Shown here piece after piece: positions 1 through 64,000 of a stretch of DNA of 64,000 nt. The stretch is from Pseudobacteriovorax antillogorgiicola (GTDB lineage: Bacteria > Bdellovibrionota_B > Oligoflexia > Oligoflexales > RGVZ01). Each line of letters begins with the position of its first letter. The stretch's first letter is position 1. The notes under the pieces are model-generated. The model made no database searches. It was not told the DNA's origin and worked only from the letters and a program-made list of their open reading frames with translations. Location of the stretch: assembly GCA_945865565.1 (NCBI GenBank), contig CAMBEK010000001.1, positions 227,795 to 291,794 of the forward strand, read 5' to 3'. The translations under genes were made by a program, and so were the position numbers.

Positions 1-1939
1 CCTTTTAGGGTATCAAGTCGAGAGTGTCGAAATCATCCGCCGCGAGATGGACAATGGTCGCGCTAAAGATGGTTGGAGCAGGGCCCTTAATTCCGTACTT
101 CTGGTGAATCTTGCGAAGTTGAAACGTAACGCGGAATTTCTTGCAACTTACGAACATTTTGTTTCCCGTTTTCCAGCCACAAAAGGATATCAGAGGTTTG
201 CGGCCCAGTTTGCCCGGACGCTCGATCAACGGCCAATGCCCCAAGCATTTCCGGTGGCTTTGGAGGCACTTTCTCTTTCCTATCCATATTCACCAGAGGC
301 CTCTTGGGCCTTTCAGCGATTGCTTTCCCTTAAATGTGATGCAGATCCAAAGGCGAAGGCTTTTGCCCCAGGTCGTGACCTTCTGATTTCCCTGGGAAGG
401 AATGCCAGCCTGGATGAGGGTGTGCGTGATTTGGTCGCCGTTCTTTTAGAGGGTCCCGTCAGTGAGAGGCATCGTGCACCGCGGAACCTGGACGTTGTGG
501 AGCTTGTAGAAGCATTGAATCGGGCGAAACTAGGCGAGCAGGCATTGGCCTTGGCAACCGATCAACTCGAGCGCGCGCGGTTGTCGCGCGATCAGACTCT
601 CGAGCAACGGATGTTACCGTTGTTGGGGCGTATTTATTATAACCAGCAGGATTATCTTTCAGCCGATCAGATGTTTTCAATGATGAGGGAGAAGTTTCCG
701 GGGGCCTTGGACGGAACAAAAATTCGCGAGCTCCTCGCCGAGAATTACGCAAAGCTTGGATCATACCGACTCGCCGCCGAAGAATATCATGTCCTGTCCG
801 ACCGGCATCCCGCCAATCCGCAATATTCATGGCAGCATTTCTGGTCCCTTTACCGGTCTGGCGCATTTAAAGAGGCCAAGACCGAACTTTCCCAGCGAGC
901 CAATGGTGGCTCAGTCGACCGCGAGGGTGGCGCTGATGTTGATTTCTGGGGTGCAAGAATCATCGGAAAGGACGATCCCAAGGCGGCACAGGCTGCGTAC
1001 CAACGGCTTGCTGATGAGCGCGGCGAAAGTTTCTATGGAATCTTGGCGAGCCTTGAACTTCCTAGAAAGTCGTATGCGGATTCGAGTGCTCCCGTTAATT
1101 ACGAGTCAAAACCACAAAAAATCAAGTTACCTCCCCCTGACTTAAGAGAACCGATTGGGGAATTGAAACTGGTGGAATTATTTCTGGAAGTTCAAATGAC
1201 AGAGGCGGCGCGTTATCAAATGGCCGGGATTTCATGGGATGAACAGGATGAGGAAAGCAGCGGTGTGCTTGGAAAATTTGCTTTTTCGGTCGGGAATTAC
1301 AGAGCGGGTTTGAGCGCTGCGTCCAGGCTTCCGCGCGATTTGGGCGAGCGAGCGCGATCCTTTGATGGACTAATAGCCGAAAAGGCGAAAAAACCCGTCT
1401 GGCGTTTGCTGTACCCGATGGCCTATGCGTCGGTCGTGGAGGAATTCGAGCGGCAGGTGGGAGTCGACAAATTTTTTGTTCTCTCCATCATGAGAAGCGA
1501 GAGTCATTATAATCCAGAGGCCCAGTCCGGCGTGGGGGCTCAAGGTCTGATGCAGATCATGCCGGCCACTGCAGTTCACATTGCACGACTTCTCGGGGAT
1601 TCTGCCTTCAACCTGGCCGACCTCAAGGAACCTCGCGTCAGCATCGCCTACGGGGCTTATTACCTTCAAAAACTACTCAAATATTATGGCGGAAATTACG
1701 GGGTTGCGGCGGCGGCGTATAATGCTGGACCCATTGCCGTTAACAACTGGATTGAAGCCTGCAGGGGCTGTGACCTGGCGGAATTTGTGGAATCGATTCC
1801 ATACCGGGAAACCCGGCGATATGTAAAAAGCATTATGAAGAACCTTGTGACGTACAAGGCGATTTATGGCGGCACACAATTCAAGCCCAATGACCTTGTG
1901 ATGCCGGCGCAATTACCCGAAGGCGAGACGCTTTTCTGA
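1..1939 (+). CDS. slt: Soluble lytic murein transglycosylase (5' end outside window)
   Basis: The frame is open from base 2 with no stop, so the gene begins before the window; the first ATG at 47 is probably internal. The N-terminal two thirds is a helical, TPR-like superhelix rich in Ala and Leu, as in the Slt70 doughnut domain. The C-terminal domain (about bases 1400-1900) is a GH23-type lytic transglycosylase: RSESHYNP carries the catalytic Glu, followed by GAQGLMQIMP and AAAYNAGP. The family cleaves the MurNAc-GlcNAc bond of peptidoglycan in the periplasm, forming 1,6-anhydroMurNAc. The signal peptide would lie upstream and cannot be seen. It ends 132 bp before an HTH gene on the same strand. 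The family call is secure. Confidence 0.93.
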   Translation, partial: LLGYQVESVEIIRREMDNGRAKDGWSRALNSVLLVNLAKLKRNAEFLATYEHFVSRFPATKGYQRFAAQFARTLDQRPMPQAFPVALEALSLSYPYSPEASWAFQRLLSLKCDADPKAKAFAPGRDLLISLGRNASLDEGVRDLVAVLLEGPVSERHRAPRNLDVVELVEALNRAKLGEQALALATDQLERARLSRDQTLEQRMLPLLGRIYYNQQDYLSADQMFSMMREKFPGALDGTKIRELLAENYAKLGSYRLAAEEYHVLSDRHPANPQYSWQHFWSLYRSGAFKEAKTELSQRANGGSVDREGGADVDFWGARIIGKDDPKAAQAAYQRLADERGESFYGILASLELPRKSYADSSAPVNYESKPQKIKLPPPDLREPIGELKLVELFLEVQMTEAARYQMAGISWDEQDEESSGVLGKFAFSVGNYRAGLSAASRLPRDLGERARSFDGLIAEKAKKPVWRLLYPMAYASVVEEFERQVGVDKFFVLSIMRSESHYNPEAQSGVGAQGLMQIMPATAVHIARLLGDSAFNLADLKEPRVSIAYGAYYLQKLLKYYGGNYGVAAAAYNAGPIAVNNWIEACRGCDLAEFVESIPYRETRRYVKSIMKNLVTYKAIYGGTQFKPNDLVMPAQLPEGETLF

Positions 1940-2071
1940 TCAGCCCGGCCTATCTTCCCTGGTGTCAAAACAATGACGCGGTGAGCAGAAACCAACTCGT
2001 TGGTTTATCATTGTAGTAGATCGTACCTGTGCACCTTGGTGCTGCAGGGTCGAAAACACCGGAGGCAGCTC

Positions 2072-2590
2072 ATGGAAGAAAAATGGATGTCGATTAACGA
2101 CTATTCTAGATCATTTTCCATTTCCGATATGACCGTCCGGCGGCGCATAAGAACTGGTAAACTACAGGCGGTTCTTCGCGACGGAAAATATTTTATTCAT
2201 GTTCCTGATGGCCACATTGCGTTCTCAGAAAACGACGGCGCGATGAGTGTAATGGTGCCATCGCCCGTCGCTACAGCAGTAAAACCCAGGCAGCAGGGGG
2301 CGTCGCTCGCGGCGTCAACTCCTAATGACTTCCGCCATGTCCCCGCCCAACTTGCAGCAACCATCGGTTCACGCGACACGGTGAACGTGGCAAGCGCCGA
2401 ACTACTTGCGTTCTGTGAATCGGCATTGCGCCGTTTTGCAGACTTTGAACGCAGGATTGTCGCCGAAAACCAAAGCAAGCTTCAGTTATTCCAGCAAGAC
2501 GTGAACTTGAAAAATATTGAGTTAAAGCAACTCAGACAACAGGTGGAGGACCTTCAGGTTCTGGTCAACCTGATGGAAAGTCGTCGCTGA
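2072..2590 (+). CDS. Small MerR/excisionase-like HTH protein with C-terminal coiled coil
   Basis: The 172-residue protein starts at ATG 2072, preceded by GGAGG at 2061-2065 with good spacing; an in-frame upstream start at 2000 lacks such a site. Residues about 5-45 (SINDYSRSFSISDMTVRRR, then KLQAV and a basic strand) match a winged helix-turn-helix of the HTH_17/MerR type. The middle is a variable Ser/Ala/Pro-rich linker. The last 50 residues are rich in Gln, Leu, Lys and Glu with heptad-like spacing and should form a coiled coil, suggesting a dimer. It is probably a DNA-binding regulator; its target is unknown. It stands alone between slt and the convergent queA gene. Confidence 0.65.
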   Translation: MEEKWMSINDYSRSFSISDMTVRRRIRTGKLQAVLRDGKYFIHVPDGHIAFSENDGAMSVMVPSPVATAVKPRQQGASLAASTPNDFRHVPAQLAATIGSRDTVNVASAELLAFCESALRRFADFERRIVAENQSKLQLFQQDVNLKNIELKQLRQQVEDLQVLVNLMESRR

Positions 2591-2605
2591 AATCTGCCTC
2601 CCGTT

Positions 2606-3769
2606 TCAATCATGTAAAAAAAGAAGTGTGCTATCGCCATAGCTGAACAGCCGGTATCGCTTCTGAATCGCAGAAGCATACGTTGATTTTGCATTCTCAA
2701 GACCGATCAATGCAGAAATCAGCATAAAAAGCGTCGATTTTGGTTGATGGAAGTTTGTCAGGATTGCATCGGCCACGAGCGGATGAAAACGCGCTTCAGC
2801 GTATTGCGGGTGAATGTACAGGCTTGTTTCGTGCCACTGGCCAGCCAACTCCTCCGGCGGAATTCCGCGTTCGGAAGACATTTTCCAGAGGCTCTCAATT
2901 GCGCGAAACGAGGTTGTGCCCACACAGATAATGGTCATGCCGGATTTTTTAGCCGACACTACGGCCGACACAGTTTCGGGTGGCACAATGAAAAATTCTT
3001 TATGGATCGGATGCTTTTCAACTTCTTCTTGTCTGACGGGGAGAAATGTCCCTCCCCCAACATGAAGTGTCAATGGCGCCATCTGGATTCCTGTTTTGGC
3101 AAGGTCTTCCAAAACCGATCTGGTGAAATGAAGTCCCGCCGTTGGCGCCGCCACGGAACCCTTGGTCTTGGCAAACACGGTTTCGTAACGGGAGCGATCT
3201 TCCGGATCTCGAAGGTGCAGATTATCCCGTCGAATATACGGCGGCAGTGGTGTTTCTCCAACCTGCTCAAGCCACGAAAAAAAATCCAAACGCCCCGACT
3301 TTGGGTCGCCAGTGAATTCAACTTCAATGCAGGGCACCTCGCCTTCGGAGGCCTCTTCGATTCTTCTGACGACGCCTTTTACCAAAGATGCATTGGGGAC
3401 CGACTGGTCTTTTTTCTCCCCAGAAAAAAGAATCACTGTGCCTGGACGCAGCTTTCGAAGCGGTTTTGCCATAGCTCGCCAGGTGAGACCGGATACTTGT
3501 TCAAGCAAGAAAATTTCTACCCGCGCACCGGTTGGTAAAAACCCATGAAGCCTGCTTTGAAGGACGCTGGTATCATTCAGAAGAAGCAACGTTTTTTCAG
3601 GGAGGCACCGCGGCAGGTCCTTGAATATGTGGTGTCCGATGGTGCCGTCGGCCTTTCGCACGAGCAAACGGGATTCGTCACGAACCTTTGCCGGCTTTTG
3701 CGCAACAAGTTCAGGTGGGAATTCATAGTCAAAATCGGCGAGCTTCAAAGGAATCGTGGTCACTTGCAA
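2606..3769 (-). CDS. queA: S-adenosylmethionine:tRNA ribosyltransferase-isomerase QueA
   Basis: QueA transfers and isomerises the ribosyl group of SAM onto 7-aminomethyl-7-deazaguanine in tRNA to give epoxyqueuosine, in the cytoplasm. Family landmarks are present: LADFDYEFPPELVAQKPA near the N-terminus, LLLLNDTSVLQSRLHG, GSVAAPTAGLHFT, LHVGGGTFLPV and LTNFHQPKSTLFMLISAL. The 387 residues are slightly longer than usual (about 340-360). The start codon is TTG at 3769 with AAGGG about 8 nt before it; a later TTG within the first eight codons is possible. Its start abuts the start of the divergent gene at 3770, so both promoters must lie inside the neighbour's coding sequence. Other queuosine genes are not in the window. 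Confidence 0.95.
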   Translation of the reverse strand: MQVTTIPLKLADFDYEFPPELVAQKPAKVRDESRLLVRKADGTIGHHIFKDLPRCLPEKTLLLLNDTSVLQSRLHGFLPTGARVEIFLLEQVSGLTWRAMAKPLRKLRPGTVILFSGEKKDQSVPNASLVKGVVRRIEEASEGEVPCIEVEFTGDPKSGRLDFFSWLEQVGETPLPPYIRRDNLHLRDPEDRSRYETVFAKTKGSVAAPTAGLHFTRSVLEDLAKTGIQMAPLTLHVGGGTFLPVRQEEVEKHPIHKEFFIVPPETVSAVVSAKKSGMTIICVGTTSFRAIESLWKMSSERGIPPEELAGQWHETSLYIHPQYAEARFHPLVADAILTNFHQPKSTLFMLISALIGLENAKSTYASAIQKRYRLFSYGDSTLLFLHD

Positions 3770-5197
3770 ATGAAAGCCCTTTTTTTATCACTTGGTTCAA
3801 GGCCATTATATCGCATTGCACTGTGTTGCGCGGCCTTTTTGAACGCGAACCCTGCGGCGAGTGATTGCCCTTCGGGCAGCTATGCTGTCACCGGTGGATT
3901 GGCGAAACCACCGGTCGTAAAAGCTCATATTTTTGCCCTTTCGCGCTCCAAGTCAGCGTGGACTCTGGTACCCCATGACGTCATTTCCCTCAATCGGCTT
4001 GCGCCTGCGGGGCAATTACCTGCCGCATTTTTCCCCCAGCCACTTTCGGCCCGGTGGTTCAGGGTCGATTTTCAGAGCCAGTGGTGGGCCCGGCCATTTT
4101 TCTCGGATCAGGATGTCATCGTGACGCCAAGACAGAACAGGGGGTTAAAGGTTCCGCCATCTGACCTTAGAGTTTTTGCGACACGAGCAGGCTGCGCAAG
4201 CGGACGAATGTGGGAGTGGGAACAGTCTGCACTGGGGGTCAGTGGTCCTGGGTCAAAACATTTTTTGTACCTGTTGGAATGCCGTCGGCCACCAGAGGGG
4301 GTCTCAACAACTTCCGGTGATTACTTGCCTGCAGTGGCGTTCGACGCGAAGGCACTTAAGATTGAAAGTCAGGGCTTTCGTTACCAAATGAACCGGGGCA
4401 ATCAAATGCTTTTTGATCGGCTCGAGGCATCCGCCGGAAACGGTGCCATGGAAGTTTTTTTGGAGGATGGAAACTTCGATATCAGGGCTGATTTTAAAAA
4501 CTTTTTTGAGATGCACTTTACATCGGGGAACGTCGGATCCAAGGTTGTCGCCAATCGCGACGAGAGTGCTTCAGCTCTGGCCAGACTTAGTTTCAATTTG
4601 AAACTACTGTTTTTAAAACTGGATCTTCAGTTGAACACAGATCTACTTTTTTTCCGTGACGCTGTTTTTTTACCGATGATCATGAAGATTCCCCGCGACG
4701 CATGGAGATACGTAAATCCAGGATCGGGTGTCCTTTACAGCTGGTTTCCTGCGCCGGGCACGAGGCTCGTGGAGGGTTGGATTGATATGCCGCGCCGAAG
4801 AATTTTTAAGGCCAAGGGCGATATAAAGATCGAGTCACGTCAGGTGGCGGAAAAGCACTGCCAGGCCGACGGGCTTTGCCGGTTCAGGGTGGCGGTTGGT
4901 CGCGGCCCGGACAACCGGATTGTGTTGATGGATTTGATCGTGGCGAGAGGAATGGTGAATGGCGGTTTTTTTCCACAGTACGTTTCCGACGCTGTTCCAG
5001 AGGTCGGCGAACTTGGATGGAGTTGGTCTGGTTCAAACTCCAAGAGGCGGCGTGAGGGGATTTATTTCGAGTTGTCGCAATTGGCAAAGGGCGAACACAG
5101 CTTTGAAATTTGGCTGCGTTTGATTCCACAAGACGCCAACCCAGAATCAGAAAGTTTTTGTCCGTCAGGGACGGCATTGCGTGAGATCAGTCGCTAA
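3770..5197 (+). CDS. Secreted protein of unknown function
   Basis: The 475-residue protein starts at ATG 3770 with a probable signal peptide: MKALF, then hydrophobic stretches up to about residue 30, ending near NANPAASDC. The frame is open further upstream inside queA, but the signal peptide sets the start here. The mature part is rich in aromatic residues, Arg and Phe, with predicted beta strands and scattered Cys residues that could form disulfides. No family was recognised. It is divergent from queA with no gap, and its stop overlaps the stop of the convergent M14 peptidase by 4 bp (5194-5197). A periplasmic or outer-membrane-associated location is inferred from the signal peptide only. 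Confidence 0.7.
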   Translation: MKALFLSLGSRPLYRIALCCAAFLNANPAASDCPSGSYAVTGGLAKPPVVKAHIFALSRSKSAWTLVPHDVISLNRLAPAGQLPAAFFPQPLSARWFRVDFQSQWWARPFFSDQDVIVTPRQNRGLKVPPSDLRVFATRAGCASGRMWEWEQSALGVSGPGSKHFLYLLECRRPPEGVSTTSGDYLPAVAFDAKALKIESQGFRYQMNRGNQMLFDRLEASAGNGAMEVFLEDGNFDIRADFKNFFEMHFTSGNVGSKVVANRDESASALARLSFNLKLLFLKLDLQLNTDLLFFRDAVFLPMIMKIPRDAWRYVNPGSGVLYSWFPAPGTRLVEGWIDMPRRRIFKAKGDIKIESRQVAEKHCQADGLCRFRVAVGRGPDNRIVLMDLIVARGMVNGGFFPQYVSDAVPEVGELGWSWSGSNSKRRREGIYFELSQLAKGEHSFEIWLRLIPQDANPESESFCPSGTALREISR

Positions 5198-6345
5198 ATC
5201 GAGGACGAATCACTTTGTTTAAACTTGCGTTTGTCATGATCGCTGTAAAAGCGTGTTGCATTGCCGCCGGTGGTGGTTCTGGCTTCATGGAATGGGTAGC
5301 GGATCAGGGCCTCCAGACCAGGTCGGAACTGATTCCAGTAGGAGTTCATTTTTTCTGGTTTCGTTGTTTCCAGTTCTAGGGTGATGGTGGGAATGCTGCG
5401 TTCATTACCAGCATAGTTGCCCAGTGATCCCGGATAAAAAGAGTAGTCAACAATCCGGTAATTGCGCGAACTTTCAGATATGTCACGGACCAGTTTTTTT
5501 GCCTTGGCTTCGCTATTGGTCAGGGCGCGCGGCAATTGGTCGCCAGGGCCGTCATAGTCAAGAAAGCCAAGGGGCGCGTGGATCGACAAAATCTTGTCAG
5601 GATCAAATTCGTCGATCAATTGAATTTGAAAGACGGTCTCGATTTCTGAATTTGGGAAGTGTCCGGGAAAATGGCTTAGGCTTTTTTGGCGCCGTTCCTC
5701 CCACCAGTGCTTGGCTCTGGGATACCAGTCGGTGGTGAAGAAGTTGCGGTTCAGGTCAACCCCAAGACGGTTGGTTCTTGTTGGCATCGCATTTGGATTG
5801 CCATTGATCCTGAGAAAACCGTCTGGATTCACAAGGGGTGCAATGACAACGTGAATTCCAAGCTTTTCGTAAAGTTCTGGTTTTTCTTGCAGCAGTCGCG
5901 CAAACCGGAAGGCAATTGGGATTGGCGTCAGTTCGTCGGGGTGGACTCCGCCAAGAAGCAGTGTGGTTTCTTCACCTGAGCCAAATTCGGCATAGATGAG
6001 AGGCCTGCCGTCATTTGATTTCAAACCGGCTTTCCAGGCAACCGATCCGCAGGGGTCTTTTTCCCACCGAAAGCGTTTGAAGGCATCGCTTAGTTCGGCG
6101 CACATCCGCGTGATTTCGTCTTTTCCTGCCTGCGCTTCAAAAATGAAGTTTTTTAGCTGACGTGCACTGATGATTGGAATCGGCGCAAAGCCAATTCCAA
6201 GGGGCAGGTCGACGGGATTTGATTCAGGGGTGGAAGCCTTCACTTCTTGCGGGAGCGGGATCTGGCTCACGACAATGGCGCTCAAGAGGGCGAGCGAAAA
6301 ACTCCTTGCCCGTTTTCTCAAAGCAGTGGCCGCAGTAGATGGCAT
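5194..6345 (-). CDS. Secreted M14-family zinc carboxypeptidase / peptide amidase-like
   Basis: An N-terminal hydrophobic segment (residues 14-30) after a basic stretch looks like a signal peptide or anchor. The catalytic set of the M14 metallopeptidase fold is visible: zinc ligands in GGVHPDE (H135, E138) and SIHAP (H256), substrate-binding Arg/Asn in GVDLNRNF (about 196-202), and a general-base Glu in ITLELE (324 or 326). The nearest known type is MpaA/gamma-D-glutamyl-diaminopimelate hydrolases acting on murein peptides, which would suit cell-wall turnover; this is inference. ATG 6345 overlaps the upstream sprT-like gene by 122 bp; a TTG at 6321 would give a neater signal peptide. The C-terminus overlaps the convergent gene by 4 bp. 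Confidence 0.85.
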   Translation of the reverse strand: MPSTAATALRKRARSFSLALLSAIVVSQIPLPQEVKASTPESNPVDLPLGIGFAPIPIISARQLKNFIFEAQAGKDEITRMCAELSDAFKRFRWEKDPCGSVAWKAGLKSNDGRPLIYAEFGSGEETTLLLGGVHPDELTPIPIAFRFARLLQEKPELYEKLGIHVVIAPLVNPDGFLRINGNPNAMPTRTNRLGVDLNRNFFTTDWYPRAKHWWEERRQKSLSHFPGHFPNSEIETVFQIQLIDEFDPDKILSIHAPLGFLDYDGPGDQLPRALTNSEAKAKKLVRDISESSRNYRIVDYSFYPGSLGNYAGNERSIPTITLELETTKPEKMNSYWNQFRPGLEALIRYPFHEARTTTGGNATRFYSDHDKRKFKQSDSSSI

Positions 6346-6853
6346 GCCGCAATTTTTCCCTTACATACCAGCGGTTTTGACAGTTAGGACAACTGTAAAT
6401 GTATTTCGCTTCTGGCGCCAGCCTTCTGTGGATGTGGACGGCCTGGTCCACCGGAAGTCCAGTCGCCCGAAACTCATTCATTTTCACATAAAACCTGCGC
6501 GTATGCCCAGGATCCAAAAGGCAATCGTAGAGCCAGACGTGGATCAATTCATGGAACAGTGTGTAGGGAAGAAGTCGTGGATCCCTGGAGAAATAGTTCA
6601 GGTTGAGTTTTATCTTTCGCTCAAACAGATACGCGAGCCCAAGTTTTTGCTTCATTCTTGAATTGAAATCGATTTGCACGCCGGGCAGCAGGCAGCCCTC
6701 TGGTTGGTTCCGGAAAAATGGCATGAAACGGACATAATAATCATAGGCCAAGGCTTCCAGCGAAGGGCGGTCGATCGTCCTTTCGCCGCGTGCTGTATCC
6801 AACATGGGGTGAAACCACTGGGGCTTCACCCTTTGTACGATTTCCGCGTCCAT
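6224..6853 (-). CDS. SprT-like zinc metalloprotease-domain protein
   Basis: The 209-residue protein carries HELIH (101-105), a further His (117) as a likely third zinc ligand, and a C-terminal zinc ribbon with CPNC (155-158) and CGHC (174-177). This order is that of the SprT-like family, which includes the Spartan DNA-protein crosslink proteases; the bacterial members are mostly uncharacterised. ATG 6853 is chosen; an in-frame TTG at 6874 adds seven residues. The second Cys pair is encoded close to the point where the downstream M14 gene begins, so the last 40 codons are shared, in another frame, with that gene's signal-peptide region. It lies 54 bp from the LuxE-LuxC gene on the same strand. 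Confidence 0.82.
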   Translation of the reverse strand: MDAEIVQRVKPQWFHPMLDTARGERTIDRPSLEALAYDYYVRFMPFFRNQPEGCLLPGVQIDFNSRMKQKLGLAYLFERKIKLNLNYFSRDPRLLPYTLFHELIHVWLYDCLLDPGHTRRFYVKMNEFRATGLPVDQAVHIHRRLAPEAKYIYSCPNCQNRWYVREKLRHAIYCGHCFEKTGKEFFARPLERHCREPDPAPARSEGFHP

Positions 6854-6907
6854 CTTCGTGACTCGAAAAAACAACAGGTTTGGGATTGCTTGAACGGGGC
6901 AAGCCTA

Positions 6908-9241
6908 TCACGAGGGCAGGAAAATTGGCTGGCCAAAATGGAGGCCGTCCCAAGCCGGTTGGTTCGCTCGGCCAAGGGGCCTTACATCAATCCCAGGAGG
7001 AAAATTCGAGCCCTGAATTTCAGATGGCAATGTCAGCAGTTTTATCTGGGGCCATGCCTTGCGCCAATTTTCCATAACGTCCTGGACCGGTGTGCCTGCC
7101 AAGATTGGACATACCCTGATTTGTGGGCCAAATGTGGCGGGCTCTGCATCTAAGGCAACCTGCACAACTGGCAGCCCTCGTCCCGGCCACCGCAGCGTTT
7201 TTTGACCGAGGCTGCGCAACAGGATACCGGCCTGGTGGCGATCAGGCAGGACTTCTCCCCAATCGGACCACCACTGCTTTTGCAGAACTTCCTGAACCCC
7301 GTCGGCCAGGCGCGCGGCGCTTACTTCGGGCGGAACAAAAATTCCCAGCAGGCGGCTCGACATGCAGCCTTGCTGCATCAAAGAGAGGGTGTCTCGCAAG
7401 ATTTCAGGCAGGTTTGCTTCCAGATTCTTCAGGTGGATCATGCTGACGGCAATGGCCTCGCCATGCCCAATAACACGCGTCGATTCTGGCACCGAAGAGC
7501 GAATCACGTCGATGGTGGCATCGTCTCCAAATGCCATGACGGCATCCCACACAGGATCTTGCGATGGCGCTGCCTTAAATTTCGTTTTACGGAAGCGAAA
7601 CTCCGGAGGCAGCAGTTCAATCTGGATTCCTGCACCCAAGAGACGGCGGACCAACCTGCAAATGAACGATCCAGGATGGCTCTGCCCGCGATTAAGACGG
7701 ATGGAGACGGCACATCCCGATGCCAGGGCAAGGGTCATGGGATAAACAACCGCCAAGGGATGGCTGTTAGGTGGAATGATCAAAAGGCGTTTGCCGATGG
7801 AGCCGACGCCAGAAGCCGCCATACAACTCATCCAAGCATCTTGATGGTGCAAAACCTTGGTGATGCTCACCAGGAGGTCGTCCAAGGCGAGTTTCGCGGC
7901 TTTGCGGGACTCTATGGCTTGCACCATTGCGTCCAAGGCCTCGTGACTTTTGATAAATGCCTCGACTGCGCCAAGCACAAACCGGTTTTCAAGCCGCTTG
8001 GGTGATTCGCTGGCAGGAGCAGAAATCGTCGCGCGGTGGGGAGTTTTTTCGACGTCGTCGTAGCTGCCGTTGTGGGAGCCGGCGTTAGAGCTGACGTTAG
8101 AGCTGTCGTTAGAGTTTTCTGCCAACATGGAACAACCCTTGAGCGGGGCGGTGTGGGCACGGCCAAGTAGTTCAAACGAGCCGTCTGCCGCCAATCGCAC
8201 GACATCTTCAGTAACGATCGGGGCCGGGATGTCGACACGGTTGAAATCAAAGACGCCAAGCAAGCCGGTTCCACTGCGCGAGGCCGTCATGATCAAAGAG
8301 TCTTTGGAGTCAGGCTCGGTGGGGTGGCCATCCAGGGGCTGTCTCAGGCCGTTGACCACAAAGGGGACGACGTTTTTCTGAAAGCGCAGAGCCCGCCCTG
8401 GGCCCGGCGCGGTATAGGCCGCCGATGCAAGTTCACTCATTCCATATTCCGAGACGATCCGTGACCGCGGAATCCGGAACCCCCGCTCTAGCGAATCAAT
8501 CAGCCAGGATTCACCGACGTCTCGAACCTTGCCTTTGGTTCCACCCGTATAGAAAGCCAGACTACCCCTTGGCAAAACCGGCAAAAGACCGCGGTCGATC
8601 AGGGGGACAAAGTGAAATGAAGTCCCAAAAATCCAAACTGGGGAATCTTGGTTTTTTAATAAATTACCGAAATCATCCAGGAATTTTGGTTCCTCGTGAA
8701 CCCCATCGGGAACCTTCAGGTAGGCCACAGGCATGGCCTCGCCGAGCCACTCCACCATTGCCGCGAGGCTGCTTTCGGGCCAGTCCGCCGTTGGCGGAAT
8801 CAGGCTGATCCCCCGAGCCTTCGGATCAGCCCCACGGGATTTTAGCATTTGGGTAAATCCGTCGGTGATCGCCGATTTATAGGCCGCCAAACCCGCCTCT
8901 GAAAAACTTGACAGGGATCGCCCCTGGGCGCTGGTGCCGCTAGAGCGAAAAATTCGCGCCGCCCCGGCGGTGCCTTGGGATACCGAGGAAACGTCTAAAT
9001 ATCTGAAAGAACTGATATTTATAGCATTTAGATGGGGACCTTCCCCAGCCAACTCCAACTTTGGAAAAAGGCTTTCAACCCTACCCTTTTCCTTGCTCCT
9101 GGCATCGGCCAGCAATCGGCGGAGGGCAACATCATGACGTGCAATAAATTCCGCGGGAAGATAAAGTTTGTCGACGTCGTTTATCAAGGTTATAAAAGCC
9201 GGATAATCATGAGCAGTGAATACTTTGTCAAACTCGATCAT
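6908..9241 (-). CDS. LuxE-LuxC fusion: acyl-protein synthetase plus acyl reductase
   Basis: The 777-residue protein has two domains. Residues about 1-365 match the LuxE/acyl-protein synthetase branch of adenylating enzymes: RSSGTSAQGRS (100-104 is SSGTS), FYTGGTKGK and SEYGMSE. A Ser/Asn-rich linker (about 372-395) of short near-repeats follows. Residues about 410-777 match LuxC-type acyl-CoA/acyl-protein reductase of the aldehyde dehydrogenase superfamily: IIPPNSHPLAVVYP and MQQGCMSSR, with the likely acyl-accepting Cys at 626. In luminous bacteria, LuxE and LuxC are separate subunits that reduce fatty acids to aldehydes with ATP and NADPH. A fused form should do this in one chain, giving fatty aldehyde for an unknown use; no luxAB or luxD is nearby. 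ATG 9241 has AGGGGA 8 nt upstream; a GTG at 9286 is less likely. The start region overlaps scpA head-to-head. Confidence 0.8.
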   Translation of the reverse strand: MIEFDKVFTAHDYPAFITLINDVDKLYLPAEFIARHDVALRRLLADARSKEKGRVESLFPKLELAGEGPHLNAINISSFRYLDVSSVSQGTAGAARIFRSSGTSAQGRSLSSFSEAGLAAYKSAITDGFTQMLKSRGADPKARGISLIPPTADWPESSLAAMVEWLGEAMPVAYLKVPDGVHEEPKFLDDFGNLLKNQDSPVWIFGTSFHFVPLIDRGLLPVLPRGSLAFYTGGTKGKVRDVGESWLIDSLERGFRIPRSRIVSEYGMSELASAAYTAPGPGRALRFQKNVVPFVVNGLRQPLDGHPTEPDSKDSLIMTASRSGTGLLGVFDFNRVDIPAPIVTEDVVRLAADGSFELLGRAHTAPLKGCSMLAENSNDSSNVSSNAGSHNGSYDDVEKTPHRATISAPASESPKRLENRFVLGAVEAFIKSHEALDAMVQAIESRKAAKLALDDLLVSITKVLHHQDAWMSCMAASGVGSIGKRLLIIPPNSHPLAVVYPMTLALASGCAVSIRLNRGQSHPGSFICRLVRRLLGAGIQIELLPPEFRFRKTKFKAAPSQDPVWDAVMAFGDDATIDVIRSSVPESTRVIGHGEAIAVSMIHLKNLEANLPEILRDTLSLMQQGCMSSRLLGIFVPPEVSAARLADGVQEVLQKQWWSDWGEVLPDRHQAGILLRSLGQKTLRWPGRGLPVVQVALDAEPATFGPQIRVCPILAGTPVQDVMENWRKAWPQIKLLTLPSEIQGSNFPPGIDVRPLGRANQPAWDGLHFGQPIFLPS

Positions 9242-10003
9242 TTCGAGGGTCCCCTGGACCTTCTGTTGCACCTTATTCGCGTGCACGAGATCGATATTTT
9301 TGACATCGACATTTTCAAACTTTCGACCGAGTACGTCGGCTACCTGCGCTTGATGAAATTTGATGACCTTTCGGACGCCGGCGCCTTCATTGAGATGGCG
9401 GCGACTCTGATCGAAATCAAGTCCCGGATGCTTCTACCCCAGGACGAGCGCAAGGTCACCAACGAGGACGGCGAGGAAGAAGATCCCGTTCTGGCCTTGC
9501 AGCAGCGTCTGATCCAATACGAGGCCATCCGAAAAGCCGCGGCGGCTTTGGCCCTGTTGCCCCAGGTTGGCGTAGAAATTCAGACCAGCTGGGAATGGCA
9601 GCGCCTGGAAGAGGTTTTCAAGGACGTGGAGGCTCCGCTTAAGGGCGACCCCGCCATGCTGGTCGTCATGTATGAGCAGATGTTGCAGTCTCTTGGCGAC
9701 CGCAAGGTTACCCGGGTCGAGGCGCAGCGTCACATGGTAAGCCTTGAGGAAACCATCGCCCGCATGTCGGCGGATGTTGATGTTTTGCGTTTCGCCTTGT
9801 TTCAAGGTTTTTACAACCGGTTTGAATCGCGCTACGAACTGGTCGTACATATATTGGCCGTTCTTGAGCTGGCCCGGCAGTTTAAAATGAAGTTTTACCA
9901 GCAAGATTTGATGGGTCCGCTTTGGATTTATCAATCGGATTGCGATGTGACGGATCTGCCTTTTCATGAATCCAAAGAGCAAATGATGATGGTGGAAGCA
10001 TGA
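9209..10003 (+). CDS. scpA: Segregation and condensation protein A
   Basis: The 264-residue protein begins with the ScpA signature FVKLDHFEGPLDLLLHLI, followed by EIDIFDIDI and IEMAATLIEIKSRMLLP, and has the typical winged-helix C-terminus. ScpA is the kleisin that bridges SMC heads and recruits ScpB in chromosome condensation. The frame is open upstream to 9032, but homology places the start at ATG 9209. Its stop overlaps scpB by 4 bp (ATGA), indicating translational coupling. The gene overlaps the 5' end of the divergent LuxE-LuxC gene by 33 bp. SMC itself is not in the window. Confidence 0.95.
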   Translation: MSSEYFVKLDHFEGPLDLLLHLIRVHEIDIFDIDIFKLSTEYVGYLRLMKFDDLSDAGAFIEMAATLIEIKSRMLLPQDERKVTNEDGEEEDPVLALQQRLIQYEAIRKAAAALALLPQVGVEIQTSWEWQRLEEVFKDVEAPLKGDPAMLVVMYEQMLQSLGDRKVTRVEAQRHMVSLEETIARMSADVDVLRFALFQGFYNRFESRYELVVHILAVLELARQFKMKFYQQDLMGPLWIYQSDCDVTDLPFHESKEQMMMVEA

Positions 10004-10827
10004 ACGAAGAAGAAGTGTTGAATCAGGAAGTATTTCCAGAGGTTTCTCCGGAAGTCTTTCGGGAAGTTTCCGACGAGGAACTTGAGCAAATTAGCCTTCC
10101 CCTGGCGGAAGGTTTGCGCTTGGATGCCAAGGTTGAGGCTGTGATTTTTGCGTCGCAAAAACCACTAAAAACCATGGAAATTTTCGACCTGGTCCAAGGA
10201 GAAGCGGGTGGTACGACAACGTTGAAAGACGTTCAAGAGTGCTTGTCCCATCTGCTCGAATACTACCGCGACCGTGCCGGGGGATTCACCCTGCGCTACA
10301 CGAGGGGCATTGGCTACCAGTTCCAAACAGTGCCGGCGGCGGCCCCCATTTTGGAACGTCAGTTTTCCCAGCGCCCCAGGCCGATCAGCCGGGCCGCCCT
10401 TGAAACTTTGGCCATCATTGCCTACCGGCAGCCAGTGACTCGCGCCGAAGTCGAATACATCCGAGGCGTCGATGCCGGCAGTATCGTCAAAAACCTGCTG
10501 GAACGGGACCTGATTGCCTGCACGGGTCGCAAGGAAATCGCCGGTCGCCCGATGGTATTTAGTACCACCCAGGAGTTTTTGAAGGTATTCCAGCTTTCTC
10601 ATGTGAAGGACTTGCCTACGCTTGAATCCTTCCAGCCGTCTCACGAAGCCCTGCAAAAGGCCTTGGAGAAACTGGAGCAAGGCGAACAACTAGTTGATGT
10701 CGAGGACTATATCGGTGACGAGCCAGCTAGCATCCAAATCGAAGCCGCAGACGAAAATGCGGATCCAGAAATTTCTTTCCCAGCAGGAGATTTGCTCCCG
10801 CCGGGAGGCGGAGAGGTGGATCTCTGA
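10000..10827 (+). CDS. scpB: Segregation and condensation protein B
   Basis: The 275-residue protein contains the two winged-helix domains of ScpB: KVEAVIFASQKPL opens the first, and SRAALETLAIIAYRQPVTR with GRPMVFSTTQEFL mark the second. ScpB dimers bind ScpA and regulate the SMC ATPase complex. The N-terminal extension (about 35 residues, acidic, with repeated EV motifs) and an acidic C-terminal tail are extra to the core. The start overlaps the scpA stop by 4 bp, and the tail overlaps the next gene by 71 bp in another frame. Confidence 0.95.
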   Translation: MNEEEVLNQEVFPEVSPEVFREVSDEELEQISLPLAEGLRLDAKVEAVIFASQKPLKTMEIFDLVQGEAGGTTTLKDVQECLSHLLEYYRDRAGGFTLRYTRGIGYQFQTVPAAAPILERQFSQRPRPISRAALETLAIIAYRQPVTRAEVEYIRGVDAGSIVKNLLERDLIACTGRKEIAGRPMVFSTTQEFLKVFQLSHVKDLPTLESFQPSHEALQKALEKLEQGEQLVDVEDYIGDEPASIQIEAADENADPEISFPAGDLLPPGGGEVDL

Positions 10828-11548
10828 GGGGCGCATTGAGGTTAACGGCAAGGCCGTGACCAGTGCCACCAGGATGTTCGATCCGGCAACGGACCGGATT
10901 AAGGTTGACGGCAAGTCGGTCAAGATCACATCTGTTGCGAAAAGTCCGGACGGCAGTGCAGCCACACCCTTAGTTTACTGGCTGCTCCACAAACCAGCCG
11001 GTCTGGCTCTGGAAAAAAATGCCGCGACGGACACGATCTACCAACTGCCGCGCCTTTCACGCCTCTCATTTAAGGTGAAGGTCGCCAGCTCTTTGGGAAA
11101 AAACTCCGAAGGGCTCTGCCTTCTGACCAACGACGAAGAATTTGCCGAGGCCTTTCGCAATTTGGAAAACCTTGAGCAAACCTTGCTGGTCATGACCGAC
11201 CGTCGCCTGGAAGACGAAGAGATCGCAAAGTTATTGCCGGCGAAAACCGTCGGGCGCCCGCTCATGAAAATAGAATACCGCCACAAGGCCAAACTTGGCG
11301 CTACCTATGGCTTTTGGTACTTCGTTCAAGGCAATCTTTTTGGGATGAAGCGCAAGCTTGAAGCGGGCCTGAAACGCTTAAAAGTTAGCCCACACAAGTT
11401 TATCCAGCTATCCCTTGCCGGAGTCGATTTGCCTGAAGATCTGAAGCCAGGGGACTATGTCCAGTTGCCGGCGGCAGACCTTCGCAGGTTGAAATCAATG
11501 ACGCGCAAAAAATTGCCCAAGGCACCAAAAAAACCGCAGAAGGGATAA
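10757..11548 (+). CDS. RluB/RsuA-family S4-domain protein lacking the catalytic Asp
   Basis: Residues 1-55 form an S4 RNA-binding domain (MRIQKFLSQQEICSRREAER, then IEVNGKAV), as in RluB/RsuA pseudouridine synthases, which usually follow scpAB. LLHKPAG (76-82) and SEGLCLLTND (117-126) match the catalytic domain. However, the invariant GRLD before that motif reads SSLG here, with Gly114 (codon GGA) where the nucleophilic Asp should be. The late basic RRM-type motif is also degenerate (GMKRKLEAGLKRL). The fold is thus recognisable but pseudouridylation looks impossible; an RNA-binding role is plausible. ATG 10757 is set by the S4 domain; earlier starts at 10694 or 10697 are possible. A short basic tail follows. 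It is 5 bp before the FAH gene. Confidence 0.75.
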   Translation: MRIQKFLSQQEICSRREAERWISEGRIEVNGKAVTSATRMFDPATDRIKVDGKSVKITSVAKSPDGSAATPLVYWLLHKPAGLALEKNAATDTIYQLPRLSRLSFKVKVASSLGKNSEGLCLLTNDEEFAEAFRNLENLEQTLLVMTDRRLEDEEIAKLLPAKTVGRPLMKIEYRHKAKLGATYGFWYFVQGNLFGMKRKLEAGLKRLKVSPHKFIQLSLAGVDLPEDLKPGDYVQLPAADLRRLKSMTRKKLPKAPKKPQKG

Positions 11549-11553
11549 CCGCC

Positions 11554-12531
11554 ATGAAGTTTGCCACCCTTCGCGATGGAACGCGCGATGGTCAACTGGT
11601 TGTCATCAGCCGCGACAATAAGCGTTGGATCGCTGCACCTTCAATTTGCAAAACCATGCAGGCAGCTCTTGATGATTGGGATGCCGTGGCCCCGACCCTT
11701 GAGGTGCTCTACCGCGACCTCAATAGCAACCCGGCAAAGGGTGATCCCTTTGACCCCAAAAAGGCACTGTCACCATTACCCCGCGCCTATGAATGGGTCG
11801 ATGGTTCGGCCTACATCAATCACATTGCTTTGGTGCGCAAGGCGCGAGGGGCAGAACTTCCAAAGACCCTGCGTACGGACCCTCTGGTTTACCAGGGCGG
11901 GTCGGGAACATTTCTCGCTCCAAATCAGGACATTCCATTGGCTGATGAGTCTTGGGGTCTCGACTTTGAATCAGAAGTTTGCGTTGTTCTCGGCGACATC
12001 CCGCAAGGGACAAAGTCCAGTGATGCAGCCAAGTACATCCGCCTTGTCATGATTTGCAATGACGTATCGCTTCGCAATTTGATCCCAGGTGAACTTGAAA
12101 AGGGGTTTGGTTTTTTTACGAGCAAGCCTTCAACCGCCTTTTCACCAATCACCGTCACGCCGGATGAACTTGGTGAGGCATGGAGGGACGGCCGCGTTCA
12201 TTTGCCCCTTCATACGTGGTACAACGAAAAACTATTTGGTGACCCCAACGCGGGTCCGGAAATGTTTTTCTCGTTTTCTGAATTGATCCAGCACATCACC
12301 AAGACCCGCTCCTTCACGGCGGGCACGATCATTGGATCCGGCACCGTATCCAACGAAGACCGCGCCCGCGGGTCGTCGTGCCTTGCCGAGCGCCGGATGA
12401 TCGAGCAGATCGACACTGGCAAGATCACAACGCCGTTCATGAAAGTGGGCGACCACGTTGCCATTGAAATGTTTGACAAGAATGGGCATTCCATTTTTGG
12501 TCGCATTGACCAAAAGGTAAGCGCGCCATGA
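11554..12531 (+). CDS. Fumarylacetoacetate hydrolase-family enzyme
   Basis: The 325-residue protein has the FAH catalytic domain in its C-terminal two thirds: GLDFESEVCVVLGD supplies metal-binding acidic residues, ICNDVSLRNL a further Asp, and GTIIGSGTVSNED the conserved Gly-rich loop. The family cleaves C-C bonds of acylpyruvates or dicarboxylic ketoacids, often in aromatic amino acid breakdown; the substrate here cannot be assigned and no other tyrosine-degradation gene is nearby. AAGGGA lies 8 nt before ATG. It overlaps the next gene by 4 bp (ATGA at 12528) and follows the RluB-like gene by 5 bp, so it should be co-transcribed with scpAB. Confidence 0.88.
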   Translation: MKFATLRDGTRDGQLVVISRDNKRWIAAPSICKTMQAALDDWDAVAPTLEVLYRDLNSNPAKGDPFDPKKALSPLPRAYEWVDGSAYINHIALVRKARGAELPKTLRTDPLVYQGGSGTFLAPNQDIPLADESWGLDFESEVCVVLGDIPQGTKSSDAAKYIRLVMICNDVSLRNLIPGELEKGFGFFTSKPSTAFSPITVTPDELGEAWRDGRVHLPLHTWYNEKLFGDPNAGPEMFFSFSELIQHITKTRSFTAGTIIGSGTVSNEDRARGSSCLAERRMIEQIDTGKITTPFMKVGDHVAIEMFDKNGHSIFGRIDQKVSAP

Positions 12532-13214
12532 AAAACTGGATTTGCAACGTTGCGGCAGGATTGTTTTTTGCCCTGGCGGTGGCTTCACTTTCCAACCAAG
12601 CCGCTTTCGCAGCGAAGATCATCGCCGTGGAAAAGGCTCGCGCGGAAGAGCCTGCGGCTGATTCAGGCTATACCCTGATGGACCGGGTAGAAGAGGCTGT
12701 CGAACCCCTGCGCGCCCTTGAGTACACGGCAGCAATGGGTTTTGGCAGCAGTGGATTTCAGGGGGCGTTGACCATCGGGTATCTTCTTGGTCCTTACGTC
12801 GTCCTCGACACGACTGGATTTTATTCCCGCGAATCGGATGAGACGCGCGGATTTAATCTGCGTTCCGGGATCAACACGGATTTAACCCTGCGCCTTGGCC
12901 GCCGCACAGGAATCATGGTCCCCTTTGGCGGGACAGGAGTTGGTTTTGAGCGTTGGGACCAGAACCTGACAGAGGGTTTGACGGATGGTCTGACGGACGG
13001 TGTCAACGAGCCGATTTCAAAACGAGATGACAATGCCACCGTCAGCCAGTTTATCGGCTTGGCCTTTCGCCTCACGCCCAACATGCAGCTCAAGTTGACT
13101 TCGCGTTGGTTGACCTGGCTCGACAATCCGCCATTTGATTTGGCCACTCGCTTCGAATCCAAACTGTCCCGGCGCGAGCGCCGCATGGACCTCGGTGTCG
13201 GCGTCGTTTTCTAA
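12528..13214 (+). CDS. Putative outer-membrane beta-barrel protein
   Basis: The 228-residue protein has a clear signal peptide (MKNWICNVAAGLFFALAVAS to about AAFA, residue 28). The mature part shows alternating polar/hydrophobic strands with many Gly and aromatic residues and ends in LGVGVVF, a terminal-Phe pattern typical of proteins inserted by the BAM complex. Three short LTDG-type repeats (about bases 12965-13005) make one loop. Its function is unknown. It is the last gene of the scpA run and is translationally coupled to the FAH gene through an ATGA overlap. Confidence 0.65.
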   Translation: MKNWICNVAAGLFFALAVASLSNQAAFAAKIIAVEKARAEEPAADSGYTLMDRVEEAVEPLRALEYTAAMGFGSSGFQGALTIGYLLGPYVVLDTTGFYSRESDETRGFNLRSGINTDLTLRLGRRTGIMVPFGGTGVGFERWDQNLTEGLTDGLTDGVNEPISKRDDNATVSQFIGLAFRLTPNMQLKLTSRWLTWLDNPPFDLATRFESKLSRRERRMDLGVGVVF

Positions 13215-13225
13215 GTATTACCGGT

Positions 13226-14149
13226 TCAGCCGGGGCGTCCGAGCCCAATATTTTCAAGAATTTCGTCAGGCTTCGACAGATCCATCGGCAAAATCAGTTC
13301 GGTGCGGTTGGACGCAAGCTTACCGAGATTGCTGAGGTACTTTTCCGACATATTAAGCCGAAGGGCTTCTTCGCCATTTTGCGAGACAATGGCAGCCGCC
13401 ACTTTTTCAATCGAAATGGCTGTGGCTTCGGCAATGGCCTTGATTTCAGCGGCCAAGCCTTCGGCTTCATTGATTCGTTTTTGGCGCTCCCCTTCAGACT
13501 TATTGATCATCTCTTGTTTTCGCCCTTCGGAGCGGTTGATGCGGGCCTGGCGATCGCCAAGCGATTTGGCCAAGATTGCCTGGCGGTCACGTTCGGCCGT
13601 GACTTGTTTTTCCATCGATTGCTGGACGGAACTTGGCGGCTGAATATTTTTAATTTCGTAGCGATGGACGTAGATCCCCCACGCGGCTCCCACTTGTCCC
13701 AGAACCTCCACCACGCGGGCACTGATCATTTCACGCTCTTCAAAAGTCCGGTCCAATTCAATCTTGCCCAAAACCGACCTCGTGGTCGTTTGCGCCAATT
13801 GCACAGCGGCAAACTTGTAGTCGGTGACGCCATAAGACGCCTTCACCGGGTCTAAAACACTAAGGTAAAGGACGCCGTCGACGACCACCTTAATTTCATC
13901 TTTGGTGAAGCACTCTTGCGGCGGGACATCGATGGTTTCTTCTTTTAGATCAACAATATTGGAAACGCGGTCGAAGAATGGAATCAGCGTGTGAAATCCG
14001 GCATCAAGAGTGACGTGGTAGCGGCCCAAGCGCTCAACAATATAGGCATAGCGCTGTGGCACCATTCGAATCGACTGAACGAGTTGAGATAATAAAATAA
14101 GTAGAAGAACAGTCCATACGCCAAAATTGAATAAAGTTAAGAGGTCCAT
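13226..14149 (-). CDS. SPFH/stomatin-family membrane protein (first paralogue)
   Basis: The 307-residue protein has one N-terminal membrane segment (about 8-26) and a SPFH/band 7 domain: VPQRYAYIVERLGRYHVTLD, IPFFDRV, IDVPPQECFTKDEI and VAAQLAQTT-like sequence around QLAQTTTRSVLG. A charged coiled coil (about 185-250) follows, with repeats of the SEGxxQxxIN type. SPFH proteins form ring-like oligomers on membranes and often work with NfeD or membrane proteases. It lies 2 bp downstream of a second SPFH gene and shares an operon with NfeD. Confidence 0.92.
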   Translation of the reverse strand: MDLLTLFNFGVWTVLLLILLSQLVQSIRMVPQRYAYIVERLGRYHVTLDAGFHTLIPFFDRVSNIVDLKEETIDVPPQECFTKDEIKVVVDGVLYLSVLDPVKASYGVTDYKFAAVQLAQTTTRSVLGKIELDRTFEEREMISARVVEVLGQVGAAWGIYVHRYEIKNIQPPSSVQQSMEKQVTAERDRQAILAKSLGDRQARINRSEGRKQEMINKSEGERQKRINEAEGLAAEIKAIAEATAISIEKVAAAIVSQNGEEALRLNMSEKYLSNLGKLASNRTELILPMDLSKPDEILENIGLGRPG

Positions 14150-14151
14150 GG

Positions 14152-15087
14152 TTATTGCGGGCCTTTCGTTGGTCTGGAATTATAATTCAAGCTTCCTGAC
14201 AGAGCGCCAATACCTTCAAACACGCCCTTGATATTTGCCAGGCCCATGGGAACAATCTGCACATCCACACAGTCGAGAATTTTCCCAGACTCGGTGATGA
14301 ATTGTTCTAGAATGCGCATTTTCACGGCACGATTACCGCCTGGTTTAGAAATTGCCTCGGCCACTCGTTTGATGCTGAAGGCCGTGGCGTCCGCCAAAAT
14401 ACTGATTTGTTCTGCCTTGCCTTGAGCCTCGTTGATGCGCTTATTTTTTTCGCCCTCAGATAAATTGATAGCCTCTTGCTTTTCGCCTTCAGAGGTATTG
14501 ATGAGGGCCTCTTTTTCAGCTGTCGCCTTGGTCACCTCGGCGCGGCGTTCGCGTTCCGCCTCCATCTGTTTTTCAAGGGTATGAATCACTTGAGCAGATG
14601 GAATGATGTTCATGATTTCATAGCGCAGGACCTTTATGCCCCATGAAGCCGACGCCTTATCGATCTCCGAGACCACCGTATTATTTAGTTTTTCACGCTC
14701 AGAAAGTGACTCATGCAGTAAAAGCTTCCCAACCTCAGAACGCATGGTGGTCTGTGCTAAATTGATTGAGGCCACACGATAATTCTCAATCCCGTAAGAG
14801 GCTTTTACGGGGTCCAGGACTTTGATGTAAACAAGCCCATCAACTTCAATTTGAATGTTGTCTCGGCTGATGCATGACTGTGCCGGTACGTCAAAAACTT
14901 GTTCCCGCGCCTCGTGCCGGTAGGCAACCCGGTCTATAAATGGGACGAGGATGTGAAAACCTGGGTTCATGATTCCAGCGAATTTTCCAAGGCGCTCTTT
15001 GACGCAAATTGTTCGTGCCGGAACGATGATCGCCGTCTTGGAAAGGACAAAGATAATGAGAAGTGCGAACAAAGTTATAAAAGTCAT
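14152..15087 (-). CDS. SPFH/stomatin-family membrane protein (second paralogue)
   Basis: The 311-residue paralogue of the next gene has an N-terminal hydrophobic segment (1-20), the SPFH core (TICVKERLGKFAGIMNPGFH, VPFIDRVAYRHEAREQVFDV is followed by the QSCISRDN element) and a C-terminal coiled coil with INTSEGEKQEAINLSEGEK repeats. The pair probably form a hetero-oligomeric membrane scaffold, as with QmcA-like proteins; this is inference. It overlaps the nfeD stop by 4 bp (15084-15087), so translation is likely coupled. Confidence 0.92.
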   Translation of the reverse strand: MTFITLFALLIIFVLSKTAIIVPARTICVKERLGKFAGIMNPGFHILVPFIDRVAYRHEAREQVFDVPAQSCISRDNIQIEVDGLVYIKVLDPVKASYGIENYRVASINLAQTTMRSEVGKLLLHESLSEREKLNNTVVSEIDKASASWGIKVLRYEIMNIIPSAQVIHTLEKQMEAERERRAEVTKATAEKEALINTSEGEKQEAINLSEGEKNKRINEAQGKAEQISILADATAFSIKRVAEAISKPGGNRAVKMRILEQFITESGKILDCVDVQIVPMGLANIKGVFEGIGALSGSLNYNSRPTKGPQ

Positions 15088-15572
15088 TTAATCTCCGAAT
15101 TTATGGGGGAAACGGTCCAGACCAGGCCACTTCTTTTTACAAGTCGAACGGTTTCTCCATTTTTAATCACACGACCATCCGTGCGGGCTTGCCACAGGGC
15201 GTCGCGGAAATTGATCTGCCCACCAATTTCATCGGAGGTGATGTCGGTGACGGCCCTCACCAAACTTCCTTTTGCATCCTCATCTTCATCCATGGAGCCC
15301 TTGCTGGTTTCTCCGGGCCAAATTTTGAGGGTCCATGCCCGCAATGTGATGATGAGCACAATCGAAAGCACCATCCAGGCGATAACGGCGGACATCCAGT
15401 TTGAGATAAATCCGACACTAATTATTCCGGCGATCAAAAGCGCCGCAATTCCCATAAAAATGCTGATTAGTCCGGGCAAAATCAGTTCTGAAAGAATTAA
15501 AATGATGCCCAAAATAAGCCAGCCTGTTGGTTCTGCAAGTGATTCCAAGGCTGGCACTCCAATCATTAGCAA
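15084..15572 (-). CDS. NfeD-like membrane protein
   Basis: The 162-residue protein has three to four closely packed hydrophobic segments (about residues 15-85: GWLILGIILILSELILPGL, GIAALLIAGIISVGF, IAWMVLSIVLIITL) followed by a C-terminal OB-fold type domain ending in SGLVWTVSPI. This is the short NfeD form without the ClpP-class protease domain. NfeD partners SPFH proteins in membrane quality control or raft-like assemblies, and here it leads an operon with two of them. Confidence 0.85.
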   Translation of the reverse strand: MLMIGVPALESLAEPTGWLILGIILILSELILPGLISIFMGIAALLIAGIISVGFISNWMSAVIAWMVLSIVLIITLRAWTLKIWPGETSKGSMDEDEDAKGSLVRAVTDITSDEIGGQINFRDALWQARTDGRVIKNGETVRLVKRSGLVWTVSPINSEIK

Positions 15573-15590
15573 GCTGTTTGGTTGGCAGAG

Positions 15591-16358
15591 TTATCGGCGG
15601 TGAACTTTGAAGACGCTGGCTTGATCGACTGGCATCAGGACCATTTGATCGATGTTGACGTGGGCGGGGCGCGAGGCGGCAAACCAGATGCAGTCAGCGA
15701 TGTCTTTCGCGGTGAGCGGCGTCATACCCTTGTAAACAGCAGCAGCCTTTTCTTTGTCACCACCAAAACGCACTTCACTGAAACTGGTTTCTACCATTCC
15801 GGGATCGATGGATGTGATTCTGAGGGGTGTGCCGTTTAGTTCAAGGCGCAGGGTTTTAGTGACGGCATTGAGGGCATGCTTGGAGGCTGCGTAGATGCTG
15901 CCGCCTTCGTAAACCCAGAATCCTGCGACAGACCCCATGTTGAAGATATGTCCGCGGTTGCGTTCCAGCATTCCAGGCAGAAACGCACGCAAAATTGAAA
16001 TCGCGCCTTTGACGTTAGTGTCTAGCACCTGGTCGATTTCCTCGTCCGTCGCCTGGGTTAGACGAGCCGTGCCGAGAGCAAGGCCCGCATTATTAACCAG
16101 AACGTCGATACCCATCGGAAATTCAGTGGCTACGGATGCTGCAAATTCCTTTACGGACTTGCGCGAACTGACATCAAGTTGGTGATGAAAAACTTTTGGC
16201 GCGCCAATCTGTAAAAGATTGGCCGTCATGGCCTGCATGGCGGTAGTCCGGCGCGCGCCGATGGCGAGAGACCACCCTTGCCGGGCGAATTCCTCGGCCG
16301 TGGCGGCGCCAATCCCCGAACTGGCGCCGGTGATGCAGGCGACGCCAGTTCGGGTCAT
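15591..16358 (-). CDS. Short-chain dehydrogenase/reductase (SDR)
   Basis: The 255-residue classical SDR has the cofactor motif TGASSGIG (about 11-18), NNAG (about 91-94), the catalytic Ser in MGSVAG, and YAASK (Tyr and Lys) around 156-160. IDPGMVETSF follows. The sequence resembles YdfG-type 3-hydroxy acid/serine dehydrogenases; SIGARR after the first strand suggests NADP(H). Its substrate is not deducible. Its start overlaps the stop of the upstream gene by 4 bp. Confidence 0.92.
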   Translation of the reverse strand: MTRTGVACITGASSGIGAATAEEFARQGWSLAIGARRTTAMQAMTANLLQIGAPKVFHHQLDVSSRKSVKEFAASVATEFPMGIDVLVNNAGLALGTARLTQATDEEIDQVLDTNVKGAISILRAFLPGMLERNRGHIFNMGSVAGFWVYEGGSIYAASKHALNAVTKTLRLELNGTPLRITSIDPGMVETSFSEVRFGGDKEKAAAVYKGMTPLTAKDIADCIWFAASRPAHVNIDQMVLMPVDQASVFKVHRR

Positions 16359-17314
16359 TTGCCTTTGTCCCTGGTCACACGAACGGCACGGTCATGCCCT
16401 TCGCCGACAGATTGGGTTTTGAATCCGCGTTCGTTGATCTCATGGTGTTGTTTGCGCCGCTGGTAACTATTGGTCGGTGGCAAATCAACGAATTCTGTTG
16501 AGGGGTCGTTCTCAAGTTTGGCGAGCGCCTTTTCAACTTCAGCAAGAGCTTCTTTTTCCTGCTGCATGGAACGTTCGTCATCGTGCTGGCGCGGGCGATC
16601 GTCACGCCGCGGGCGATCATCACGATGCGGGCGATCATCGCGTTGTGGGCGATCTGTATGCTCTGCGCGAGGAGCAGGCCTGTCGGAATGTTCCGGGCGG
16701 TCGTCACGACGCGGGCGATCTTCACGTTCAGGGCGTCCACCTGGACCACCGGTGCGAAGGCGCGGCGGAGGTGAATAGCGACCAACCGGAGGCCGGCTGC
16801 CAACTTCAAAAACTTGTGGCTCCCAAGAGTTATAGGCCCAGGCAAAAAATTTCTTGAACAGGCCTGCCGCAGAGGGTGATTTTTCGTCGAGGACATTGGT
16901 CACGGCGATCCAAACGGGGGCAAGGTCATCTTCTTCGGTAAATACCGGAAGGCCTTCACCGGTCACGGCGTGGTATAGGTGGCGCAGATCAGCATGAAAC
17001 GCGACAAATTCATCGGCAACAGCACAGAGCTTTTCGATATCGACCGGTGCGCGGTCCAAGAGTGCCTGTTCGCGTGCGCAGTGCCAATCGTAGAGGGTAC
17101 CGACGGCGCGTTCCCAAGAGGCTTCGTTGGTCGCCGACAGGCCTTCCATCAGAGACGGATCAGTGTTTCTTGAGTCGACCTTGTCCGGACCGCCCAGACG
17201 TTTTTCTGTCCCAGCCAACATTTTTTCGGCTTCAAAACAGGTATACAAAAAGTAGTCGAGAGGGACCTCTTTGCCGGTCATTTCAAGGAATCGTTGCTTG
17301 AAGGTGGATGTCAT
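16355..17314 (-). CDS. Unknown protein with Asp-Arg-Pro-rich repeats
   Basis: Residues 1-175 form an alpha-helical domain rich in Trp, His and acidic residues, unlike any family I recognise. A Pro/Gly region leads to a low-complexity stretch (about 190-245) of DRPxRD units encoded partly by 18-bp direct repeats. The tail has a charged helix (MQQEKEALAEVEKALAKL) and a basic end. The repeat region is highly charged and likely disordered, as in RNA- or polymer-binding linkers. No signal peptide is present, so it is probably cytoplasmic. It is coupled to the downstream SDR by a 4-bp overlap. Confidence 0.65.
   Translation of the reverse strand: MTSTFKQRFLEMTGKEVPLDYFLYTCFEAEKMLAGTEKRLGGPDKVDSRNTDPSLMEGLSATNEASWERAVGTLYDWHCAREQALLDRAPVDIEKLCAVADEFVAFHADLRHLYHAVTGEGLPVFTEEDDLAPVWIAVTNVLDEKSPSAAGLFKKFFAWAYNSWEPQVFEVGSRPPVGRYSPPPRLRTGGPGGRPEREDRPRRDDRPEHSDRPAPRAEHTDRPQRDDRPHRDDRPRRDDRPRQHDDERSMQQEKEALAEVEKALAKLENDPSTEFVDLPPTNSYQRRKQHHEINERGFKTQSVGEGHDRAVRVTRDKGK
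16593..16738. repeat. 18-bp imperfect tandem repeats inside a coding region
   Basis: Three adjacent 18-bp units beginning GGGCGATC start at 16593, 16611 and 16629, with a diverged fourth at 16647 and similar units near 16696-16738. On the minus strand each encodes six residues of the DDRPxR type in the neighbouring unknown protein. The unit keeps the reading frame. Confidence 0.75.
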
Positions 17315-17443
17315 CGTTGGTGTTTCTCAAGTCAAGTGTTCGAAATCATTAAATTACTGCACCGTAGCGCAGACATACAATTTGGGATCTTGGGGACTAT
17401 AGGCGCAGACCCGCTGTGACGCAAGGGTTTGACTTCATTCATT

Positions 17444-18967
17444 TTAGAGAAGCGGAGCCAGGAGGCGCGAGAGGTTTTCCCGCTGAAGCCTGAGAAATTG
17501 GGTTATTTTCCCGCCGTTGGCTGGATCTTCGCTGGAGGAGCTCACGGCCATGTCCAAGGTCAGCATGGCCTCGACCTTCCGGCAGAAATCTGCTCCGTGG
17601 ATGGCCAAGGTCGTTTCAAAATTCAGATATAGCGCCCGGTTGTCAAAGTTAGTGGTGCCAAGCAGGCACAGGTCATCATCCACTAGCACGACCTTCTGAT
17701 GCATAAAGCCAGGCTCATAAAAAAGGACGCGAACACCGGTTTTTCTCATTTTTGCGGCATAGGTCGCCCCCACCCAGTGGACCAAGGGGTTGTCGGATTT
17801 GCGGGGGATCAACAGGCGCACATCAACCCCGCGCAGGGTGCAAAGCTCAAGCTCGCGTGTCAGAGGCGTGTCCGGCACAAAATAGGGGGTCGCAATCCAC
17901 AGCCGGCGCTGAGCCTTTTGGATCGTCAACATATATAGCAGCACGCCCACCAAGGCTTCATCCGTTGGAGCAGATGGGATGACCTGGACGACCTCCCGCG
18001 GAGCGATGTTTTTTTCGGGATTTTTTTTGTCGGTCAGGGCGGGAAGCAGGCCTGAACGCAAGGCAACTTCCAGAGAATCCCCGGTGGCAAAGTGCCAGTC
18101 GTCAAAAAAAACGTCCTCAAGTTTGCCGACGGCCGGTCCTGTTATCCGGACATGGGTGTCCCGCCAGCGGCTGACATCCTTGGTGCCAAGGATGGGCAGG
18201 CCCGAGACATATTCTTCGCCAAAATTGAGTCCGCCGGTCAGGGCCTCCTCGCCGTCGACCACCACCAGCTTGCGGTGATTGCGAAAGTTCAGCTGCAGAC
18301 CCCTTTTCCAGCTGTGAATGGGCAGAAAACTGGCGACAAAAACCCCGTTGGCTTTGAGATCCCGGACGTAGCTGCTGGACAGGTTGAATGAGCCAATGTC
18401 GTCATAAAGGACATAGACGGCGACTCCGCTTTTAGCCTTGGCAATCAAAAGTTTTTGGAGCTCCAGCCCGAGACGGTCGGAACGCAGGATGTAGTATTGG
18501 ACCAGAATGTAATTTTTAGCCGCCATGAGCACTTCAAAGATTTCTCGGAACGTGTCCTCTCCATCCACGAGGAGTTTCACTTCGTTCAGGGTCGGGTCGT
18601 AGAGGTCACCAAAGCGGCCAAAAGTCCGGGCAAAATCCTTCAAGGCGGCCGGGGCCTTGAGATTGAGTTGGGCAAGTTTATCGTCAATTTGGGTCAGGTT
18701 TTGTTGGATGTATGGCCGTCGCACCAAATCATCTTGGAGGTGTTCGTGGGGCGACAGGGCATGCTGATCATAAAATGCCCTGCGTCGCATCAGGCCCTTG
18801 ATGCGATTTTTACCGAAGGCGTAATAGAGCGGGATCCCGAGGAAGGGCATTGCCAGAAGGGTTACCACCCAGGCAATTGTGGATCTGGCGTTGCGCCGTT
18901 CCTGAATAAGGTCAAAGGCCAGCCAGAGGGCCAGCCCATACAAAATCAAATAGGGCCAAAGTCCCAC
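17444..18967 (-). CDS. cls: Cardiolipin synthase (phospholipase D family)
   Basis: The 507-residue protein has two N-terminal membrane segments (about 3-20 and 30-52) and two phospholipase D motifs: NHRKLVVVDGEEALTGG (about 228-245) and MHQKVVLVDDDLCLLGTTN (about 420-440). The enzyme joins two phosphatidylglycerols (or PG with another donor) into cardiolipin at the inner membrane. Length and architecture match bacterial ClsA. A small unknown gene lies 8 bp upstream on the same strand, probably in one operon. Confidence 0.95.
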   Translation of the reverse strand: MGLWPYLILYGLALWLAFDLIQERRNARSTIAWVVTLLAMPFLGIPLYYAFGKNRIKGLMRRRAFYDQHALSPHEHLQDDLVRRPYIQQNLTQIDDKLAQLNLKAPAALKDFARTFGRFGDLYDPTLNEVKLLVDGEDTFREIFEVLMAAKNYILVQYYILRSDRLGLELQKLLIAKAKSGVAVYVLYDDIGSFNLSSSYVRDLKANGVFVASFLPIHSWKRGLQLNFRNHRKLVVVDGEEALTGGLNFGEEYVSGLPILGTKDVSRWRDTHVRITGPAVGKLEDVFFDDWHFATGDSLEVALRSGLLPALTDKKNPEKNIAPREVVQVIPSAPTDEALVGVLLYMLTIQKAQRRLWIATPYFVPDTPLTRELELCTLRGVDVRLLIPRKSDNPLVHWVGATYAAKMRKTGVRVLFYEPGFMHQKVVLVDDDLCLLGTTNFDNRALYLNFETTLAIHGADFCRKVEAMLTLDMAVSSSSEDPANGGKITQFLRLQRENLSRLLAPLL

Positions 18968-18975
18968 GGCCCCGA

Positions 18976-19299
18976 TCAGACACGCACCCGGCGGACCAGG
19001 CTGAGCACCCGGTTGCTGGCCAGGGACAGCTCCTCGAACTCGGTCCAGTCGGTGGCGCCGGCCCGTTGATGGGTGTAGGCGGCGAGTTCGTGGTCGCCTT
19101 CGAAGGCCTCAACAACAAGGGCCACAGCCTCCTTGTGTTTGGCGGATCCGGGCGCATTGCCGGCCAGAAGTTGGCAAGCCTTTTCCAAGTCTGCAACGGC
19201 CTCGTCTTCTTTTTGATCGCGGAGGAGCGGAATCAGCTTTTCGATCGCAACTACCAGATCAGCCGACGATTTTTTGGGATCACGTTTGATGATTGTCAT
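18976..19299 (-). CDS. Small helical protein of unknown function
   Basis: The 107-residue cytoplasmic protein starts at ATG 19299 (MTIIKRDPKK); an upstream in-frame start at 19353 would add a basic, low-quality extension overlapping the tRNA promoter region. The sequence is almost wholly alpha-helical, with AVADLEKACQLL and HKEAVALVVEAFEGDHELAAY. No family was recognised. It is 8 bp upstream of cls and probably co-transcribed with it. Confidence 0.55.
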   Translation of the reverse strand: MTIIKRDPKKSSADLVVAIEKLIPLLRDQKEDEAVADLEKACQLLAGNAPGSAKHKEAVALVVEAFEGDHELAAYTHQRAGATDWTEFEELSLASNRVLSLVRRVRV

Positions 19300-19360
19300 A
19301 GGCGAGAACGGCCTCCTCGCGCGGAGTCTAGGTGAGCGGTCTGGAAAATGCAAACGACCG

Positions 19361-19389
19361 TTGACAGACTCAGGCCACCCTTGTAATTA
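19361..19389 (+). promoter_or_regulatory. Sigma-70-type promoter of the tRNA-Lys/tRNA-Glu unit
   Basis: TTGACA (19361-19366), a 17-bp spacer and TAATTA (19384-19389) place a start site near 19396, about 25 bp before tRNA-Lys. The -35 is a perfect consensus. Confidence 0.75.
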
Positions 19390-19419
19390 CTGGCCTCTCG
19401 AAGCGAAAGCTTCGGTAGT

Positions 19420-19495
19420 GGGCTCGTAGCTCAGCTGGTAGAGCAGTACACTTTTAATGTACGGGTCGATGGTTCGAATCCATCCGGGCTCACCA
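19420..19495 (+). tRNA. tRNA-Lys (anticodon TTT)
   Basis: A full cloverleaf is visible: acceptor GGGCTCG pairs with CGGGCTC using two G-U pairs, D-stem GCTC/GAGC, anticodon loop CTTTTAA, T-loop TTCGAAT in a GATGG/CCATC stem, and an encoded CCA (19493-19495). It is transcribed with tRNA-Glu, 6 bp downstream. Confidence 0.95.
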
Positions 19496-19501
19496 CCCTT
19501 A

Positions 19502-19579
19502 GTCCCCATCGTCTAGCCCGGTCCAGGACACCACCCTTTCACGGTGGATACGGGGGTTCAAATCCCCCTGGGGACGCCA
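19502..19579 (+). tRNA. tRNA-Glu (anticodon TTC)
   Basis: Acceptor GTCCCCA pairs with TGGGGAC, anticodon loop CTTTCAC lies in a CCACC/GGTGG stem, the T-arm is GGGGG-TTCAAAT-CCCCC, and CCA is encoded at 19577-19579. A rho-independent terminator follows within 15 bp. Confidence 0.95.
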
Positions 19580-19589
19580 CTACCACAAA

Positions 19590-19625
19590 AAAAGAGCCTC
19601 CGGCAACGGGGGCTCTTTTGTTTTT
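19590..19625 (+). terminator. Rho-independent terminator after tRNA-Glu
   Basis: An 11-bp perfect stem (19592-19602 with 19607-19617, one G-U), a GCAA tetraloop and a following TTTTGTTTTT tract make a strong intrinsic terminator of the two-tRNA unit. Confidence 0.92.
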
Positions 19626-19743
19626 AGAGTTTCCAGCTGTGTTACATCGCAAATCCATCCGGCTACGCATGACATGGTATATCCCTTCACGCCACGAGTG
19701 AATTAAGGTAGCTGTTTATCAGGCCTGAAACGGGAGCCGTGTC

Positions 19744-21570
19744 ATGCTAAATCAACTACACATCAACGGCCTTGCGATCATTGAATCGCTGAAAATAGAT
19801 TTTTCCCGCGGTTTTAATGTCATCACAGGCGAAACCGGCGCTGGGAAATCAATCCTCATAAAAGCCCTGAACCTTTTGCTTGGTGCCAAGGCCTCAGCAG
19901 ATGCAGTTCGCCACGGGCGAGAGGCCGCCTCGGTCAGCGGACAGTTTCTATTGCCAGCCAACCATAAAGTCACAGCCTGCCTGGAGTCTTACGGCATTCC
20001 CCTTGAGGCAGCTGGCACTCAGGAATCTGGAAACGAACTGCAGACGGTGATTGTTCGCCGCGTTATTTCGGCGAAGGGCCGGTCTCAGGCATGGATCAAC
20101 GACACGCCGGTAACGTCGGGAACCCTTCGCGAATTTGCCGATGCCTTGATTGATGTTTTTGCTCAGCACGAAAATCACAAGCTGCTCGATTCTGAAGGTC
20201 ATCTCGCAGTCCTGGACCAGTTTCTTGACGACCGGGCGTTGATTGCAAAAGTCGAATCGGCCTGGCGAGTGGTGGCTGATAACACATCCGCCTTGAAGCA
20301 ACTTGTCTCGGACCTTGCGCTTAAACAGCGCGATGCTGACTACCTGGCCTTTCGCTGTGACGAACTTCGTAAATTTGATCCATCATTGGAGGAGTTCGAA
20401 AAAACCAGAAACTTCTGCGATCAGGCGCGCCACAATACCTACCTCGTTTCATCACTGCGCAAGGCCGCTTCGATGATTGATGATGGAGCGGGTGACGCTT
20501 CGATTGAACGGGCACTGCGTGACACGGGGCGGGTTTTGCAGCAAGCCGCGTCCAAGGTTCCAAGTTTGCAAACACTTGCCGATCAGGCTTTTCTCGTCGC
20601 TGAAAAAGCAGCGGAGCTGAGCTATGCCGTTGGCCAGGAGTTATCCAACGCCGACACGAATGAAGATGATGTGGATGCCGCTCAGGCACGGCTGGCGGGG
20701 TACCAGGGTCTCTTTCGCAAGATGGGCGTTCTTGATACCGAGTCTTTGGTGGTGTCGTGGAACCGGATGGAAGAGGAAGTCCGGTTTTTAGAATCGGCCG
20801 CAAAAGATGCCGCCGACTTGTTTACTAAAATTGAGCGTGCCATTGCCGCCTACAAAGACCTTTCAGGGCTTTTGACGGATGCACGTAAAGTGGCCGCAAA
20901 AAAGGCGGGCAAAGCAGTCGGAAAAGAACTCTCTGAACTCGCCATGAAAGATTCAAGGCTGGAAGTGGAGTTTATTTCCGTCCATGGAATGAATGGCGAT
21001 GACATGGATCTTACCTGCCTTGGCGAAGCCATGGCGAAACGTTGGCGCGATAAAATCCTGCCGCAGTTTTCTGGTGTAGCATCGACGGGGGCCGAACGGG
21101 TGCAATTGCTCTTGTCGGCCAATCCGGGCGAACCGCCGCTGCCCCTTCATAAGGTCGCTTCAGGCGGCGAAGTTTCTCGTATCATGCTGGCACTGAAAAA
21201 GGCCCTCGCAATGGGAGCCGACACCTGCATTTTGGTTTTCGATGAAATTGACACGGGGATATCGGGCCGTGTGGCGGATATTGTTGGTCGCAAGCTTGCA
21301 GAACTCGCCAAAGGTTTTCAGGTGATTTGCATCTCTCACCTGCCCCAGGTCGCCGCCTATGCAGATTCACATTTTCTCGTCCATAAATTCGGTGCAAGTA
21401 ACCGGACGGAGTCAACCATTACACGATTGGATCCTGAAGCCAGTCGAACGGAAATCGCCCGGATGCTTTCGGGAGATGAGGTTACGGAATCAAGCCTTGC
21501 TCATGCCTCGACGCTTTTGCGAAAGGCCCGTGCAGAGCGGATAGAAGACCGGCAAGAAAAACGGCAATAA
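19744..21570 (+). CDS. recN: DNA repair protein RecN
   Basis: The 608-residue SMC-like ATPase has a Walker A (GETGAGKS, about 32-39), a long coiled-coil centre (about 170-400), the ABC-type signature ASGGEVSRIMLALK (about 477-490) and Walker B ILVFDEIDTGISG (about 499-511), followed by ISHLPQVAAYAD. RecN acts in double-strand-break repair, holding DNA ends and supporting RecA. It starts at ATG 19744 after the tRNA terminator. Its 3' end overlaps the convergent matrixin gene by 81 bp. Confidence 0.96.
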   Translation: MLNQLHINGLAIIESLKIDFSRGFNVITGETGAGKSILIKALNLLLGAKASADAVRHGREAASVSGQFLLPANHKVTACLESYGIPLEAAGTQESGNELQTVIVRRVISAKGRSQAWINDTPVTSGTLREFADALIDVFAQHENHKLLDSEGHLAVLDQFLDDRALIAKVESAWRVVADNTSALKQLVSDLALKQRDADYLAFRCDELRKFDPSLEEFEKTRNFCDQARHNTYLVSSLRKAASMIDDGAGDASIERALRDTGRVLQQAASKVPSLQTLADQAFLVAEKAAELSYAVGQELSNADTNEDDVDAAQARLAGYQGLFRKMGVLDTESLVVSWNRMEEEVRFLESAAKDAADLFTKIERAIAAYKDLSGLLTDARKVAAKKAGKAVGKELSELAMKDSRLEVEFISVHGMNGDDMDLTCLGEAMAKRWRDKILPQFSGVASTGAERVQLLLSANPGEPPLPLHKVASGGEVSRIMLALKKALAMGADTCILVFDEIDTGISGRVADIVGRKLAELAKGFQVICISHLPQVAAYADSHFLVHKFGASNRTESTITRLDPEASRTEIARMLSGDEVTESSLAHASTLLRKARAERIEDRQEKRQ

Positions 21571-22290
21571 GGGCAGCAGTAGGAAAAATACGTCGGCCTG
21601 CCCGCGAGGGTTCTGGGATTTTCCTCGGATCATTGCGCAGCCACCAAAAAGATCATTGGCCCCCAGTTCGTCCCGCGCATAGAGGTAAGTGATTCCGTCT
21701 ACGTCATCTTGAGATACGGATGCTGTCGTTCGTTTGCTGGCGTCGTAATACATCAGGGCACTGGTATCGGTGGAGTGACCGAGCCCAAGGATGTGTCCAA
21801 TTTCGTGTGCCATGACGTCGACGACAAGATTTTCGTTGAGCGTTTTGATGTTGGCGCTGGCGCCAACCTGGGTGTTGAGAACGAGAACCCCGTAATTCAA
21901 GTGGCCCGAGGCACTCACCTGTTGGCCGGTGGCGACGCCAGGGATTACCTCAGGATTGAGGCCCGCGCCTGCCATGTCGGCGACACAGTGGACCGTCGGT
22001 GTGGCGTCCGAGGTTCCCGCCAGGGCGTCTTCGATTGTGGTCGACGAGTCAGAGCCGCGCGTCAACTGGATGCCCAACGTGGGAATTTGGTTCCAGACGT
22101 CAAGAGCCTTGTCCATAAGATCGTTGACGTCGTCGGGACAGTTTTCTGGATTGATGTGGAATTCAAGTGTTTTGGTGTCCCAACCCTTAAGGCCGCCGGA
22201 GGCGCCGATCAGGGTGAATCCAAATGCAGGCGCGCCGGACAACATTGCAATACTGGCAGTGATGAGAAAAACAGAGATGACAGGCTTCAT
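21490..22290 (-). CDS. Secreted matrixin-family metalloprotease with C-terminal anchor-like tail
   Basis: The 266-residue protein has a signal peptide (1-24, ending APAFG) and the metzincin zinc motif HEIGHILGLGH (162-172) with a downstream Met-turn (ALM, 180), typical of matrixin/MMP catalytic domains. The C-terminus is tripartite: Cys218 in FGGCAMI, a spacer, a hydrophobic segment (about 233-254) and a basic cluster (QKRR, 258-261). This resembles the Cys-containing C-terminal sorting tails of several bacterial lineages, so surface anchoring after export is likely but unproven. Substrate unknown; secreted proteases are common in predatory and scavenging bacteria. The tail-coding part overlaps recN by 81 bp, convergently. 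Confidence 0.85.
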   Translation of the reverse strand: MKPVISVFLITASIAMLSGAPAFGFTLIGASGGLKGWDTKTLEFHINPENCPDDVNDLMDKALDVWNQIPTLGIQLTRGSDSSTTIEDALAGTSDATPTVHCVADMAGAGLNPEVIPGVATGQQVSASGHLNYGVLVLNTQVGASANIKTLNENLVVDVMAHEIGHILGLGHSTDTSALMYYDASKRTTASVSQDDVDGITYLYARDELGANDLFGGCAMIRGKSQNPRGQADVFFLLLPLLPFFLPVFYPLCTGLSQKRRGMSKA

Positions 22291-22315
22291 CGTGAAGGCT
22301 CCTCGGAAAAACTTT

Positions 22316-22927
22316 TCAGGATTTGACCCATGCGGCCGTTAGCATAAGGCTGAACGATCTCTTGGTGCTTGAAAGGGGCGCGTGAACGAGCACATCTGCG
22401 CCGGTGCGAAGGCTAGACCAATTCCACGCGGAGCCTACCTGCCAGGCAAAAGTGGTGGCGGAAACCGTATTTTCCGGCTGGTAAAAGGTCGCGGTGCCTT
22501 CGCCATTATTCAGTACTTCCGATCCGTCTCCGGTGCCTTTGACCGTGTACTGAAGAAGAACAGGGCCTGTCGCAAAGTCAAAAGAACTGGAAAGATTCGT
22601 GGTCAGGGGCAACCCAAGGGCCATGAGTGAAGTTAGGCTCGATTTGCTGGTGGATTCGACCGCCGACAGGCTGTCTGGCATGTAGTGCAGCCAAGGGCTG
22701 ATGAGACGTCTGCCAATGGGCAGGTGGTACTGCAGATGAAAATGATAGAAGGATGTTCCCATAGTATTGCGCTTGCCTGATGGACTGGACGTAAGCCTGA
22801 GCATTTCATAGGACGTGCCACTGGCGCCAAATTCGATGGATTTTGGTCTTGCCCCAAGGGCAGTCCCTGTTATTCCGACAAGGATGCAGGAAAATCCAAG
22901 CACAAGGCCAGTTTTAGAAAAATGCAT
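22316..22927 (-). CDS. Secreted beta-rich protein of unknown function
   Basis: The 203-residue protein starts at ATG 22927, preceded by CGGGG, and has a signal peptide (HFSKTGLVLGFSCILVG to about TALGA). Alternating strands rich in Ser, Thr and aromatic residues (FYHFHLQYHLP, ATTFAWQVGSAWNW) suggest a small outer-membrane barrel. A start at 22963 would add 12 residues. It is 25 bp upstream of the matrixin gene on the same strand, so a common transcript is likely. No family recognised. Confidence 0.55.
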   Translation of the reverse strand: MHFSKTGLVLGFSCILVGITGTALGARPKSIEFGASGTSYEMLRLTSSPSGKRNTMGTSFYHFHLQYHLPIGRRLISPWLHYMPDSLSAVESTSKSSLTSLMALGLPLTTNLSSSFDFATGPVLLQYTVKGTGDGSEVLNNGEGTATFYQPENTVSATTFAWQVGSAWNWSSLRTGADVLVHAPLSSTKRSFSLMLTAAWVKS

Positions 22928-22990
22928 GCCGAACCCCGATGAATATTTTTTAGAGCTTATCATTGATCGGCGTTTGACTCACGTACGCCC

Positions 22991-23029
22991 AAAAATGAAA
23001 GGGGTCCGCACTCGTAAGTGCGGACCCTT
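22991..23029 (-). terminator. Rho-independent terminator after nrdJ
   Basis: Read on the minus strand, an 11-bp perfect inverted repeat (23002-23012 with 23017-23027, loop 23013-23016) is followed by CCTTTCATTTTT. It lies about 115 bp past the nrdJ stop and before the next minus-strand gene. Confidence 0.8.
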
Positions 23030-23141
23030 CAAAAGCAGAAACGGGGCGGGGTCGGGTCATCGGCGGGGGGCAACAGCCAGAACTAGAGGACATCAGAAAC
23101 GGCGGGGCATATCTTCAGGGGGACACCCCCGACGGCAGGGG

Positions 23142-26100
23142 TTAGCTGCAGCCGGTTGTTCCACCACATGAATCACACTTCAGACACGCGCCGTTGCGGA
23201 CCAGCGTCATCGCTCCGCATTCCGGACATGGATCTCCTTCGTAACCTTTCATCTTGGCAGCCTTGACCGTGTTGAGCCCTTTTTTGGCAGCAATCTTTTC
23301 TGCCATGCGGTCGAACTCTTCTTCCGACATCGCCACTGGGACCTTCTTCTCGCTGCCAGTCTGCAGGCCACCGGCGCTGGTAGAAATGCTTTGGCCATGG
23401 GACCCGTTGGTCGAAGCCATCATCATCGCCGGCATGTCCTCGTCGTCAGAGGAGGTCTTGTTGGCGTGTGCCTTGGACTTCGGGGCATCAATCTCGTCTG
23501 GAGCAACGTGGACCAGATCCGTGCGGCCGAGGTAGTTCAGCGCCAGATCGCGGAACATGAAGTCAATGATCGACGTTGCGCGGCGCAGGTTGTCGTGTCC
23601 GGTGACGGGTCCGTTTGGCTCAAAGCGCGTGAAGGTGAAGACATCCACGTACTCTTCAAGAGGCACGCCATACTGCAGGCCAAGGCTCACGGCGATTGCA
23701 AAACAGTTCATGATGGAGCGTAAAAGGGTTCCTTCCTTGTTCAAGTCGAGGAAGATCTCGCCCACCTGACCGTCTTCGTATTCACCTGTGCGGAGGTACA
23801 CCGTGTGTCCGCCGATTTTTACCTTTTGGGTGTAACCGCTGCGCTTGCTCGGGAGCGAGCGGCGGGTACGGATGTACTCCTTGACGATCTGGGTAGTGAT
23901 TTTCTTGATCTGCTCTGCCTTTGGCGCGGAATAGTCGACCTGGTCGATGATATCCAGCCATTCGGTGGCCGTGGCATTCAGAGGCTGGCTCAGTTTTGAA
24001 CCATCGCGGTAGAGTGCGTTGGCCTTGAGCATCATATTCCAAGACTTCTTGTAGGACTTGGCGACGTCATCCAGATCGGCTTCAAACGGCAGGTTGATCG
24101 TCTTGCTGATTGCGCCTGAGATAAACGGTTGAGCGGCGGCCATCATACCGATGTGGTTGTCGGCCGGGATGTAGCGAACGCCCTTGCGACCACACTTGCT
24201 CGCACAGTCAAAGACCGGCAAATGGGCGGCCTTCAGGTGAGGCGCTCCCTCCACCGTCATTGTGCCACACACATACTCGTTGGCGGCCTCGATCTCGGCA
24301 CTCGAGAACCCAAGTAGCTTGAGGATATTGGAGTCGACCGGTTCCAGATCTTCGGCCTTGATGCCGAGTTTCGACGTACAAAATTCTTCGCCGAGAACCC
24401 ACTTGTTGAAGGCAAACGTTATGTCGAAGGCCTGTGGCAATTCTTTTTCCACCGAGGCCAAAACTTCAGGTGTTAGCCCTTTGGCTGCCAGGGTTTCGTG
24501 GTTGATGCCGGGCGCGCCCTTTAACGTTCCGCGACCCATGCAGTAGGCAATGATGTCTGCCGTCTGCGCATCACTGTAGCCAAGATTTGTGAGGGCCACG
24601 GGGACCGACTGGTTGATGATTTTGAAGTAGCCACCACCGGCCAGCTTTTTGAACTTCACAAGGGCGAAGTCCGGCTCGATCCCGGTTGTGTCACAATCCA
24701 TAAGCAACCCGATGGTGCCCGTCGGAGCGATCACAGTGGTTTGCGCGTTTCGGAAACCATGCTTCTCGCCCATGGCGAGGGCTTCATCCCAGGCTTTTTT
24801 TGCCGCGGTACTAAGATCCTGCGGACAAATCTTGTGATTAATCTCAAGGGGCTTGATGGTGAGGCCGTCGTATTTTCCAGTCGAATGAGCTGCGCTGTGA
24901 TGATTGCGGATGACGCGCAGCATGTCTTTCTTGTTTTTTGCATAGTTCGGGAATGTACCCAGGGCTGCCGCCATTTCTGCACTCGTCCGGTAGCTTTCTC
25001 CGCACATGATTGCGGTTATCGAGCCTGTGAAAGCCAAGGCTTCTGCAGATCCGTAGGGCATTCCCATCCGCATCAAAACGGCACCGATGTTGGCGTACCC
25101 CAAACCAAGAGTCCGGAAATCCCAGCTTTTGCGTGCAATTTCCTTGCTCGGGAACTGAGCCATTTGCACCGAGATGTCGAGGATCACGGTCCAGATGCGA
25201 GAGGCGTGGATGAAGGCATCAATGTCGAAGCCATTTTTTTCATCATAGAACGTCAGCAGGTTCAGCGACGCCAGGTTGCACGCCGTGTCATCAAGGAACA
25301 TGTATTCTGAACACGGATTGGATGCATTGATGCGCCCATCTTGAGGGCAGGTGTGCCATTCGTTGATGGTCGTGTCGAATTGGACGCCGGGATCAGCACA
25401 AGACCATGCCGCATAGACGATCTTGTCCCACAGCTCGGATGCCTTCACCGTGCGCATCGTCTCGCCCGTCATGCGACTCTTGAGGGCCCACTCCGTCCCG
25501 CGTTCGGTGGCTTCCATGAAAGAGTTCGGAATGCGCACAGAGTTGTTCGAGTTTTGTCCCGAAACGGTGTTGTAAGCTTCCGAGTTCCAATCTGTGTTGA
25601 ACGATTCGATTTTGAGTTTGTGGTTGCCTTGCTTTGCCAGATCGATAACGCGCTGAACGTAATTCAAAGGGATGTAGGCTTTGCGGGACTTCGCGATCGC
25701 TTCGCGCAGTTGTTCGTTTTTTGCCGGATTGAAACGGTCGTCAGATTTAGCCGCGTCGGCAGGAACCGAGCAGGCTTTCAAGATTGCGTTCAGGTGTTCT
25801 TCCATCGCCTTGGATCCGGCGACGAGAGAAGCAACTTTTTGCTCTTCCTCGACCTTCCATTCGATGAATTTTTCGATATCTGGATGGTCCAGGTCCAAAC
25901 AGACCATTTTTGCAGCCCGACGTGTGGTGCCGCCACTCTTGATGGCACCAGCCGCGCGGTCCCCAATTTTAAGAAACGACATGAGGCCCGACGAAATTCC
26001 CCCACCAGAGAGTGGCTCGCCTTCGCCGCGGATGCCGGAAAAGTTGGTTCCGGTGCCGCTGCCGTATTTGAAGAGGCGGGCTTCGCGGGTCCACAAGTCC

Positions 26101-26648
26101 ATGATCCCGCCTTCATTGACGAGATCGTCACCGACCGATTGGATGAAGCAGGCATGCGGTTGTGGACGCTCATAGGCGCTGGTGGATTTCTGGATGCGAT
26201 TCGTCTCGGGGTCTACATAGTAGTGGCCTTGGCTTGAGCCCTTAAGGCCGTATGCGAAATAGAGCCCAGTGTTGAACCACTGCGGGCTGTTAGGCGCACA
26301 CATCTGACGGGCCAGCATGTGGCAGGTCTCGTCATAGAAGGTCGCGGCATCTTCTTCGGTATCGAAATAGCCGTAGCGGGTACCCCAATCGGCCCAGCAA
26401 CCAGCGAGGCGATGAAACACCTGGCGGCTGTCGGATTCAGCGCCGATCTTCGGGATCCCTGCGCGACGCAGGTATTTTTGCGCGAGGATGTCAGTGGCGA
26501 CCTGACTCCAATGATCAGGCACCGTGACTTTCATTTGGCGGCTGGCTTTACTGCCATCGGAGTTCTTCAGTTCTGAAGTCCGTTCAACGAACTTCAGCCC
26601 GTCGTAGGGTTGGCCTTTGGTTTTGACAAACAGTCTCTTAAATTTCAT
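23142..26648 (-). CDS. nrdJ: Adenosylcobalamin-dependent (class II) ribonucleotide reductase
   Basis: The 1168-residue enzyme reduces ribonucleotides to deoxyribonucleotides using coenzyme B12 to make a thiyl radical, independent of oxygen. Landmarks are [20 protein letters not shown] with active-site Cys residues, [20 protein letters not shown], and a C-terminal Cys-rich zinc-ribbon tail ([22 protein letters not shown]) that probably relays reducing equivalents. ATG 26648 is preceded by AAGGAG with 7-nt spacing; a longer frame from 26681 is unlikely. It is preceded by a promoter with NrdR-like and DnaA boxes and followed by a terminator, so it is probably monocistronic. No class I or III enzyme occurs in the window. 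Confidence 0.95.
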
Positions 26649-26767
26649 GCCCGCACTCCTTGTGACGGCATTGTGAAACAAATTTCAGGTAAAACTTGGC
26701 CAAGGCAGTCTAAAACTGCAATTTTCCGTGTCTCGCCAGGATGTTGTAGAGGAACCAGCTACACATG

Positions 26768-26797
26768 ATGATAGCCAGCCAAATAAGGCGATGTCAA
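26768..26797 (-). promoter_or_regulatory. Sigma-70-type promoter of nrdJ
   Basis: On the minus strand TTGACA (plus 26792-26797) and TATCAT (plus 26768-26773) are 18 bp apart, giving a start site near 26761 and an untranslated leader of about 110 nt before nrdJ. Confidence 0.65.
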
Positions 26798-26805
26798 CGG
26801 TCGAC

Positions 26806-26821
26806 ACACAAAATATGGTGT
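26806..26821. promoter_or_regulatory. NrdR box 1 (candidate)
   Basis: ACACAAAATATGGTGT matches the 16-bp NrdR box pattern of ACAC and GTGT around an AT-rich core. It lies 8 bp upstream of the nrdJ -35 element. NrdR is the ATP/dATP-sensing repressor of ribonucleotide reductase genes; nrdR itself is not in the window. Confidence 0.75.
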
Positions 26822-26828
26822 CCACAGT

Positions 26829-26837
26829 TTATCCACA
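26829..26837 (+). promoter_or_regulatory. DnaA box between the two NrdR boxes
   Basis: TTATCCACA is a perfect high-affinity DnaA box and ends exactly where NrdR box 2 begins. A weaker site, GTGTCCACA (26818-26826), precedes it. In Escherichia coli, DnaA boxes regulate nrdAB. Confidence 0.6.
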
Positions 26838-26853
26838 ACACCATAGGTTGTGT
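26838..26853. promoter_or_regulatory. NrdR box 2 (candidate)
   Basis: ACACCATAGGTTGTGT is a second 16-bp ACAC/GTGT palindrome whose start is 32 bp from box 1, about three helical turns. NrdR boxes are typically found as such phased tandem pairs. Confidence 0.72.
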
Positions 26854-26941
26854 GTTGTTTTTTAGCACTCTTGGCTATGATGCCGAAAAAATTGAGGGTT
26901 CAGAGAATTTTTGAGAACGCGCCATGGGTTTTTCCAACAGG

Positions 26942-26950
26942 TTATCCACA
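26942..26950 (+). promoter_or_regulatory. Second perfect DnaA box upstream of nrdJ
   Basis: TTATCCACA recurs about 113 bp from the first, in the same orientation, in the same 332-bp gap. The rest of the gap holds no credible gene. Confidence 0.5.
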
Positions 26951-26980
26951 GGAGCTAAATTGAAGGTGAAAAAAGGCTGT

Positions 26981-28537
26981 TTAAAAGGCAATCACGCGCG
27001 GACTGCCGGCGGCTTTTTCTTGGCGCTCCGTGTCGTGCCCGCGACTTTCCGACGGGTCAAGGGTGTCGATGACGGTGGAAGGCGCAGATGGCTTGTCTGC
27101 CAACGGTTTGCGGGTTGCCATCATCCGTTTCTCCGACAGATAGACCTGAATGGGCAGCGTGATCGTTTGGTCCTTGCTGATTTTCAGGGCCTGACTGGTT
27201 CGGCGGCGATCCCCCTCGACGCCAGTCGACATCACATAGTGGACGAGTTGGTACTGGCCTGCAACCAGCGGCATGCGTGTTGGCCTGTCGAATACAACAT
27301 CCAGAGATACGCCGCTTAACCCTGCATCGTGTGCCTCAACTCGCAAGAGGTCGGTGATCTGCCCTTTGACGTAAACGGGTTTGGGGATGATTTCGAGATA
27401 GCCGAGGTGGATTTCAGAATCAGAAGTGCCCTTGGGCATACGGTATCTGACGTTGCGCGAGCCTTCGATGCCAACCTGAACCTCTGGTTCGAAGAACAGC
27501 AGTGGGACATCAGTCACGCCCGTCGTAAACGGGAAGGGCTGGCCGGGTTGGTACAACCTCACTTCAAGATCTCCGAGGCAGTTCCACTCCCACGGGGAGC
27601 ACCCTTGATCTACTTTGATGCTTCGTGCCGTTAAATGCAGGGCTTCACCCTCTTCCAATTCCACAACTTTTGGCTGGGTTGATCCGCTGAGCCGAAGCAT
27701 CGTTTGACCTGGCAACACAGCGTACTCTTCGTTGAGATTGAACCAGTGCCCGTCGTTCACTTCTACAAAAAGTGGGGTGCCGCGAATTTGTGAGGACAGG
27801 TCAAGATCTACCTTCGGCGAGGTCATGACTTTGATGAAGGCGGGACTGATGATGCGTTTTTCGCCTTCAGCAAGGGTGACCTTCATCTTGGTTCCGTTGA
27901 CCTCGACCTCGTAGTTCCCGGGCAGCAGGTAGAGCCATTTTCCGAATTGCTGCTTCTCAGTAACGGAAACAAGGTCGGCCGCAGGTGACACGAAATAACT
28001 GAGATCGCCCGGCGTGTTCGCGCTTGCTTCGACCTTGATGGCAGAAAGCAGGAAACTTTTCACCACGTCAGCCTTGGTTTTATCACTGAATTCAAGCGAC
28101 AAGGGCACCATCCCCACGAGGATGTCATGGCTTTCGCCGATCATGCTGAGGCTAAAGCGATTTGAGAAATACTGGCGCGACCGCGTTTTCTCTGCCCGTT
28201 TGCACTGGATGGAGAATTTGTCGTCTTCAGCCGGCGCCATTGCCGGAAGGAAGTTGATTTGGTGTGCGATGAGTTCCTTGCGCTTTCCGGCGTAAATCCT
28301 GACGGATTCGCTCGAGCAGTCAGCAAGGACGAGGTAATTGCCGGCTGGCAATTTGACGTCCTCGTTGAAGGTTCCCACGAGTTCAGAAACGAGTTGGATC
28401 GGGTTCTCAGAGTCTATCCGATAGATCTCATAGAGGCCGCCTTTGGCGCCGCTGACATTGAGAGTTCCATCGCTGCCAGGAAGGCGGCACCCAACAACCG
28501 GCACGAAACAAACCAAGGCCAGGACAATGCGTCTCAC
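26981..28537 (-). CDS. Lipoprotein of unknown function
   Basis: The 518-residue protein starts at GTG 28537, directly after the upstream stop (one base between), and has a short lipoprotein signal: RRIVLALVCFVPVVGC with lipobox Cys about residue 17. The frame remains open upstream inside the preceding gene, but that part lacks signal character. The body is made of beta-rich repeats with PEGA-like features (LPAGNYLVL, LLPGNYEVEVNG, LVAGQYQLVHYV), each a glycine-flanked strand pair. The tail is Pro/Ser/Lys-rich. Probably a membrane-tethered periplasmic protein co-expressed with two outer-membrane proteins. No firm family. Confidence 0.7.
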   Translation of the reverse strand: MRRIVLALVCFVPVVGCRLPGSDGTLNVSGAKGGLYEIYRIDSENPIQLVSELVGTFNEDVKLPAGNYLVLADCSSESVRIYAGKRKELIAHQINFLPAMAPAEDDKFSIQCKRAEKTRSRQYFSNRFSLSMIGESHDILVGMVPLSLEFSDKTKADVVKSFLLSAIKVEASANTPGDLSYFVSPAADLVSVTEKQQFGKWLYLLPGNYEVEVNGTKMKVTLAEGEKRIISPAFIKVMTSPKVDLDLSSQIRGTPLFVEVNDGHWFNLNEEYAVLPGQTMLRLSGSTQPKVVELEEGEALHLTARSIKVDQGCSPWEWNCLGDLEVRLYQPGQPFPFTTGVTDVPLLFFEPEVQVGIEGSRNVRYRMPKGTSDSEIHLGYLEIIPKPVYVKGQITDLLRVEAHDAGLSGVSLDVVFDRPTRMPLVAGQYQLVHYVMSTGVEGDRRRTSQALKISKDQTITLPIQVYLSEKRMMATRKPLADKPSAPSTVIDTLDPSESRGHDTERQEKAAGSPRVIAF

Positions 28538-28538
28538 G

Positions 28539-29363
28539 TCAGAAGGCGAAATTGGTCGCGGCACCGATCTGGTAATTCTGGAACCCACCAAATCCCAAAT
28601 AGACGCGAGGTCCCAGGCGGATGTTTGGCGCAACCTCCCAGTCGCCACCTGCGTGAGCGGTGAGGATGGTGCCGGTGGCCTCTGCAGATGTTGGTGTCTG
28701 GAAGTCATCAAGGGCGTCAAGATACACGAAAACTAAACCGGCTTCCACCCCCGCCACCGCCGTCATTCCCTTGACCCGTGGGTATTTCAGGTGGCCTTCG
28801 AGGCCAGCATGGTAGCCTTCCCAAACACCCCGGTAGGGTTTTGACTTCTGGGTTCCAGCGACGACAACCGGACTGTAGCGAAAGGTTCCCTTCAGGTTGA
28901 ACTTCTTGCTCTTTCGCAGGCCGAGGGCCGAATTGGGCACGTTGACGCCAATCAGGAGATCAGAGGACCCAGTCCTTCCAGATCCCGATGGCTTCCATCC
29001 CGACCCATCGCGGGTTGGCCAAACCATGTTGATGGACGTGCCGATCACTAGATTTTCATTGAGAAAGCGCTCTGCCCGGCCCGGCTCAACGACTGGCTCA
29101 AGCTTGGAGCTCTCGTCCTGGGTTTGTTCCTCTTTTGGAGCCGGCGCAGTGGTCTGGGCGTCGGCGGGTGCTTCGGGAGCTTTTGGGGTCAGGCCATCTG
29201 GGGCAGGGGTCGCTGAAGTTGTTTCTTCGATTTCGTGTTCGCCTTTCACTGGGGGCGGCATGTCGTCCAGCCCCTTGGCGAAGGCGACAGGTCCAGCTGC
29301 AGCCGCAATGAGTCCATGGCAAACCAAAAGTTGAGTGAGGGTGAACCGCTTCATGCGCAGCAT
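28539..29363 (-). CDS. Outer-membrane beta-barrel protein with Pro/Glu-rich N-terminal region
   Basis: The 274-residue protein starts at ATG 29363, preceded by GGGAG. A signal peptide (to about AFAKG) is followed by a Pro/Ala/Glu-rich linker (about 35-85), likely disordered in the periplasm, and then a barrel-like region of Gly/aromatic-rich strands (VYLGFGGFQNYQIG) ending in Phe (NFAF). The terminal Phe is consistent with BAM-mediated insertion. Function unknown. It lies between a FadL/PorV-like gene (20 bp upstream) and a lipoprotein gene (1 bp downstream) on one strand. Confidence 0.65.
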   Translation of the reverse strand: MLRMKRFTLTQLLVCHGLIAAAAGPVAFAKGLDDMPPPVKGEHEIEETTSATPAPDGLTPKAPEAPADAQTTAPAPKEEQTQDESSKLEPVVEPGRAERFLNENLVIGTSINMVWPTRDGSGWKPSGSGRTGSSDLLIGVNVPNSALGLRKSKKFNLKGTFRYSPVVVAGTQKSKPYRGVWEGYHAGLEGHLKYPRVKGMTAVAGVEAGLVFVYLDALDDFQTPTSAEATGTILTAHAGGDWEVAPNIRLGPRVYLGFGGFQNYQIGAATNFAF

Positions 29364-29383
29364 TTTTTTCTCCCGCATCAGCG

Positions 29384-30511
29384 TTAAAGGAACAAGTTCA
29401 TGTGAATTGCGTAACGACGGTCTGAAAGGAGCTCATCTTGACCTGCCGCAGTACCCAGTTGCTCGGCATAGGTAGCAAGCCGAAGGCGCAAAAGCACGAT
29501 GTCCAGCTGCAATCCTGCGGTCCATTCGCCTTGGTGCAGGCCGCCTTGGATCTTCAAAAAGTCGCCGAGTCCGTATTCCGTCCCGACGTTGACCTTTTTA
29601 CTGTAGTGGACCGGCTGATTGATCGCTGCGACATCGGCGTTTACGCTCAGGTAATGGCCATCGGTCTTGATCGGCTTGAAGCTGATGCCAGTGCTGACCG
29701 CGGGACGCCGCGCTTCAGGTGCTCCGGTCGCGCTGTCCCCGGAAGACAATGCCTTGAAGGTTGTTCCGCCAAAATCGAGGATGCTCAGACCGAAAGTGGT
29801 ATCTTTCTTGGCATCGGGGCGGAACAAGAGGCCAAGGTCGAAACCGATGCCGTAACCACCAACGACATAGTCTGCCAAGCTGCCTGATCCACTATTGCCG
29901 TTGGAGAGGTTTTCCAAGGCATCGATGTCAAACGTTCGGTTAACTCCAAGTTGTCCGACAATTTTTGCGTTCATTCCCAAAGCCAGCCGGTCGCGGAAAA
30001 AACTTCCGGCGATCCCTGCTGGAATATAAAATCGCGGTCCCGCATTAACATCAACTGTAATGTCGTTGTGAAACGTGAACTGCGTTGGCAGCTCCACAGC
30101 AAGCGCAAAACCAAAACCCGGTGCTACAAAATACGGCTCCATTCCAAGGCTGAATCCGAGGGGTTTGCCGCCCTGACTTTTAATCAGATCGATGGTCGCA
30201 GCCGTGCTGCCTGAGCCACTTTTGGCAAACGACGAAATGTCGTTGACCGCATTGGTGGTATTGGCCGAGATTTCTCCGCGCAGCGTCAGTACCTCAAACG
30301 TCCAGGTCTTGAGCCACGCGAGTCCGGCCGGATTATAATAGAGTGCATTGAAATCGTCTGCCTGCCCGACAAAGGCGTTACCCATGCCAAGGGGGCGCAC
30401 GCCAAAGTGGGTCCATCGCAGCTCCTCGGCAAGGGTGGATCCCCCGCCAAAGGCCATCATTGCGGCAAATGCCATACACTTCTTGAAGGCCCCGCTGACG
30501 GCGTTGCGCAT
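29384..30511 (-). CDS. PorV/FadL-like outer-membrane protein
   Basis: The 375-residue protein has a signal peptide (about 1-28), then RPLGMGNAFVGQADDFNALY and YNPAGLAWL, the N-terminal signature of FadL-superfamily/PorV-type barrels (UPF0164-like). Later strands end in NLFL. FadL members import hydrophobic compounds; PorV members serve type IX secretion or are uncharacterised. The start at ATG 30511 has GGGAGG 5 nt upstream. It is divergent from a TetR regulator, so it may be under its control, and it leads a three-gene envelope operon. Confidence 0.78.
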   Translation of the reverse strand: MRNAVSGAFKKCMAFAAMMAFGGGSTLAEELRWTHFGVRPLGMGNAFVGQADDFNALYYNPAGLAWLKTWTFEVLTLRGEISANTTNAVNDISSFAKSGSGSTAATIDLIKSQGGKPLGFSLGMEPYFVAPGFGFALAVELPTQFTFHNDITVDVNAGPRFYIPAGIAGSFFRDRLALGMNAKIVGQLGVNRTFDIDALENLSNGNSGSGSLADYVVGGYGIGFDLGLLFRPDAKKDTTFGLSILDFGGTTFKALSSGDSATGAPEARRPAVSTGISFKPIKTDGHYLSVNADVAAINQPVHYSKKVNVGTEYGLGDFLKIQGGLHQGEWTAGLQLDIVLLRLRLATYAEQLGTAAGQDELLSDRRYAIHMNLFL

Positions 30512-30566
30512 GGAAACCTCCCGGAGGGGAAAGGCAATCTGGGTTAACATCTGGTGGAACCAGTTG

Positions 30567-30583
30567 ACTGTACCATAAACAGT
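30567..30583. promoter_or_regulatory. Candidate operator palindrome between tetR-like and PorV/FadL-like genes
   Basis: ACTGT and ACAGT are inverted around 7 bp (30567-30571, 30579-30583) in the 148-bp divergent intergenic region. TetR regulators commonly bind such sites next to their own gene. The assignment rests on symmetry and place only. Confidence 0.35.
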
Positions 30584-30659
30584 TTTACTTGCGAACGAAC
30601 CGATATTGCTGGAAGAACTTTTTGAGTGTTAGGATCAGGATCTCTCTGGGAGAACTACC

Positions 30660-31274
30660 ATGTCAAAGGCCGACGTTGCCGCTGAGCGCAAGGAACAGAT
30701 CGTTCGCGCGACCGTAGATTGCATTTCAAAGTTCGGTTATCACAATTTTTCCATGCAGGACGTGGCCCGGACTGCCGGCGTCAGCAAAGGCATCATCCAT
30801 TACTACTTCCTGAACAAGGATGAGTTGATGATGTCGGTGCTGGACAAGGTTGCCGGCGACATTGAGCGAGTTCTGCAGTCCGACATGGCAAACATTGAAG
30901 ATCCTTTCCAGAAGATGGAAATTTTCGTTAATGTTTGTTTTGACGTGGTCCGCAGCACGCGGGAATACTACCAGGTCAACATGGATTTCTGGACCCAGAT
31001 CAATCAGAAAGACGAAGTGCGTGCGGTGATTGCCCGCCATTATGCCAAGTTCAGGGAGACCGCCGCAAAGGTCGTCCGGCAGGGGTTGGATGCAGGAAAA
31101 TTCCGTAAAGTCGATCCAGCCCAGTACGGTTCTTATGTGATTGCCGTTATTGACGGGCTCAGCCTTCAGTGGCTTTTTGACGATAAGGTTTTTGATTATG
31201 ACGGGATGGTGAAAGTTGCCAGCCGTTTGATCATTGAAGGCCTGCTCCCCGAACGAACCGACCAAAGGATGTAA
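30660..31274 (+). CDS. TetR-family transcriptional regulator
   Basis: The 204-residue protein has an N-terminal TetR HTH (about residues 12-58): RATVDCISKFGYHNFSMQDV with AGVSKGIIHYYFLNKDEL as recognition helix. The C-terminal helical domain is a ligand-binding and dimerisation region of the TetR_C type. A GGGAGAACTACC stretch provides the ribosome site. It is followed after 2 bp by a run of genes with FadIJ-like remnants, so fatty acyl-CoA sensing is a reasonable guess. It may also control the divergent envelope operon. Confidence 0.92.
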   Translation: MSKADVAAERKEQIVRATVDCISKFGYHNFSMQDVARTAGVSKGIIHYYFLNKDELMMSVLDKVAGDIERVLQSDMANIEDPFQKMEIFVNVCFDVVRSTREYYQVNMDFWTQINQKDEVRAVIARHYAKFRETAAKVVRQGLDAGKFRKVDPAQYGSYVIAVIDGLSLQWLFDDKVFDYDGMVKVASRLIIEGLLPERTDQRM

Positions 31275-31276
31275 AT

Positions 31277-32347
31277 TTGCTGGAGGCCCTTGGCAGAATT
31301 TCATCGGGTCAACGCTTGTCCCCAAGCGATGAACAAGTCGCTCTGGAAGAGCTTGAGTCCAACGAGTGCTGGCAGCCGCTGTTTCGCTATCTGGACCAGG
31401 CACTTGCGGCGGGTGGGCAAAACCTGGTCAGTCACTACTGCAGGCTCATTCGCCTCCGCTTGAATTACTTCAACGACATCTCGGCAGCCCAGGCACTGAC
31501 GGCGGATTTGATCCGCAGGTGCCAGATTGATTTTCCAACGCTTCACGATCTTCTTTTGAACGATCATGCCATTCCCGACTTGGAACCCCAACACGAAGCC
31601 GCATTGCTGGATGCTGCCAGTGAGGCGTTCAGTGCAACCGCCGAAAGGGTCCAGGCGCTGGAGAAACTCGCTGCAGTTTACGAAAAGCGCTTGTTCAACG
31701 AGGAGAGGTTGCAGCTGGTCTTTGAGCGATTGATTCAACTTGATCCAGACAACATCAAGGCTCTTCGTTATTTCAAACTTGCTTTTTCACAGGCCAATGA
31801 TTGGGAACAGGTGTCGCGCGTCCTGAAGCGTCTCATTGATGTGGTGCAAACCCGTCAGGAAAAGTTTCGACTTGCGCATGATTTGGCCCACAACCTCGTC
31901 TACCGTTTGGACAATCCGCGGGATGCCATTTTAGTTTTAGATCGCCACTGCAGGGAAAGCCCTCTTGATGTCTCACAGATTGAATATGATGCTGCCCATC
32001 GCATGGGCGATACAGATCGTTGCATTCAGGTGTTGCAGTCCGCACTTCGAAGTGTTCGCGACGATGCTGGCAAGGCGATCATCCAATTTCGAATGGCTGA
32101 CCTGTTTCGCAAATCTGGAAAAATCCGTGAGAGCGAAAAGATCCTTCAGGAGTCACTGGCGACGTGGCAGGTTTTTTTAGATCCCTTTGAACCTTTGATC
32201 CAAATGCAAATTGCAAGCAACAGCTGGGATCAAGTTGCGGCGACCTTGCAGGCCCTCTCCCTTCGAGTGCAGGACAAGGAGCTTGCCGATCAGATCCAGC
32301 AGGCGGTGCGGCGGATTGAGGCTGGCCTGGCTGACCGGTCTCAATGA
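31277..32347 (+). CDS. TPR-like helical repeat protein
   Basis: The 356-residue protein begins with TTG at 31277, preceded by AAAGGA at suitable spacing and 2 bp after the tetR-like stop. It is wholly alpha-helical with repeated helix pairs such as VFERLIQLDPDNIKALRYF, LAHDLAHNLVYRLDNPRDAI and FRMADLFRKSGKIRESEKIL, typical of tetratricopeptide folds. No signal peptide; probably a cytoplasmic interaction scaffold. It overlaps the next gene by 4 bp (ATGA). Confidence 0.7.
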   Translation: MLEALGRISSGQRLSPSDEQVALEELESNECWQPLFRYLDQALAAGGQNLVSHYCRLIRLRLNYFNDISAAQALTADLIRRCQIDFPTLHDLLLNDHAIPDLEPQHEAALLDAASEAFSATAERVQALEKLAAVYEKRLFNEERLQLVFERLIQLDPDNIKALRYFKLAFSQANDWEQVSRVLKRLIDVVQTRQEKFRLAHDLAHNLVYRLDNPRDAILVLDRHCRESPLDVSQIEYDAAHRMGDTDRCIQVLQSALRSVRDDAGKAIIQFRMADLFRKSGKIRESEKILQESLATWQVFLDPFEPLIQMQIASNSWDQVAATLQALSLRVQDKELADQIQQAVRRIEAGLADRSQ

Positions 32348-33333
32348 AAGATCAGATTCAGACATCCAAGGGTTCAGTGAGAACCGCCTCAGTCGGTCTC
32401 CGCGGAATCGCGTCGCGGATCATCACTCACGACCGTACCAGCAAGATTTTGGGCACCCGATTTGAGGAGGGTCTGGTCAAACAGGCTATTGGCCAATGCT
32501 TGCTTTCATGCGCAGATACATTGCCGTCTAAGATTGCGGTTTTTGTTTCCGAGCCAGAATTAGATGTCATTTCTCGCAGCGGCCTTTGCGGGACTCTGGC
32601 ATCAGCTTTTCGCGGCAGCCTTGAACTTCGTGAATTGACTCAGCCAACGCTCAGAGATTTCACATTAGCCGGACAGTCTTCTCCCGAAAATACCGTCATG
32701 GTCATTCTTCTGGGTTCGGAAAAAAGACCTCTGGCATGGCCGTTGCCTGATTTTGAAAAACTTGTGGCAAGTCCACCGCAGCTAGCTGGCGATTCAAATT
32801 CGAACGGCCGCAACTTGTCGTTTGGGTGCGCAGGAGATTGGCTCAGGTTCGATCGTAGGGGATCATCCTCGCTCATCGACTCCAAGGCGATCGAGTCGTC
32901 GTGGTGGCCATCCGGGTCAGTAGCGGCCTCAGCCTTTGAATACAGTTGGGGAATGTGGGCCTCAGTTTTTCCCGCGCAAAGAACTCCACAGCGCCGGATC
33001 GTGGTAGATCAGGTGAAACTCGCGTCCCGGACTGCCGGCCAATTGGTGTTGTCATCTTCTGCCCGCGAGAAAATCAGTCAATTTATTAAACCCTCAGCAA
33101 CCCCCCCAGGAAAAAGCCTGGTGGCATCTTTTCCGACGCCAGAAGCAGGACGCTGGCTTTTTCAGGCGGCTGGGATTGCGCCCGAAATGCTAAAGCAGGT
33201 TGTTTTTTGCGAGGAATTATACGGTTGGGGACCTGCCTTCAGTTTTCTCCGGTTTTCAGCCGATTATCCAGCGGGCTCACGGATGCTAGTGATGCGGGAT
33301 CTGGTTTCGGTGGATCTGGTGGTGGTCGAATGA
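32344..33333 (+). CDS. Unknown protein, faintly thiolase-like
   Basis: The 329-residue protein has no safe family assignment. Weak thiolase-fold features are an N-terminal VRTASVGLRG start, SRSGLCGTLASAFRGSLEL resembling the nucleophile-Cys region, and AGRWLFQAAGIAPEMLKQVV before FCEELYGWG, resembling the second half of thiolases. The conserved Gly-His-Pro and Cys-Gly-Gly-Gly motifs of active thiolases are absent. Its partner downstream is FadB-like, so a decayed or repurposed FadI/FadJ pair is possible. Both ends overlap neighbours by 4 bp, indicating a tight operon. Confidence 0.5.
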   Translation: MKDQIQTSKGSVRTASVGLRGIASRIITHDRTSKILGTRFEEGLVKQAIGQCLLSCADTLPSKIAVFVSEPELDVISRSGLCGTLASAFRGSLELRELTQPTLRDFTLAGQSSPENTVMVILLGSEKRPLAWPLPDFEKLVASPPQLAGDSNSNGRNLSFGCAGDWLRFDRRGSSSLIDSKAIESSWWPSGSVAASAFEYSWGMWASVFPAQRTPQRRIVVDQVKLASRTAGQLVLSSSAREKISQFIKPSATPPGKSLVASFPTPEAGRWLFQAAGIAPEMLKQVVFCEELYGWGPAFSFLRFSADYPAGSRMLVMRDLVSVDLVVVE

Positions 33334-35321
33334 GTTTTACCCGCATGTCCGCCCGGGGATCCGATGTCTTGCTCATAGATGGTTCGAGGATCGACACTGC
33401 CGGTCTTCACCGCGGTTCAAAGGATGCGATTGATCGATTCATTTCTTTCTTAAAGGAGGCTGGCGAGGCCGTTGATTCCTTTGAAGGAAATTCTCGAAAC
33501 GCCAGCAAGATGATTGCCCTGTGCGGTTTTATGCCCCCTCCCGAGTTCATGCCAGATGCTGACGAGGCCTGGATTTTTGACGAATTATTATCAAGGCGAC
33601 AGAGCCTGCGTGAAGCCTTGATCGCCAGTCGGTTCTGGAAAGTCCCTTCCCTCTTTCTTGGCCACGGCGACTGTGCCAGTCCCGTGATGGAAATCGTGCG
33701 AATGTGCCGAATGCGTCTTTGGCTGGACGCCGGTTCCGTTTTTCGTGGGACCCCCGGCCACTGGGCATTTGGATTGATGGGCGTAGATCCATTCAATGGA
33801 GCATCGACCTATAACGGCGCCGTCATGGCTCCGTGGGAGATATCGGTTGAAGGAGCCCAGAAAATCGGGTTTCTCGATGCCTGCCTTGATTTCGATCCGG
33901 AGTCCCATGCGGTGCCAGCGCTGATCGACCGGTTCGCACCGTTACTGCAGGGTCGGGTTAGACTGGATCCCGACGACTCAAGGCGGTCTGGCGATCCCGG
34001 GTTTAGGGGTATGTTAGCTCGCCATCGCCAGAAGTTCGGGCGACTTGCCGAAGGCAGCTCTCGCAATTTGCTCGATGCGATGGCAAAGGCACCCGCTGAT
34101 TTTGCGGGGGCAGAACTGGCAGCAGTTTACCTTGGCATGAATCAAAGTCGGCAGATCGATCTGACCTTGACCAAGGTTTCAAACGGGGATCTGCCGGTTT
34201 TCGGCCCTCAGGTATTTGGTCTGGCCGTGGACCTTTCGGAAGGCGTCCTGGCTCCCGGGTTTTTAATGGAACTTGCGCGGCGCAAGGGATTTATTTTTAT
34301 GAGTGCCAGCCAAACCGCGCATCTTCCAAGTCGTCTTGAGGCACAAAAGGCAAGCCTTGCGGCAAGGCTTGGATCGAACAAGGCCCAAGCTTTTTGGGAC
34401 CGGAATGTGATCCCTTGTGCAGCCGGGTCGGTGGATTCTGGGCACGCGCCGTTACCGGTAATTCGCCCCAGAGGAACTGACAGCATCACCCTCGACATTC
34501 CCGGCGAGGGTCGCTGGTTGCTCGACCTTTTACCTGGTTTGGCGGAAGCCAGTGCTTCACTGGTTGATGCCTGGAAGATGATGCCGGCGGTAGTGCGTTC
34601 CAGCGCCTCCGCCTCGCCGTGCAGTGATGATTCGGATTGGCTTGGTCGCCGCCCTGGCCTTACTGAAATACTTCGGGTGTTCACTGGTGGTGTGATTTTT
34701 AGTCAGGATTTCAAACCGGCGGGGTTTCGTTCTCTTTTTCACTACTTGTTGGCCTGCAATACTGTGCGGTCAGGCTGGGTTTTAGAGGACGCCTGGAAGG
34801 AATTGATTGGTAACGGCTGGCTTCTGGATCCCGTGGCGCCATTTCGGAAAACATTGGAAATCGCTGGAATGACTGAAGTAAAAGGCCCGGGCAGAGAACA
34901 GAAATTCTCCGTACCTTTGCCTGCCATCAACATATATGCCAAAGCGTTGGGCGAATGGATGGCCGATACTATGGGCAAGGAATCTGGGGGCAAGTCTTTG
35001 CTTCGCAGGTTAACCGGGATTCCACCATATTCGATGGTCGTCTTGTCTGGTGATGACAAACCTCCCGTAGGACTGCCGGTTCATCTTCTGTCAGAGGAGC
35101 CTGTGATATTTTTTCCACTTTCTCCAAAATGCATAAGCCAAGCAGGTTCAGGTGTTTCTTCGGCTGGGGTGGAGATTCCGGGAGAATTGATTCGGAAAAA
35201 AAGTTTGGAAAAGTATTTTCAATACACTGTCATGCAAATGCCACAGCGGCTTGTTGACGCCGTGTCGAAAACCACACAGCTGCCGGCTGCCGTCTGGGTC
35301 AAAACCCTTGCAGGAGAGTGA
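33330..35321 (+). CDS. Degenerate FadB/FadJ-like protein (crotonase plus HCDH regions)
   Basis: The 663-residue protein starts at ATG 33330 inside an ATGA overlap. Residues about 10-200 follow the crotonase pattern: HGDCASPVME (112-121) stands where the oxyanion-loop GxALGGG motif is expected, TPGHWAFGL (141-149) where PETKLGI normally carries the second catalytic Glu (here Gly143), and ISVEGAQKIGFLDACL (171-186) matches the usual helix. Residues about 288-325 resemble a Rossmann entry with a damaged GxGxxG. KPAGFRSLFHYLL to LEIAGM (about 461-515) aligns well with the C-terminal 3-hydroxyacyl-CoA dehydrogenase segment. It therefore looks like a multifunctional beta-oxidation subunit that has lost catalytic residues. 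Alternative: an unrelated protein with chance resemblance. Confidence 0.5.
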   Translation: MSFTRMSARGSDVLLIDGSRIDTAGLHRGSKDAIDRFISFLKEAGEAVDSFEGNSRNASKMIALCGFMPPPEFMPDADEAWIFDELLSRRQSLREALIASRFWKVPSLFLGHGDCASPVMEIVRMCRMRLWLDAGSVFRGTPGHWAFGLMGVDPFNGASTYNGAVMAPWEISVEGAQKIGFLDACLDFDPESHAVPALIDRFAPLLQGRVRLDPDDSRRSGDPGFRGMLARHRQKFGRLAEGSSRNLLDAMAKAPADFAGAELAAVYLGMNQSRQIDLTLTKVSNGDLPVFGPQVFGLAVDLSEGVLAPGFLMELARRKGFIFMSASQTAHLPSRLEAQKASLAARLGSNKAQAFWDRNVIPCAAGSVDSGHAPLPVIRPRGTDSITLDIPGEGRWLLDLLPGLAEASASLVDAWKMMPAVVRSSASASPCSDDSDWLGRRPGLTEILRVFTGGVIFSQDFKPAGFRSLFHYLLACNTVRSGWVLEDAWKELIGNGWLLDPVAPFRKTLEIAGMTEVKGPGREQKFSVPLPAINIYAKALGEWMADTMGKESGGKSLLRRLTGIPPYSMVVLSGDDKPPVGLPVHLLSEEPVIFFPLSPKCISQAGSGVSSAGVEIPGELIRKKSLEKYFQYTVMQMPQRLVDAVSKTTQLPAAVWVKTLAGE

Positions 35322-35359
35322 CTAGCGGGCTGGCATGGTTTCTGCTATTTAAATCAGGC

Positions 35360-36265
35360 ATGCAAAAATCTAATCAAAATACCATCAAGCAACGTGTTGA
35401 GTTTTCCGGTGTTGGATTGCACTCCGGAATATCAGCCCAAATGTCCGTCAATCCTGCCGGGATCGATCACGGTGTGGTCTTCAAAAGGATTGATTCGGCC
35501 CTTGCCCTGCCGGTCAAGGCATCGTGGGAATTTGTCAGCATCACGGATCTTTCGACCTCCGTCGGCGAAAAGGAATCTCGCGTATCTACGATTGAGCACC
35601 TGATGGCCGCACTTTTCGGGCTTGGTATTGATAACGCACTTGTAGAAATCGCTGGTCCTGAGGTTCCGATTCTGGACGGCAGCGCAAAGCCATTTGTCGA
35701 GGCCTTTACTTCCGTTGGCCTCCAGTCCCAGAATGCGTCGAAGTTGGTTTGGCGGATCAAGAAGCCGTTTTTATTTGAAGACGGCGGCAAGGCTGTAAAG
35801 TTGGAGCCGGCGGATTTTACGGAATACCGGTGCACCATTAGTTTTTCCGACTCTGTGATTGGCCGGCAGACTATTGTTTACCGGCACTCTTCCAAGGCGT
35901 TCACGGAACTTGCCATGGCGAGGACGTTTTGCCATTACCGCGATATTGACGCCATGAGGCGAGCTGGACTTGCCTTGGGCGGGTCACTTGAAAATGCGGT
36001 GGTGGTGACGGATGAGGGTGTCATGAACCCTGACGGTCTGAAGGGTGCGGATGAATTCGTTCGTCACAAGTTGCTTGATGCGATTGGGGACCTGTCACTG
36101 ATGGGAGCACCCTTGGCCGGTCGAGTAACCTTGTACAAGACAGGCCATGGAATCCACGCCAAGTTTATGCGTGAGTTGATGAAAAACAAGGATGAAATCC
36201 TGGAATTGATTGCCGCGCCTCAGGCGGATACCGGGTCGGCGGGATCAGCAGAACTGCGGGTGTGA
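35360..36265 (+). CDS. lpxC: UDP-3-O-acyl-N-acetylglucosamine deacetylase LpxC
   Basis: The 301-residue enzyme catalyses the committed step of lipid A synthesis in the cytoplasm. The zinc ligands are visible: STIEHLMAAL (H80), HKLLDAIGD (H236, D240) and the catalytic His in TGHGIHAKF (H263). IKQRVEFSGVGLHSG is the usual start, fixing ATG 35360; a GTG at 35318, overlapping the previous stop, is less likely. LpxC proves an LPS-type outer membrane. Its 3' end overlaps the convergent TPR gene by 46 bp. Confidence 0.96.
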   Translation: MQKSNQNTIKQRVEFSGVGLHSGISAQMSVNPAGIDHGVVFKRIDSALALPVKASWEFVSITDLSTSVGEKESRVSTIEHLMAALFGLGIDNALVEIAGPEVPILDGSAKPFVEAFTSVGLQSQNASKLVWRIKKPFLFEDGGKAVKLEPADFTEYRCTISFSDSVIGRQTIVYRHSSKAFTELAMARTFCHYRDIDAMRRAGLALGGSLENAVVVTDEGVMNPDGLKGADEFVRHKLLDAIGDLSLMGAPLAGRVTLYKTGHGIHAKFMRELMKNKDEILELIAAPQADTGSAGSAELRV

Positions 36266-37209
36266 CCCTGTCCCGTCAGAACTCCCAGCAGGGCAGAAGC
36301 GCCCCGGTACCAACCTTTTTTTTGTAGTTTTTTTAGCACGTCGGAAATATCCGCTGTGACAATTTCATTTTGTAGTTTCCCATCGATGTCATGAAACCAG
36401 CCCATTTCATCGATGAAGTCGGTCTCGCTTTTTGCAAAGAGTGCTAGTTTTGCGGCGTAAACCACCAAAAGACTCTTGTTCGGATCAGCCATAAAAATTT
36501 GCCGGACTGCCGTAACTGCTTCCGACCTTCTCTGTGATCCAGCCGAAGGATTGGATTCACAGATGGTGCAGGCAATGGCGCAATGCAGAATCACCACTTC
36601 AGGGCCAAGTCCGTTGATTAGCGTACATGACTCCAGGGCATGCCACGCCTCATCATATTGGTCGACCACAAACGCAGCCTTGGCCAACTGGAACCAAACA
36701 GCAGCATCGCGCTCATTCAGGGCAATTGCAACGCGGAGGCTTTCGATGGCCTGGTGCGGCTGACCGCTTTCAAGGTAGGCTTGCCCCATGAGTCCATGGA
36801 CATGGTATCCGTGGTCGTCGATCTTCTCACATTCCTGAATGCAAATTTCAAATTGATCCATGTTGAAGGCAAGCCACGCGCTCGTAAAGCGCAGGGCCGT
36901 CAGTCCGGTGAGGTTTGTCATCTTAAGGATCGTGGCAAAGGCTTTTTTTTCTTGGTTCCATTCAAATGAGGATGCAGCAATCGTTGAAATGATGTCGACG
37001 GCACTCTGCCCATTTTCATTCAGAATCTGCTCAGCTTGAAGGAAGTCTCCTAGTGGGTTGCCGGAAACCTCACAAAACAGTGAGCTGGCCTTGACCCAGG
37101 TGTCAATCCGCGCGGATCCGGATTGCCGGGAAATGGAGTCAAATGCAGAGATTAGAATTTCAGATGGCGTCATGCCGTTTCCGTTGGAGTTGATGAATGA
37201 GTGCATCAT
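36220..37209 (-). CDS. TPR-repeat protein of unknown function
   Basis: The protein (about 329 residues) contains TPR units such as GLMGQAYLESGQPHQAIESL and AVWFQLAKAAFVVDQYDEAW in its centre; the rest is helical with scattered Cys. No signal peptide. The start is uncertain: ATG 37209, ATG 37206, GTG 37239 or ATG 37176, none with a strong ribosome site. It converges on lpxC (46-bp overlap) and is divergent from the ComEC-like gene, whose frame overlaps its 5' end. Confidence 0.65.
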   Translation of the reverse strand: MMHSFINSNGNGMTPSEILISAFDSISRQSGSARIDTWVKASSLFCEVSGNPLGDFLQAEQILNENGQSAVDIISTIAASSFEWNQEKKAFATILKMTNLTGLTALRFTSAWLAFNMDQFEICIQECEKIDDHGYHVHGLMGQAYLESGQPHQAIESLRVAIALNERDAAVWFQLAKAAFVVDQYDEAWHALESCTLINGLGPEVVILHCAIACTICESNPSAGSQRRSEAVTAVRQIFMADPNKSLLVVYAAKLALFAKSETDFIDEMGWFHDIDGKLQNEIVTADISDVLKKLQKKGWYRGASALLGVLTGQGHTRSSADPADPVSA

Positions 37210-37278
37210 ATCACGGCAAAGGAAAACCTGTGTCGTCACCTCAGATGTCCTTGGTCAACTGGCTACGGTTCTGGCTTT

Positions 37279-38754
37279 ATGCTGGCAGGCGAGGCTACCC
37301 CTTGCGCCACGTCCGGAGGCAGCTTGATCGTACTTGTTGGAATGATGCTTTGTTTTGGTTCTGGAATTTCCTTGGGGCCTTTGGGTTTCGTCCTGGTTTT
37401 CCTCGTGGGCCTCGGCTTGCTTTCGTGGAACCGTTGCTACCCGTCTGACAAACATCCCCTGCACGCGCGATTCTCTGTGTGGTCTGCGTTCTGGATGGTG
37501 GTTTCTTTTTTTTGGGGAATCACCAATCACGGTGACTTTCGCTCACCTCGCCCTGGGATTTTTCGGATTATCGCCACTGGCAGCGCCTATTCAACGCACG
37601 GCTCAACCGTTTTGATTGAGGGGAAGGGTGGAAGAACCCTTGTCAGCCTTGGGCACCTGTATCCATCAAGTCAAATTGGTCAGACGATTAAATTGCGCAA
37701 GTGTGGGCATGGGCGGTGGATGGTTCCCGGGCGATGTATGGTGCAAGACGAGCAGGGCGCAGTCTTAAAAAGACGGGCACGGTCTGGTGGGAACACCCTG
37801 CGCGACTTGATTTTGTCGTGGAGGCACCGCGCCAGCCGTTATCTTGACTCTTTTGGCCCAAATGCAGGGCGATGGTTGAAGGCTTTGCTGCTTGGACTCT
37901 CGACCAACAGCAGTGGTGGCCTTTTGGAATCCTTCCGCGGCATTGGTTTGCTCCATTTTTTGGTGGTAAGCGGAGCCCATGTGACGCTCGTGCACCGAGT
38001 TGCAGAAAGTTGCCTTATGATTTTTCGACGGCTAGCCGGTGGATTGATTCCGGCCTTGCCGCCAGTTTCATCGGGGCCAAATTGGTTGTTCTCAGCATCA
38101 CCACTGGCAGCGACAGGGTTATTTTGTTTGTTGGCGGGGCTGGAGCCACCAGTTCAACGATCGCTTTGTGGGCTTTGCTTTGCACAGGCTTTGGCGTTTG
38201 GCGGGGCAAGGCCATCGCGGATCACCACGATTGCATCAACATTTCTTCTGCAGGGTATTTTTTGGCCTGTTGGGTTTCTCTCTCGATCAAACCTTCTGAG
38301 CTGGATGGCTTGGCTGATCGTTCTTTTGGCGAGGCCCACCGCAACGGTTTGGCCATCCTTTGGAAGAGCCTGTTTTCGCCAGATGCTCATGGCCTTTGCT
38401 CTCGCTACCGTGACAGGAATCGGTGCATGTGCTGGGGTAATCGCCAACCTGATTTTTCTTCCGGTGCTCGAGCTTTTCTTTATTTTTTGCATCCTGATCA
38501 CTTTTGCTGGACCCAAGTTTGCCGCCAGAGTTGACTTCAACCGAATGGTGGAAATCATTTGTGATGCTGCGTTGTGGGCTTCTCAGAAAACGAGCGGAGG
38601 AATCTTTCGCCAGATGGACGCCGTGATCACTCACCCGGGAGTACGGGTTGGATTGATGGCAATTGCCTGGGCCGGCGCCTGCTTTTACGCAACCTCAACC
38701 CTGCTGGCCTCTGCAACTCCCTCTGCCCTGCCACCAGAATTCACGGCCGATTGA
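37279..38754 (+). CDS. ComEC/Rec2-like competence channel protein, MBL domain absent
   Basis: About 490 residues with roughly eight to ten hydrophobic segments. GLLHFLVVSGAHVTLVHRV matches the hallmark HLLAISGLH-type motif of the ComEC competence domain, and FGPNAGRWLKALLLGLSTN precedes it as in the family. ComEC conducts single-stranded DNA across the inner membrane during transformation. The metallo-beta-lactamase domain that normally follows is absent; the frame ends after the last membrane segments. The N-terminal OB-like region (about residues 90-160) is present. The start is uncertain (the frame is open from GTG 37201; ATG 37342 is also possible). The 3' end overlaps the convergent gene by 70 bp. 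Confidence 0.75.
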   Translation: MLAGEATPCATSGGSLIVLVGMMLCFGSGISLGPLGFVLVFLVGLGLLSWNRCYPSDKHPLHARFSVWSAFWMVVSFFWGITNHGDFRSPRPGIFRIIATGSAYSTHGSTVLIEGKGGRTLVSLGHLYPSSQIGQTIKLRKCGHGRWMVPGRCMVQDEQGAVLKRRARSGGNTLRDLILSWRHRASRYLDSFGPNAGRWLKALLLGLSTNSSGGLLESFRGIGLLHFLVVSGAHVTLVHRVAESCLMIFRRLAGGLIPALPPVSSGPNWLFSASPLAATGLFCLLAGLEPPVQRSLCGLCFAQALAFGGARPSRITTIASTFLLQGIFWPVGFLSRSNLLSWMAWLIVLLARPTATVWPSFGRACFRQMLMAFALATVTGIGACAGVIANLIFLPVLELFFIFCILITFAGPKFAARVDFNRMVEIICDAALWASQKTSGGIFRQMDAVITHPGVRVGLMAIAWAGACFYATSTLLASATPSALPPEFTAD

Positions 38755-39815
38755 GCCATTGTAGGCAACTTGCTTTTCACGGCGCTCAAGTAAAGGCTGG
38801 CTGCACTGATGATTCCAGCAAAGGCTGCGACCAAGAAAAAGGCCGGGTGCCAGGCGGCTCCCAAGAGGAACATGACTATGGCAGCAACCCCCGTCACGAT
38901 GGCGTTCACGCCAACCTTATCGGTGCGCGTGAGGGCCAGCTCTCCGTGGAGCACGCCGGAGCTGTAGCCCTCGATCAGCACGTGTTTCAAGGCTGGCTTG
39001 TAAAAGTGGCGCAAGGCCGTTTGTGGCCGATAATAATAGGTAACATGCCAGAATGGCAGGTGAATCAGCTGGATCCCTGCAATCTCGATTTCTGTTCGGC
39101 ACTCGATCAAGAAGTCGACATACTGGCTGGCGATCTGATGGTGGTACTGATCCACATGTTGGCTTGCGCGCCTGATGGCCGATTCCTCGTCCACTTCAAC
39201 GCCCGAGATAGGCAATCCGTTTGCGAATTTAAACTCGAAGGCCTCTTTTGCATCATAGGCCGAGCGATCTGCCTGAGGCTTTTCGATGTGCCCGCGGGAA
39301 AAGGTCGAGTCCAGAGGAAATCCATCCCAGTTGACCAGGATTTTTTCCTTTGGCTCATGCATCCGTGCGATGCCCCAAAGTTCACAAATATTATTTCTGC
39401 CGTTGATGCCCCAGCGGTAGGTCCTTCGGAACTTTCCGTTTTCATTAAGGAAGTCAGATCCATTTCCATGATCCTGGATCCTCGTCCTGCGCTGGGCCAG
39501 ACCGGACCAGTCCGAATGAGCCTCGAGCGAGATCACCCAAAAAGGGACGCTGACTCCCTCGACCGACGCAACCACGTATTCCTTGTCCACCATCTTCGGG
39601 TTGTGGTGCAGGCGCCTCAGCCATTCCAGGGTCATGTCTTTGACGGCCTTGGGGGCCATCGTATTGGGGATGATGTAATGGTCGAGAAAAGGGTCTTTTT
39701 CGCCCGTCTCAACGTTGTGTTTGAACGTTTCCGAACAAAACGGGCAGATCATCAAGTAGTTCTTGAAGTCGTATTGGGCCGATGTTCCACAGGTTGGACA
39801 GGCTAATTCATGCAT
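38685..39815 (-). CDS. Zinc-ribbon membrane protein of unknown function
   Basis: The 376-residue protein begins with a zinc ribbon, CPTCGTSAQYDF then CPFCSETF (about 6-30). A long central region rich in Trp, Tyr and His has no recognised family. Two or three hydrophobic segments follow near the C-terminus (GVNAIVTGVAAIVMFLLGAA and FFLVAAFAGIISAASLYL, about 305-345). It probably sits in the inner membrane with the ribbon in the cytoplasm. GGAGG lies 10 nt before ATG 39815. Divergent from dnaK; a role with the chaperone is not supported by anything else. Confidence 0.65.
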   Translation of the reverse strand: MHELACPTCGTSAQYDFKNYLMICPFCSETFKHNVETGEKDPFLDHYIIPNTMAPKAVKDMTLEWLRRLHHNPKMVDKEYVVASVEGVSVPFWVISLEAHSDWSGLAQRRTRIQDHGNGSDFLNENGKFRRTYRWGINGRNNICELWGIARMHEPKEKILVNWDGFPLDSTFSRGHIEKPQADRSAYDAKEAFEFKFANGLPISGVEVDEESAIRRASQHVDQYHHQIASQYVDFLIECRTEIEIAGIQLIHLPFWHVTYYYRPQTALRHFYKPALKHVLIEGYSSGVLHGELALTRTDKVGVNAIVTGVAAIVMFLLGAAWHPAFFLVAAFAGIISAASLYLSAVKSKLPTMAQSAVNSGGRAEGVAEASRVEVA

Positions 39816-39854
39816 GGACCGCAGTCCTCCTGCAAAAATTTTAACATGAATCGA

Positions 39855-39882
39855 TTGACATCACGATTTTCGGCCTTAAGTT
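39855..39882 (+). promoter_or_regulatory. Candidate promoter of dnaK
   Basis: TTGACA (39855-39860) with TAAGTT 16 bp downstream (39877-39882). The -35 is perfect and the -10 is weak. No CIRCE element is visible in the 176-bp region upstream of dnaK. Confidence 0.4.
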
Positions 39883-39991
39883 GCATGCGTTAGGGTGGTC
39901 AGCCGGGCGGTGCCGGAACCTGCAGGACGCCGTCGCAGGCGAATTGGCAGCCCTTAAAAAAGTTACAAATCCATAATGAAATGGGGAACAT

Positions 39992-41899
39992 ATGGGAAAT
40001 AAAATCATTGGAATCGACTTGGGTACGACCAACTCTGTGGTGGCAATCATGGAGCAAGGGCAGCCGAAAATCATTGCCAACGCCGAAGGCCAACGCACGA
40101 CACCAAGTGTCGTGGCCTTCACAAAAGACGGGGACGTTTTGGTTGGGGCAGCAGCCCGCCGCCAGTCGGTCACCAATCCAGAGCGCACCATTTATTCCGC
40201 CAAGCGATTCATTGGCTGTACGTTTAGCGAGCGCGAAGACGAGAGCAAGAGGGTTCCCTACAAAGTGACCAAGGGCCGTGGCAACCTCGCGGTGTTCGAC
40301 ATCGACGGCAAGGAACACACTCCGCCTGAAATTGCGGCCAAGGTGTTGGCAAAACTCAAGCAAGCGGCCGAGGATTATCTTGGCGAAAGTGTTACCGAGG
40401 CTGTGATCACAGTCCCGGCGTATTTTAACGACAGCCAGCGCCAGGCAACCAAAGACGCAGGCAAGATCGCCGGCCTTGACGTGAAGCGCATTGTCGCTGA
40501 GCCAACCGCAGCGGCCTTGGCCTACGGCCTCGACAAGAAAAAAAATGAGAAGATCGTGGTTTACGATTTCGGTGGCGGTACCTTTGATATTTCCATTTTG
40601 GAAGTCGGAGAAAACGTCGTCGAAGTGCTTGCAACCAACGGCGACACCCACCTGGGCGGTGACAACGTCGACGAAGTCTTGATCGATTATCTCGTCAAGG
40701 AATTCAAGACCAGCACGGGCATCGACGTCTCCAAGGACGCGATGGCCATGCAGCGCCTCAAGGAAGCCGCTGAGAAGGCTAAAATCGAACTTTCCTCGGC
40801 TCAGGCAACAGACATCAATCTGCCGTTTTTGACGGCGGATCAGTCGGGACCAAAGCACTTGAACGTGTCGTTGAACCGTTCCAAGTTTGAGCAGCTCATT
40901 GGCGAGATCGTTGAAAAGACGATGGCTCCATGCCGTCAGGTCCTCAAGGACGCTGGGCTGCAGGCTGCTCAAATAAACGAAGTTTTGCTCGTTGGTGGAT
41001 CAACTCGTATTCCTCTGGTTCAGCAGAAGGTGAAGGATTTCTTCAACAAGGAACCAAACCGGACAGTCAACCCGGATGAAGTGGTGGCAATTGGAGCTGC
41101 AGTTCAGGCTGGTATCCTTGCCGGCGAAGTGAAAGATGTTCTTCTTCTTGACGTGACGCCGCTTTCACTTGGCATCGAGACCCTCGGTGGAGTCATGACC
41201 AAGCTGATCGAGCGCAATACGACAATTCCGACCCGTCGCGCCCAAGTCTTTTCGACCGCGGCTGACAGTCAGACGTCGGTGGAAATCAATGTCCTTCAAG
41301 GTGAGCGTGAGATGGCGCGCGACAACCGCCAGCTTTCTCGCTTTAGCCTCGTCGATCTTCCGACGGCGCCGCGCGGCGTGCCCCAGATTGAAGTGGCTTT
41401 TGACATCGACGCCAACGGCATTGTTTCCGTCTCCGCAAAAGACCTCGGGACTGGTAAGGAGCAAAAAATTACGGTTCAGGCTTCGACCAAGCTGAGTGAA
41501 GACGAAATCAGCCGGATGGTGAAAGACGCCGAAATTCACAAGGAAGAAGACCAGAAAAGGCGTGAGCAGATCCAGGCTCGCAACGCACTTGACTCCATGA
41601 TCTTCCAGGCCGAGAAAATGATCCGTGAAAACGGCGATAAACTTCCGGTTGAACTGAAGGGCGAAGTTGAGACCGCCGTTGCTTCAGCAAAAACCAAGCT
41701 TGATGTTGAAGATGCTGCTGTGATTGAGGCGGCCAGATCAGAACTCGAATCGAAAATGCACAAGTTGGCCGAGGAACTTTACAAGTCTGCCCAGGCCGGC
41801 GGTGAAGCCGCAAAGGCTGAGCCTGGCAAGGAATCAACCAAGAAGTCTGACTCAGATGTGGTTGATGCTGAGTATGAGGACAATTCCAACAACCCCTGA
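39992..41899 (+). CDS. dnaK: Chaperone protein DnaK (Hsp70)
   Basis: The 635-residue chaperone has the nucleotide-binding signatures [13 protein letters not shown] (N-terminus), [15 protein letters not shown] and [14 protein letters not shown], the linker [16 protein letters not shown] and the substrate-binding beta domain and helical lid. ATP-driven cycles bind and release unfolded proteins with DnaJ and GrpE. The tail is charged ([14 protein letters not shown]). GGGGA precedes the ATG. dnaJ and grpE are not adjacent, unlike in many genomes; the next gene converges. Confidence 0.97.
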
Positions 41900-41907
41900 T
41901 GAGTAAT

Positions 41908-41980
41908 CATCCTGAGGCCTGGTCCGTCATCCTGAGGCCCGGTCCGTCATCCTCAGGCCCGGTCCGTCATCCTGAGCGCA
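41908..41980. repeat. 20-bp tandem repeats after dnaK
   Basis: Three full 20-bp units starting at 41908, 41928 and 41948 (CATCCTGAGGCCCGGTCCGT with single-base changes) and a partial fourth at 41968 fill the start of the gap between the convergent dnaK and SPFH genes. The fourth unit runs into CCTGAGCGCAGCGAAGGATCC, a motif similar to short interspersed repeats seen in many bacterial genomes. Confidence 0.9.
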
Positions 41981-41984
41981 GCGA

Positions 41985-42018
41985 AGGATCCTTTCTTCTC
42001 CATCGAAGAAAGGATCCT
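41985..42018. terminator. Perfect 14-bp hairpin between convergent genes
   Basis: AGGATCCTTTCTTC (41985-41998) and its exact reverse complement (42005-42018) flank a 6-nt loop. A further GGCCTCAG at 42020-42027 is complementary to the CTGAGGCC in the tandem repeats, extending the possible structure. There is no long T-run on either strand, so it may be a bidirectional 3'-end stabiliser or a REP-like element rather than a classical terminator. Confidence 0.5.
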
Positions 42019-42035
42019 CCGGCCTCAGAAGAACC

Positions 42036-42788
42036 TCAGCCCTTCCTTGAATCCATAAACGACTTCAGCAAATCCACAGGTACTGGAAATACAATGGTCG
42101 AATGTTGCTCCGAAGCAATATCTGACAGGGTTTGAAGGTACCGGAGTTGCACGGATACCGGATTCTGCGACAGGATGTCGGCTGCCTCGCGCAGTTTTGT
42201 TGCGGACTGCATTTCGCCTTCTGCGGCGATGATTTTTGCGCGGCGTTCCCGCTCAGATTCTGCTTCGCGTGCCATGGCACGCTGCATTTCCTGCGGCATA
42301 TCAATGTCTTTTACCTCTACGGAGGCCACCTTGATTCCCCAAGACTCGGTGTTTTGGTCCAGGATCTGTTGGAGTTGGTCGTTGATCTTTTCACGTTCGG
42401 TCAGCAGGTCATCAAGCGTGTGCTGACCAAGAATTGAACGCAGGTGAGTTTGTGCAAGTTGAGTCGTAGCGTACAGAAAGTTCTCGATGTTGATCACGGC
42501 CTTCCGAGGATCGACGACCCGGAAATAGAGGACGGCATTTACTTTCAAACTGACGTTGTCCCGGCTGATGACGTCTTGTGGATCAATGGGCATGGTCACG
42601 GTTCGGATGGAAACGCGAACCATACGGTCAATCAGCGGAATTAAGATCACTGGTCCAGGTCCCTTGGGTGCGCCAAGGACCCGGCCCAACCGGAACACGA
42701 CGCCACGCTCGTATTCCTGTAAAATTTTGATCGACGAAGCTAGAAACGCCAAAGCCAACATGAAAAATAGAAAACTTCCAGAAGCCAC
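42036..42788 (-). CDS. Slipin/stomatin-family SPFH protein (third paralogue)
   Basis: The 250-residue protein has an N-terminal membrane segment (about 5-22) and the slipin core: [53 protein letters not shown] and [17 protein letters not shown], ending in a short charged coiled coil and a hydrophobic strand ([12 protein letters not shown]). It is the bacterial slipin type usually encoded beside a long NfeD protease; none is beside it here. It probably oligomerises on the inner membrane. It converges on dnaK across the repeat block. Confidence 0.93.
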
Positions 42789-42834
42789 GAACAGCCCTCC
42801 TCGGGTTTTTATTGCAGTGTCAGGTATCTTTATT

Positions 42835-43266
42835 TCAACTTTGCGTCTGGACGTGGCCTTTTTGCAATTGGAGTTGCTGCCATAAATCCCTTTTGGCAGC
42901 CGGGTCGGCCTCCAGTTTGGAGAGTTCGGCCGCCTTCACAATGATGGCAGAATCTGTGCCAACGCGTTGTGCCCAATGGCGGCAGGCTTCCTCCGATGAA
43001 TCACCGAATGCCACCATCAAACCGCAAGGACCATCAACGGCAGAGCCCACCCGGCAGCGAAGGCTGGCATCGCCGTGAATTCGAACATCTTGGCGTCGAT
43101 ATCCGCAGGCGGCCGCAATCCGTGCCATGAGTTCTACGCAGGAGTCGGATAGCGTGGTCTCCCCATGGACCATCATCAGATAACGGGCACGCCCCCTTGA
43201 AGGATAACGCTGTCCGCGTTGCTCAAGCCATTCCAAGTATTTTAGGTGTCTAGGGTCGCAGGTCAT
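42835..43266 (-). CDS. Small protein of unknown function
   Basis: The 143-residue protein starts at ATG 43266 (preceded by GGGGGG); the frame continues to 43302 without good support. It begins with [19 protein letters not shown] and ends in a Gln/Leu-rich helix ([16 protein letters not shown]). Five Cys residues are scattered. The middle ([18 protein letters not shown]) is helical. No family recognised; cytoplasmic. It lies between the response-regulator gene and the slipin gene on the same strand. Confidence 0.5.
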
Positions 43267-43291
43267 GCCCCCCGTATAACACCGGGGATGG

Positions 43292-44818
43292 TCAGGAGGC
43301 AACGCGGGTTGGCGCCCTGCCAGTTGTTGCGAGGCGACGATTTTTCAGGGCGACGGATGCATCTTTGATCTGTTGCGTCACGACATCCTCAGGGGCACCA
43401 AGCATCGAAGCCCGCATGAGTGCCAGGCGGGCTTTGCCGTGCTCTTTCATCCCGGCCAAGGCTTGGGCCTGAATCAGGAGAGCCTGTTCGCTCCACGGCT
43501 CTGTTGAAAAGGCTCTGAGTGCCAAGGCCTCGGCCTTGGTCGCATTATTGAGTTGCAGGTGCAGTTCCGCCATCAGACGGAAGACGTAGCTCATATTTTG
43601 GCTTTTCTTGATGGCTTCCAATGCGGCAAGTGCAGCCTGCGGGCGCCCACTTTTGATTTCAGCAATCGCCGAAATCAAGTTGGCTTCGTCCGCCTCCCCC
43701 GTCTTGGTCAATTCACTGGCGAGGGTTATGGCATCTTCAAGTTTTTCCTGCATGAAATACACCCGCGCAAGGATGACAGTCGCATCGGTCTGCTCTGGAT
43801 GCCCCGCCCGCACATCGCGAAGAAGCAATTCAGCCCGGCGCAGGTCCTTTATCCGCTCGCAGGTCGACACAATGGCCTCAAGGGCGTCGCGCGCATCGGG
43901 ATAATAACGGCGCATTCGCTTGAAGTAATAAAGGCCCTTGTCGATATTGCCCTTTTTGATCTGCGCATGACCCATCGCAATCAAAGCAGGGCGCATCCTT
44001 TGGTCCATAAGAAGGGCCTTGCGAAAATGAGCGATGGCCTCTTCCGCCCGTCCTTGGTCGAGCAATAGTCGACCAAGCTGCACTTGGCGTTCGGGTTGCT
44101 TGCCATTCACTTCAAGCTCGGCGGCCATCAGCGACGCAGCCTCACCGACCCTACCCTTCATCAGGCGAAATTCTGCCAGGAGTGCATTGGCCCGGTAGTA
44201 GGCTGGATGCTCTGCCAGTATATTTTCCAGCATCTTTTCGGCCACATCGAGTTGACCGGTCTTACTCAAAGCAAACGCATGAAGGAATCTGACCTGAATG
44301 TTTTGATCGTCTATACCATTGGCCTCAATAAGTTGAAGCAAGGCAGCCGGGTACTTCTGTTCAAGGAGCAGCTTTTCTGTTGTTCGAATCTTGTGTAGCA
44401 ACGGCTCTGGAGACGCAAAAGAGTTCAGAAGTTTAACGACCTTTTTTTCTAGTTCATCCGGTTGAAAGGGCTTTAGCAGGTAATCATTGGCGCCAAGGTC
44501 AACCGCCCTGACGATGTCATCGCGGGACGACTCGCCGGTAACGACTAAAATAGGAATGTCTGCGCCAAGATTCCGGTGACGGACATTTTCAAGAACAGCA
44601 AATCCGTGGGTTTCGCCAAGGGCCAGGTCGCAAATCAGAAGGTCTGGGTGGCCCGAATCAATTGTTTTAATGGCATCAGCGGCATTGGAGGTTTCAAGGA
44701 TTTCCTTGAATTCGATCTTGTGAAGGACACGCCGCATCGCTTTGCGGACTTGAACCTGATCATCGATAATCAGCACCGTGATTTCGCGGGGATCGAAGTT
44801 GTATTTTCCAGTGGCCAT
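43292..44818 (-). CDS. Response regulator receiver domain fused to TPR repeats
   Basis: The 508-residue protein has an N-terminal receiver domain (about 10-135): VLIIDDQ acidic pair, phosphoacceptor Asp in DLLICDLALG, Thr in VVTGESS and Lys in YLLKPF. Residues about 150-500 are TPR helices (for example AEKMLENILAEHPAYYRANA, AIAHFRKALLMDQRMRPALI). There is no DNA-binding or enzymatic output, so phosphorylation probably alters protein binding. ATG 44818 has GGGAGGGGG upstream. A TPR gene lies 29 bp upstream; no histidine kinase is nearby. Confidence 0.92.
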   Translation of the reverse strand: MATGKYNFDPREITVLIIDDQVQVRKAMRRVLHKIEFKEILETSNAADAIKTIDSGHPDLLICDLALGETHGFAVLENVRHRNLGADIPILVVTGESSRDDIVRAVDLGANDYLLKPFQPDELEKKVVKLLNSFASPEPLLHKIRTTEKLLLEQKYPAALLQLIEANGIDDQNIQVRFLHAFALSKTGQLDVAEKMLENILAEHPAYYRANALLAEFRLMKGRVGEAASLMAAELEVNGKQPERQVQLGRLLLDQGRAEEAIAHFRKALLMDQRMRPALIAMGHAQIKKGNIDKGLYYFKRMRRYYPDARDALEAIVSTCERIKDLRRAELLLRDVRAGHPEQTDATVILARVYFMQEKLEDAITLASELTKTGEADEANLISAIAEIKSGRPQAALAALEAIKKSQNMSYVFRLMAELHLQLNNATKAEALALRAFSTEPWSEQALLIQAQALAGMKEHGKARLALMRASMLGAPEDVVTQQIKDASVALKNRRLATTGRAPTRVAS

Positions 44819-44847
44819 GGACCCCCTCCCTTCTCCCGGCTCCGTTC

Positions 44848-45552
44848 TTATCCGTTGGCCCCCTTGATGAGGGCTCGTGCACCCTGGTCCGCCGGTGCGG
44901 CGGCTTGGGCCTGCCGCCACAGTTGTCTGGCCTCTTCAGGTTGGCCGGCCTTGTGCTTTGCAATGCCCGCCCATAACAGGGCCTGAGAATGCGCGGGTAT
45001 CACCTTGAGGATTTCGGCAAACTCTTGAAAGGCTTTATCTGGCTGGCCGCCTCGCAAATACAACCGCCCGAGATCTAGGCGTACATCGGGCATTTTTGGG
45101 TAAATCGAAAGTGCCTTGCGGTACTCGTTTATGGCGTCCTGCGACATGGAGGATTGTTCATAAGAGTGCGCAGCAGTGACATGGTGATTGGCGATGCGGC
45201 CCAGCACCATGTCAGGGACTTTTTGCCCCGGCCTTACCTGAGCAAAGGCCTGTTCAAAAATCCCGCGAGCCTCTTCATATTGTCCAAGGTCGCAAAGCAG
45301 AACTGACAGGTTGAGCGCGGCTTCAGTGAAGGCGCTGTTTACCTTCAGTGATTTTTTAAATTCACGAATGGCTTCAGGGAAGCGTGACTGCTTGTGGTGT
45401 GTAACACCCAGTAAATTATGGATGTTCGCCAATGAGCCTTGAGTCGCGAGTGTTGATTTGAGCAGTTTTTCCGCTGCATCGTAGCGGCCGACGTTGAGGT
45501 ACAACGCGACCTTTTTATGAACTGCGGCAAGTTCAGCACGAATTCCACTCAT
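44848..45552 (-). CDS. TPR-repeat protein
   Basis: The 234-residue protein is built of TPR units throughout: YLNVGRYDAAEKLLKSTLAT, FPEAIREFKKSLKVNSAFTE, GQYEEARGIFEQAFAQV, AINEYRKALSIYPKMPDVRL and KAFQEFAEILKVIPAHSQAL. No signal peptide. ATG 45552 follows an AGG-rich site. It sits between rny (19 bp upstream) and the receiver-TPR gene (29 bp downstream), so all three are probably co-transcribed and the two TPR proteins may work together. Confidence 0.85.
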   Translation of the reverse strand: MSGIRAELAAVHKKVALYLNVGRYDAAEKLLKSTLATQGSLANIHNLLGVTHHKQSRFPEAIREFKKSLKVNSAFTEAALNLSVLLCDLGQYEEARGIFEQAFAQVRPGQKVPDMVLGRIANHHVTAAHSYEQSSMSQDAINEYRKALSIYPKMPDVRLDLGRLYLRGGQPDKAFQEFAEILKVIPAHSQALLWAGIAKHKAGQPEEARQLWRQAQAAAPADQGARALIKGANG

Positions 45553-45571
45553 GAATACCTGACCTTCCAGA

Positions 45572-47164
45572 TCAAGCGACGGAGGTCGCCTCAAAACGTC
45601 TTGTCACCAGAACTTTGATCTGGCCCGGGAAGGCAACGTCGGTCTCGATGCGTTTGGCGATTTCCGTGGAGAGGCTTTGCAGGTCAGAGTCTTTGACCCG
45701 CTTGTGACTAACTTCCACATGCACTTCCCTGCCACCATTCATGATTGCCGATTTGGTGACGCCAGGGAAGCTTCGGATGACTTCATCGATCGCATTGAGT
45801 CGAATCTGGTAGCCTTCCTCGAGATTGACGCGAGCACCGGGCCGGGCACCTGAAAGGGTATCAGCCGTTTTCAACACAAAGGCCATTGGAGTTTCGATGA
45901 TCAGGTCGTTGTGATGGGACATCACGGTGTCGCAGATCATTCGACGCTCACCGTAACGGTCTGCGTAATCGCCACTGATCACAGCATGGCTGCCTTCGAT
46001 GCGGTAATCGAGCGCTTTGCCGATATCGTGCAAAATTCCGCAACGTTTCGCATCAGACGGATCCACACCCAATTCGGCGGCCACAACGCCAGCAAGGACG
46101 GCCACCTCAAACGAATGGAGGTACTGGTTTTGACGGTAACTCGTACGCCAATTCAAGTAGCCAATCAGTTTTTGTATTTCCGGGTGGATGCTGTCAAGAC
46201 GCAAGGCAACAACAGCCTGCCGGCCAAGTTTGATGGCCTGTTGTTCAATGATTTCGCGTTGGCGCAGGTAGGCTTCCCGACTTTTGCCCCACGAGCCACG
46301 ACCCTTTGAAAGAAGTTCTTGCAGTGCAAGCCGGGCCGATTCGCGGTCTACCCCAGCACCGCCTGAAAGGCGCAGCACGGGCAGGAAGTCGGGATTTTCC
46401 GGACGCGACAATTCAATGTCGATCGTGGCAAGTTGCTTCATATCCATCACGAGTTGTGGATCCGCCTCAATTTCATCGGCAAGTCGTGCACTTTCGATTT
46501 CGACGGAATTCAAAGTTTTTGGCCAAGGAAATTCCGGAGCATAGCGCGACATGGCGCGGCTGATGATCCTCTGTCCGGATTTGCGCGCAGACGACGCCAG
46601 GTCGTCACTGACAATCCGCAGTACCTTCTGACACTCAAGCTGGCGTCCCTCGATGAGGGAGCGCTTGATCGCATTCTTGAGCTCGGTGGAATTTGTCCGT
46701 GACATTTCTTCAAGCAGCTTCTTGAGAGAGGCGTTGGTTTTCTCCAGGTCGCCCTCAAGAGTCAGGTGGATTTCGCGCAGGGTCTCGACCTTCTTGTTGG
46801 CCTGCTCCAGGCTGTTCTCCAGTTTTTCGAACTGCCCGTCATCAGAGTCGAAGGACTTTTCGCGGGATTCGAAATCAGCCTCGGCATTTTTCAAGTCTTC
46901 AATGCGCTCAGTGATCGATTCATCGAGGTCTTCGCGGAGGATTAGGATGTTTGCCTCAGCCCGCTTCAGCAGGTCCTCGCAGACGGTTTCAGCTTGGATT
47001 CGTGCGTCCTTGAGAACTTCTGTCTTCTGGTTGCGGTTGCCGGAAGCCAGCCTGCCTGGCAGTAAAAAAAGTCCAATCCGGAAGATGATATAGCCAAGCA
47101 GTGCGCTAACTGCGACTGTGATCAGCATTTGATTTAAGTCGTTTGGGTTAAAAGCTGAGTTCAT
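45572..47164 (-). CDS. rny: Ribonuclease Y with degenerate KH domain
   Basis: The 530-residue protein has the RNase Y layout: an N-terminal membrane helix (about 12-36), a long coiled coil (about 45-165), a KH-type region (about 225-290) and an HD hydrolase domain with YLHSFEVAVLAG and ILHDIGKALDY (HD about 379-380), SHHND and the tail motif REVHVEVS. RNase Y is a membrane-bound endoribonuclease that starts mRNA decay. In the KH region the usual GRIIGREGRNIR motif is replaced by ADEIEADPQLVM-like sequence, so the RNA-gripping GxxG loop is gone while the following SGG and ARLAL elements remain. HD residues look intact. A minor alternative is an HD-domain relative with another substrate. Confidence 0.88.
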   Translation of the reverse strand: MNSAFNPNDLNQMLITVAVSALLGYIIFRIGLFLLPGRLASGNRNQKTEVLKDARIQAETVCEDLLKRAEANILILREDLDESITERIEDLKNAEADFESREKSFDSDDGQFEKLENSLEQANKKVETLREIHLTLEGDLEKTNASLKKLLEEMSRTNSTELKNAIKRSLIEGRQLECQKVLRIVSDDLASSARKSGQRIISRAMSRYAPEFPWPKTLNSVEIESARLADEIEADPQLVMDMKQLATIDIELSRPENPDFLPVLRLSGGAGVDRESARLALQELLSKGRGSWGKSREAYLRQREIIEQQAIKLGRQAVVALRLDSIHPEIQKLIGYLNWRTSYRQNQYLHSFEVAVLAGVVAAELGVDPSDAKRCGILHDIGKALDYRIEGSHAVISGDYADRYGERRMICDTVMSHHNDLIIETPMAFVLKTADTLSGARPGARVNLEEGYQIRLNAIDEVIRSFPGVTKSAIMNGGREVHVEVSHKRVKDSDLQSLSTEIAKRIETDVAFPGQIKVLVTRRFEATSVA

Positions 47165-47311
47165 CGTGTTGTCCTTGACGGGTGACTTCAGGTCACGGGG
47201 AGGCGAAAATTTACCTCTACTATAATTCGTAACCCGGAACGGGCTTCTTTACCATTAAATGAAGAAATCGTATGTTTTGCAGCTGGCGCCAGGGCAGGCA
47301 GGGGGATTTAA

Positions 47312-48103
47312 ATGCAAATATCTGTTTTTATTGAAGAAACTCTCGATCTCTGTGCCCAGGAACTGATTTCTCGATTCCGTTCGGGGCTGGAGGTCAGTTT
47401 CAAAGCCGACGCCAGTTTGGTGACCGAGGCAGATCTGGCGAGTGAGAAGGTTGCACTCGGACGAATCAAGCAGGCTTTCCCCGACGACGTCATCCTGTCG
47501 GAGGAGACCCATACTAGCGTCGCTCGGCGCCCTGAGGGCGTCCACGTCTGGATTGTGGATCCCTTGGACGGAACCACCAACTTTGCCAACGGCTATCCCT
47601 ATTTTTGCGTCTCCATCGCGCGCGGCGTTTTTCGTGCCGACGGATCGATCCAGGTTGTTGCGGGGGGGATCATCGACCCGATCCGTAACAAAAAATATAC
47701 GGCAGAGTTTGGTCGAGGTGCGTTTACCAACGGTGTTCCCCTTCGTGTTAGGCCAGACAGGGCCATGGCGAAAACGTTTTTGGTGACCGGGTTTTATTTC
47801 ACGGCACCGGAGAAGCTATTGCCCGAAGTCGAGCGTTTTACCCGTGTGGCCCGTGTTTGCCCGGCGATCAGGCGTGACGGAGCCGCCGCGCTGGACCTGG
47901 CGCTGGTTGCGGAAGGAATATTTGATGCATTCTGGGAAAATGGCCTTCAGGTCTGGGATGTTGCAGCAGGTTCCCTGCTGGTGAGCGAGGCGAACGGCGC
48001 TGTGCAAAACTATTCGGGGAACCCCGAATCCTACGACATCGAGGCAACGGGTATTGTGGCCGGAAACCCGGCAACTGTTGCCGCCATTGCAGCCCTTCTG
48101 TGA
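47312..48103 (+). CDS. suhB: Inositol monophosphatase family protein (SuhB-like)
   Basis: The 263-residue protein has the Mg2+-dependent phosphatase motifs: SLVTEADLASE, VILSEET (Glu for metal), VDPLDGTTNFANGYP (D and D ligands) and VWDVAAGSLLVSEANG. The family hydrolyses inositol-1-phosphate and related phosphomonoesters; SuhB also binds RNA polymerase in some bacteria. Length is typical. It is divergent from rny. Substrate not deducible from sequence. Confidence 0.93.
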   Translation: MQISVFIEETLDLCAQELISRFRSGLEVSFKADASLVTEADLASEKVALGRIKQAFPDDVILSEETHTSVARRPEGVHVWIVDPLDGTTNFANGYPYFCVSIARGVFRADGSIQVVAGGIIDPIRNKKYTAEFGRGAFTNGVPLRVRPDRAMAKTFLVTGFYFTAPEKLLPEVERFTRVARVCPAIRRDGAAALDLALVAEGIFDAFWENGLQVWDVAAGSLLVSEANGAVQNYSGNPESYDIEATGIVAGNPATVAAIAALL

Positions 48104-48155
48104 GGCATGAAATAATTACGGAGTCGCCATTCAAGGCAACCGGAGACAGACCGAA

Positions 48156-48962
48156 ATGAAAAGACACGCCCCGTCCGCAATCGCCGCCTTCATTTTGATT
48201 GCGATCGTTGCTGCGCCGACATCGGCAGAGGCGAAACCTTGGATTGCGAGCGCAGACGGCGTGGAAGTCAACTGGGCCAGTTTGACGGCCCGTTTTGATG
48301 GTCTTGCAACTTCGGGACTTGGGGATCGCGAGGGCCTCAAGGGCCTTGAGCGTACGGCCTGGCGCAATGGATACGAGAAGGCTGGACCGGCGTTGGACCG
48401 CATCCTGCGGGACCAGTTTGTGGCCCTTGGAATGCAAGACCACTGGCGGGAGAATGGCGATGAGACACTGGCTAAAGCCCGCGACCAGGTCAAAAAATCG
48501 GTTAAATCGTTAAGCGCGACATTTTTTGCTTCGGGTGCGATTGAAGTTTCCATGGAAGCCGCACTTCAAGCAGGTTTTGCAAATGCCCTTCAAAGGACAG
48601 GTGCCGGGAACCGGAACTCAGGTCTATCCTCGCGGGATTCCGGTGGTGGTTTGATCCTGAAGGTCCCCGTCAATGCCGGACCATCCGTGGCCTTTTGGAT
48701 CGTCGACCCGACCGGGAAAGTGCTGTTTGATCCAGGACACGTGTCGGGAGCAGTCTTGGCCCAAGGTTCAATGGGGCGCTGGTTTCGCGGCGAAAGCAAG
48801 GATGAACTGACTAGAATTACTGGTAAAAAACCAGAAACCTTGGTGGTCTCAGAGGTGCGAACTGGCAACCGCCTCGTTGTGGATCCGACCCGGTTTGGAC
48901 TACTGCGCGAGGAGACCTTACGGGCCCTTTCCGAAGGCAAGGTGGCTTTGGTCGCGCCATGA
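48156..48962 (+). CDS. Exported protein of unknown function
   Basis: The 268-residue protein has a signal peptide (KRHAPSAIAAFILIAIVAAP to about AEA, residue 26). The mature part has a helical first half (SLTARFDGLATSGLGDREGL, AWRNGYEKAGPALDRIL) and a beta-rich second half (LKVPVNAGPSVAFWIVDPTG, SEVRTGNRLVVDPT). Probably periplasmic; the second half looks like a small sensory or amyloid-assembly-like domain but no family is secure. It lies 52 bp after suhB and may be read from the same transcript, before the L35 promoter. Confidence 0.6.
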   Translation: MKRHAPSAIAAFILIAIVAAPTSAEAKPWIASADGVEVNWASLTARFDGLATSGLGDREGLKGLERTAWRNGYEKAGPALDRILRDQFVALGMQDHWRENGDETLAKARDQVKKSVKSLSATFFASGAIEVSMEAALQAGFANALQRTGAGNRNSGLSSRDSGGGLILKVPVNAGPSVAFWIVDPTGKVLFDPGHVSGAVLAQGSMGRWFRGESKDELTRITGKKPETLVVSEVRTGNRLVVDPTRFGLLREETLRALSEGKVALVAP

Positions 48963-48989
48963 ACTTTTGAAAAATAGATTGTTTTTCAT

Positions 48990-49017
48990 TTGCACGCGAC
49001 CTGAACGCGTGTTAAAT
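48990..49017 (+). promoter_or_regulatory. Candidate promoter of rpmI-rplT
   Basis: TTGCAC (48990-48995) and TTAAAT (49012-49017), 16 bp apart, lie 42 bp before rpmI. The match is moderate; ribosomal leader regulation by L20 is known elsewhere but no clear mimic is seen here. Confidence 0.35.
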
Positions 49018-49058
49018 CCCTCCGTCCTTCAGAAAAGAAGTGGTAGGGGTTTTTTTTT

Positions 49059-49256
49059 ATGCCCAAAATGAAAACGAAAAAATCAGCTGCGAAGCGTTTC
49101 AAAGTTCTTTCCTCTGGAAAGATCAAACGCAGCAAGTGCAACAAGCGTCACATCCTGACCAAAAAGGATCGTGCACGCAAAAATAAACTTAAGAAGTCCG
49201 GGTTCGTCCATCCGTCTGATGTCGGTTTGGTGACTCGTTGTTTGCCAAACGGCTAA
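49059..49256 (+). CDS. rpmI: 50S ribosomal protein L35
   Basis: The 65-residue basic protein reads MPKMKTKKSAAKRFKV, then RHILTKKDRARKNKL, the standard L35 pattern. It is part of the large ribosomal subunit. AGGGG lies 9 nt before the ATG across a run of T. In most bacteria infC precedes rpmI; here an unrelated exported-protein gene does. Confidence 0.97.
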   Translation: MPKMKTKKSAAKRFKVLSSGKIKRSKCNKRHILTKKDRARKNKLKKSGFVHPSDVGLVTRCLPNG

Positions 49257-49287
49257 AGATTCAGTGATTTAAAGCAGGTGTTTTGTC

Positions 49288-49656
49288 ATGGCTCGTGCAA
49301 AAAGAGGTTTTAAAGCCCGCCGTCGTCGCAAGAAGTTGCTTGCTTTGGCAACCGGCTTTCGTGGAACGCGGAAAAATTGCTACGGCACCGCAGTTCATGT
49401 GGTCCGTCGCGCACTCAAGTTCAGCTACAGGGATCGTCGCGTTAAGAAGCGTGAATTCCGTAGCCTGTGGATTATTCGGATCAATGCCGCAGCCCGCGCT
49501 GCTGGAATGAAGTATTCGGAACTAATGCACGGCCTTCGGTTGAAGGGAATCGAGCTTGATCGCAGCGTGCTTGCGGATATGGCACTTCTTGATGAGCCGG
49601 CGTTTGCCGCTCTCGTTAAGGAAGCAAAGTCGGCTCTGCCGGCTGCCGCCCACTAG
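49288..49656 (+). CDS. rplT: 50S ribosomal protein L20
   Basis: The 122-residue protein is highly basic at the N-terminus ([20 protein letters not shown]) with [20 protein letters not shown] in the C-terminal part, as in L20, which binds 23S rRNA early in assembly and can repress its own operon. It is 31 bp after rpmI and followed by a terminator. Confidence 0.97.
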
Positions 49657-49678
49657 AAGTTTTCGATTTTTCTAGAAG

Positions 49679-49711
49679 GCCCGCTCCTTATTTTAAAGGT
49701 GCGGGCTTTTT
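49679..49711 (+). terminator. Rho-independent terminator after rplT
   Basis: GCCCGC-T-CCTT (from 49679) pairs with AAGG-T-GCGGGC around an AT-rich loop, followed by TTTTT (49707-49711). It ends only 5 bp before tRNA-Leu, so that tRNA must be made by readthrough or from a promoter inside rplT. Confidence 0.85.
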
Positions 49712-49716
49712 CGCAT

Positions 49717-49799
49717 GGGGACGTGGTGGAATGGTAGACACGCTGGTCTTAGAAGCCAGTGCCTTTGGCGTGAGAGTTCAAGTCTCTCCGTCCCCACCA
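49717..49799 (+). tRNA. tRNA-Leu (anticodon TAG)
   Basis: A class II tRNA of 83 nt: acceptor GGGGACG/CGTCCCC, anticodon loop CTTAGAA in a CTGGT/GCCAG stem, an extra variable arm (TGCCTTTGGCG), T-loop TTCAAGT and encoded CCA (49797-49799). Its 3' 22 nt are overlapped on the opposite strand by the end of the FHA gene. Confidence 0.95.
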
Positions 49800-50545
49800 C
49801 CTTCAATCCGGGTCCGCACGGAAATCCGGACCTGGCAAGCACCTACCGTAATAACATCCTGACTCGTAACAGGCTGCAGGCTGGTGATTTTTTTTCCATT
49901 TATGAACGATCCGTTCATAGAACCTTGATCTTCAATAAAGATATCCCCGGTGTCATTCACTTTCACCAACAGGTGTTTGCGGGAGATTTCCGGATCTGCC
50001 TCGAACCGGCCGAAGTGAGATGCCCTGCCAATAAAAAAATGTTTCTGCCGAAGTGGAATCTCTTCGCTGCGCCCATCACCATATTTCACGAAAAGCACGA
50101 CATAATGGCTTTGAGTCTGCCGCAGTTCTGATTCAATCAGGCTGTCCACAAGACTTGACTTGGACTCATCCAGATTTTTCGCCGAGGTTTTATATTGTGT
50201 TGAGATGTGTCGGGTGCGCCTCTCATCTTCCAGCGCAAATTTCATGATCGTTTTGCCAATCCTGATCAGATCGCCACTCTGGAGTTTGGACTTCACAATC
50301 CGGTTTTCGTTAACGAAAGTACCGTTGGTGCTGTTCATGTCGAATATATGGTATGTGCCTCCAATATTTTGAATCTGGCAGTGGGTAGAAGAGACTTCAG
50401 TATCACTGATGATAACGTCGCCCTTTTCACGGCCAAAGATCGTCGCGTCTCTGCGGATTTTTATGGCTTCAGGGGACAAGCCGTCCCGCGTCACGTAAAG
50501 GACGGCGCGATTGTCGTTGGCAGGTTTTATCTTGTCGCTGCTCAT
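49778..50545 (-). CDS. Protein with two FHA domains
   Basis: The 255-residue protein has two forkhead-associated domains: about 30-100 (IFGREKGDVIIS, SSTHCQI, NSTNGTFVN) and about 170-240 (FIGRASHFGRFEADPEISRKHLLV, DQGSMNGSFINGK). FHA domains bind phosphothreonine peptides. Both carry the GR, SxxH and NGxxxN residues, so both should be functional. No kinase or enzyme domain is attached. The last residues (GDGET) and stop are encoded antisense to tRNA-Leu. A SpoIIE-type phosphatase nearby hints at phospho-signalling, but no Ser/Thr kinase is in the window. Confidence 0.92.
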   Translation of the reverse strand: MSSDKIKPANDNRAVLYVTRDGLSPEAIKIRRDATIFGREKGDVIISDTEVSSTHCQIQNIGGTYHIFDMNSTNGTFVNENRIVKSKLQSGDLIRIGKTIMKFALEDERRTRHISTQYKTSAKNLDESKSSLVDSLIESELRQTQSHYVVLFVKYGDGRSEEIPLRQKHFFIGRASHFGRFEADPEISRKHLLVKVNDTGDIFIEDQGSMNGSFINGKKITSLQPVTSQDVITVGACQVRISVRTRIEGGGDGET

Positions 50546-50694
50546 GTTCCGCCATTCCTGAAGTTAGCCTTGGATTTTTTCGGCATGATCCAGTTATTAT
50601 TTGAGCTGACGCAGTTTGGGAAAACCCATCCAGTGCCCCCTTTCGTCGATCCTTTCACGGGCTTGTGGCCATCATAAGCGGAGACATCATCAAG

Positions 50695-50976
50695 ATGAGC
50701 GAAGTAAAATCAGAGATTTCCAGCAAGGAAGTAGAGTTCGCGGAACTGGTTCTAGGACTTTCGTCAGCGGCGCTTCATTATTTGGGGCAAGGCCATGGTG
50801 GCGACGTAAAATCTAAATCAAAAGAAACCAACATGGTACTTGCTAGGCAGAATATCGATATCATCCGGATGCTGAAGGTCAAAACCACGGGAAATCTTTC
50901 TACAGAAGAAAGCAAAATGGTCGATGCCGTGCTTACCGACCTGATGATTAAGTTTCACCAGCTCAAGGGCGAATGA
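50695..50976 (+). CDS. DUF1844 family protein
   Basis: The 93-residue protein matches DUF1844: VEFAELVLGLSSAALHYLGQ, ARQNIDIIRMLKVKTTGNL, and a C-terminal amphipathic helix (VLTDLMIKFHQLKGE). The function of the family is unknown; members occur mostly in deltaproteobacteria, Acidobacteria and relatives. GGAG lies 8 nt before ATG 50695; the frame from 50665 is less likely. It abuts the stop of the convergent gene at 50977. Confidence 0.8.
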   Translation: MSEVKSEISSKEVEFAELVLGLSSAALHYLGQGHGGDVKSKSKETNMVLARQNIDIIRMLKVKTTGNLSTEESKMVDAVLTDLMIKFHQLKGE

Positions 50977-51777
50977 CTAGTTATTTTTTAAATCTCTCTG
51001 GATGGTTAATTTTGTTGCCGTTGGCAGTGTCGTTGAGTCTTTAGCTAGAGCCAGAATTCTGAAGATCGCATAGGCCCCCTTTGATGCCTCGAGTTCAAGT
51101 AGGCTCACACCAGAGCGCTTTTTGTCGAGAAGCGCGAGTTGAGAATCTGATCCCCGTATTGCAAGGGCTTGAATTTTCTCCCTACTAAAAATCGACGCCG
51201 GTCCACCGACAATCACATAAGCCCCTTTGCGCCCAAGGATGATGCCGTCGTAGCCAAGGCACTGATAAATCCAGGCCAGGGTCGATTCAGGCGACTTGTC
51301 GCCATGGTAGGGTTTTCCAGCCCCGATCTTGTGCAGCTGCTGCCCGTCATTTGTATAAATTGAAGGCTCTTTTCCACGAATACCGGCAATGATCACATTC
51401 GCACTAGATCTTAATGCAAGAGGCAACTTCTTTGTTTTTTTGGTCAGGCCGCCTGATTCCTGATTCAGTCTCAGCGAGAGGTCGGCACTGGGCCCGTCTA
51501 CGATCAAAAAAGGAGAAATTTTTTCAATCGCACGCCCGTCGGCTATAAAGTTTACCTCGCTTTTGTCGGATACCTCCGACTCCAACAGCAACAGTCGCCG
51601 TGGCACCGACAGAGGGGGAAAAGACGCATTTTTAACTTCGCTGATCCAGGATTCAAGGTCCGGGGCGGGCTCCAAAGTTCGTGCATGGAGAGACCGCGAA
51701 TACAGGCCAGAGGTCAATGAAACGCAGAGTCCGAATGCGCAGGCGGCTGCGGGCAAAAATCTATTTTGATTCTTCAT
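50977..51777 (-). CDS. Exported protein of unknown function
   Basis: The 266-residue protein has a signal peptide (NQNRFLPAAACAFGLCVSLT to about residue 33). The body has beta-alpha character with IVDGPSADLSLRLNQ, YDGIILGRKGAYVIVGGPA and AILRILALAKD-like helices near the end. No family recognised. It is 15 bp downstream of an outer-membrane-like gene and is probably the last gene of an operon that also contains a FecR-domain protein. Confidence 0.6.
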   Translation of the reverse strand: MKNQNRFLPAAACAFGLCVSLTSGLYSRSLHARTLEPAPDLESWISEVKNASFPPLSVPRRLLLLESEVSDKSEVNFIADGRAIEKISPFLIVDGPSADLSLRLNQESGGLTKKTKKLPLALRSSANVIIAGIRGKEPSIYTNDGQQLHKIGAGKPYHGDKSPESTLAWIYQCLGYDGIILGRKGAYVIVGGPASIFSREKIQALAIRGSDSQLALLDKKRSGVSLLELEASKGAYAIFRILALAKDSTTLPTATKLTIQRDLKNN

Positions 51778-51792
51778 AAAAACTCCCCTTGC

Positions 51793-53529
51793 CTACCATT
51801 TGATGACGAGCCCTAAACCAGCATATGCAGACCTCAGTTGAATCGCTGATACGCTCACTTCCCCTGGCGCGAGTTCACCAGACTTCAGGTCCTCGATTTT
51901 TAAATTTTCGTACGACGTAAAACCAAGAATATTTAGTGAATAATCGACCCCAAAACTGCGGAACTGTAACCCCGAATTAACAAACAGGTCGGCCCCCATC
52001 CTTTGAGCCGAAACCGCGCTTGTGCCGAGTACTGGTAGAAAACTAATCGCCCGGTCGAGGGCATACCAAACGCGTCCCGTGTAATGCTTGGTGATCCGTT
52101 CAGCCGAGACCTCCAGCGAGAAACTCGGCTGATCCTTGGCCACAAACTTTTGGGTCGAGGTAGCCGCCCCGCTATCGTCGAATTCAATCGGCTGGGTGGT
52201 CGTCAAATAATATCTTCCCAATTTTGGTGTCACTTCAACTCTGTTAAAAAAAACTGGAAACTTGATCGAAAAAGATTTCCCTAAAACAAATTTCGACCAT
52301 TCCATGTCCAACGTGCTGTCACCCGACACATAGGTCGTCTTCGGGAACTTGTCGTAATAAAACTTCAGGCCATTCAGCGGTCCAGATCCAATCTCAACCA
52401 AGAGGCCATACGTCGCTGCATTCTCGAGCAGTTTGTCACCCTTTAATAATTGGGTGCCGTAGCGCAGTCCAACGTAGCCAGATGCCGCAGTCTGAAATAG
52501 AAGGTCCGAAATTGAGTCGTAACCCTTTGAAAAGAATCTATTGAGCAGTCCCGATCGTGCCGCATCCATCAGTCGCTCGTGGGCCTCACTGATTGCAGTG
52601 GCCATTTTTTTCCCCTGTGACCCAGCCCCTTCAGGAGAATGGATCCAGATTCTCGTCCCTGGGTCGAAGTTATCCTTCAATTTCTGATCAAATGAATACT
52701 TGGCCGAGGGCACGAGGAAAGTGCGGGAACCGGAGCCACTGCCGGCCTTAACCTTTATTTTTTCAACTTTGATCAGTTTGCCCTCGCCTAGATGTGTTGC
52801 AACCAGGCGGCCGGAGTTTGAATCGCGTTCGAGCCTGTAAAAAACAATGTTTTGCAGCGGATCAACCTGCAGAAATTTTCTCGTTTGAAATTTTTGCTCC
52901 TTGTACATCGACAGGCGTAACTCACCCCCCTTGAGGGATACCTTTGATGGGTCAAGGCGGTTAAGAATGGGAGAGCCATCAAGGAGTGCATAGGCGATCA
53001 AACTTGCAAATTCCTGTTCGGAAAGAAATTCTGGCGCCCACTCACTGGAAGGGATGGTAAGCACGGGCCTAGAATTTTTTTGCGGCGGCCCAGCTAGATT
53101 GGTACCGACCCAAAAACCGATTGAGTCCCCCGCTTTTGCAATTCGAACCGTAACGTTGAAATCCTCTGCCGTTGTTTTTCCCGTTTTTACAGCAGCGTTT
53201 TCACCCAATTTGCAGGTCGTCGAACCAGCAGGGCCGGATTCCCAAAGGCCTGCCCCATCCATTAATGCGCTTGCCAACGTTGAGCAGGAGGTCTCCCAAG
53301 TGGAAGCCTTCTTTGTTTTCATGGCGAGGAGCTCTTCGGAAATTGTGATTTCGATCGCGACCGAATTGATTGGCGAAAACACCCGCGATGACTTCGGTCG
53401 TGTGGGTGTATTTGCATCGGGGGTCGCTGAAAGCGCCGCAGGCGCTAGGCCTGTAATGATAAAAAGTAATATCCAGCCGGCACCAAGGGCAATTCTTTTC
53501 ATTCTATTTTTGGTGGCCAGATTTACCAT
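51793..53529 (-). CDS. Large exported protein, probably outer-membrane, unknown function
   Basis: The 578-residue protein has a signal peptide (RIALGAGWILLFIITGLAP to about AALSA). Residues about 50-180 form a soluble domain with Cys pairs; the C-terminal 250 residues are amphipathic strands with many aromatic residues (KFYYDKFPKTTYVSGDSTL, GRYYLTTTQPIEF) and end in LGLVIKW, consistent with a beta-barrel. ATG 53529 lies 4 bp after the FecR gene stop, and ATG 53502 is an alternative. Co-transcribed with the FecR-domain gene; family not recognised. Confidence 0.65.
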   Translation of the reverse strand: MVNLATKNRMKRIALGAGWILLFIITGLAPAALSATPDANTPTRPKSSRVFSPINSVAIEITISEELLAMKTKKASTWETSCSTLASALMDGAGLWESGPAGSTTCKLGENAAVKTGKTTAEDFNVTVRIAKAGDSIGFWVGTNLAGPPQKNSRPVLTIPSSEWAPEFLSEQEFASLIAYALLDGSPILNRLDPSKVSLKGGELRLSMYKEQKFQTRKFLQVDPLQNIVFYRLERDSNSGRLVATHLGEGKLIKVEKIKVKAGSGSGSRTFLVPSAKYSFDQKLKDNFDPGTRIWIHSPEGAGSQGKKMATAISEAHERLMDAARSGLLNRFFSKGYDSISDLLFQTAASGYVGLRYGTQLLKGDKLLENAATYGLLVEIGSGPLNGLKFYYDKFPKTTYVSGDSTLDMEWSKFVLGKSFSIKFPVFFNRVEVTPKLGRYYLTTTQPIEFDDSGAATSTQKFVAKDQPSFSLEVSAERITKHYTGRVWYALDRAISFLPVLGTSAVSAQRMGADLFVNSGLQFRSFGVDYSLNILGFTSYENLKIEDLKSGELAPGEVSVSAIQLRSAYAGLGLVIKW

Positions 53530-53533
53530 TTGA

Positions 53534-55138
53534 CTACCTGAAGCTATTTATTTTGACCGGTCGCGTGAAAAATGCGCTGGAGTTTTTCCGGACAAACGAA
53601 GCAACGGATGGATACTTGCGTACAAAATCAGCGTTCACCTGAAAGAGATTTTGGTCCTGGAAGACGAAGATGCTTTTGCCCTTTTGAAGGGATCCAGCCA
53701 CAAGCGACTGAATTTGATCGACGGAATATTTTTTTCCGTTCACTAAAGCATCCCGGGGACCTGTGAATGCAAAGTCCGCGTCAAGGATTTCCCGGAGCCG
53801 GTCCGAGTTGGCGTTATTCAGACCACCCCCGCTGATCTCAGCAATCACCTCCTGATCTTTTACAAGAAAAGTCCCGGATGGCCTCAACGTCGCAGGAGCG
53901 TCGAAGCCGCTTTGGGTGGCAGAGCGCATCATGCCAAGTAAAGGCCGGATGACTCCGGCCTTTACGGTGGTCAAGACCAGCGGAAACTTGCCTGGGTTGC
54001 CCCCGGTGGTGCCAGCAATCCAAGGGCCTATTACGGGTCGCTCGATCAAGTCTTGAAGACCGACGGTCACGCTGGCCGCCTGCCCGAGAGGACTAAGCGA
54101 TCCAATTGAAAATCCGCCCTCAATTGGAATCCTGCGCGCGGTCTGGCTTACTGCAAAAATGATCGAGGCATCGAAGGAATGAATGGTCGCACCGTTCCTT
54201 GATTTTCCCGCGCCGGATTCAATGAGGGAGCCGATGGAGGTTTTTCCCGCAAATGAATTGGACTCGCCTGTTGGGGTAAGTGGTATCACGACGCCTTTAT
54301 CCTTCGGACCTTGTTTAAGTTCGACCGCGATTTTTGATGGATCTATATTGGATTTGAGGCTGACTTTTATAGTTAGTTCGGTCGCCGAGATCGAAGTGAA
54401 AGCGGCAGACGTCCAGAGAGTTTTTCCCGGCGCAGGAAACAGCAGCGAAGCCGTTGCCATGATTTTGGGTTGGGGTTTGGGAGTTGGGATGGGAGTTGAA
54501 GTCGGCGTTGGAATCAGGGTTGGAGCTGGGGTCGCTACCGCCGCCAAGGCTTGCTCAATCATTCGGCCGCTCTCTACGGCTTCGACCTTCGTAAGGGTCG
54601 TTGTCTTTCCGGTTTTAATATTCTTTTTTACAACCTCGGTGATCCCTGCTGCTCCGGTGCTCTTTGTGGTCACCGACTCTCCGGCGCTAACAGTAATTGC
54701 CCCGTTGCCAGTTAGAAGTATGACGGGTCTTGACTCTGCATTACCCAGAGAAACCTGTGTTTGTCCGGCGCGCGTTGCGTCGATCAGGATGGTTGGGCTT
54801 GATGCGGCGTCCTCTAGCGACGCAATGGTAATCCTTGAATTGGCGCGACAGTCAGCAGTCCTGCCGGAATAAAAATTGATACCCGCCGATGAGTCTGGGC
54901 CGGTGACGATCTGGTCGCCATCGGCCAGCGACGTTCCGGTGCGCACGGGACGGAAATCGAGGTCGCCGGATTTCACCTGGACTACTCCCTCGACCTTAGA
55001 GATCCAACCAATCTTTGAGTTCGATTGGAATCCATAAAAATCAAATCGACGCAGGGCTGCGATGGATGCCACGAAGGCGCCAACAACGATGGTCATGGCG
55101 ACGACGATTTTCACAATAAAGCTGAAACGGCCATTCAT
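53534..55138 (-). CDS. FecR-domain protein with N-terminal membrane anchor
   Basis: The 534-residue protein has an N-terminal hydrophobic segment (FIVKIVVAMTIVVGAFVASI, about 6-26). A FecR domain (about 45-160) contains KVEGVVQVKSGDLDFRPVRT, LADGDQIVTGPDSSAGINF and VSLGNAESRPVILLTGNGAI. A Pro/Thr-rich spacer (about 210-235) follows, then two domains of unknown type. ATG 55138 is chosen; a TTG at 55162 would add eight residues. In many bacteria such anchored FecR proteins belong to envelope-sensing clusters rather than iron signalling; no sigma factor or TonB receptor is nearby. It is divergent from the SpoIIE phosphatase gene. Confidence 0.82.
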   Translation of the reverse strand: MNGRFSFIVKIVVAMTIVVGAFVASIAALRRFDFYGFQSNSKIGWISKVEGVVQVKSGDLDFRPVRTGTSLADGDQIVTGPDSSAGINFYSGRTADCRANSRITIASLEDAASSPTILIDATRAGQTQVSLGNAESRPVILLTGNGAITVSAGESVTTKSTGAAGITEVVKKNIKTGKTTTLTKVEAVESGRMIEQALAAVATPAPTLIPTPTSTPIPTPKPQPKIMATASLLFPAPGKTLWTSAAFTSISATELTIKVSLKSNIDPSKIAVELKQGPKDKGVVIPLTPTGESNSFAGKTSIGSLIESGAGKSRNGATIHSFDASIIFAVSQTARRIPIEGGFSIGSLSPLGQAASVTVGLQDLIERPVIGPWIAGTTGGNPGKFPLVLTTVKAGVIRPLLGMMRSATQSGFDAPATLRPSGTFLVKDQEVIAEISGGGLNNANSDRLREILDADFAFTGPRDALVNGKKYSVDQIQSLVAGSLQKGKSIFVFQDQNLFQVNADFVRKYPSVASFVRKNSSAFFTRPVKINSFR

Positions 55139-55273
55139 AAGATAGCAAAACCCCTGGTTCAATAGTTACGGGGTTTCATCGGAACATCCCGCAACAACTT
55201 GATTTTTGGTCCAATCCCCTAAAGCCTCTCAAGTTCTGTCCGATCCCCCTGTGAGTAGAGGAGGACAAAATCA

Positions 55274-57400
55274 ATGGCGGGCAGTTCCAAGGTCCCGTTT
55301 TTAAAGTCGCTGCGGGCTCGCTTTGCGCTGGTCATCGCATCCGTTGCGTCTTTTGCAATCCTTGTCATTTTTATGGTTTTCAGTTCGCGTTTTGAGACCT
55401 TCCTGAATAGCGGGATCAAGGAAGAATTGACGGGTAATGCCGAGAAGGCGGCGGATGCCGTGGGTGCAACCGTCAAAACCCAAGTCGGTCAGTTGACGAC
55501 ATTTGCGGCGCCCCTCCTGTTGGCTGACCCGGCAAAACAAAAAGTCAGCTTTTCGGCTTTTCTTCAGGGGTTTAATGAATTTTTGACCCTGTCTACCTAC
55601 CGATTTGATCCAGTCCGAAACGAGATTACATCAAGTGTCACCAGTGACCTGGCCGATTTCCAAAAACAGGACGCTCTTTTTCAAGGGGGCGATTCGGTCG
55701 GGATGCATAGAACTCTCCTAGAACTGGAACTGCGTGAGCTCGAGCGGTTTGCTCGCAATGAGTCCCTGGCCGGATCACTTCAACCATCGTACCGTTTTGT
55801 GAGCCTCGCCCGGGAATCACGGCTTCCAGTTTTTACAATTCTTGTCAGATACCCCCCGGAGAAAGAAGGCAGCAAGGAATTTTCACTGGTTGCGACTTCC
55901 ATTTGGCTGACATCATTGATGGTCGCCTTGCCAAAAACCGCAGCAGTGGAAACCAGCATCGTTGATGGCTCGGGCATCGTCGTTGGATCAACCGTTGTCC
56001 GCGATGTACTTGCTGCCCGGTCCTATGGCGATCTGCCTGTGGTTCGGGCTGCTCTGGTTTCAGTTCAGCCGAGCGGGCTTTACGAGCGTTTGGGTGAGTG
56101 GAAGATCGCGGCTCGCTTGCCTCCGGCTCTGCGGGATCTTCTGCCCAAGAATCAAAGTTTTGTTTACCAGGGCAAGCGGCGGTTGGAATGGGTGGGAGCT
56201 TTTGCACGCGTTCAAAAGCAGGGCATTGGCATGGACCGGCATTGGGTGATTGTGCAAAAGCGTTCAGATGCCGTCTTTGGTGTTCTTAAAAAATCTAAAC
56301 TGGATACGATTCTCGCCGCACTTTTCGTTCTAATTGGGGCTGTGGCTGTTGGTGTCATCTGGGCTGGTGAAAGCACGGTTCAGTTGGGCAAGGTGTACCG
56401 CGCTACGGGTGAGATTGCGTCGGGGAAGTTCGACACGAGAATCGAGGGGCAATCTGAGGATGAGATTGGTCAAATAGCGGGAGCCGTCAATCAGATGGCC
56501 GCCGATTTAAAGGAACAGGTCGAATTAAAAGCTGAAAAAGGCCGCCTGCTGGCAGAGGCCAACACGGCACGGACCGTCCAAGAAACTTTTTTTCCTGCCG
56601 GCACCATCTCCGTCAGAAATCTCAAAATGACAGGAAGCTATCAACCCGCTACGGAGTGTGGCGGTGATCTTTGGGGACACTTCACCGTCCGTCCCGGAGT
56701 TGAGCTGGTTTACATTGCAGATGCAATGGGGCATGGGGCCTCGGCGGCGATCATGACCGCAATGGCCTATACGGCATGCAATCTGATTTCAGACATCATC
56801 AAGGACGCCGCGATCTTCCATGACTCGCCGGCACAGTTGCTGAACCGGATGAATACCGTGATCTTCGGAGCAGTGAAGGGCAAGATCAGCATGACTTGCT
56901 TTGCGGTGCTCTATGATTTCAACAAGGGGCAAATGGTTTTTTCCAACGCCGGGCATAATTTTCCCTTTGTGATGTTTCCGGTTCAAGGTGAGGCTGCAAG
57001 GCCAGCAATCCCTCAGTCACTTTCGCTCAGCGGCAATCCGCTCGGCGTCGATGATGCAAGCGTCTTCACCGATAAAACGCGTCCAATTTTGGCAGGCGAG
57101 CGGTTGGTGTTGTTCACCGACGGGCTGATTGAATGCCGTTCACCTGGCGGTCAAATGTGGGGGCGCAAGGCATTGAGTTCAACCATGCAGTCTTCGAACA
57201 AGGCTAACAGCGTCGAGGAATTGCGAGACGCAATCGTAGGCAAGGCATTTGGTTTTTTTGCCAATGTCCCCCTCGCCGACGACGTGACCTTAGTTGTTGC
57301 AGAGGTCGACTCTAACTGGGTCGCCGGGAACAATGGATTGGTTTCAGAGAGCCATCCGGGGCCCGTTGAAGTCGGCACTATTGATCTGGCGGTGGCCTGA
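55274..57400 (+). CDS. Membrane-bound SpoIIE/PP2C-type phosphatase with HAMP domain
   Basis: The 708-residue protein has an N-terminal membrane helix (about 15-37), a large periplasmic sensor region (about 40-345, Cache-like), a second membrane helix (about 348-370, ILAALFVLIGAVAVGVIWAG), a HAMP domain (IASGKFDTRIEGQSEDEIGQ, about 385-420) and a SpoIIE/PP2C phosphatase domain (about 440-690). Metal-binding motifs are ECGGDLWG, ADAMGHG, FTDGLIE and ADDVTLVV. It probably dephosphorylates an anti-anti-sigma or similar phosphoprotein in response to an outside signal. Its stop overlaps the start of the clp gene by 1 bp (TGATG), indicating coupled translation. Confidence 0.93.
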   Translation: MAGSSKVPFLKSLRARFALVIASVASFAILVIFMVFSSRFETFLNSGIKEELTGNAEKAADAVGATVKTQVGQLTTFAAPLLLADPAKQKVSFSAFLQGFNEFLTLSTYRFDPVRNEITSSVTSDLADFQKQDALFQGGDSVGMHRTLLELELRELERFARNESLAGSLQPSYRFVSLARESRLPVFTILVRYPPEKEGSKEFSLVATSIWLTSLMVALPKTAAVETSIVDGSGIVVGSTVVRDVLAARSYGDLPVVRAALVSVQPSGLYERLGEWKIAARLPPALRDLLPKNQSFVYQGKRRLEWVGAFARVQKQGIGMDRHWVIVQKRSDAVFGVLKKSKLDTILAALFVLIGAVAVGVIWAGESTVQLGKVYRATGEIASGKFDTRIEGQSEDEIGQIAGAVNQMAADLKEQVELKAEKGRLLAEANTARTVQETFFPAGTISVRNLKMTGSYQPATECGGDLWGHFTVRPGVELVYIADAMGHGASAAIMTAMAYTACNLISDIIKDAAIFHDSPAQLLNRMNTVIFGAVKGKISMTCFAVLYDFNKGQMVFSNAGHNFPFVMFPVQGEAARPAIPQSLSLSGNPLGVDDASVFTDKTRPILAGERLVLFTDGLIECRSPGGQMWGRKALSSTMQSSNKANSVEELRDAIVGKAFGFFANVPLADDVTLVVAEVDSNWVAGNNGLVSESHPGPVEVGTIDLAVA

Positions 57401-60069
57401 TGGATATGTCCAAGTATGAATTTGGCGCCCAAAAAGCCCTGCATCAAGGGCTGCAATATGCTCGTGGATTTGGTCATCCCCACTTTGAACCCGAACATGT
57501 CGCGCTCGCCATCGTAAAGCATGGCAAGGTCGGCCTTTCAAAGGAAGTGTCGGATCGATTGAAGGTTCACCTTGAGAGTCACCTCGCCAAAGTTCCGCGC
57601 ATCTTTGGTTCGATCAAGATTGAATTCGGAAAGCGCCTGTCGGGAGCCCTTGACCGCGCCGAATCTTCGGTGAGTGGAAACCCGGTGTCAGAGGCCGTCC
57701 TTTGGGATTCAATTTGTAAACAGTCGACAGCGATCCTTAATTTTTTTGCAGGATTCAAACAAACAAGGGTTGAGTCCCGCGATTTTGTCCCGTTGTCTGC
57801 CATCGATGATTCCCAGCCGACAAGCAATGCTGCCCCGTCAGCAAATGGGGTCAGCGAACCAGTTGCAAAGAAGGCGAAGGCGATCAAGGAAGAAAAGGCC
57901 GCCTCAAATTCCGACGAATTCAAAATGAATTCATTTTTAAAGGCTTACACCTCTGACCTGACGGAACTCGCTCAAAAAGGCGATCTTGATCCAGTCATCG
58001 GTCGTGATCCCGAGGTTCGCCGCGTCCTTGAGATTCTTGGGCGCAAGAAGAAAAACAATCCTCTTCTTTTGGGCGAGCCCGGGGTTGGGAAGTCGGCTGT
58101 TGCGGAAGCCGTTGCGTTGAAAATTGCCAGTGGCCAGGTTCCCGAAACCATGCGCGACAAGCGTGTCTTGTCGCTGGACCTTGGTGCCATGCTGGCTGGC
58201 GCGAAATTTCGCGGCGAATTCGAAGAGCGGATCAAAGGCCTGCTGCAAGCTCTCGATGAATACCGAGGGCAGATTATCCTTTTCATTGATGAAATTCACA
58301 TGATCGTAGGAGCTGGAAATCCTCAGGGCTCTGCCGACGCAGCAAACCTGCTCAAGCCAGCCTTGGCCCGCGGTTTAATTCAATGCCTTGGGGCCACGAC
58401 CCTGGATGAATTCCGCAAGTACATTGAAAAGGATCCGGCGTTGGAGCGGCGTTTTCAGCCACTCATGGTGGAAGAACCTGGCCGCGCCGCAGCGATCTCG
58501 ATCTTGCGTGGACTGAAAGCCCGTTATGAAATCCATCATGGCGTTCAGATTGACGATGACGCATTGGTTGCGGCCGTAGACCTGTCAATCCGTTACGTCC
58601 CGGATCGTCGCCTGCCCGACAAGGCCATCGACCTTGTGGATGAGGCCGCCAGCCGCCTGCGCCTTCAGATTGCTAGTGTTCCGGCTGTATTGGACGGGTT
58701 GCGCGGGCGGATTGCCCAACTTGAAATCGAACGCAACGCGATTGGCAATCAGTCCATAAATCAAAAGGCTTTCGCCATCATTGATGCCGAGCTCGGAAAA
58801 GTCCGCAAGGAACACGAGCGAGTGGAGTTGATTTGGCGGAGCCATCACTCAACGCTGGAGTCTTTGCGCGAGGCCGAGGCGCGGAAAGAGGAGCTTTCCG
58901 GTCTTTATGAAGGCGCAAAATCGCGAGGAGAATTCGAATTCGCCGCACGTCTGCAATACATGGAAATTCCGAACAACGAAAAACACCTGTCCGAATTGCG
59001 GGCACACCTTGGAACTCAGCAGTCTCAAAATTCTTTTCTTCGGCAGGTCGTTGGTTCGCGCGAGATTGGCGAAGTTGTCGCTGTGTGGACGCGGATCCCG
59101 GTCGACAAGATTGTTGAGGATGATTCAAATCGATTACTCAAAATGCGAGCCCGCCTGGAGGTTCGCGTCTTTGGTCAGGACGCAGCATTGGATACGGTCA
59201 GCCGGGCGGTTCGCAGGGCGCGCACCGGCGTCAACGATCCGAAGCGACCTCTTGGGGTATTCTTGTTTCTTGGGCCAACAGGCGTCGGCAAGACCGAAAC
59301 GGCTAAAGCATTGGCTGCAGAAATGTTCGACGACGAGAGCAAGATGATTCGCGTCGACATGTCAGAGATGATGGAGTCACACAACGTCGCACGGTTGATT
59401 GGAGCGCCCCCGGGATATGTCGGCTATGGGGAGGGCGGAGGTCTGGCGGAAGCCGTTCGTCAAAAGCCCTACACGGTCGTGCTTCTGGATGAGATTGAGA
59501 AGGCGCACCCAAAGGTCCTGGACATATTGCTTCAGGTTTTTGAGGACGGCCGGCTGACTGACGGGCGCGGCAAGGTGGTTGATTTTCGAAATACCCTGAT
59601 CATCATGACCTCGAATCTGGATGTGGGTCTGATTCAATCCAATCATGCCAGCCAAACCGATGATGGGGGCTTGCGCCGTGCCCTCTCTGAAACGTTGAGG
59701 CCAGAATTTGTCAACCGGATTGATGAGATTGTGCAGTTTCGTAAACTAGGCCCCAAGCAACTTGAGATGGTCTTGGGTCGACTGCTGATCGAACTTAATG
59801 ACCGTTTGTCATTTCGAAACTTTCGCGTAGGCCTTGGGCCGCTCTTGCAGGAGCACCTTTTGGTCATGGCCTCGGACCCCCGCTTTGGTGCCCGGACCAT
59901 GAGGCGGGCCTTTCACAGCAAGGTGGTAGACCCGGTTTCAGACCGGATCCTGGTCATGGCAGCCGCATGCCGTGGTAGTTGGATTTTGGATCTTGACCCC
60001 GATGGACGCCCCGTTTGGCGGGAGGAATTTGATTCATCCCGGTATCTTCCCCCGGCTAGGGAAGGCTGA
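57400..60069 (+). CDS. Clp-family AAA+ ATPase, ClpB-like
   Basis: The 889-residue protein has one Clp N-terminal domain (about 5-90), a Pro/Ala/Lys linker (about 140-175), AAA+ D1 (Walker A LGEPGVGKS about 221-229, Walker B LFIDEIH), a coiled-coil middle domain of ClpB type (about 435-560; LEIERNAIG, EFAARLQYMEIP) and AAA+ D2 (Walker A GPTGVGKT about 623-630; LLDEIEKAHP). The length is near ClpB (about 860). No ClpP-binding IGF/IGL loop was seen, favouring a disaggregase or unfoldase over ClpAP. The D1/D2 linker region is well preserved. It is coupled to the SpoIIE phosphatase, which is unusual for a housekeeping ClpB; a specialised second ClpB/ClpV-like role is possible. Confidence 0.85.
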   Translation: MDMSKYEFGAQKALHQGLQYARGFGHPHFEPEHVALAIVKHGKVGLSKEVSDRLKVHLESHLAKVPRIFGSIKIEFGKRLSGALDRAESSVSGNPVSEAVLWDSICKQSTAILNFFAGFKQTRVESRDFVPLSAIDDSQPTSNAAPSANGVSEPVAKKAKAIKEEKAASNSDEFKMNSFLKAYTSDLTELAQKGDLDPVIGRDPEVRRVLEILGRKKKNNPLLLGEPGVGKSAVAEAVALKIASGQVPETMRDKRVLSLDLGAMLAGAKFRGEFEERIKGLLQALDEYRGQIILFIDEIHMIVGAGNPQGSADAANLLKPALARGLIQCLGATTLDEFRKYIEKDPALERRFQPLMVEEPGRAAAISILRGLKARYEIHHGVQIDDDALVAAVDLSIRYVPDRRLPDKAIDLVDEAASRLRLQIASVPAVLDGLRGRIAQLEIERNAIGNQSINQKAFAIIDAELGKVRKEHERVELIWRSHHSTLESLREAEARKEELSGLYEGAKSRGEFEFAARLQYMEIPNNEKHLSELRAHLGTQQSQNSFLRQVVGSREIGEVVAVWTRIPVDKIVEDDSNRLLKMRARLEVRVFGQDAALDTVSRAVRRARTGVNDPKRPLGVFLFLGPTGVGKTETAKALAAEMFDDESKMIRVDMSEMMESHNVARLIGAPPGYVGYGEGGGLAEAVRQKPYTVVLLDEIEKAHPKVLDILLQVFEDGRLTDGRGKVVDFRNTLIIMTSNLDVGLIQSNHASQTDDGGLRRALSETLRPEFVNRIDEIVQFRKLGPKQLEMVLGRLLIELNDRLSFRNFRVGLGPLLQEHLLVMASDPRFGARTMRRAFHSKVVDPVSDRILVMAAACRGSWILDLDPDGRPVWREEFDSSRYLPPAREG

Positions 60070-60105
60070 TCCGTGGAGAAGTTGCTTGGATACCGCGTTC
60101 CGGGC

Positions 60106-60134
60106 TTGACAACATTGGGTCATAACAATAATTC
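60106..60134 (+). promoter_or_regulatory. Sigma-70-type promoter of tRNA-Gln (and possibly prs)
   Basis: TTGACA (60106-60111), a 17-bp spacer and TAATTC (60129-60134) give a start site near 60141, about 15 bp before tRNA-Gln. The next genes follow on the same strand with no terminator seen, so prs may be co-transcribed. Confidence 0.65.
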
Positions 60135-60155
60135 TTCTGCGATCCGCATCCGAGT

Positions 60156-60230
60156 TGGGGCGTCGACAAGCGGTAAGTCACTGGATTTTGATTCCAGTAT
60201 TCGTAGGTTCGAATCCTACCGCCCCAGCCA
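60156..60230 (+). tRNA. tRNA-Gln (anticodon TTG)
   Basis: Acceptor TGGGGCG pairs with CGCCCCA, the anticodon loop TTTTGAT lies in a CTGGA/TCCAG stem, T-loop TTCGAAT is in a GTAGG/CCTAC stem, and CCA is encoded (60228-60230). Confidence 0.95.
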
Positions 60231-60287
60231 CTCTTTCCCGCTTTTCTTCAATGTATGGCACCTCTTTCTGTTTCGAGGGTTGGCCTT

Positions 60288-61235
60288 ATGGAATCTGGAC
60301 TCATCGTATTTTCTGGCAATGCGAACCGGCCCTTGGCCGAGCGGATTTGCCGCGCGCTCAATTGTGATCTTGGAAATGCCTCGGTAACTTCATTCTCCGA
60401 CGGTGAAACCCGCGTTGAAATTGAAAGTAACGTCCGCGGGCGTGATGTTTTTATTGTCCAGCCGACTTGCGCGCCGGCCAACCATCACATTATGGAAGCG
60501 CTCATCATGGCAGATGCCTGCCGCCGTTCTTCGGCCCAGCGCATCACCCTTGTGGTCCCTTACTTTGGGTACGGACGTCAGGAGCGCAAGAGCGCTCCCA
60601 GAACTCCAATCACGGCAAAATTGGTGGCAGACCTTTTTGCCAGTGCCGGATTTGACCGGGTGTTGTCCTTGGAGTTGCATACATCCGCGATCCAGGGTTT
60701 TTTCAATCTTCCAGTGGACCATCTTTTTGCCAAACCTGTTTTCGCTAAATATCTGGCGACCCGTCCCGACATTCTTGAGGATCTGATCGTGGTTTCGCCG
60801 GATGCCGGCGGCGTGGAACGGGCAAGGGCCCTCGCAAAGTACTTTAATTGTGGCCTTGCCATTGTCGACAAACGTCGAGATCGTCCGAACGAAAGCACGG
60901 TCATGAACCTCATCGGCGACGTGAAAGGGCGTAATTGCCTGATTGTGGATGATATCTGCGATACCGGCGGATCTTTGGCCAAGACGGCTGACACTTTGGC
61001 TGAAAATGGCGCAAAAGGCGTCTATGCCGTGATCAGTCATCCGGTCCTTTCTGGTCAGGCTCTAGCCCGGATCGAAGCCTCGGCATTAAAAGAATTCATT
61101 TGCACGGATTCAATCCCGCTTAGCGTTGAATCAAATAAATCCAATAAAATCATACAGTTAACTATTTCAGACCTCTTGGCGGAAGCCATCCGCCGCATTC
61201 ATAATTCGGATTCCGTCAGCTCACTTTTCGTGTAG
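60288..61235 (+). CDS. prs: Ribose-phosphate pyrophosphokinase
   Basis: The 315-residue enzyme makes PRPP from ribose-5-phosphate and ATP for nucleotide, His and Trp synthesis. Landmarks: FSGNANRPLAERI, VTSFSDGETRVEI, YFGYGRQERK, LELHTSAIQGFFNLPVDHLF, VSPDAGGVERARALA and the PRPP-binding loop LIVDDICDTGGSLAKTAD. ATG 60288 has GAGGG with good spacing; the frame from 60255 is an unlikely longer form. It starts 58 bp after tRNA-Gln. Confidence 0.96.
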   Translation: MESGLIVFSGNANRPLAERICRALNCDLGNASVTSFSDGETRVEIESNVRGRDVFIVQPTCAPANHHIMEALIMADACRRSSAQRITLVVPYFGYGRQERKSAPRTPITAKLVADLFASAGFDRVLSLELHTSAIQGFFNLPVDHLFAKPVFAKYLATRPDILEDLIVVSPDAGGVERARALAKYFNCGLAIVDKRRDRPNESTVMNLIGDVKGRNCLIVDDICDTGGSLAKTADTLAENGAKGVYAVISHPVLSGQALARIEASALKEFICTDSIPLSVESNKSNKIIQLTISDLLAEAIRRIHNSDSVSSLFV

Positions 61236-61341
61236 AAGGCAGTCTGGCGAAACTCATTGGACAAACGGCTTGAAAGCCTTGTCAGATGTCGCTATAAGCC
61301 ATGGTTCTGTTGGTCCTATAGATTTTAGGGTGAGTACCATC

Positions 61342-61626
61342 ATGTCCGAAAAGACGATGATTACAATTGAAGGAAAGCATCGCGAAGTCACAGGCAAAGG
61401 CGCTTGTCGCCGAATGCGTCGCGATGGAGTGATTCCCGCAGTCCTCTGCCATAAAGGCAAGTCGACCATGCTGGAAATTAACCCGAAGTTTCTTGCCAGG
61501 GCTTGGCAGAACGAGAAATCGTTCAATCTCAGCCTCGATGGCAAAGTGCTTCCAGTTCGTATAACTGAACTTCAGCTTGACCATGTGAAGCGCACTGCGC
61601 TCCATGTGGATCTGGCTCACATCTGA
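61342..61626 (+). CDS. rplY: 50S ribosomal protein L25 (short form)
   Basis: The 94-residue protein has the L25/Ctc 5S rRNA-binding core: TGKGACRRMRRDGVIPAVL, SFNLSLDGKVLPVRITELQL and HVKRTALHVDLAHI. It lacks the C-terminal CTC extension. ATG 61342 follows GGGTGAG; an earlier frame from 61270 is unsupported. prs-rplY-pth is a common bacterial order. Confidence 0.93.
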   Translation: MSEKTMITIEGKHREVTGKGACRRMRRDGVIPAVLCHKGKSTMLEINPKFLARAWQNEKSFNLSLDGKVLPVRITELQLDHVKRTALHVDLAHI

Positions 61627-61661
61627 TTCTTTTGAATCAGGCGTTGCCTTTTTCCGGGTGA

Positions 61662-62237
61662 ATGATCTTGAAGCTCCTTGTGGGTCTCGGAAATCCGGGG
61701 AAAAAGTACGAAGTCACCCGTCACAATGCTGGATTCATTGTGGTGGACGAGCTGGTCAGGCGGGCCAGTGCTGAATGGCGGGATGATTCGTCCCGCTTTG
61801 AAGCGCTGACTGCAAAGGCCGTCATTGCTGGTGAAGAATGTTTGGTGATCAAACCCCAGACATTCATGAACGTCAGTGGCAGGTCGGTGCAAAAGGCGGC
61901 GGCTTACTTCAAAATTCCGGTGACCGATATCGTGGTCGTGTACGACGACATCGATGTTCCTGCCGGGAAAGTAAAGGTAAGGACAGCCGGTGGTCATGGC
62001 GGCCACAATGGAATCCGCAGCATCATTGAGTGCATGGGTTCCGCTGAATTCCCAAGGGTAAAGTTGGGGGTCGGCAAACCGCTCGAGGCGACATTCCAGG
62101 TTGCTGTAGCGGACTGGGTTCTGGCTCCTCTGGGAAGTCAGGAACTGGAAAACATGAGATGTGTGATGGCCGATGAGGCTCTTCTGCGATTGAAAAATCT
62201 TTTTCAAGGCAGTAGATCAGCTGGGCTTGGAAATTAA
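61662..62237 (+). CDS. pth: Peptidyl-tRNA hydrolase
   Basis: The 191-residue enzyme frees tRNA from stalled peptidyl-tRNA. LLVGLGNPGKKYEVTRHNAG holds the catalytic His, KPQTFMNVSG the substrate-binding Asn, and VVVYDDIDVPAGKV the catalytic Asp, followed by GGHGGHNGIRSI. It follows rplY by 35 bp. Confidence 0.96.
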   Translation: MILKLLVGLGNPGKKYEVTRHNAGFIVVDELVRRASAEWRDDSSRFEALTAKAVIAGEECLVIKPQTFMNVSGRSVQKAAAYFKIPVTDIVVVYDDIDVPAGKVKVRTAGGHGGHNGIRSIIECMGSAEFPRVKLGVGKPLEATFQVAVADWVLAPLGSQELENMRCVMADEALLRLKNLFQGSRSAGLGN

Positions 62238-62295
62238 CCTCCTTTGCCTGCACCAAAACGTAGTGCAGGCTGAGAAACCGTAAAGGAGACGGAAA

Positions 62296-62694
62296 ATGCT
62301 TAGAGAATATGAAATGACATTCATCACCCGTTCGGACTTGCCTGAGGCCGACTTCAATGGCGTGCTGGCCAAGTACGAAAAGTACATGACCGCTGATGGT
62401 GGTGAAATCCTGAAGAAGGAAGCGTGGGGCTCCCGCAAGTTGGCCTTCCCAATCAACAAGCAGCACCGTGGTAACTTCATGGTTTATGACTTTGCTGGGC
62501 TTGCATCTCATCTGACTGAGATGGAACGTCTGATGCGCATCGACGAAAACGTCCTGCGTTATCTTTCGGTCCTGATCAACAAGCAGGTTGATATTGAAAA
62601 GCGCAAGGACGAGATCGTTAAGGAAGCTGTTGCGGCGAAAGAGCGTGAAGCTGCAGCCCGCGAAGCCGCAGAAGAGCTCGGCGGCCGGGATTAA
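62296..62694 (+). CDS. rpsF: 30S ribosomal protein S6
   Basis: The 132-residue protein begins LREYEMTFITRSDLPEADFN and has WGSRKLAFPINKQHRGNF, the standard S6 core; the tail is extended and rich in Glu/Ala/Arg. GGAGACGG precedes the ATG. S6 normally pairs with S18, but rpsR is not next to it here. Confidence 0.96.
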   Translation: MLREYEMTFITRSDLPEADFNGVLAKYEKYMTADGGEILKKEAWGSRKLAFPINKQHRGNFMVYDFAGLASHLTEMERLMRIDENVLRYLSVLINKQVDIEKRKDEIVKEAVAAKEREAAAREAAEELGGRD

Positions 62695-62738
62695 TTCGAA
62701 CGGTTGAACCAGGAACACCGATTCCGGAGTAGTGAATC

Positions 62739-63182
62739 ATGAAAATTATTTTGAACCACGACGTTGACAGCCTTGGTCGCGTTGGTGACATTGTCAATGT
62801 TCGCAGCGGCTATGCCCGCAACTTCCTTTTGCCGCGCGGCCTCTGCATGCAGGCAAACGAAGAAAATAAGGCGGCCTTGGCGCACCACAAGCGCATCCTC
62901 GACAAGAAGCGCGCCGGCATGCTGGTTGAAGCCAAAAAAGCTGCAACAGCGATTGAAAAGACCTCTGTCACCGTCACGAAGCAAGTTGGCGAAGATGAGA
63001 AGATTTTCGGTTCAGTGACTACGGCTGAGCTCGAGCAGCTCTTGGCGGCTGAAGGTGTCAAGGTTTCCCGCAAGGACATCACAATCCTTGATGACATCAA
63101 GAAAGTTGGCGTCTACGCTGCACAAGTCAAGTTGCACAGCGATGTCAGCGCCAAATTCAAGGTTTGGGTTGTTGCCGGCTAA
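62739..63182 (+). CDS. rplI: 50S ribosomal protein L9
   Basis: The 147-residue protein has the L9 N-terminal RNA-binding domain (MKIILNHDVDSLGRVGDIVN, VRSGYARNFLLPRGLCMQAN), a helix and the C-terminal domain (KIFGSVTTAEL, VGVYAAQVKLHSDVSAKFKV). It starts 44 bp after rpsF with no gene between, and a terminator follows. Confidence 0.96.
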   Translation: MKIILNHDVDSLGRVGDIVNVRSGYARNFLLPRGLCMQANEENKAALAHHKRILDKKRAGMLVEAKKAATAIEKTSVTVTKQVGEDEKIFGSVTTAELEQLLAAEGVKVSRKDITILDDIKKVGVYAAQVKLHSDVSAKFKVWVVAG

Positions 63183-63207
63183 GACCGGTTCTTGTTGAGA
63201 TTCACAG

Positions 63208-63265
63208 GCGCTGGGTTGAGAATGGCCCTTCCTTTGGGAGGGACTCTTTCCCGGCGCTTTTTTTT
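63208..63265 (+). terminator. Rho-independent terminator after rplI
   Basis: GCGCTGGG (63208-63215) pairs with CCCGGCGC (63250-63257) around a smaller internal hairpin, followed by eight T. It ends the ribosomal protein unit 18 bp before dnaB, so dnaB depends on readthrough or another promoter. Confidence 0.8.
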
Positions 63266-63282
63266 GATTTTTTTCGGAAGTA

Positions 63283-64000
63283 ATGGAAAACACAAGAACG
63301 CCATCACCAATAGACGTTGTCGCCCCGCCTCACTCTGTTGAGGCAGAAAAGGCGGTTCTTGGTGCCGTACTGCGTGATCCACCGCTTCTAAGCATGATTT
63401 CCGACAAGATCCGGGAAGACTATTTTTTTCTGGATTATCACCGCAGAATTTTTGCAGTGATGATGGGACTCGATGCCAAGAGCGAACCCTGCGACCTTGT
63501 CACCGTTGCAGATCGTCTGCAACGGCTTGACCAGGATTCCCGCATTTCAGCTCCAGTCTATCTGGTCGACTTGATTCAGCAGGCCCCTGTTGCGCAGAAT
63601 ATCGAACACCACGCCAGGATCGTTGCTGAGTACTACTTTCTCCGAAAGATGATCCGCGTCTGTCAGGATACCATCGGCAAGGCCGCTGCGGCCGAGGGCA
63701 ACATCATGGGATTTGTCGAGGAAGTGGAGAAATCCTTCCTCGAGATCACCAATGAGCAGGACCGTCAGGGTGGGGTCTCAACCCACATGGAGGTTCTTGA
63801 AAGCACGATCAATGAACTTGAGCAGAAGATGCTCCGCGCCGGAGAGCTTAGTGGCGTACCTTCAGGGTTTAACGACCTCGATTCGGTGACTGGTGGTTGG
63901 CAAAAAAGCGACTTGATCATTCTGGCTGCCCGACCCGGCATGGGTAAAACCGCCTTTGCGCTGAACTGCGCCATGAATTCGGTCAAAAAAGGCCACCCAA
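63283..64000 (+). CDS. dnaB: Replicative DNA helicase DnaB (3' end outside window)
   Basis: The gene starts at ATG 63283 and is cut by the window after 239 codons. The N-terminal domain shows PHSVEAEKAVLGAVLRDP and the middle DLVTVADRLQRLDQDSRIS; the RecA-like domain begins with SGVPSGFNDLDSVTGGWQKS and the Walker A motif ARPGMGKTAFAL. DnaB unwinds DNA at the replication fork. The order rpsF-rplI-dnaB is widely conserved. Confidence 0.95.
   Translation, partial: MENTRTPSPIDVVAPPHSVEAEKAVLGAVLRDPPLLSMISDKIREDYFFLDYHRRIFAVMMGLDAKSEPCDLVTVADRLQRLDQDSRISAPVYLVDLIQQAPVAQNIEHHARIVAEYYFLRKMIRVCQDTIGKAAAAEGNIMGFVEEVEKSFLEITNEQDRQGGVSTHMEVLESTINELEQKMLRAGELSGVPSGFNDLDSVTGGWQKSDLIILAARPGMGKTAFALNCAMNSVKKGHP

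Follow-up and report, generated by a model that had tools for sequence, protein, structure and literature searches.

A LuxE-LuxC fusion protein of Oligoflexia as a probable carboxylate reductase of queuosine biosynthesis

The fusion gene and its protein

The 64,000-nucleotide stretch of DNA analyzed here (the window) carries, on its minus strand, an open reading frame in which a LuxE-type domain is joined to a LuxC-type domain (Table 1). The longest form of this frame, 6908-9286, comprises 792 codons counted from a GTG, and the ATG at 9241 is codon 16. The initial annotation had given the gene as 6908-9241; this is the same minus-strand frame, but 9241 is an internal ATG and the longest frame reaches 9286. 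The true start codon is uncertain because both candidates overlap the start of the divergent scpA gene near 9209. In a close relative of the same genus (G002, locus L048), an in-frame stop lies immediately upstream of the ATG that corresponds to 9241. Residues are numbered here from the GTG, and Cys641 corresponds to Cys626 of the initial annotation.

Table 1. Features of the fusion gene and the neighboring queA gene, with positions in the window
Feature	Positions	Strand	Basis or remark
LuxE-LuxC fusion gene	6908..9286	minus	stop TGA 6908-6910; longest start GTG 9286, alternative ATG 9241
N-terminal LuxE-type adenylation/acyl-Cys domain, ~residues 75-387	8126..9064	minus	Pfam LuxE in fused relatives; PaaK-type fold
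SSGT phosphate-binding motif, residues 115-118	8933..8944	minus	sequence and alignment
SSLxxM, residues 172-177, family-specific invariant	8756..8773	minus	37/37 Q-linked LuxE vs 0/5 canonical
TGGxK motif (TGGTK in the window protein), residues 247-251	8534..8548	minus	sequence and alignment
EYGMSE motif, residues 280-285	8432..8449	minus	sequence and alignment
Cys385, predicted LuxE-type acyl-accepting cysteine (GCS)	8132..8134	minus	invariant in Oligoflexia alignment and in 37/37 Q-linked LuxE
Low-complexity Ser/Asn-rich linker	7985..8125	minus	sequence; pLDDT <50 at residues 380-432
C-terminal LuxC-type (ALDH fold) reductase domain	6914..7984	minus	Pfam LuxC 24 bits; 7xc6_A structural match
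Cys641, predicted LuxC-type thioester/catalytic cysteine (GCMSSR)	7364..7366	minus	invariant in alignment
queA, tRNA preQ1(34) S-adenosylmethionine ribosyltransferase-isomerase	2606..3769	minus	NCBIfam QueA above equivalog cut-off

The earlier description of a single-chain LuxE-LuxC protein was confirmed by profile matches and by structure prediction. Pfam LuxC (PF05893) matched the window protein at 22.6 to 24.1 bits, just above the cut-off of 21, over residues 581-647 only. Pfam LuxE (PF04443) missed the window protein, which fell below the reporting level, but it matched the same fused ORF above the cut-off in four relatives (L038-L041). Split orthologues on a Verrucomicrobiota contig (L101) scored 56.7 bits and 148.7 bits against the LuxE and LuxC profiles, respectively. 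The AlphaFold2 model of the fusion (mean pLDDT of 77, pTM of 0.79) consists of two confident domains with a disordered linker at residues 380-432. The closest solved structure overall was 7xc6_A, the LuxC chain of the Photobacterium LuxC-LuxE complex (Z of 24.5, rmsd of 4.3, 366 aligned). When the N-terminal half was modelled alone (pLDDT of 86), the nearest folds were PaaK-type adenylating ligases with Z of ~18, several of which carry aryl-acid ligands, and the LuxE chain of 7xc6 was not among the best 50 structural matches listed for this model.

The LuxE signature, composed of SSGT, TGGxK, GMxE and a C-terminal GC cysteine, is invariant or nearly so in our alignments, and both Cys385 and Cys641 are invariant in an alignment spanning Oligoflexales and Silvanigrellales. 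The SSGT, EYGMSE and Cys626 motifs that had been described as intact are indeed present in the sequence, as is the Ser/Asn linker. Loss of the Cys626 region in close relatives, which had been raised as a possibility, was not seen; this cysteine is invariant across the class Oligoflexia. A pseudogene is ruled out by the invariance of the catalytic residues.

The neighbors of the fusion in the window are scpA and scpB, an sprT-like gene, a gene for an M14 peptidase, and queA. In agreement with the initial annotation, which had pointed to the lack of a lux operon, neither luxA, luxB nor luxD was found near the fusion. Within the window, Rfam matched tRNAs only, and no Rfam match to a preQ1 riboswitch was obtained in 13 loci.

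Spread of the fusion and relationships of its LuxE domain

Phylogenetic profiling, which the initial annotation had suggested, recovered the fusion in 51 of 56 related genomes across the class Oligoflexia, in most of them as one frame of ~650 to 870 amino acids. Since the two halves are joined in most of these 51 relatives, a fusion produced by chance or by assembly is ruled out. In the congener mentioned above (G002; L048, L007), the frame is broken at the linker into two ORFs that overlap, and the motifs of both halves are intact; this form may represent either a natural re-splitting or a frameshift. No viral contigs carrying the fusion were found.

Outside Oligoflexia, in Verrucomicrobiota, Armatimonadota, Hydrogenedentota, Acidobacteriota and others, homologues of the fusion are mostly encoded by separate luxE and luxC genes, whose order is unchanged. 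Two long LuxE-containing frames, one of 757 amino acids in a Verrucomicrobiota genome (G145; L196:6241-8514) and the other of 841 amino acids on a Phycisphaerae contig (L124:4653-7178), are possibly independent fusions.

In a tree of LuxE domains, a branch with an SH-aLRT of 100 separated the fusion-type clade from the canonical LuxE that Oligoflexia genomes with the fusion also encode. Within the tree, Oligoflexales and Silvanigrellales grouped together, beside Hydrogenedentota. Seven residues, Y136, S172, S173, L174, M177, E280 and D347, are common to all 37 rows of the queuosine-linked (Q-linked) LuxE and are not the consensus in five canonical LuxE sequences, whereas both groups share the catalytic residues. 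The SSLxxM stretch that includes four of these residues is a candidate substrate-recognition element, judging from its pattern of conservation.

Two further sets of LuxE genes were encountered. Rhodothermales LuxE genes of the same clade (L098, L104, L110) lie beside plsY, gpsA and an AIRS-family gene, with no recognized luxC adjoining, and these proteins may differ in role. The host genome of the window also contains a second locus (L001; G000:C2:328677-332873), where a canonical LuxE of 382 amino acids is followed by an 845-amino-acid LuxC/AMP-binding fusion. This locus matches the same Pfam families with strong canonical scores. Unlike the fusion of the window, however, it belongs to the canonical LuxE clade, has another architecture, is patchy among relatives, and displayed no link to queuosine genes.

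Association with queuosine genes and exclusion of QueF

In 23 of 34 Oligoflexia loci, queA and the fusion are no more than ~5 kb apart. Three lineages (L064, L073 and L075) have queA directly after the fusion in the same orientation, and there the genes that part the two elsewhere are missing. QueE (L177; 287 bits to TIGR04349), Tgt and QueA were all found in the host genome (G000, ~90% complete), which yielded no match to QueC or QueF. Judging by its nearest named relatives, this genome is an Oligoflexales MAG. Among the 51 genomes with the fusion, 50 contain Tgt and 45, the host genome included, contain QueE. QueE was undetected in the remaining 6, most of which are incomplete, and incompleteness may account for these gaps.

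A true QueF (363 to 367 bits, NCBIfam QueF equivalog) was found in only three of the 56 relatives, G026, G028 and G037, all of which lack the fusion. Thus, none of the 51 fusion genomes has a true QueF (Fisher test, 3.6e-4, ignoring phylogeny). The other two fusion-negative relatives are G055, which lacks Tgt, and G022, which contains Tgt without QueE and has neither the fusion route nor the QueF route. A true QueC (~200 bits) was found only in G026 and G028 in a search of 16 relatives and 12 Verrucomicrobiota and Silvanigrellales genomes, and it was absent from the other 14 relatives and from all 12 of the latter. Weak matches to PF14489 (20 to 30 bits) occur in fusion genomes, and the strongest of these, in G006 (L136), proved to be FolE. 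The fusion itself has no homology to QueF (PF14489), LuxC being the sole profile that it matched; by sequence it would be a functional analogue of QueF and not a member of its family.

The same pattern was evaluated in 240 genomes of Verrucomicrobiota, the phylum of one carrier of the split genes, with this LuxE counted at a score of at least 260 bits. Eight genomes carry the Q-linked LuxE. QueF was above the cut-off in 0 of these 8 and in 195 of the 232 genomes without it (Fisher test, 8.9e-7, ignoring shared descent). The mutual exclusion of this LuxE and QueF therefore recurs in two unrelated phyla. In Verrucomicrobiota, the split luxE-luxC genes are mostly followed by queD, a gene of 120 to 150 codons, representatives of which scored above the QueD equivalog cut-off. 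QueE was undetected in two genomes with a luxE-luxC-queD arrangement, G056 and G063, possibly also owing to incompleteness. One Verrucomicrobiota contig (L101) contains queE, an aminotransferase gene, luxE, luxC and queD, in this order on one strand.

The aminotransferase is a class-III PLP enzyme. In the host genome (L177:77-1348), the start of its gene overlaps the stop of queE, and it directly follows queE in 27 of 30 QueE loci, seven Verrucomicrobiota genomes among them. The three loci without it belong to G028 and G037, both fusion-negative genomes with QueF, and to G040, on whose 11-kb contig no aminotransferase was found. The gene order is luxE-luxC-aminotransferase on an Eremiobacterota contig and aminotransferase-luxE on two Hydrogenedentota contigs. 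All 32 aminotransferase sequences retain the PLP lysine. The 25 NCBIfam matches listed for the enzyme all score below their cut-offs.

The three Silvanigrellales genomes examined contain the fusion and QueE, but an aminotransferase gene adjoining queE was not found in any of them. This would fit a fusion that makes preQ1 by itself, reducing the acyl thioester with ammonia to an imine and then to the amine, with the aminotransferase serving elsewhere; QueF likewise performs a Cys-linked double reduction. However, the aminotransferase adjoins queE in 27 of 30 loci and is missing there in the QueF genomes, and its presence beside luxE in several phyla also speaks against this reading. We consider a fusion acting alone very unlikely.

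The initial annotation had proposed a fatty acid reductase that makes long-chain aldehydes for wax esters, signaling lipids or hydrocarbons. Such a role is consistent with the LuxE-LuxC fold and motifs and with the top structural match, the LuxC of a fatty acid reductase from luminous bacteria. However, the conserved Oligoflexia and Verrucomicrobiota neighborhoods of the fusion and its homologues contain no gene for lipid or wax-ester metabolism, and the links run instead to queE, queD, queA and the aminotransferase. The exclusion of QueF in two phyla, the separation of the LuxE half from canonical LuxE, and the distinct residues of all Q-linked members likewise speak against it. Production of fatty aldehydes is thus highly improbable.

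An ordinary QueD was not found in the family of the window. A 313-amino-acid protein of the host genome (L141:3223-4164, G000:C2) has a partial PTPS/QueD domain, and the second half of the protein contains the sequence LLHGH. It is probably a divergent QueD and may stand in for the ordinary one, as its Silvanigrellales counterpart adjoins QueE. The PTPS proteins of G016, G023, G044 and G049 were rejected as QueD; the copies in G016 and G023 probably serve tetrahydropterin synthesis, since their neighbors are an SDR gene and, by eye, an apparent aromatic amino acid hydroxylase gene. In some Oligoflexia, genes for PTPS, an SDR and an apparent aromatic amino acid hydroxylase stand in a row (L144:4190-7176, L145:3821-6810), which makes synthesis and use of a tetrahydropterin their probable function.

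The host genome has two Tgt paralogues (L142:3705-5417 on G000:C13 and L143:3994-5103 on G000:C6), one of which, of 571 amino acids, bears a C-terminal extension of ~200 residues. Second Tgt copies are found in many Oligoflexia. These copies, together with the linkage to queE and queD, which says more about the substrate than about the end product, leave room for a different use of 7-carboxy-7-deazaguanine (CDG). The reductase and aminotransferase might convert it to another 7-deazaguanine product, for instance the aldehyde or a different amine, that enters a secondary metabolite or modifies nucleic acids in some other way, while preQ1 for tRNA is salvaged. This is unlikely, given that Tgt and QueA are conserved alongside, that QueA requires the aminomethyl group, and that QueF is missing exactly where the fusion occurs. 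Moreover, no phage record encodes a LuxE of the Q-linked type.

A proposed route from CDG to preQ1

Taken together, the domain identity, the motifs and their conservation, the operon links, and the pattern of presence and absence are the observed basis for placing the fusion in queuosine biosynthesis. With a probability of roughly three in four, we propose that it is a single-chain carboxylate reductase of this pathway, filling the step of QueC and QueF between QueE and Tgt. In E. coli, according to PMC5372724, QueC converts the carboxylate of CDG to the nitrile preQ0, which QueF reduces to the aminomethyl group of preQ1.

For the fusion, we infer the substrate, the aldehyde intermediate, the cofactor, the amine donor, the role of the aminotransferase, and the use of the preQ1 product for tRNA, as follows. 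CDG would be produced by QueE and adenylated with ATP by the LuxE half, which would load the acyl group onto Cys385. Cys641 in the LuxC half would then take over the acyl group from Cys385, and the resulting thioester would be reduced there by NAD(P)H to 7-formyl-7-deazaguanine. The class-III PLP aminotransferase would convert this aldehyde to the aminomethyl compound preQ1, which would be put into tRNA by Tgt and then elaborated by QueA. The presence of both halves in one chain would confine acyl transfer to a single polypeptide.

The proposed reductase has the same two domain types as the LuxC-LuxE fatty acid reductase (PF05893, PF04443; 7xc6), in which ATP-dependent adenylation is followed by transfer from the LuxE cysteine to the LuxC cysteine and by reduction to the aldehyde with NADPH; the conserved motifs suggest the same sequence of events in the fusion. 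In contrast to the enzymes of luminous bacteria, the Oligoflexia protein is one chain with E before C, has its own LuxE clade and invariant residues, comes without luciferase or LuxD, and is tied to queuosine genes rather than to lipid or lux genes. QueC and QueF carry out the net step that we propose for the fusion route, from CDG to preQ1, at the corresponding point between QueE and Tgt/QueA. They are unrelated proteins, however, and act via an amide and the nitrile preQ0, whereas the fusion route would proceed via an aldehyde and PLP-dependent transamination.

Pairs of a carboxylate reductase and a class-III aminotransferase are familiar from natural-product pathways, where reductive release is followed by transamination. 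The logic of converting a carboxylate to an aldehyde and then to a primary amine is the same, but the route proposed here would act on a free 7-deazaguanine base and serve tRNA modification.

The best reading of these data is a non-orthologous replacement of QueC and QueF by a LuxE-LuxC reductase and an aminotransferase. It is likely that reduction of CDG by LuxE/LuxC, followed by transamination, is a hitherto undescribed way of making preQ1 without passing through preQ0, with the reductase fused in Oligoflexia and split in Verrucomicrobiota and several other phyla. Such a route also probably explains how queuosine is made in genomes that contain QueE, Tgt and QueA without QueC and QueF. We found no report of a LuxE/LuxC queuosine route in the open-access literature, and with bioRxiv and most subscription journals outside that search, priority is uncertain.

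Most bacteria contain queuosine, which eukaryotes obtain as a micronutrient, and its synthesis is taught as a single pathway via preQ0, QueC and QueF. If the proposal is correct, there would be a second route to queuosine, built from unrelated enzymes and with a chemistry of its own: a single adenylation, a thioester bound to the enzyme, an aldehyde, and PLP-dependent amination. Surveys that rely on QueC and QueF as markers would then count some organisms that make queuosine as auxotrophs, and the annotation of a set of LuxE and LuxC genes as fatty acid or acyl-CoA reductases would be wrong.
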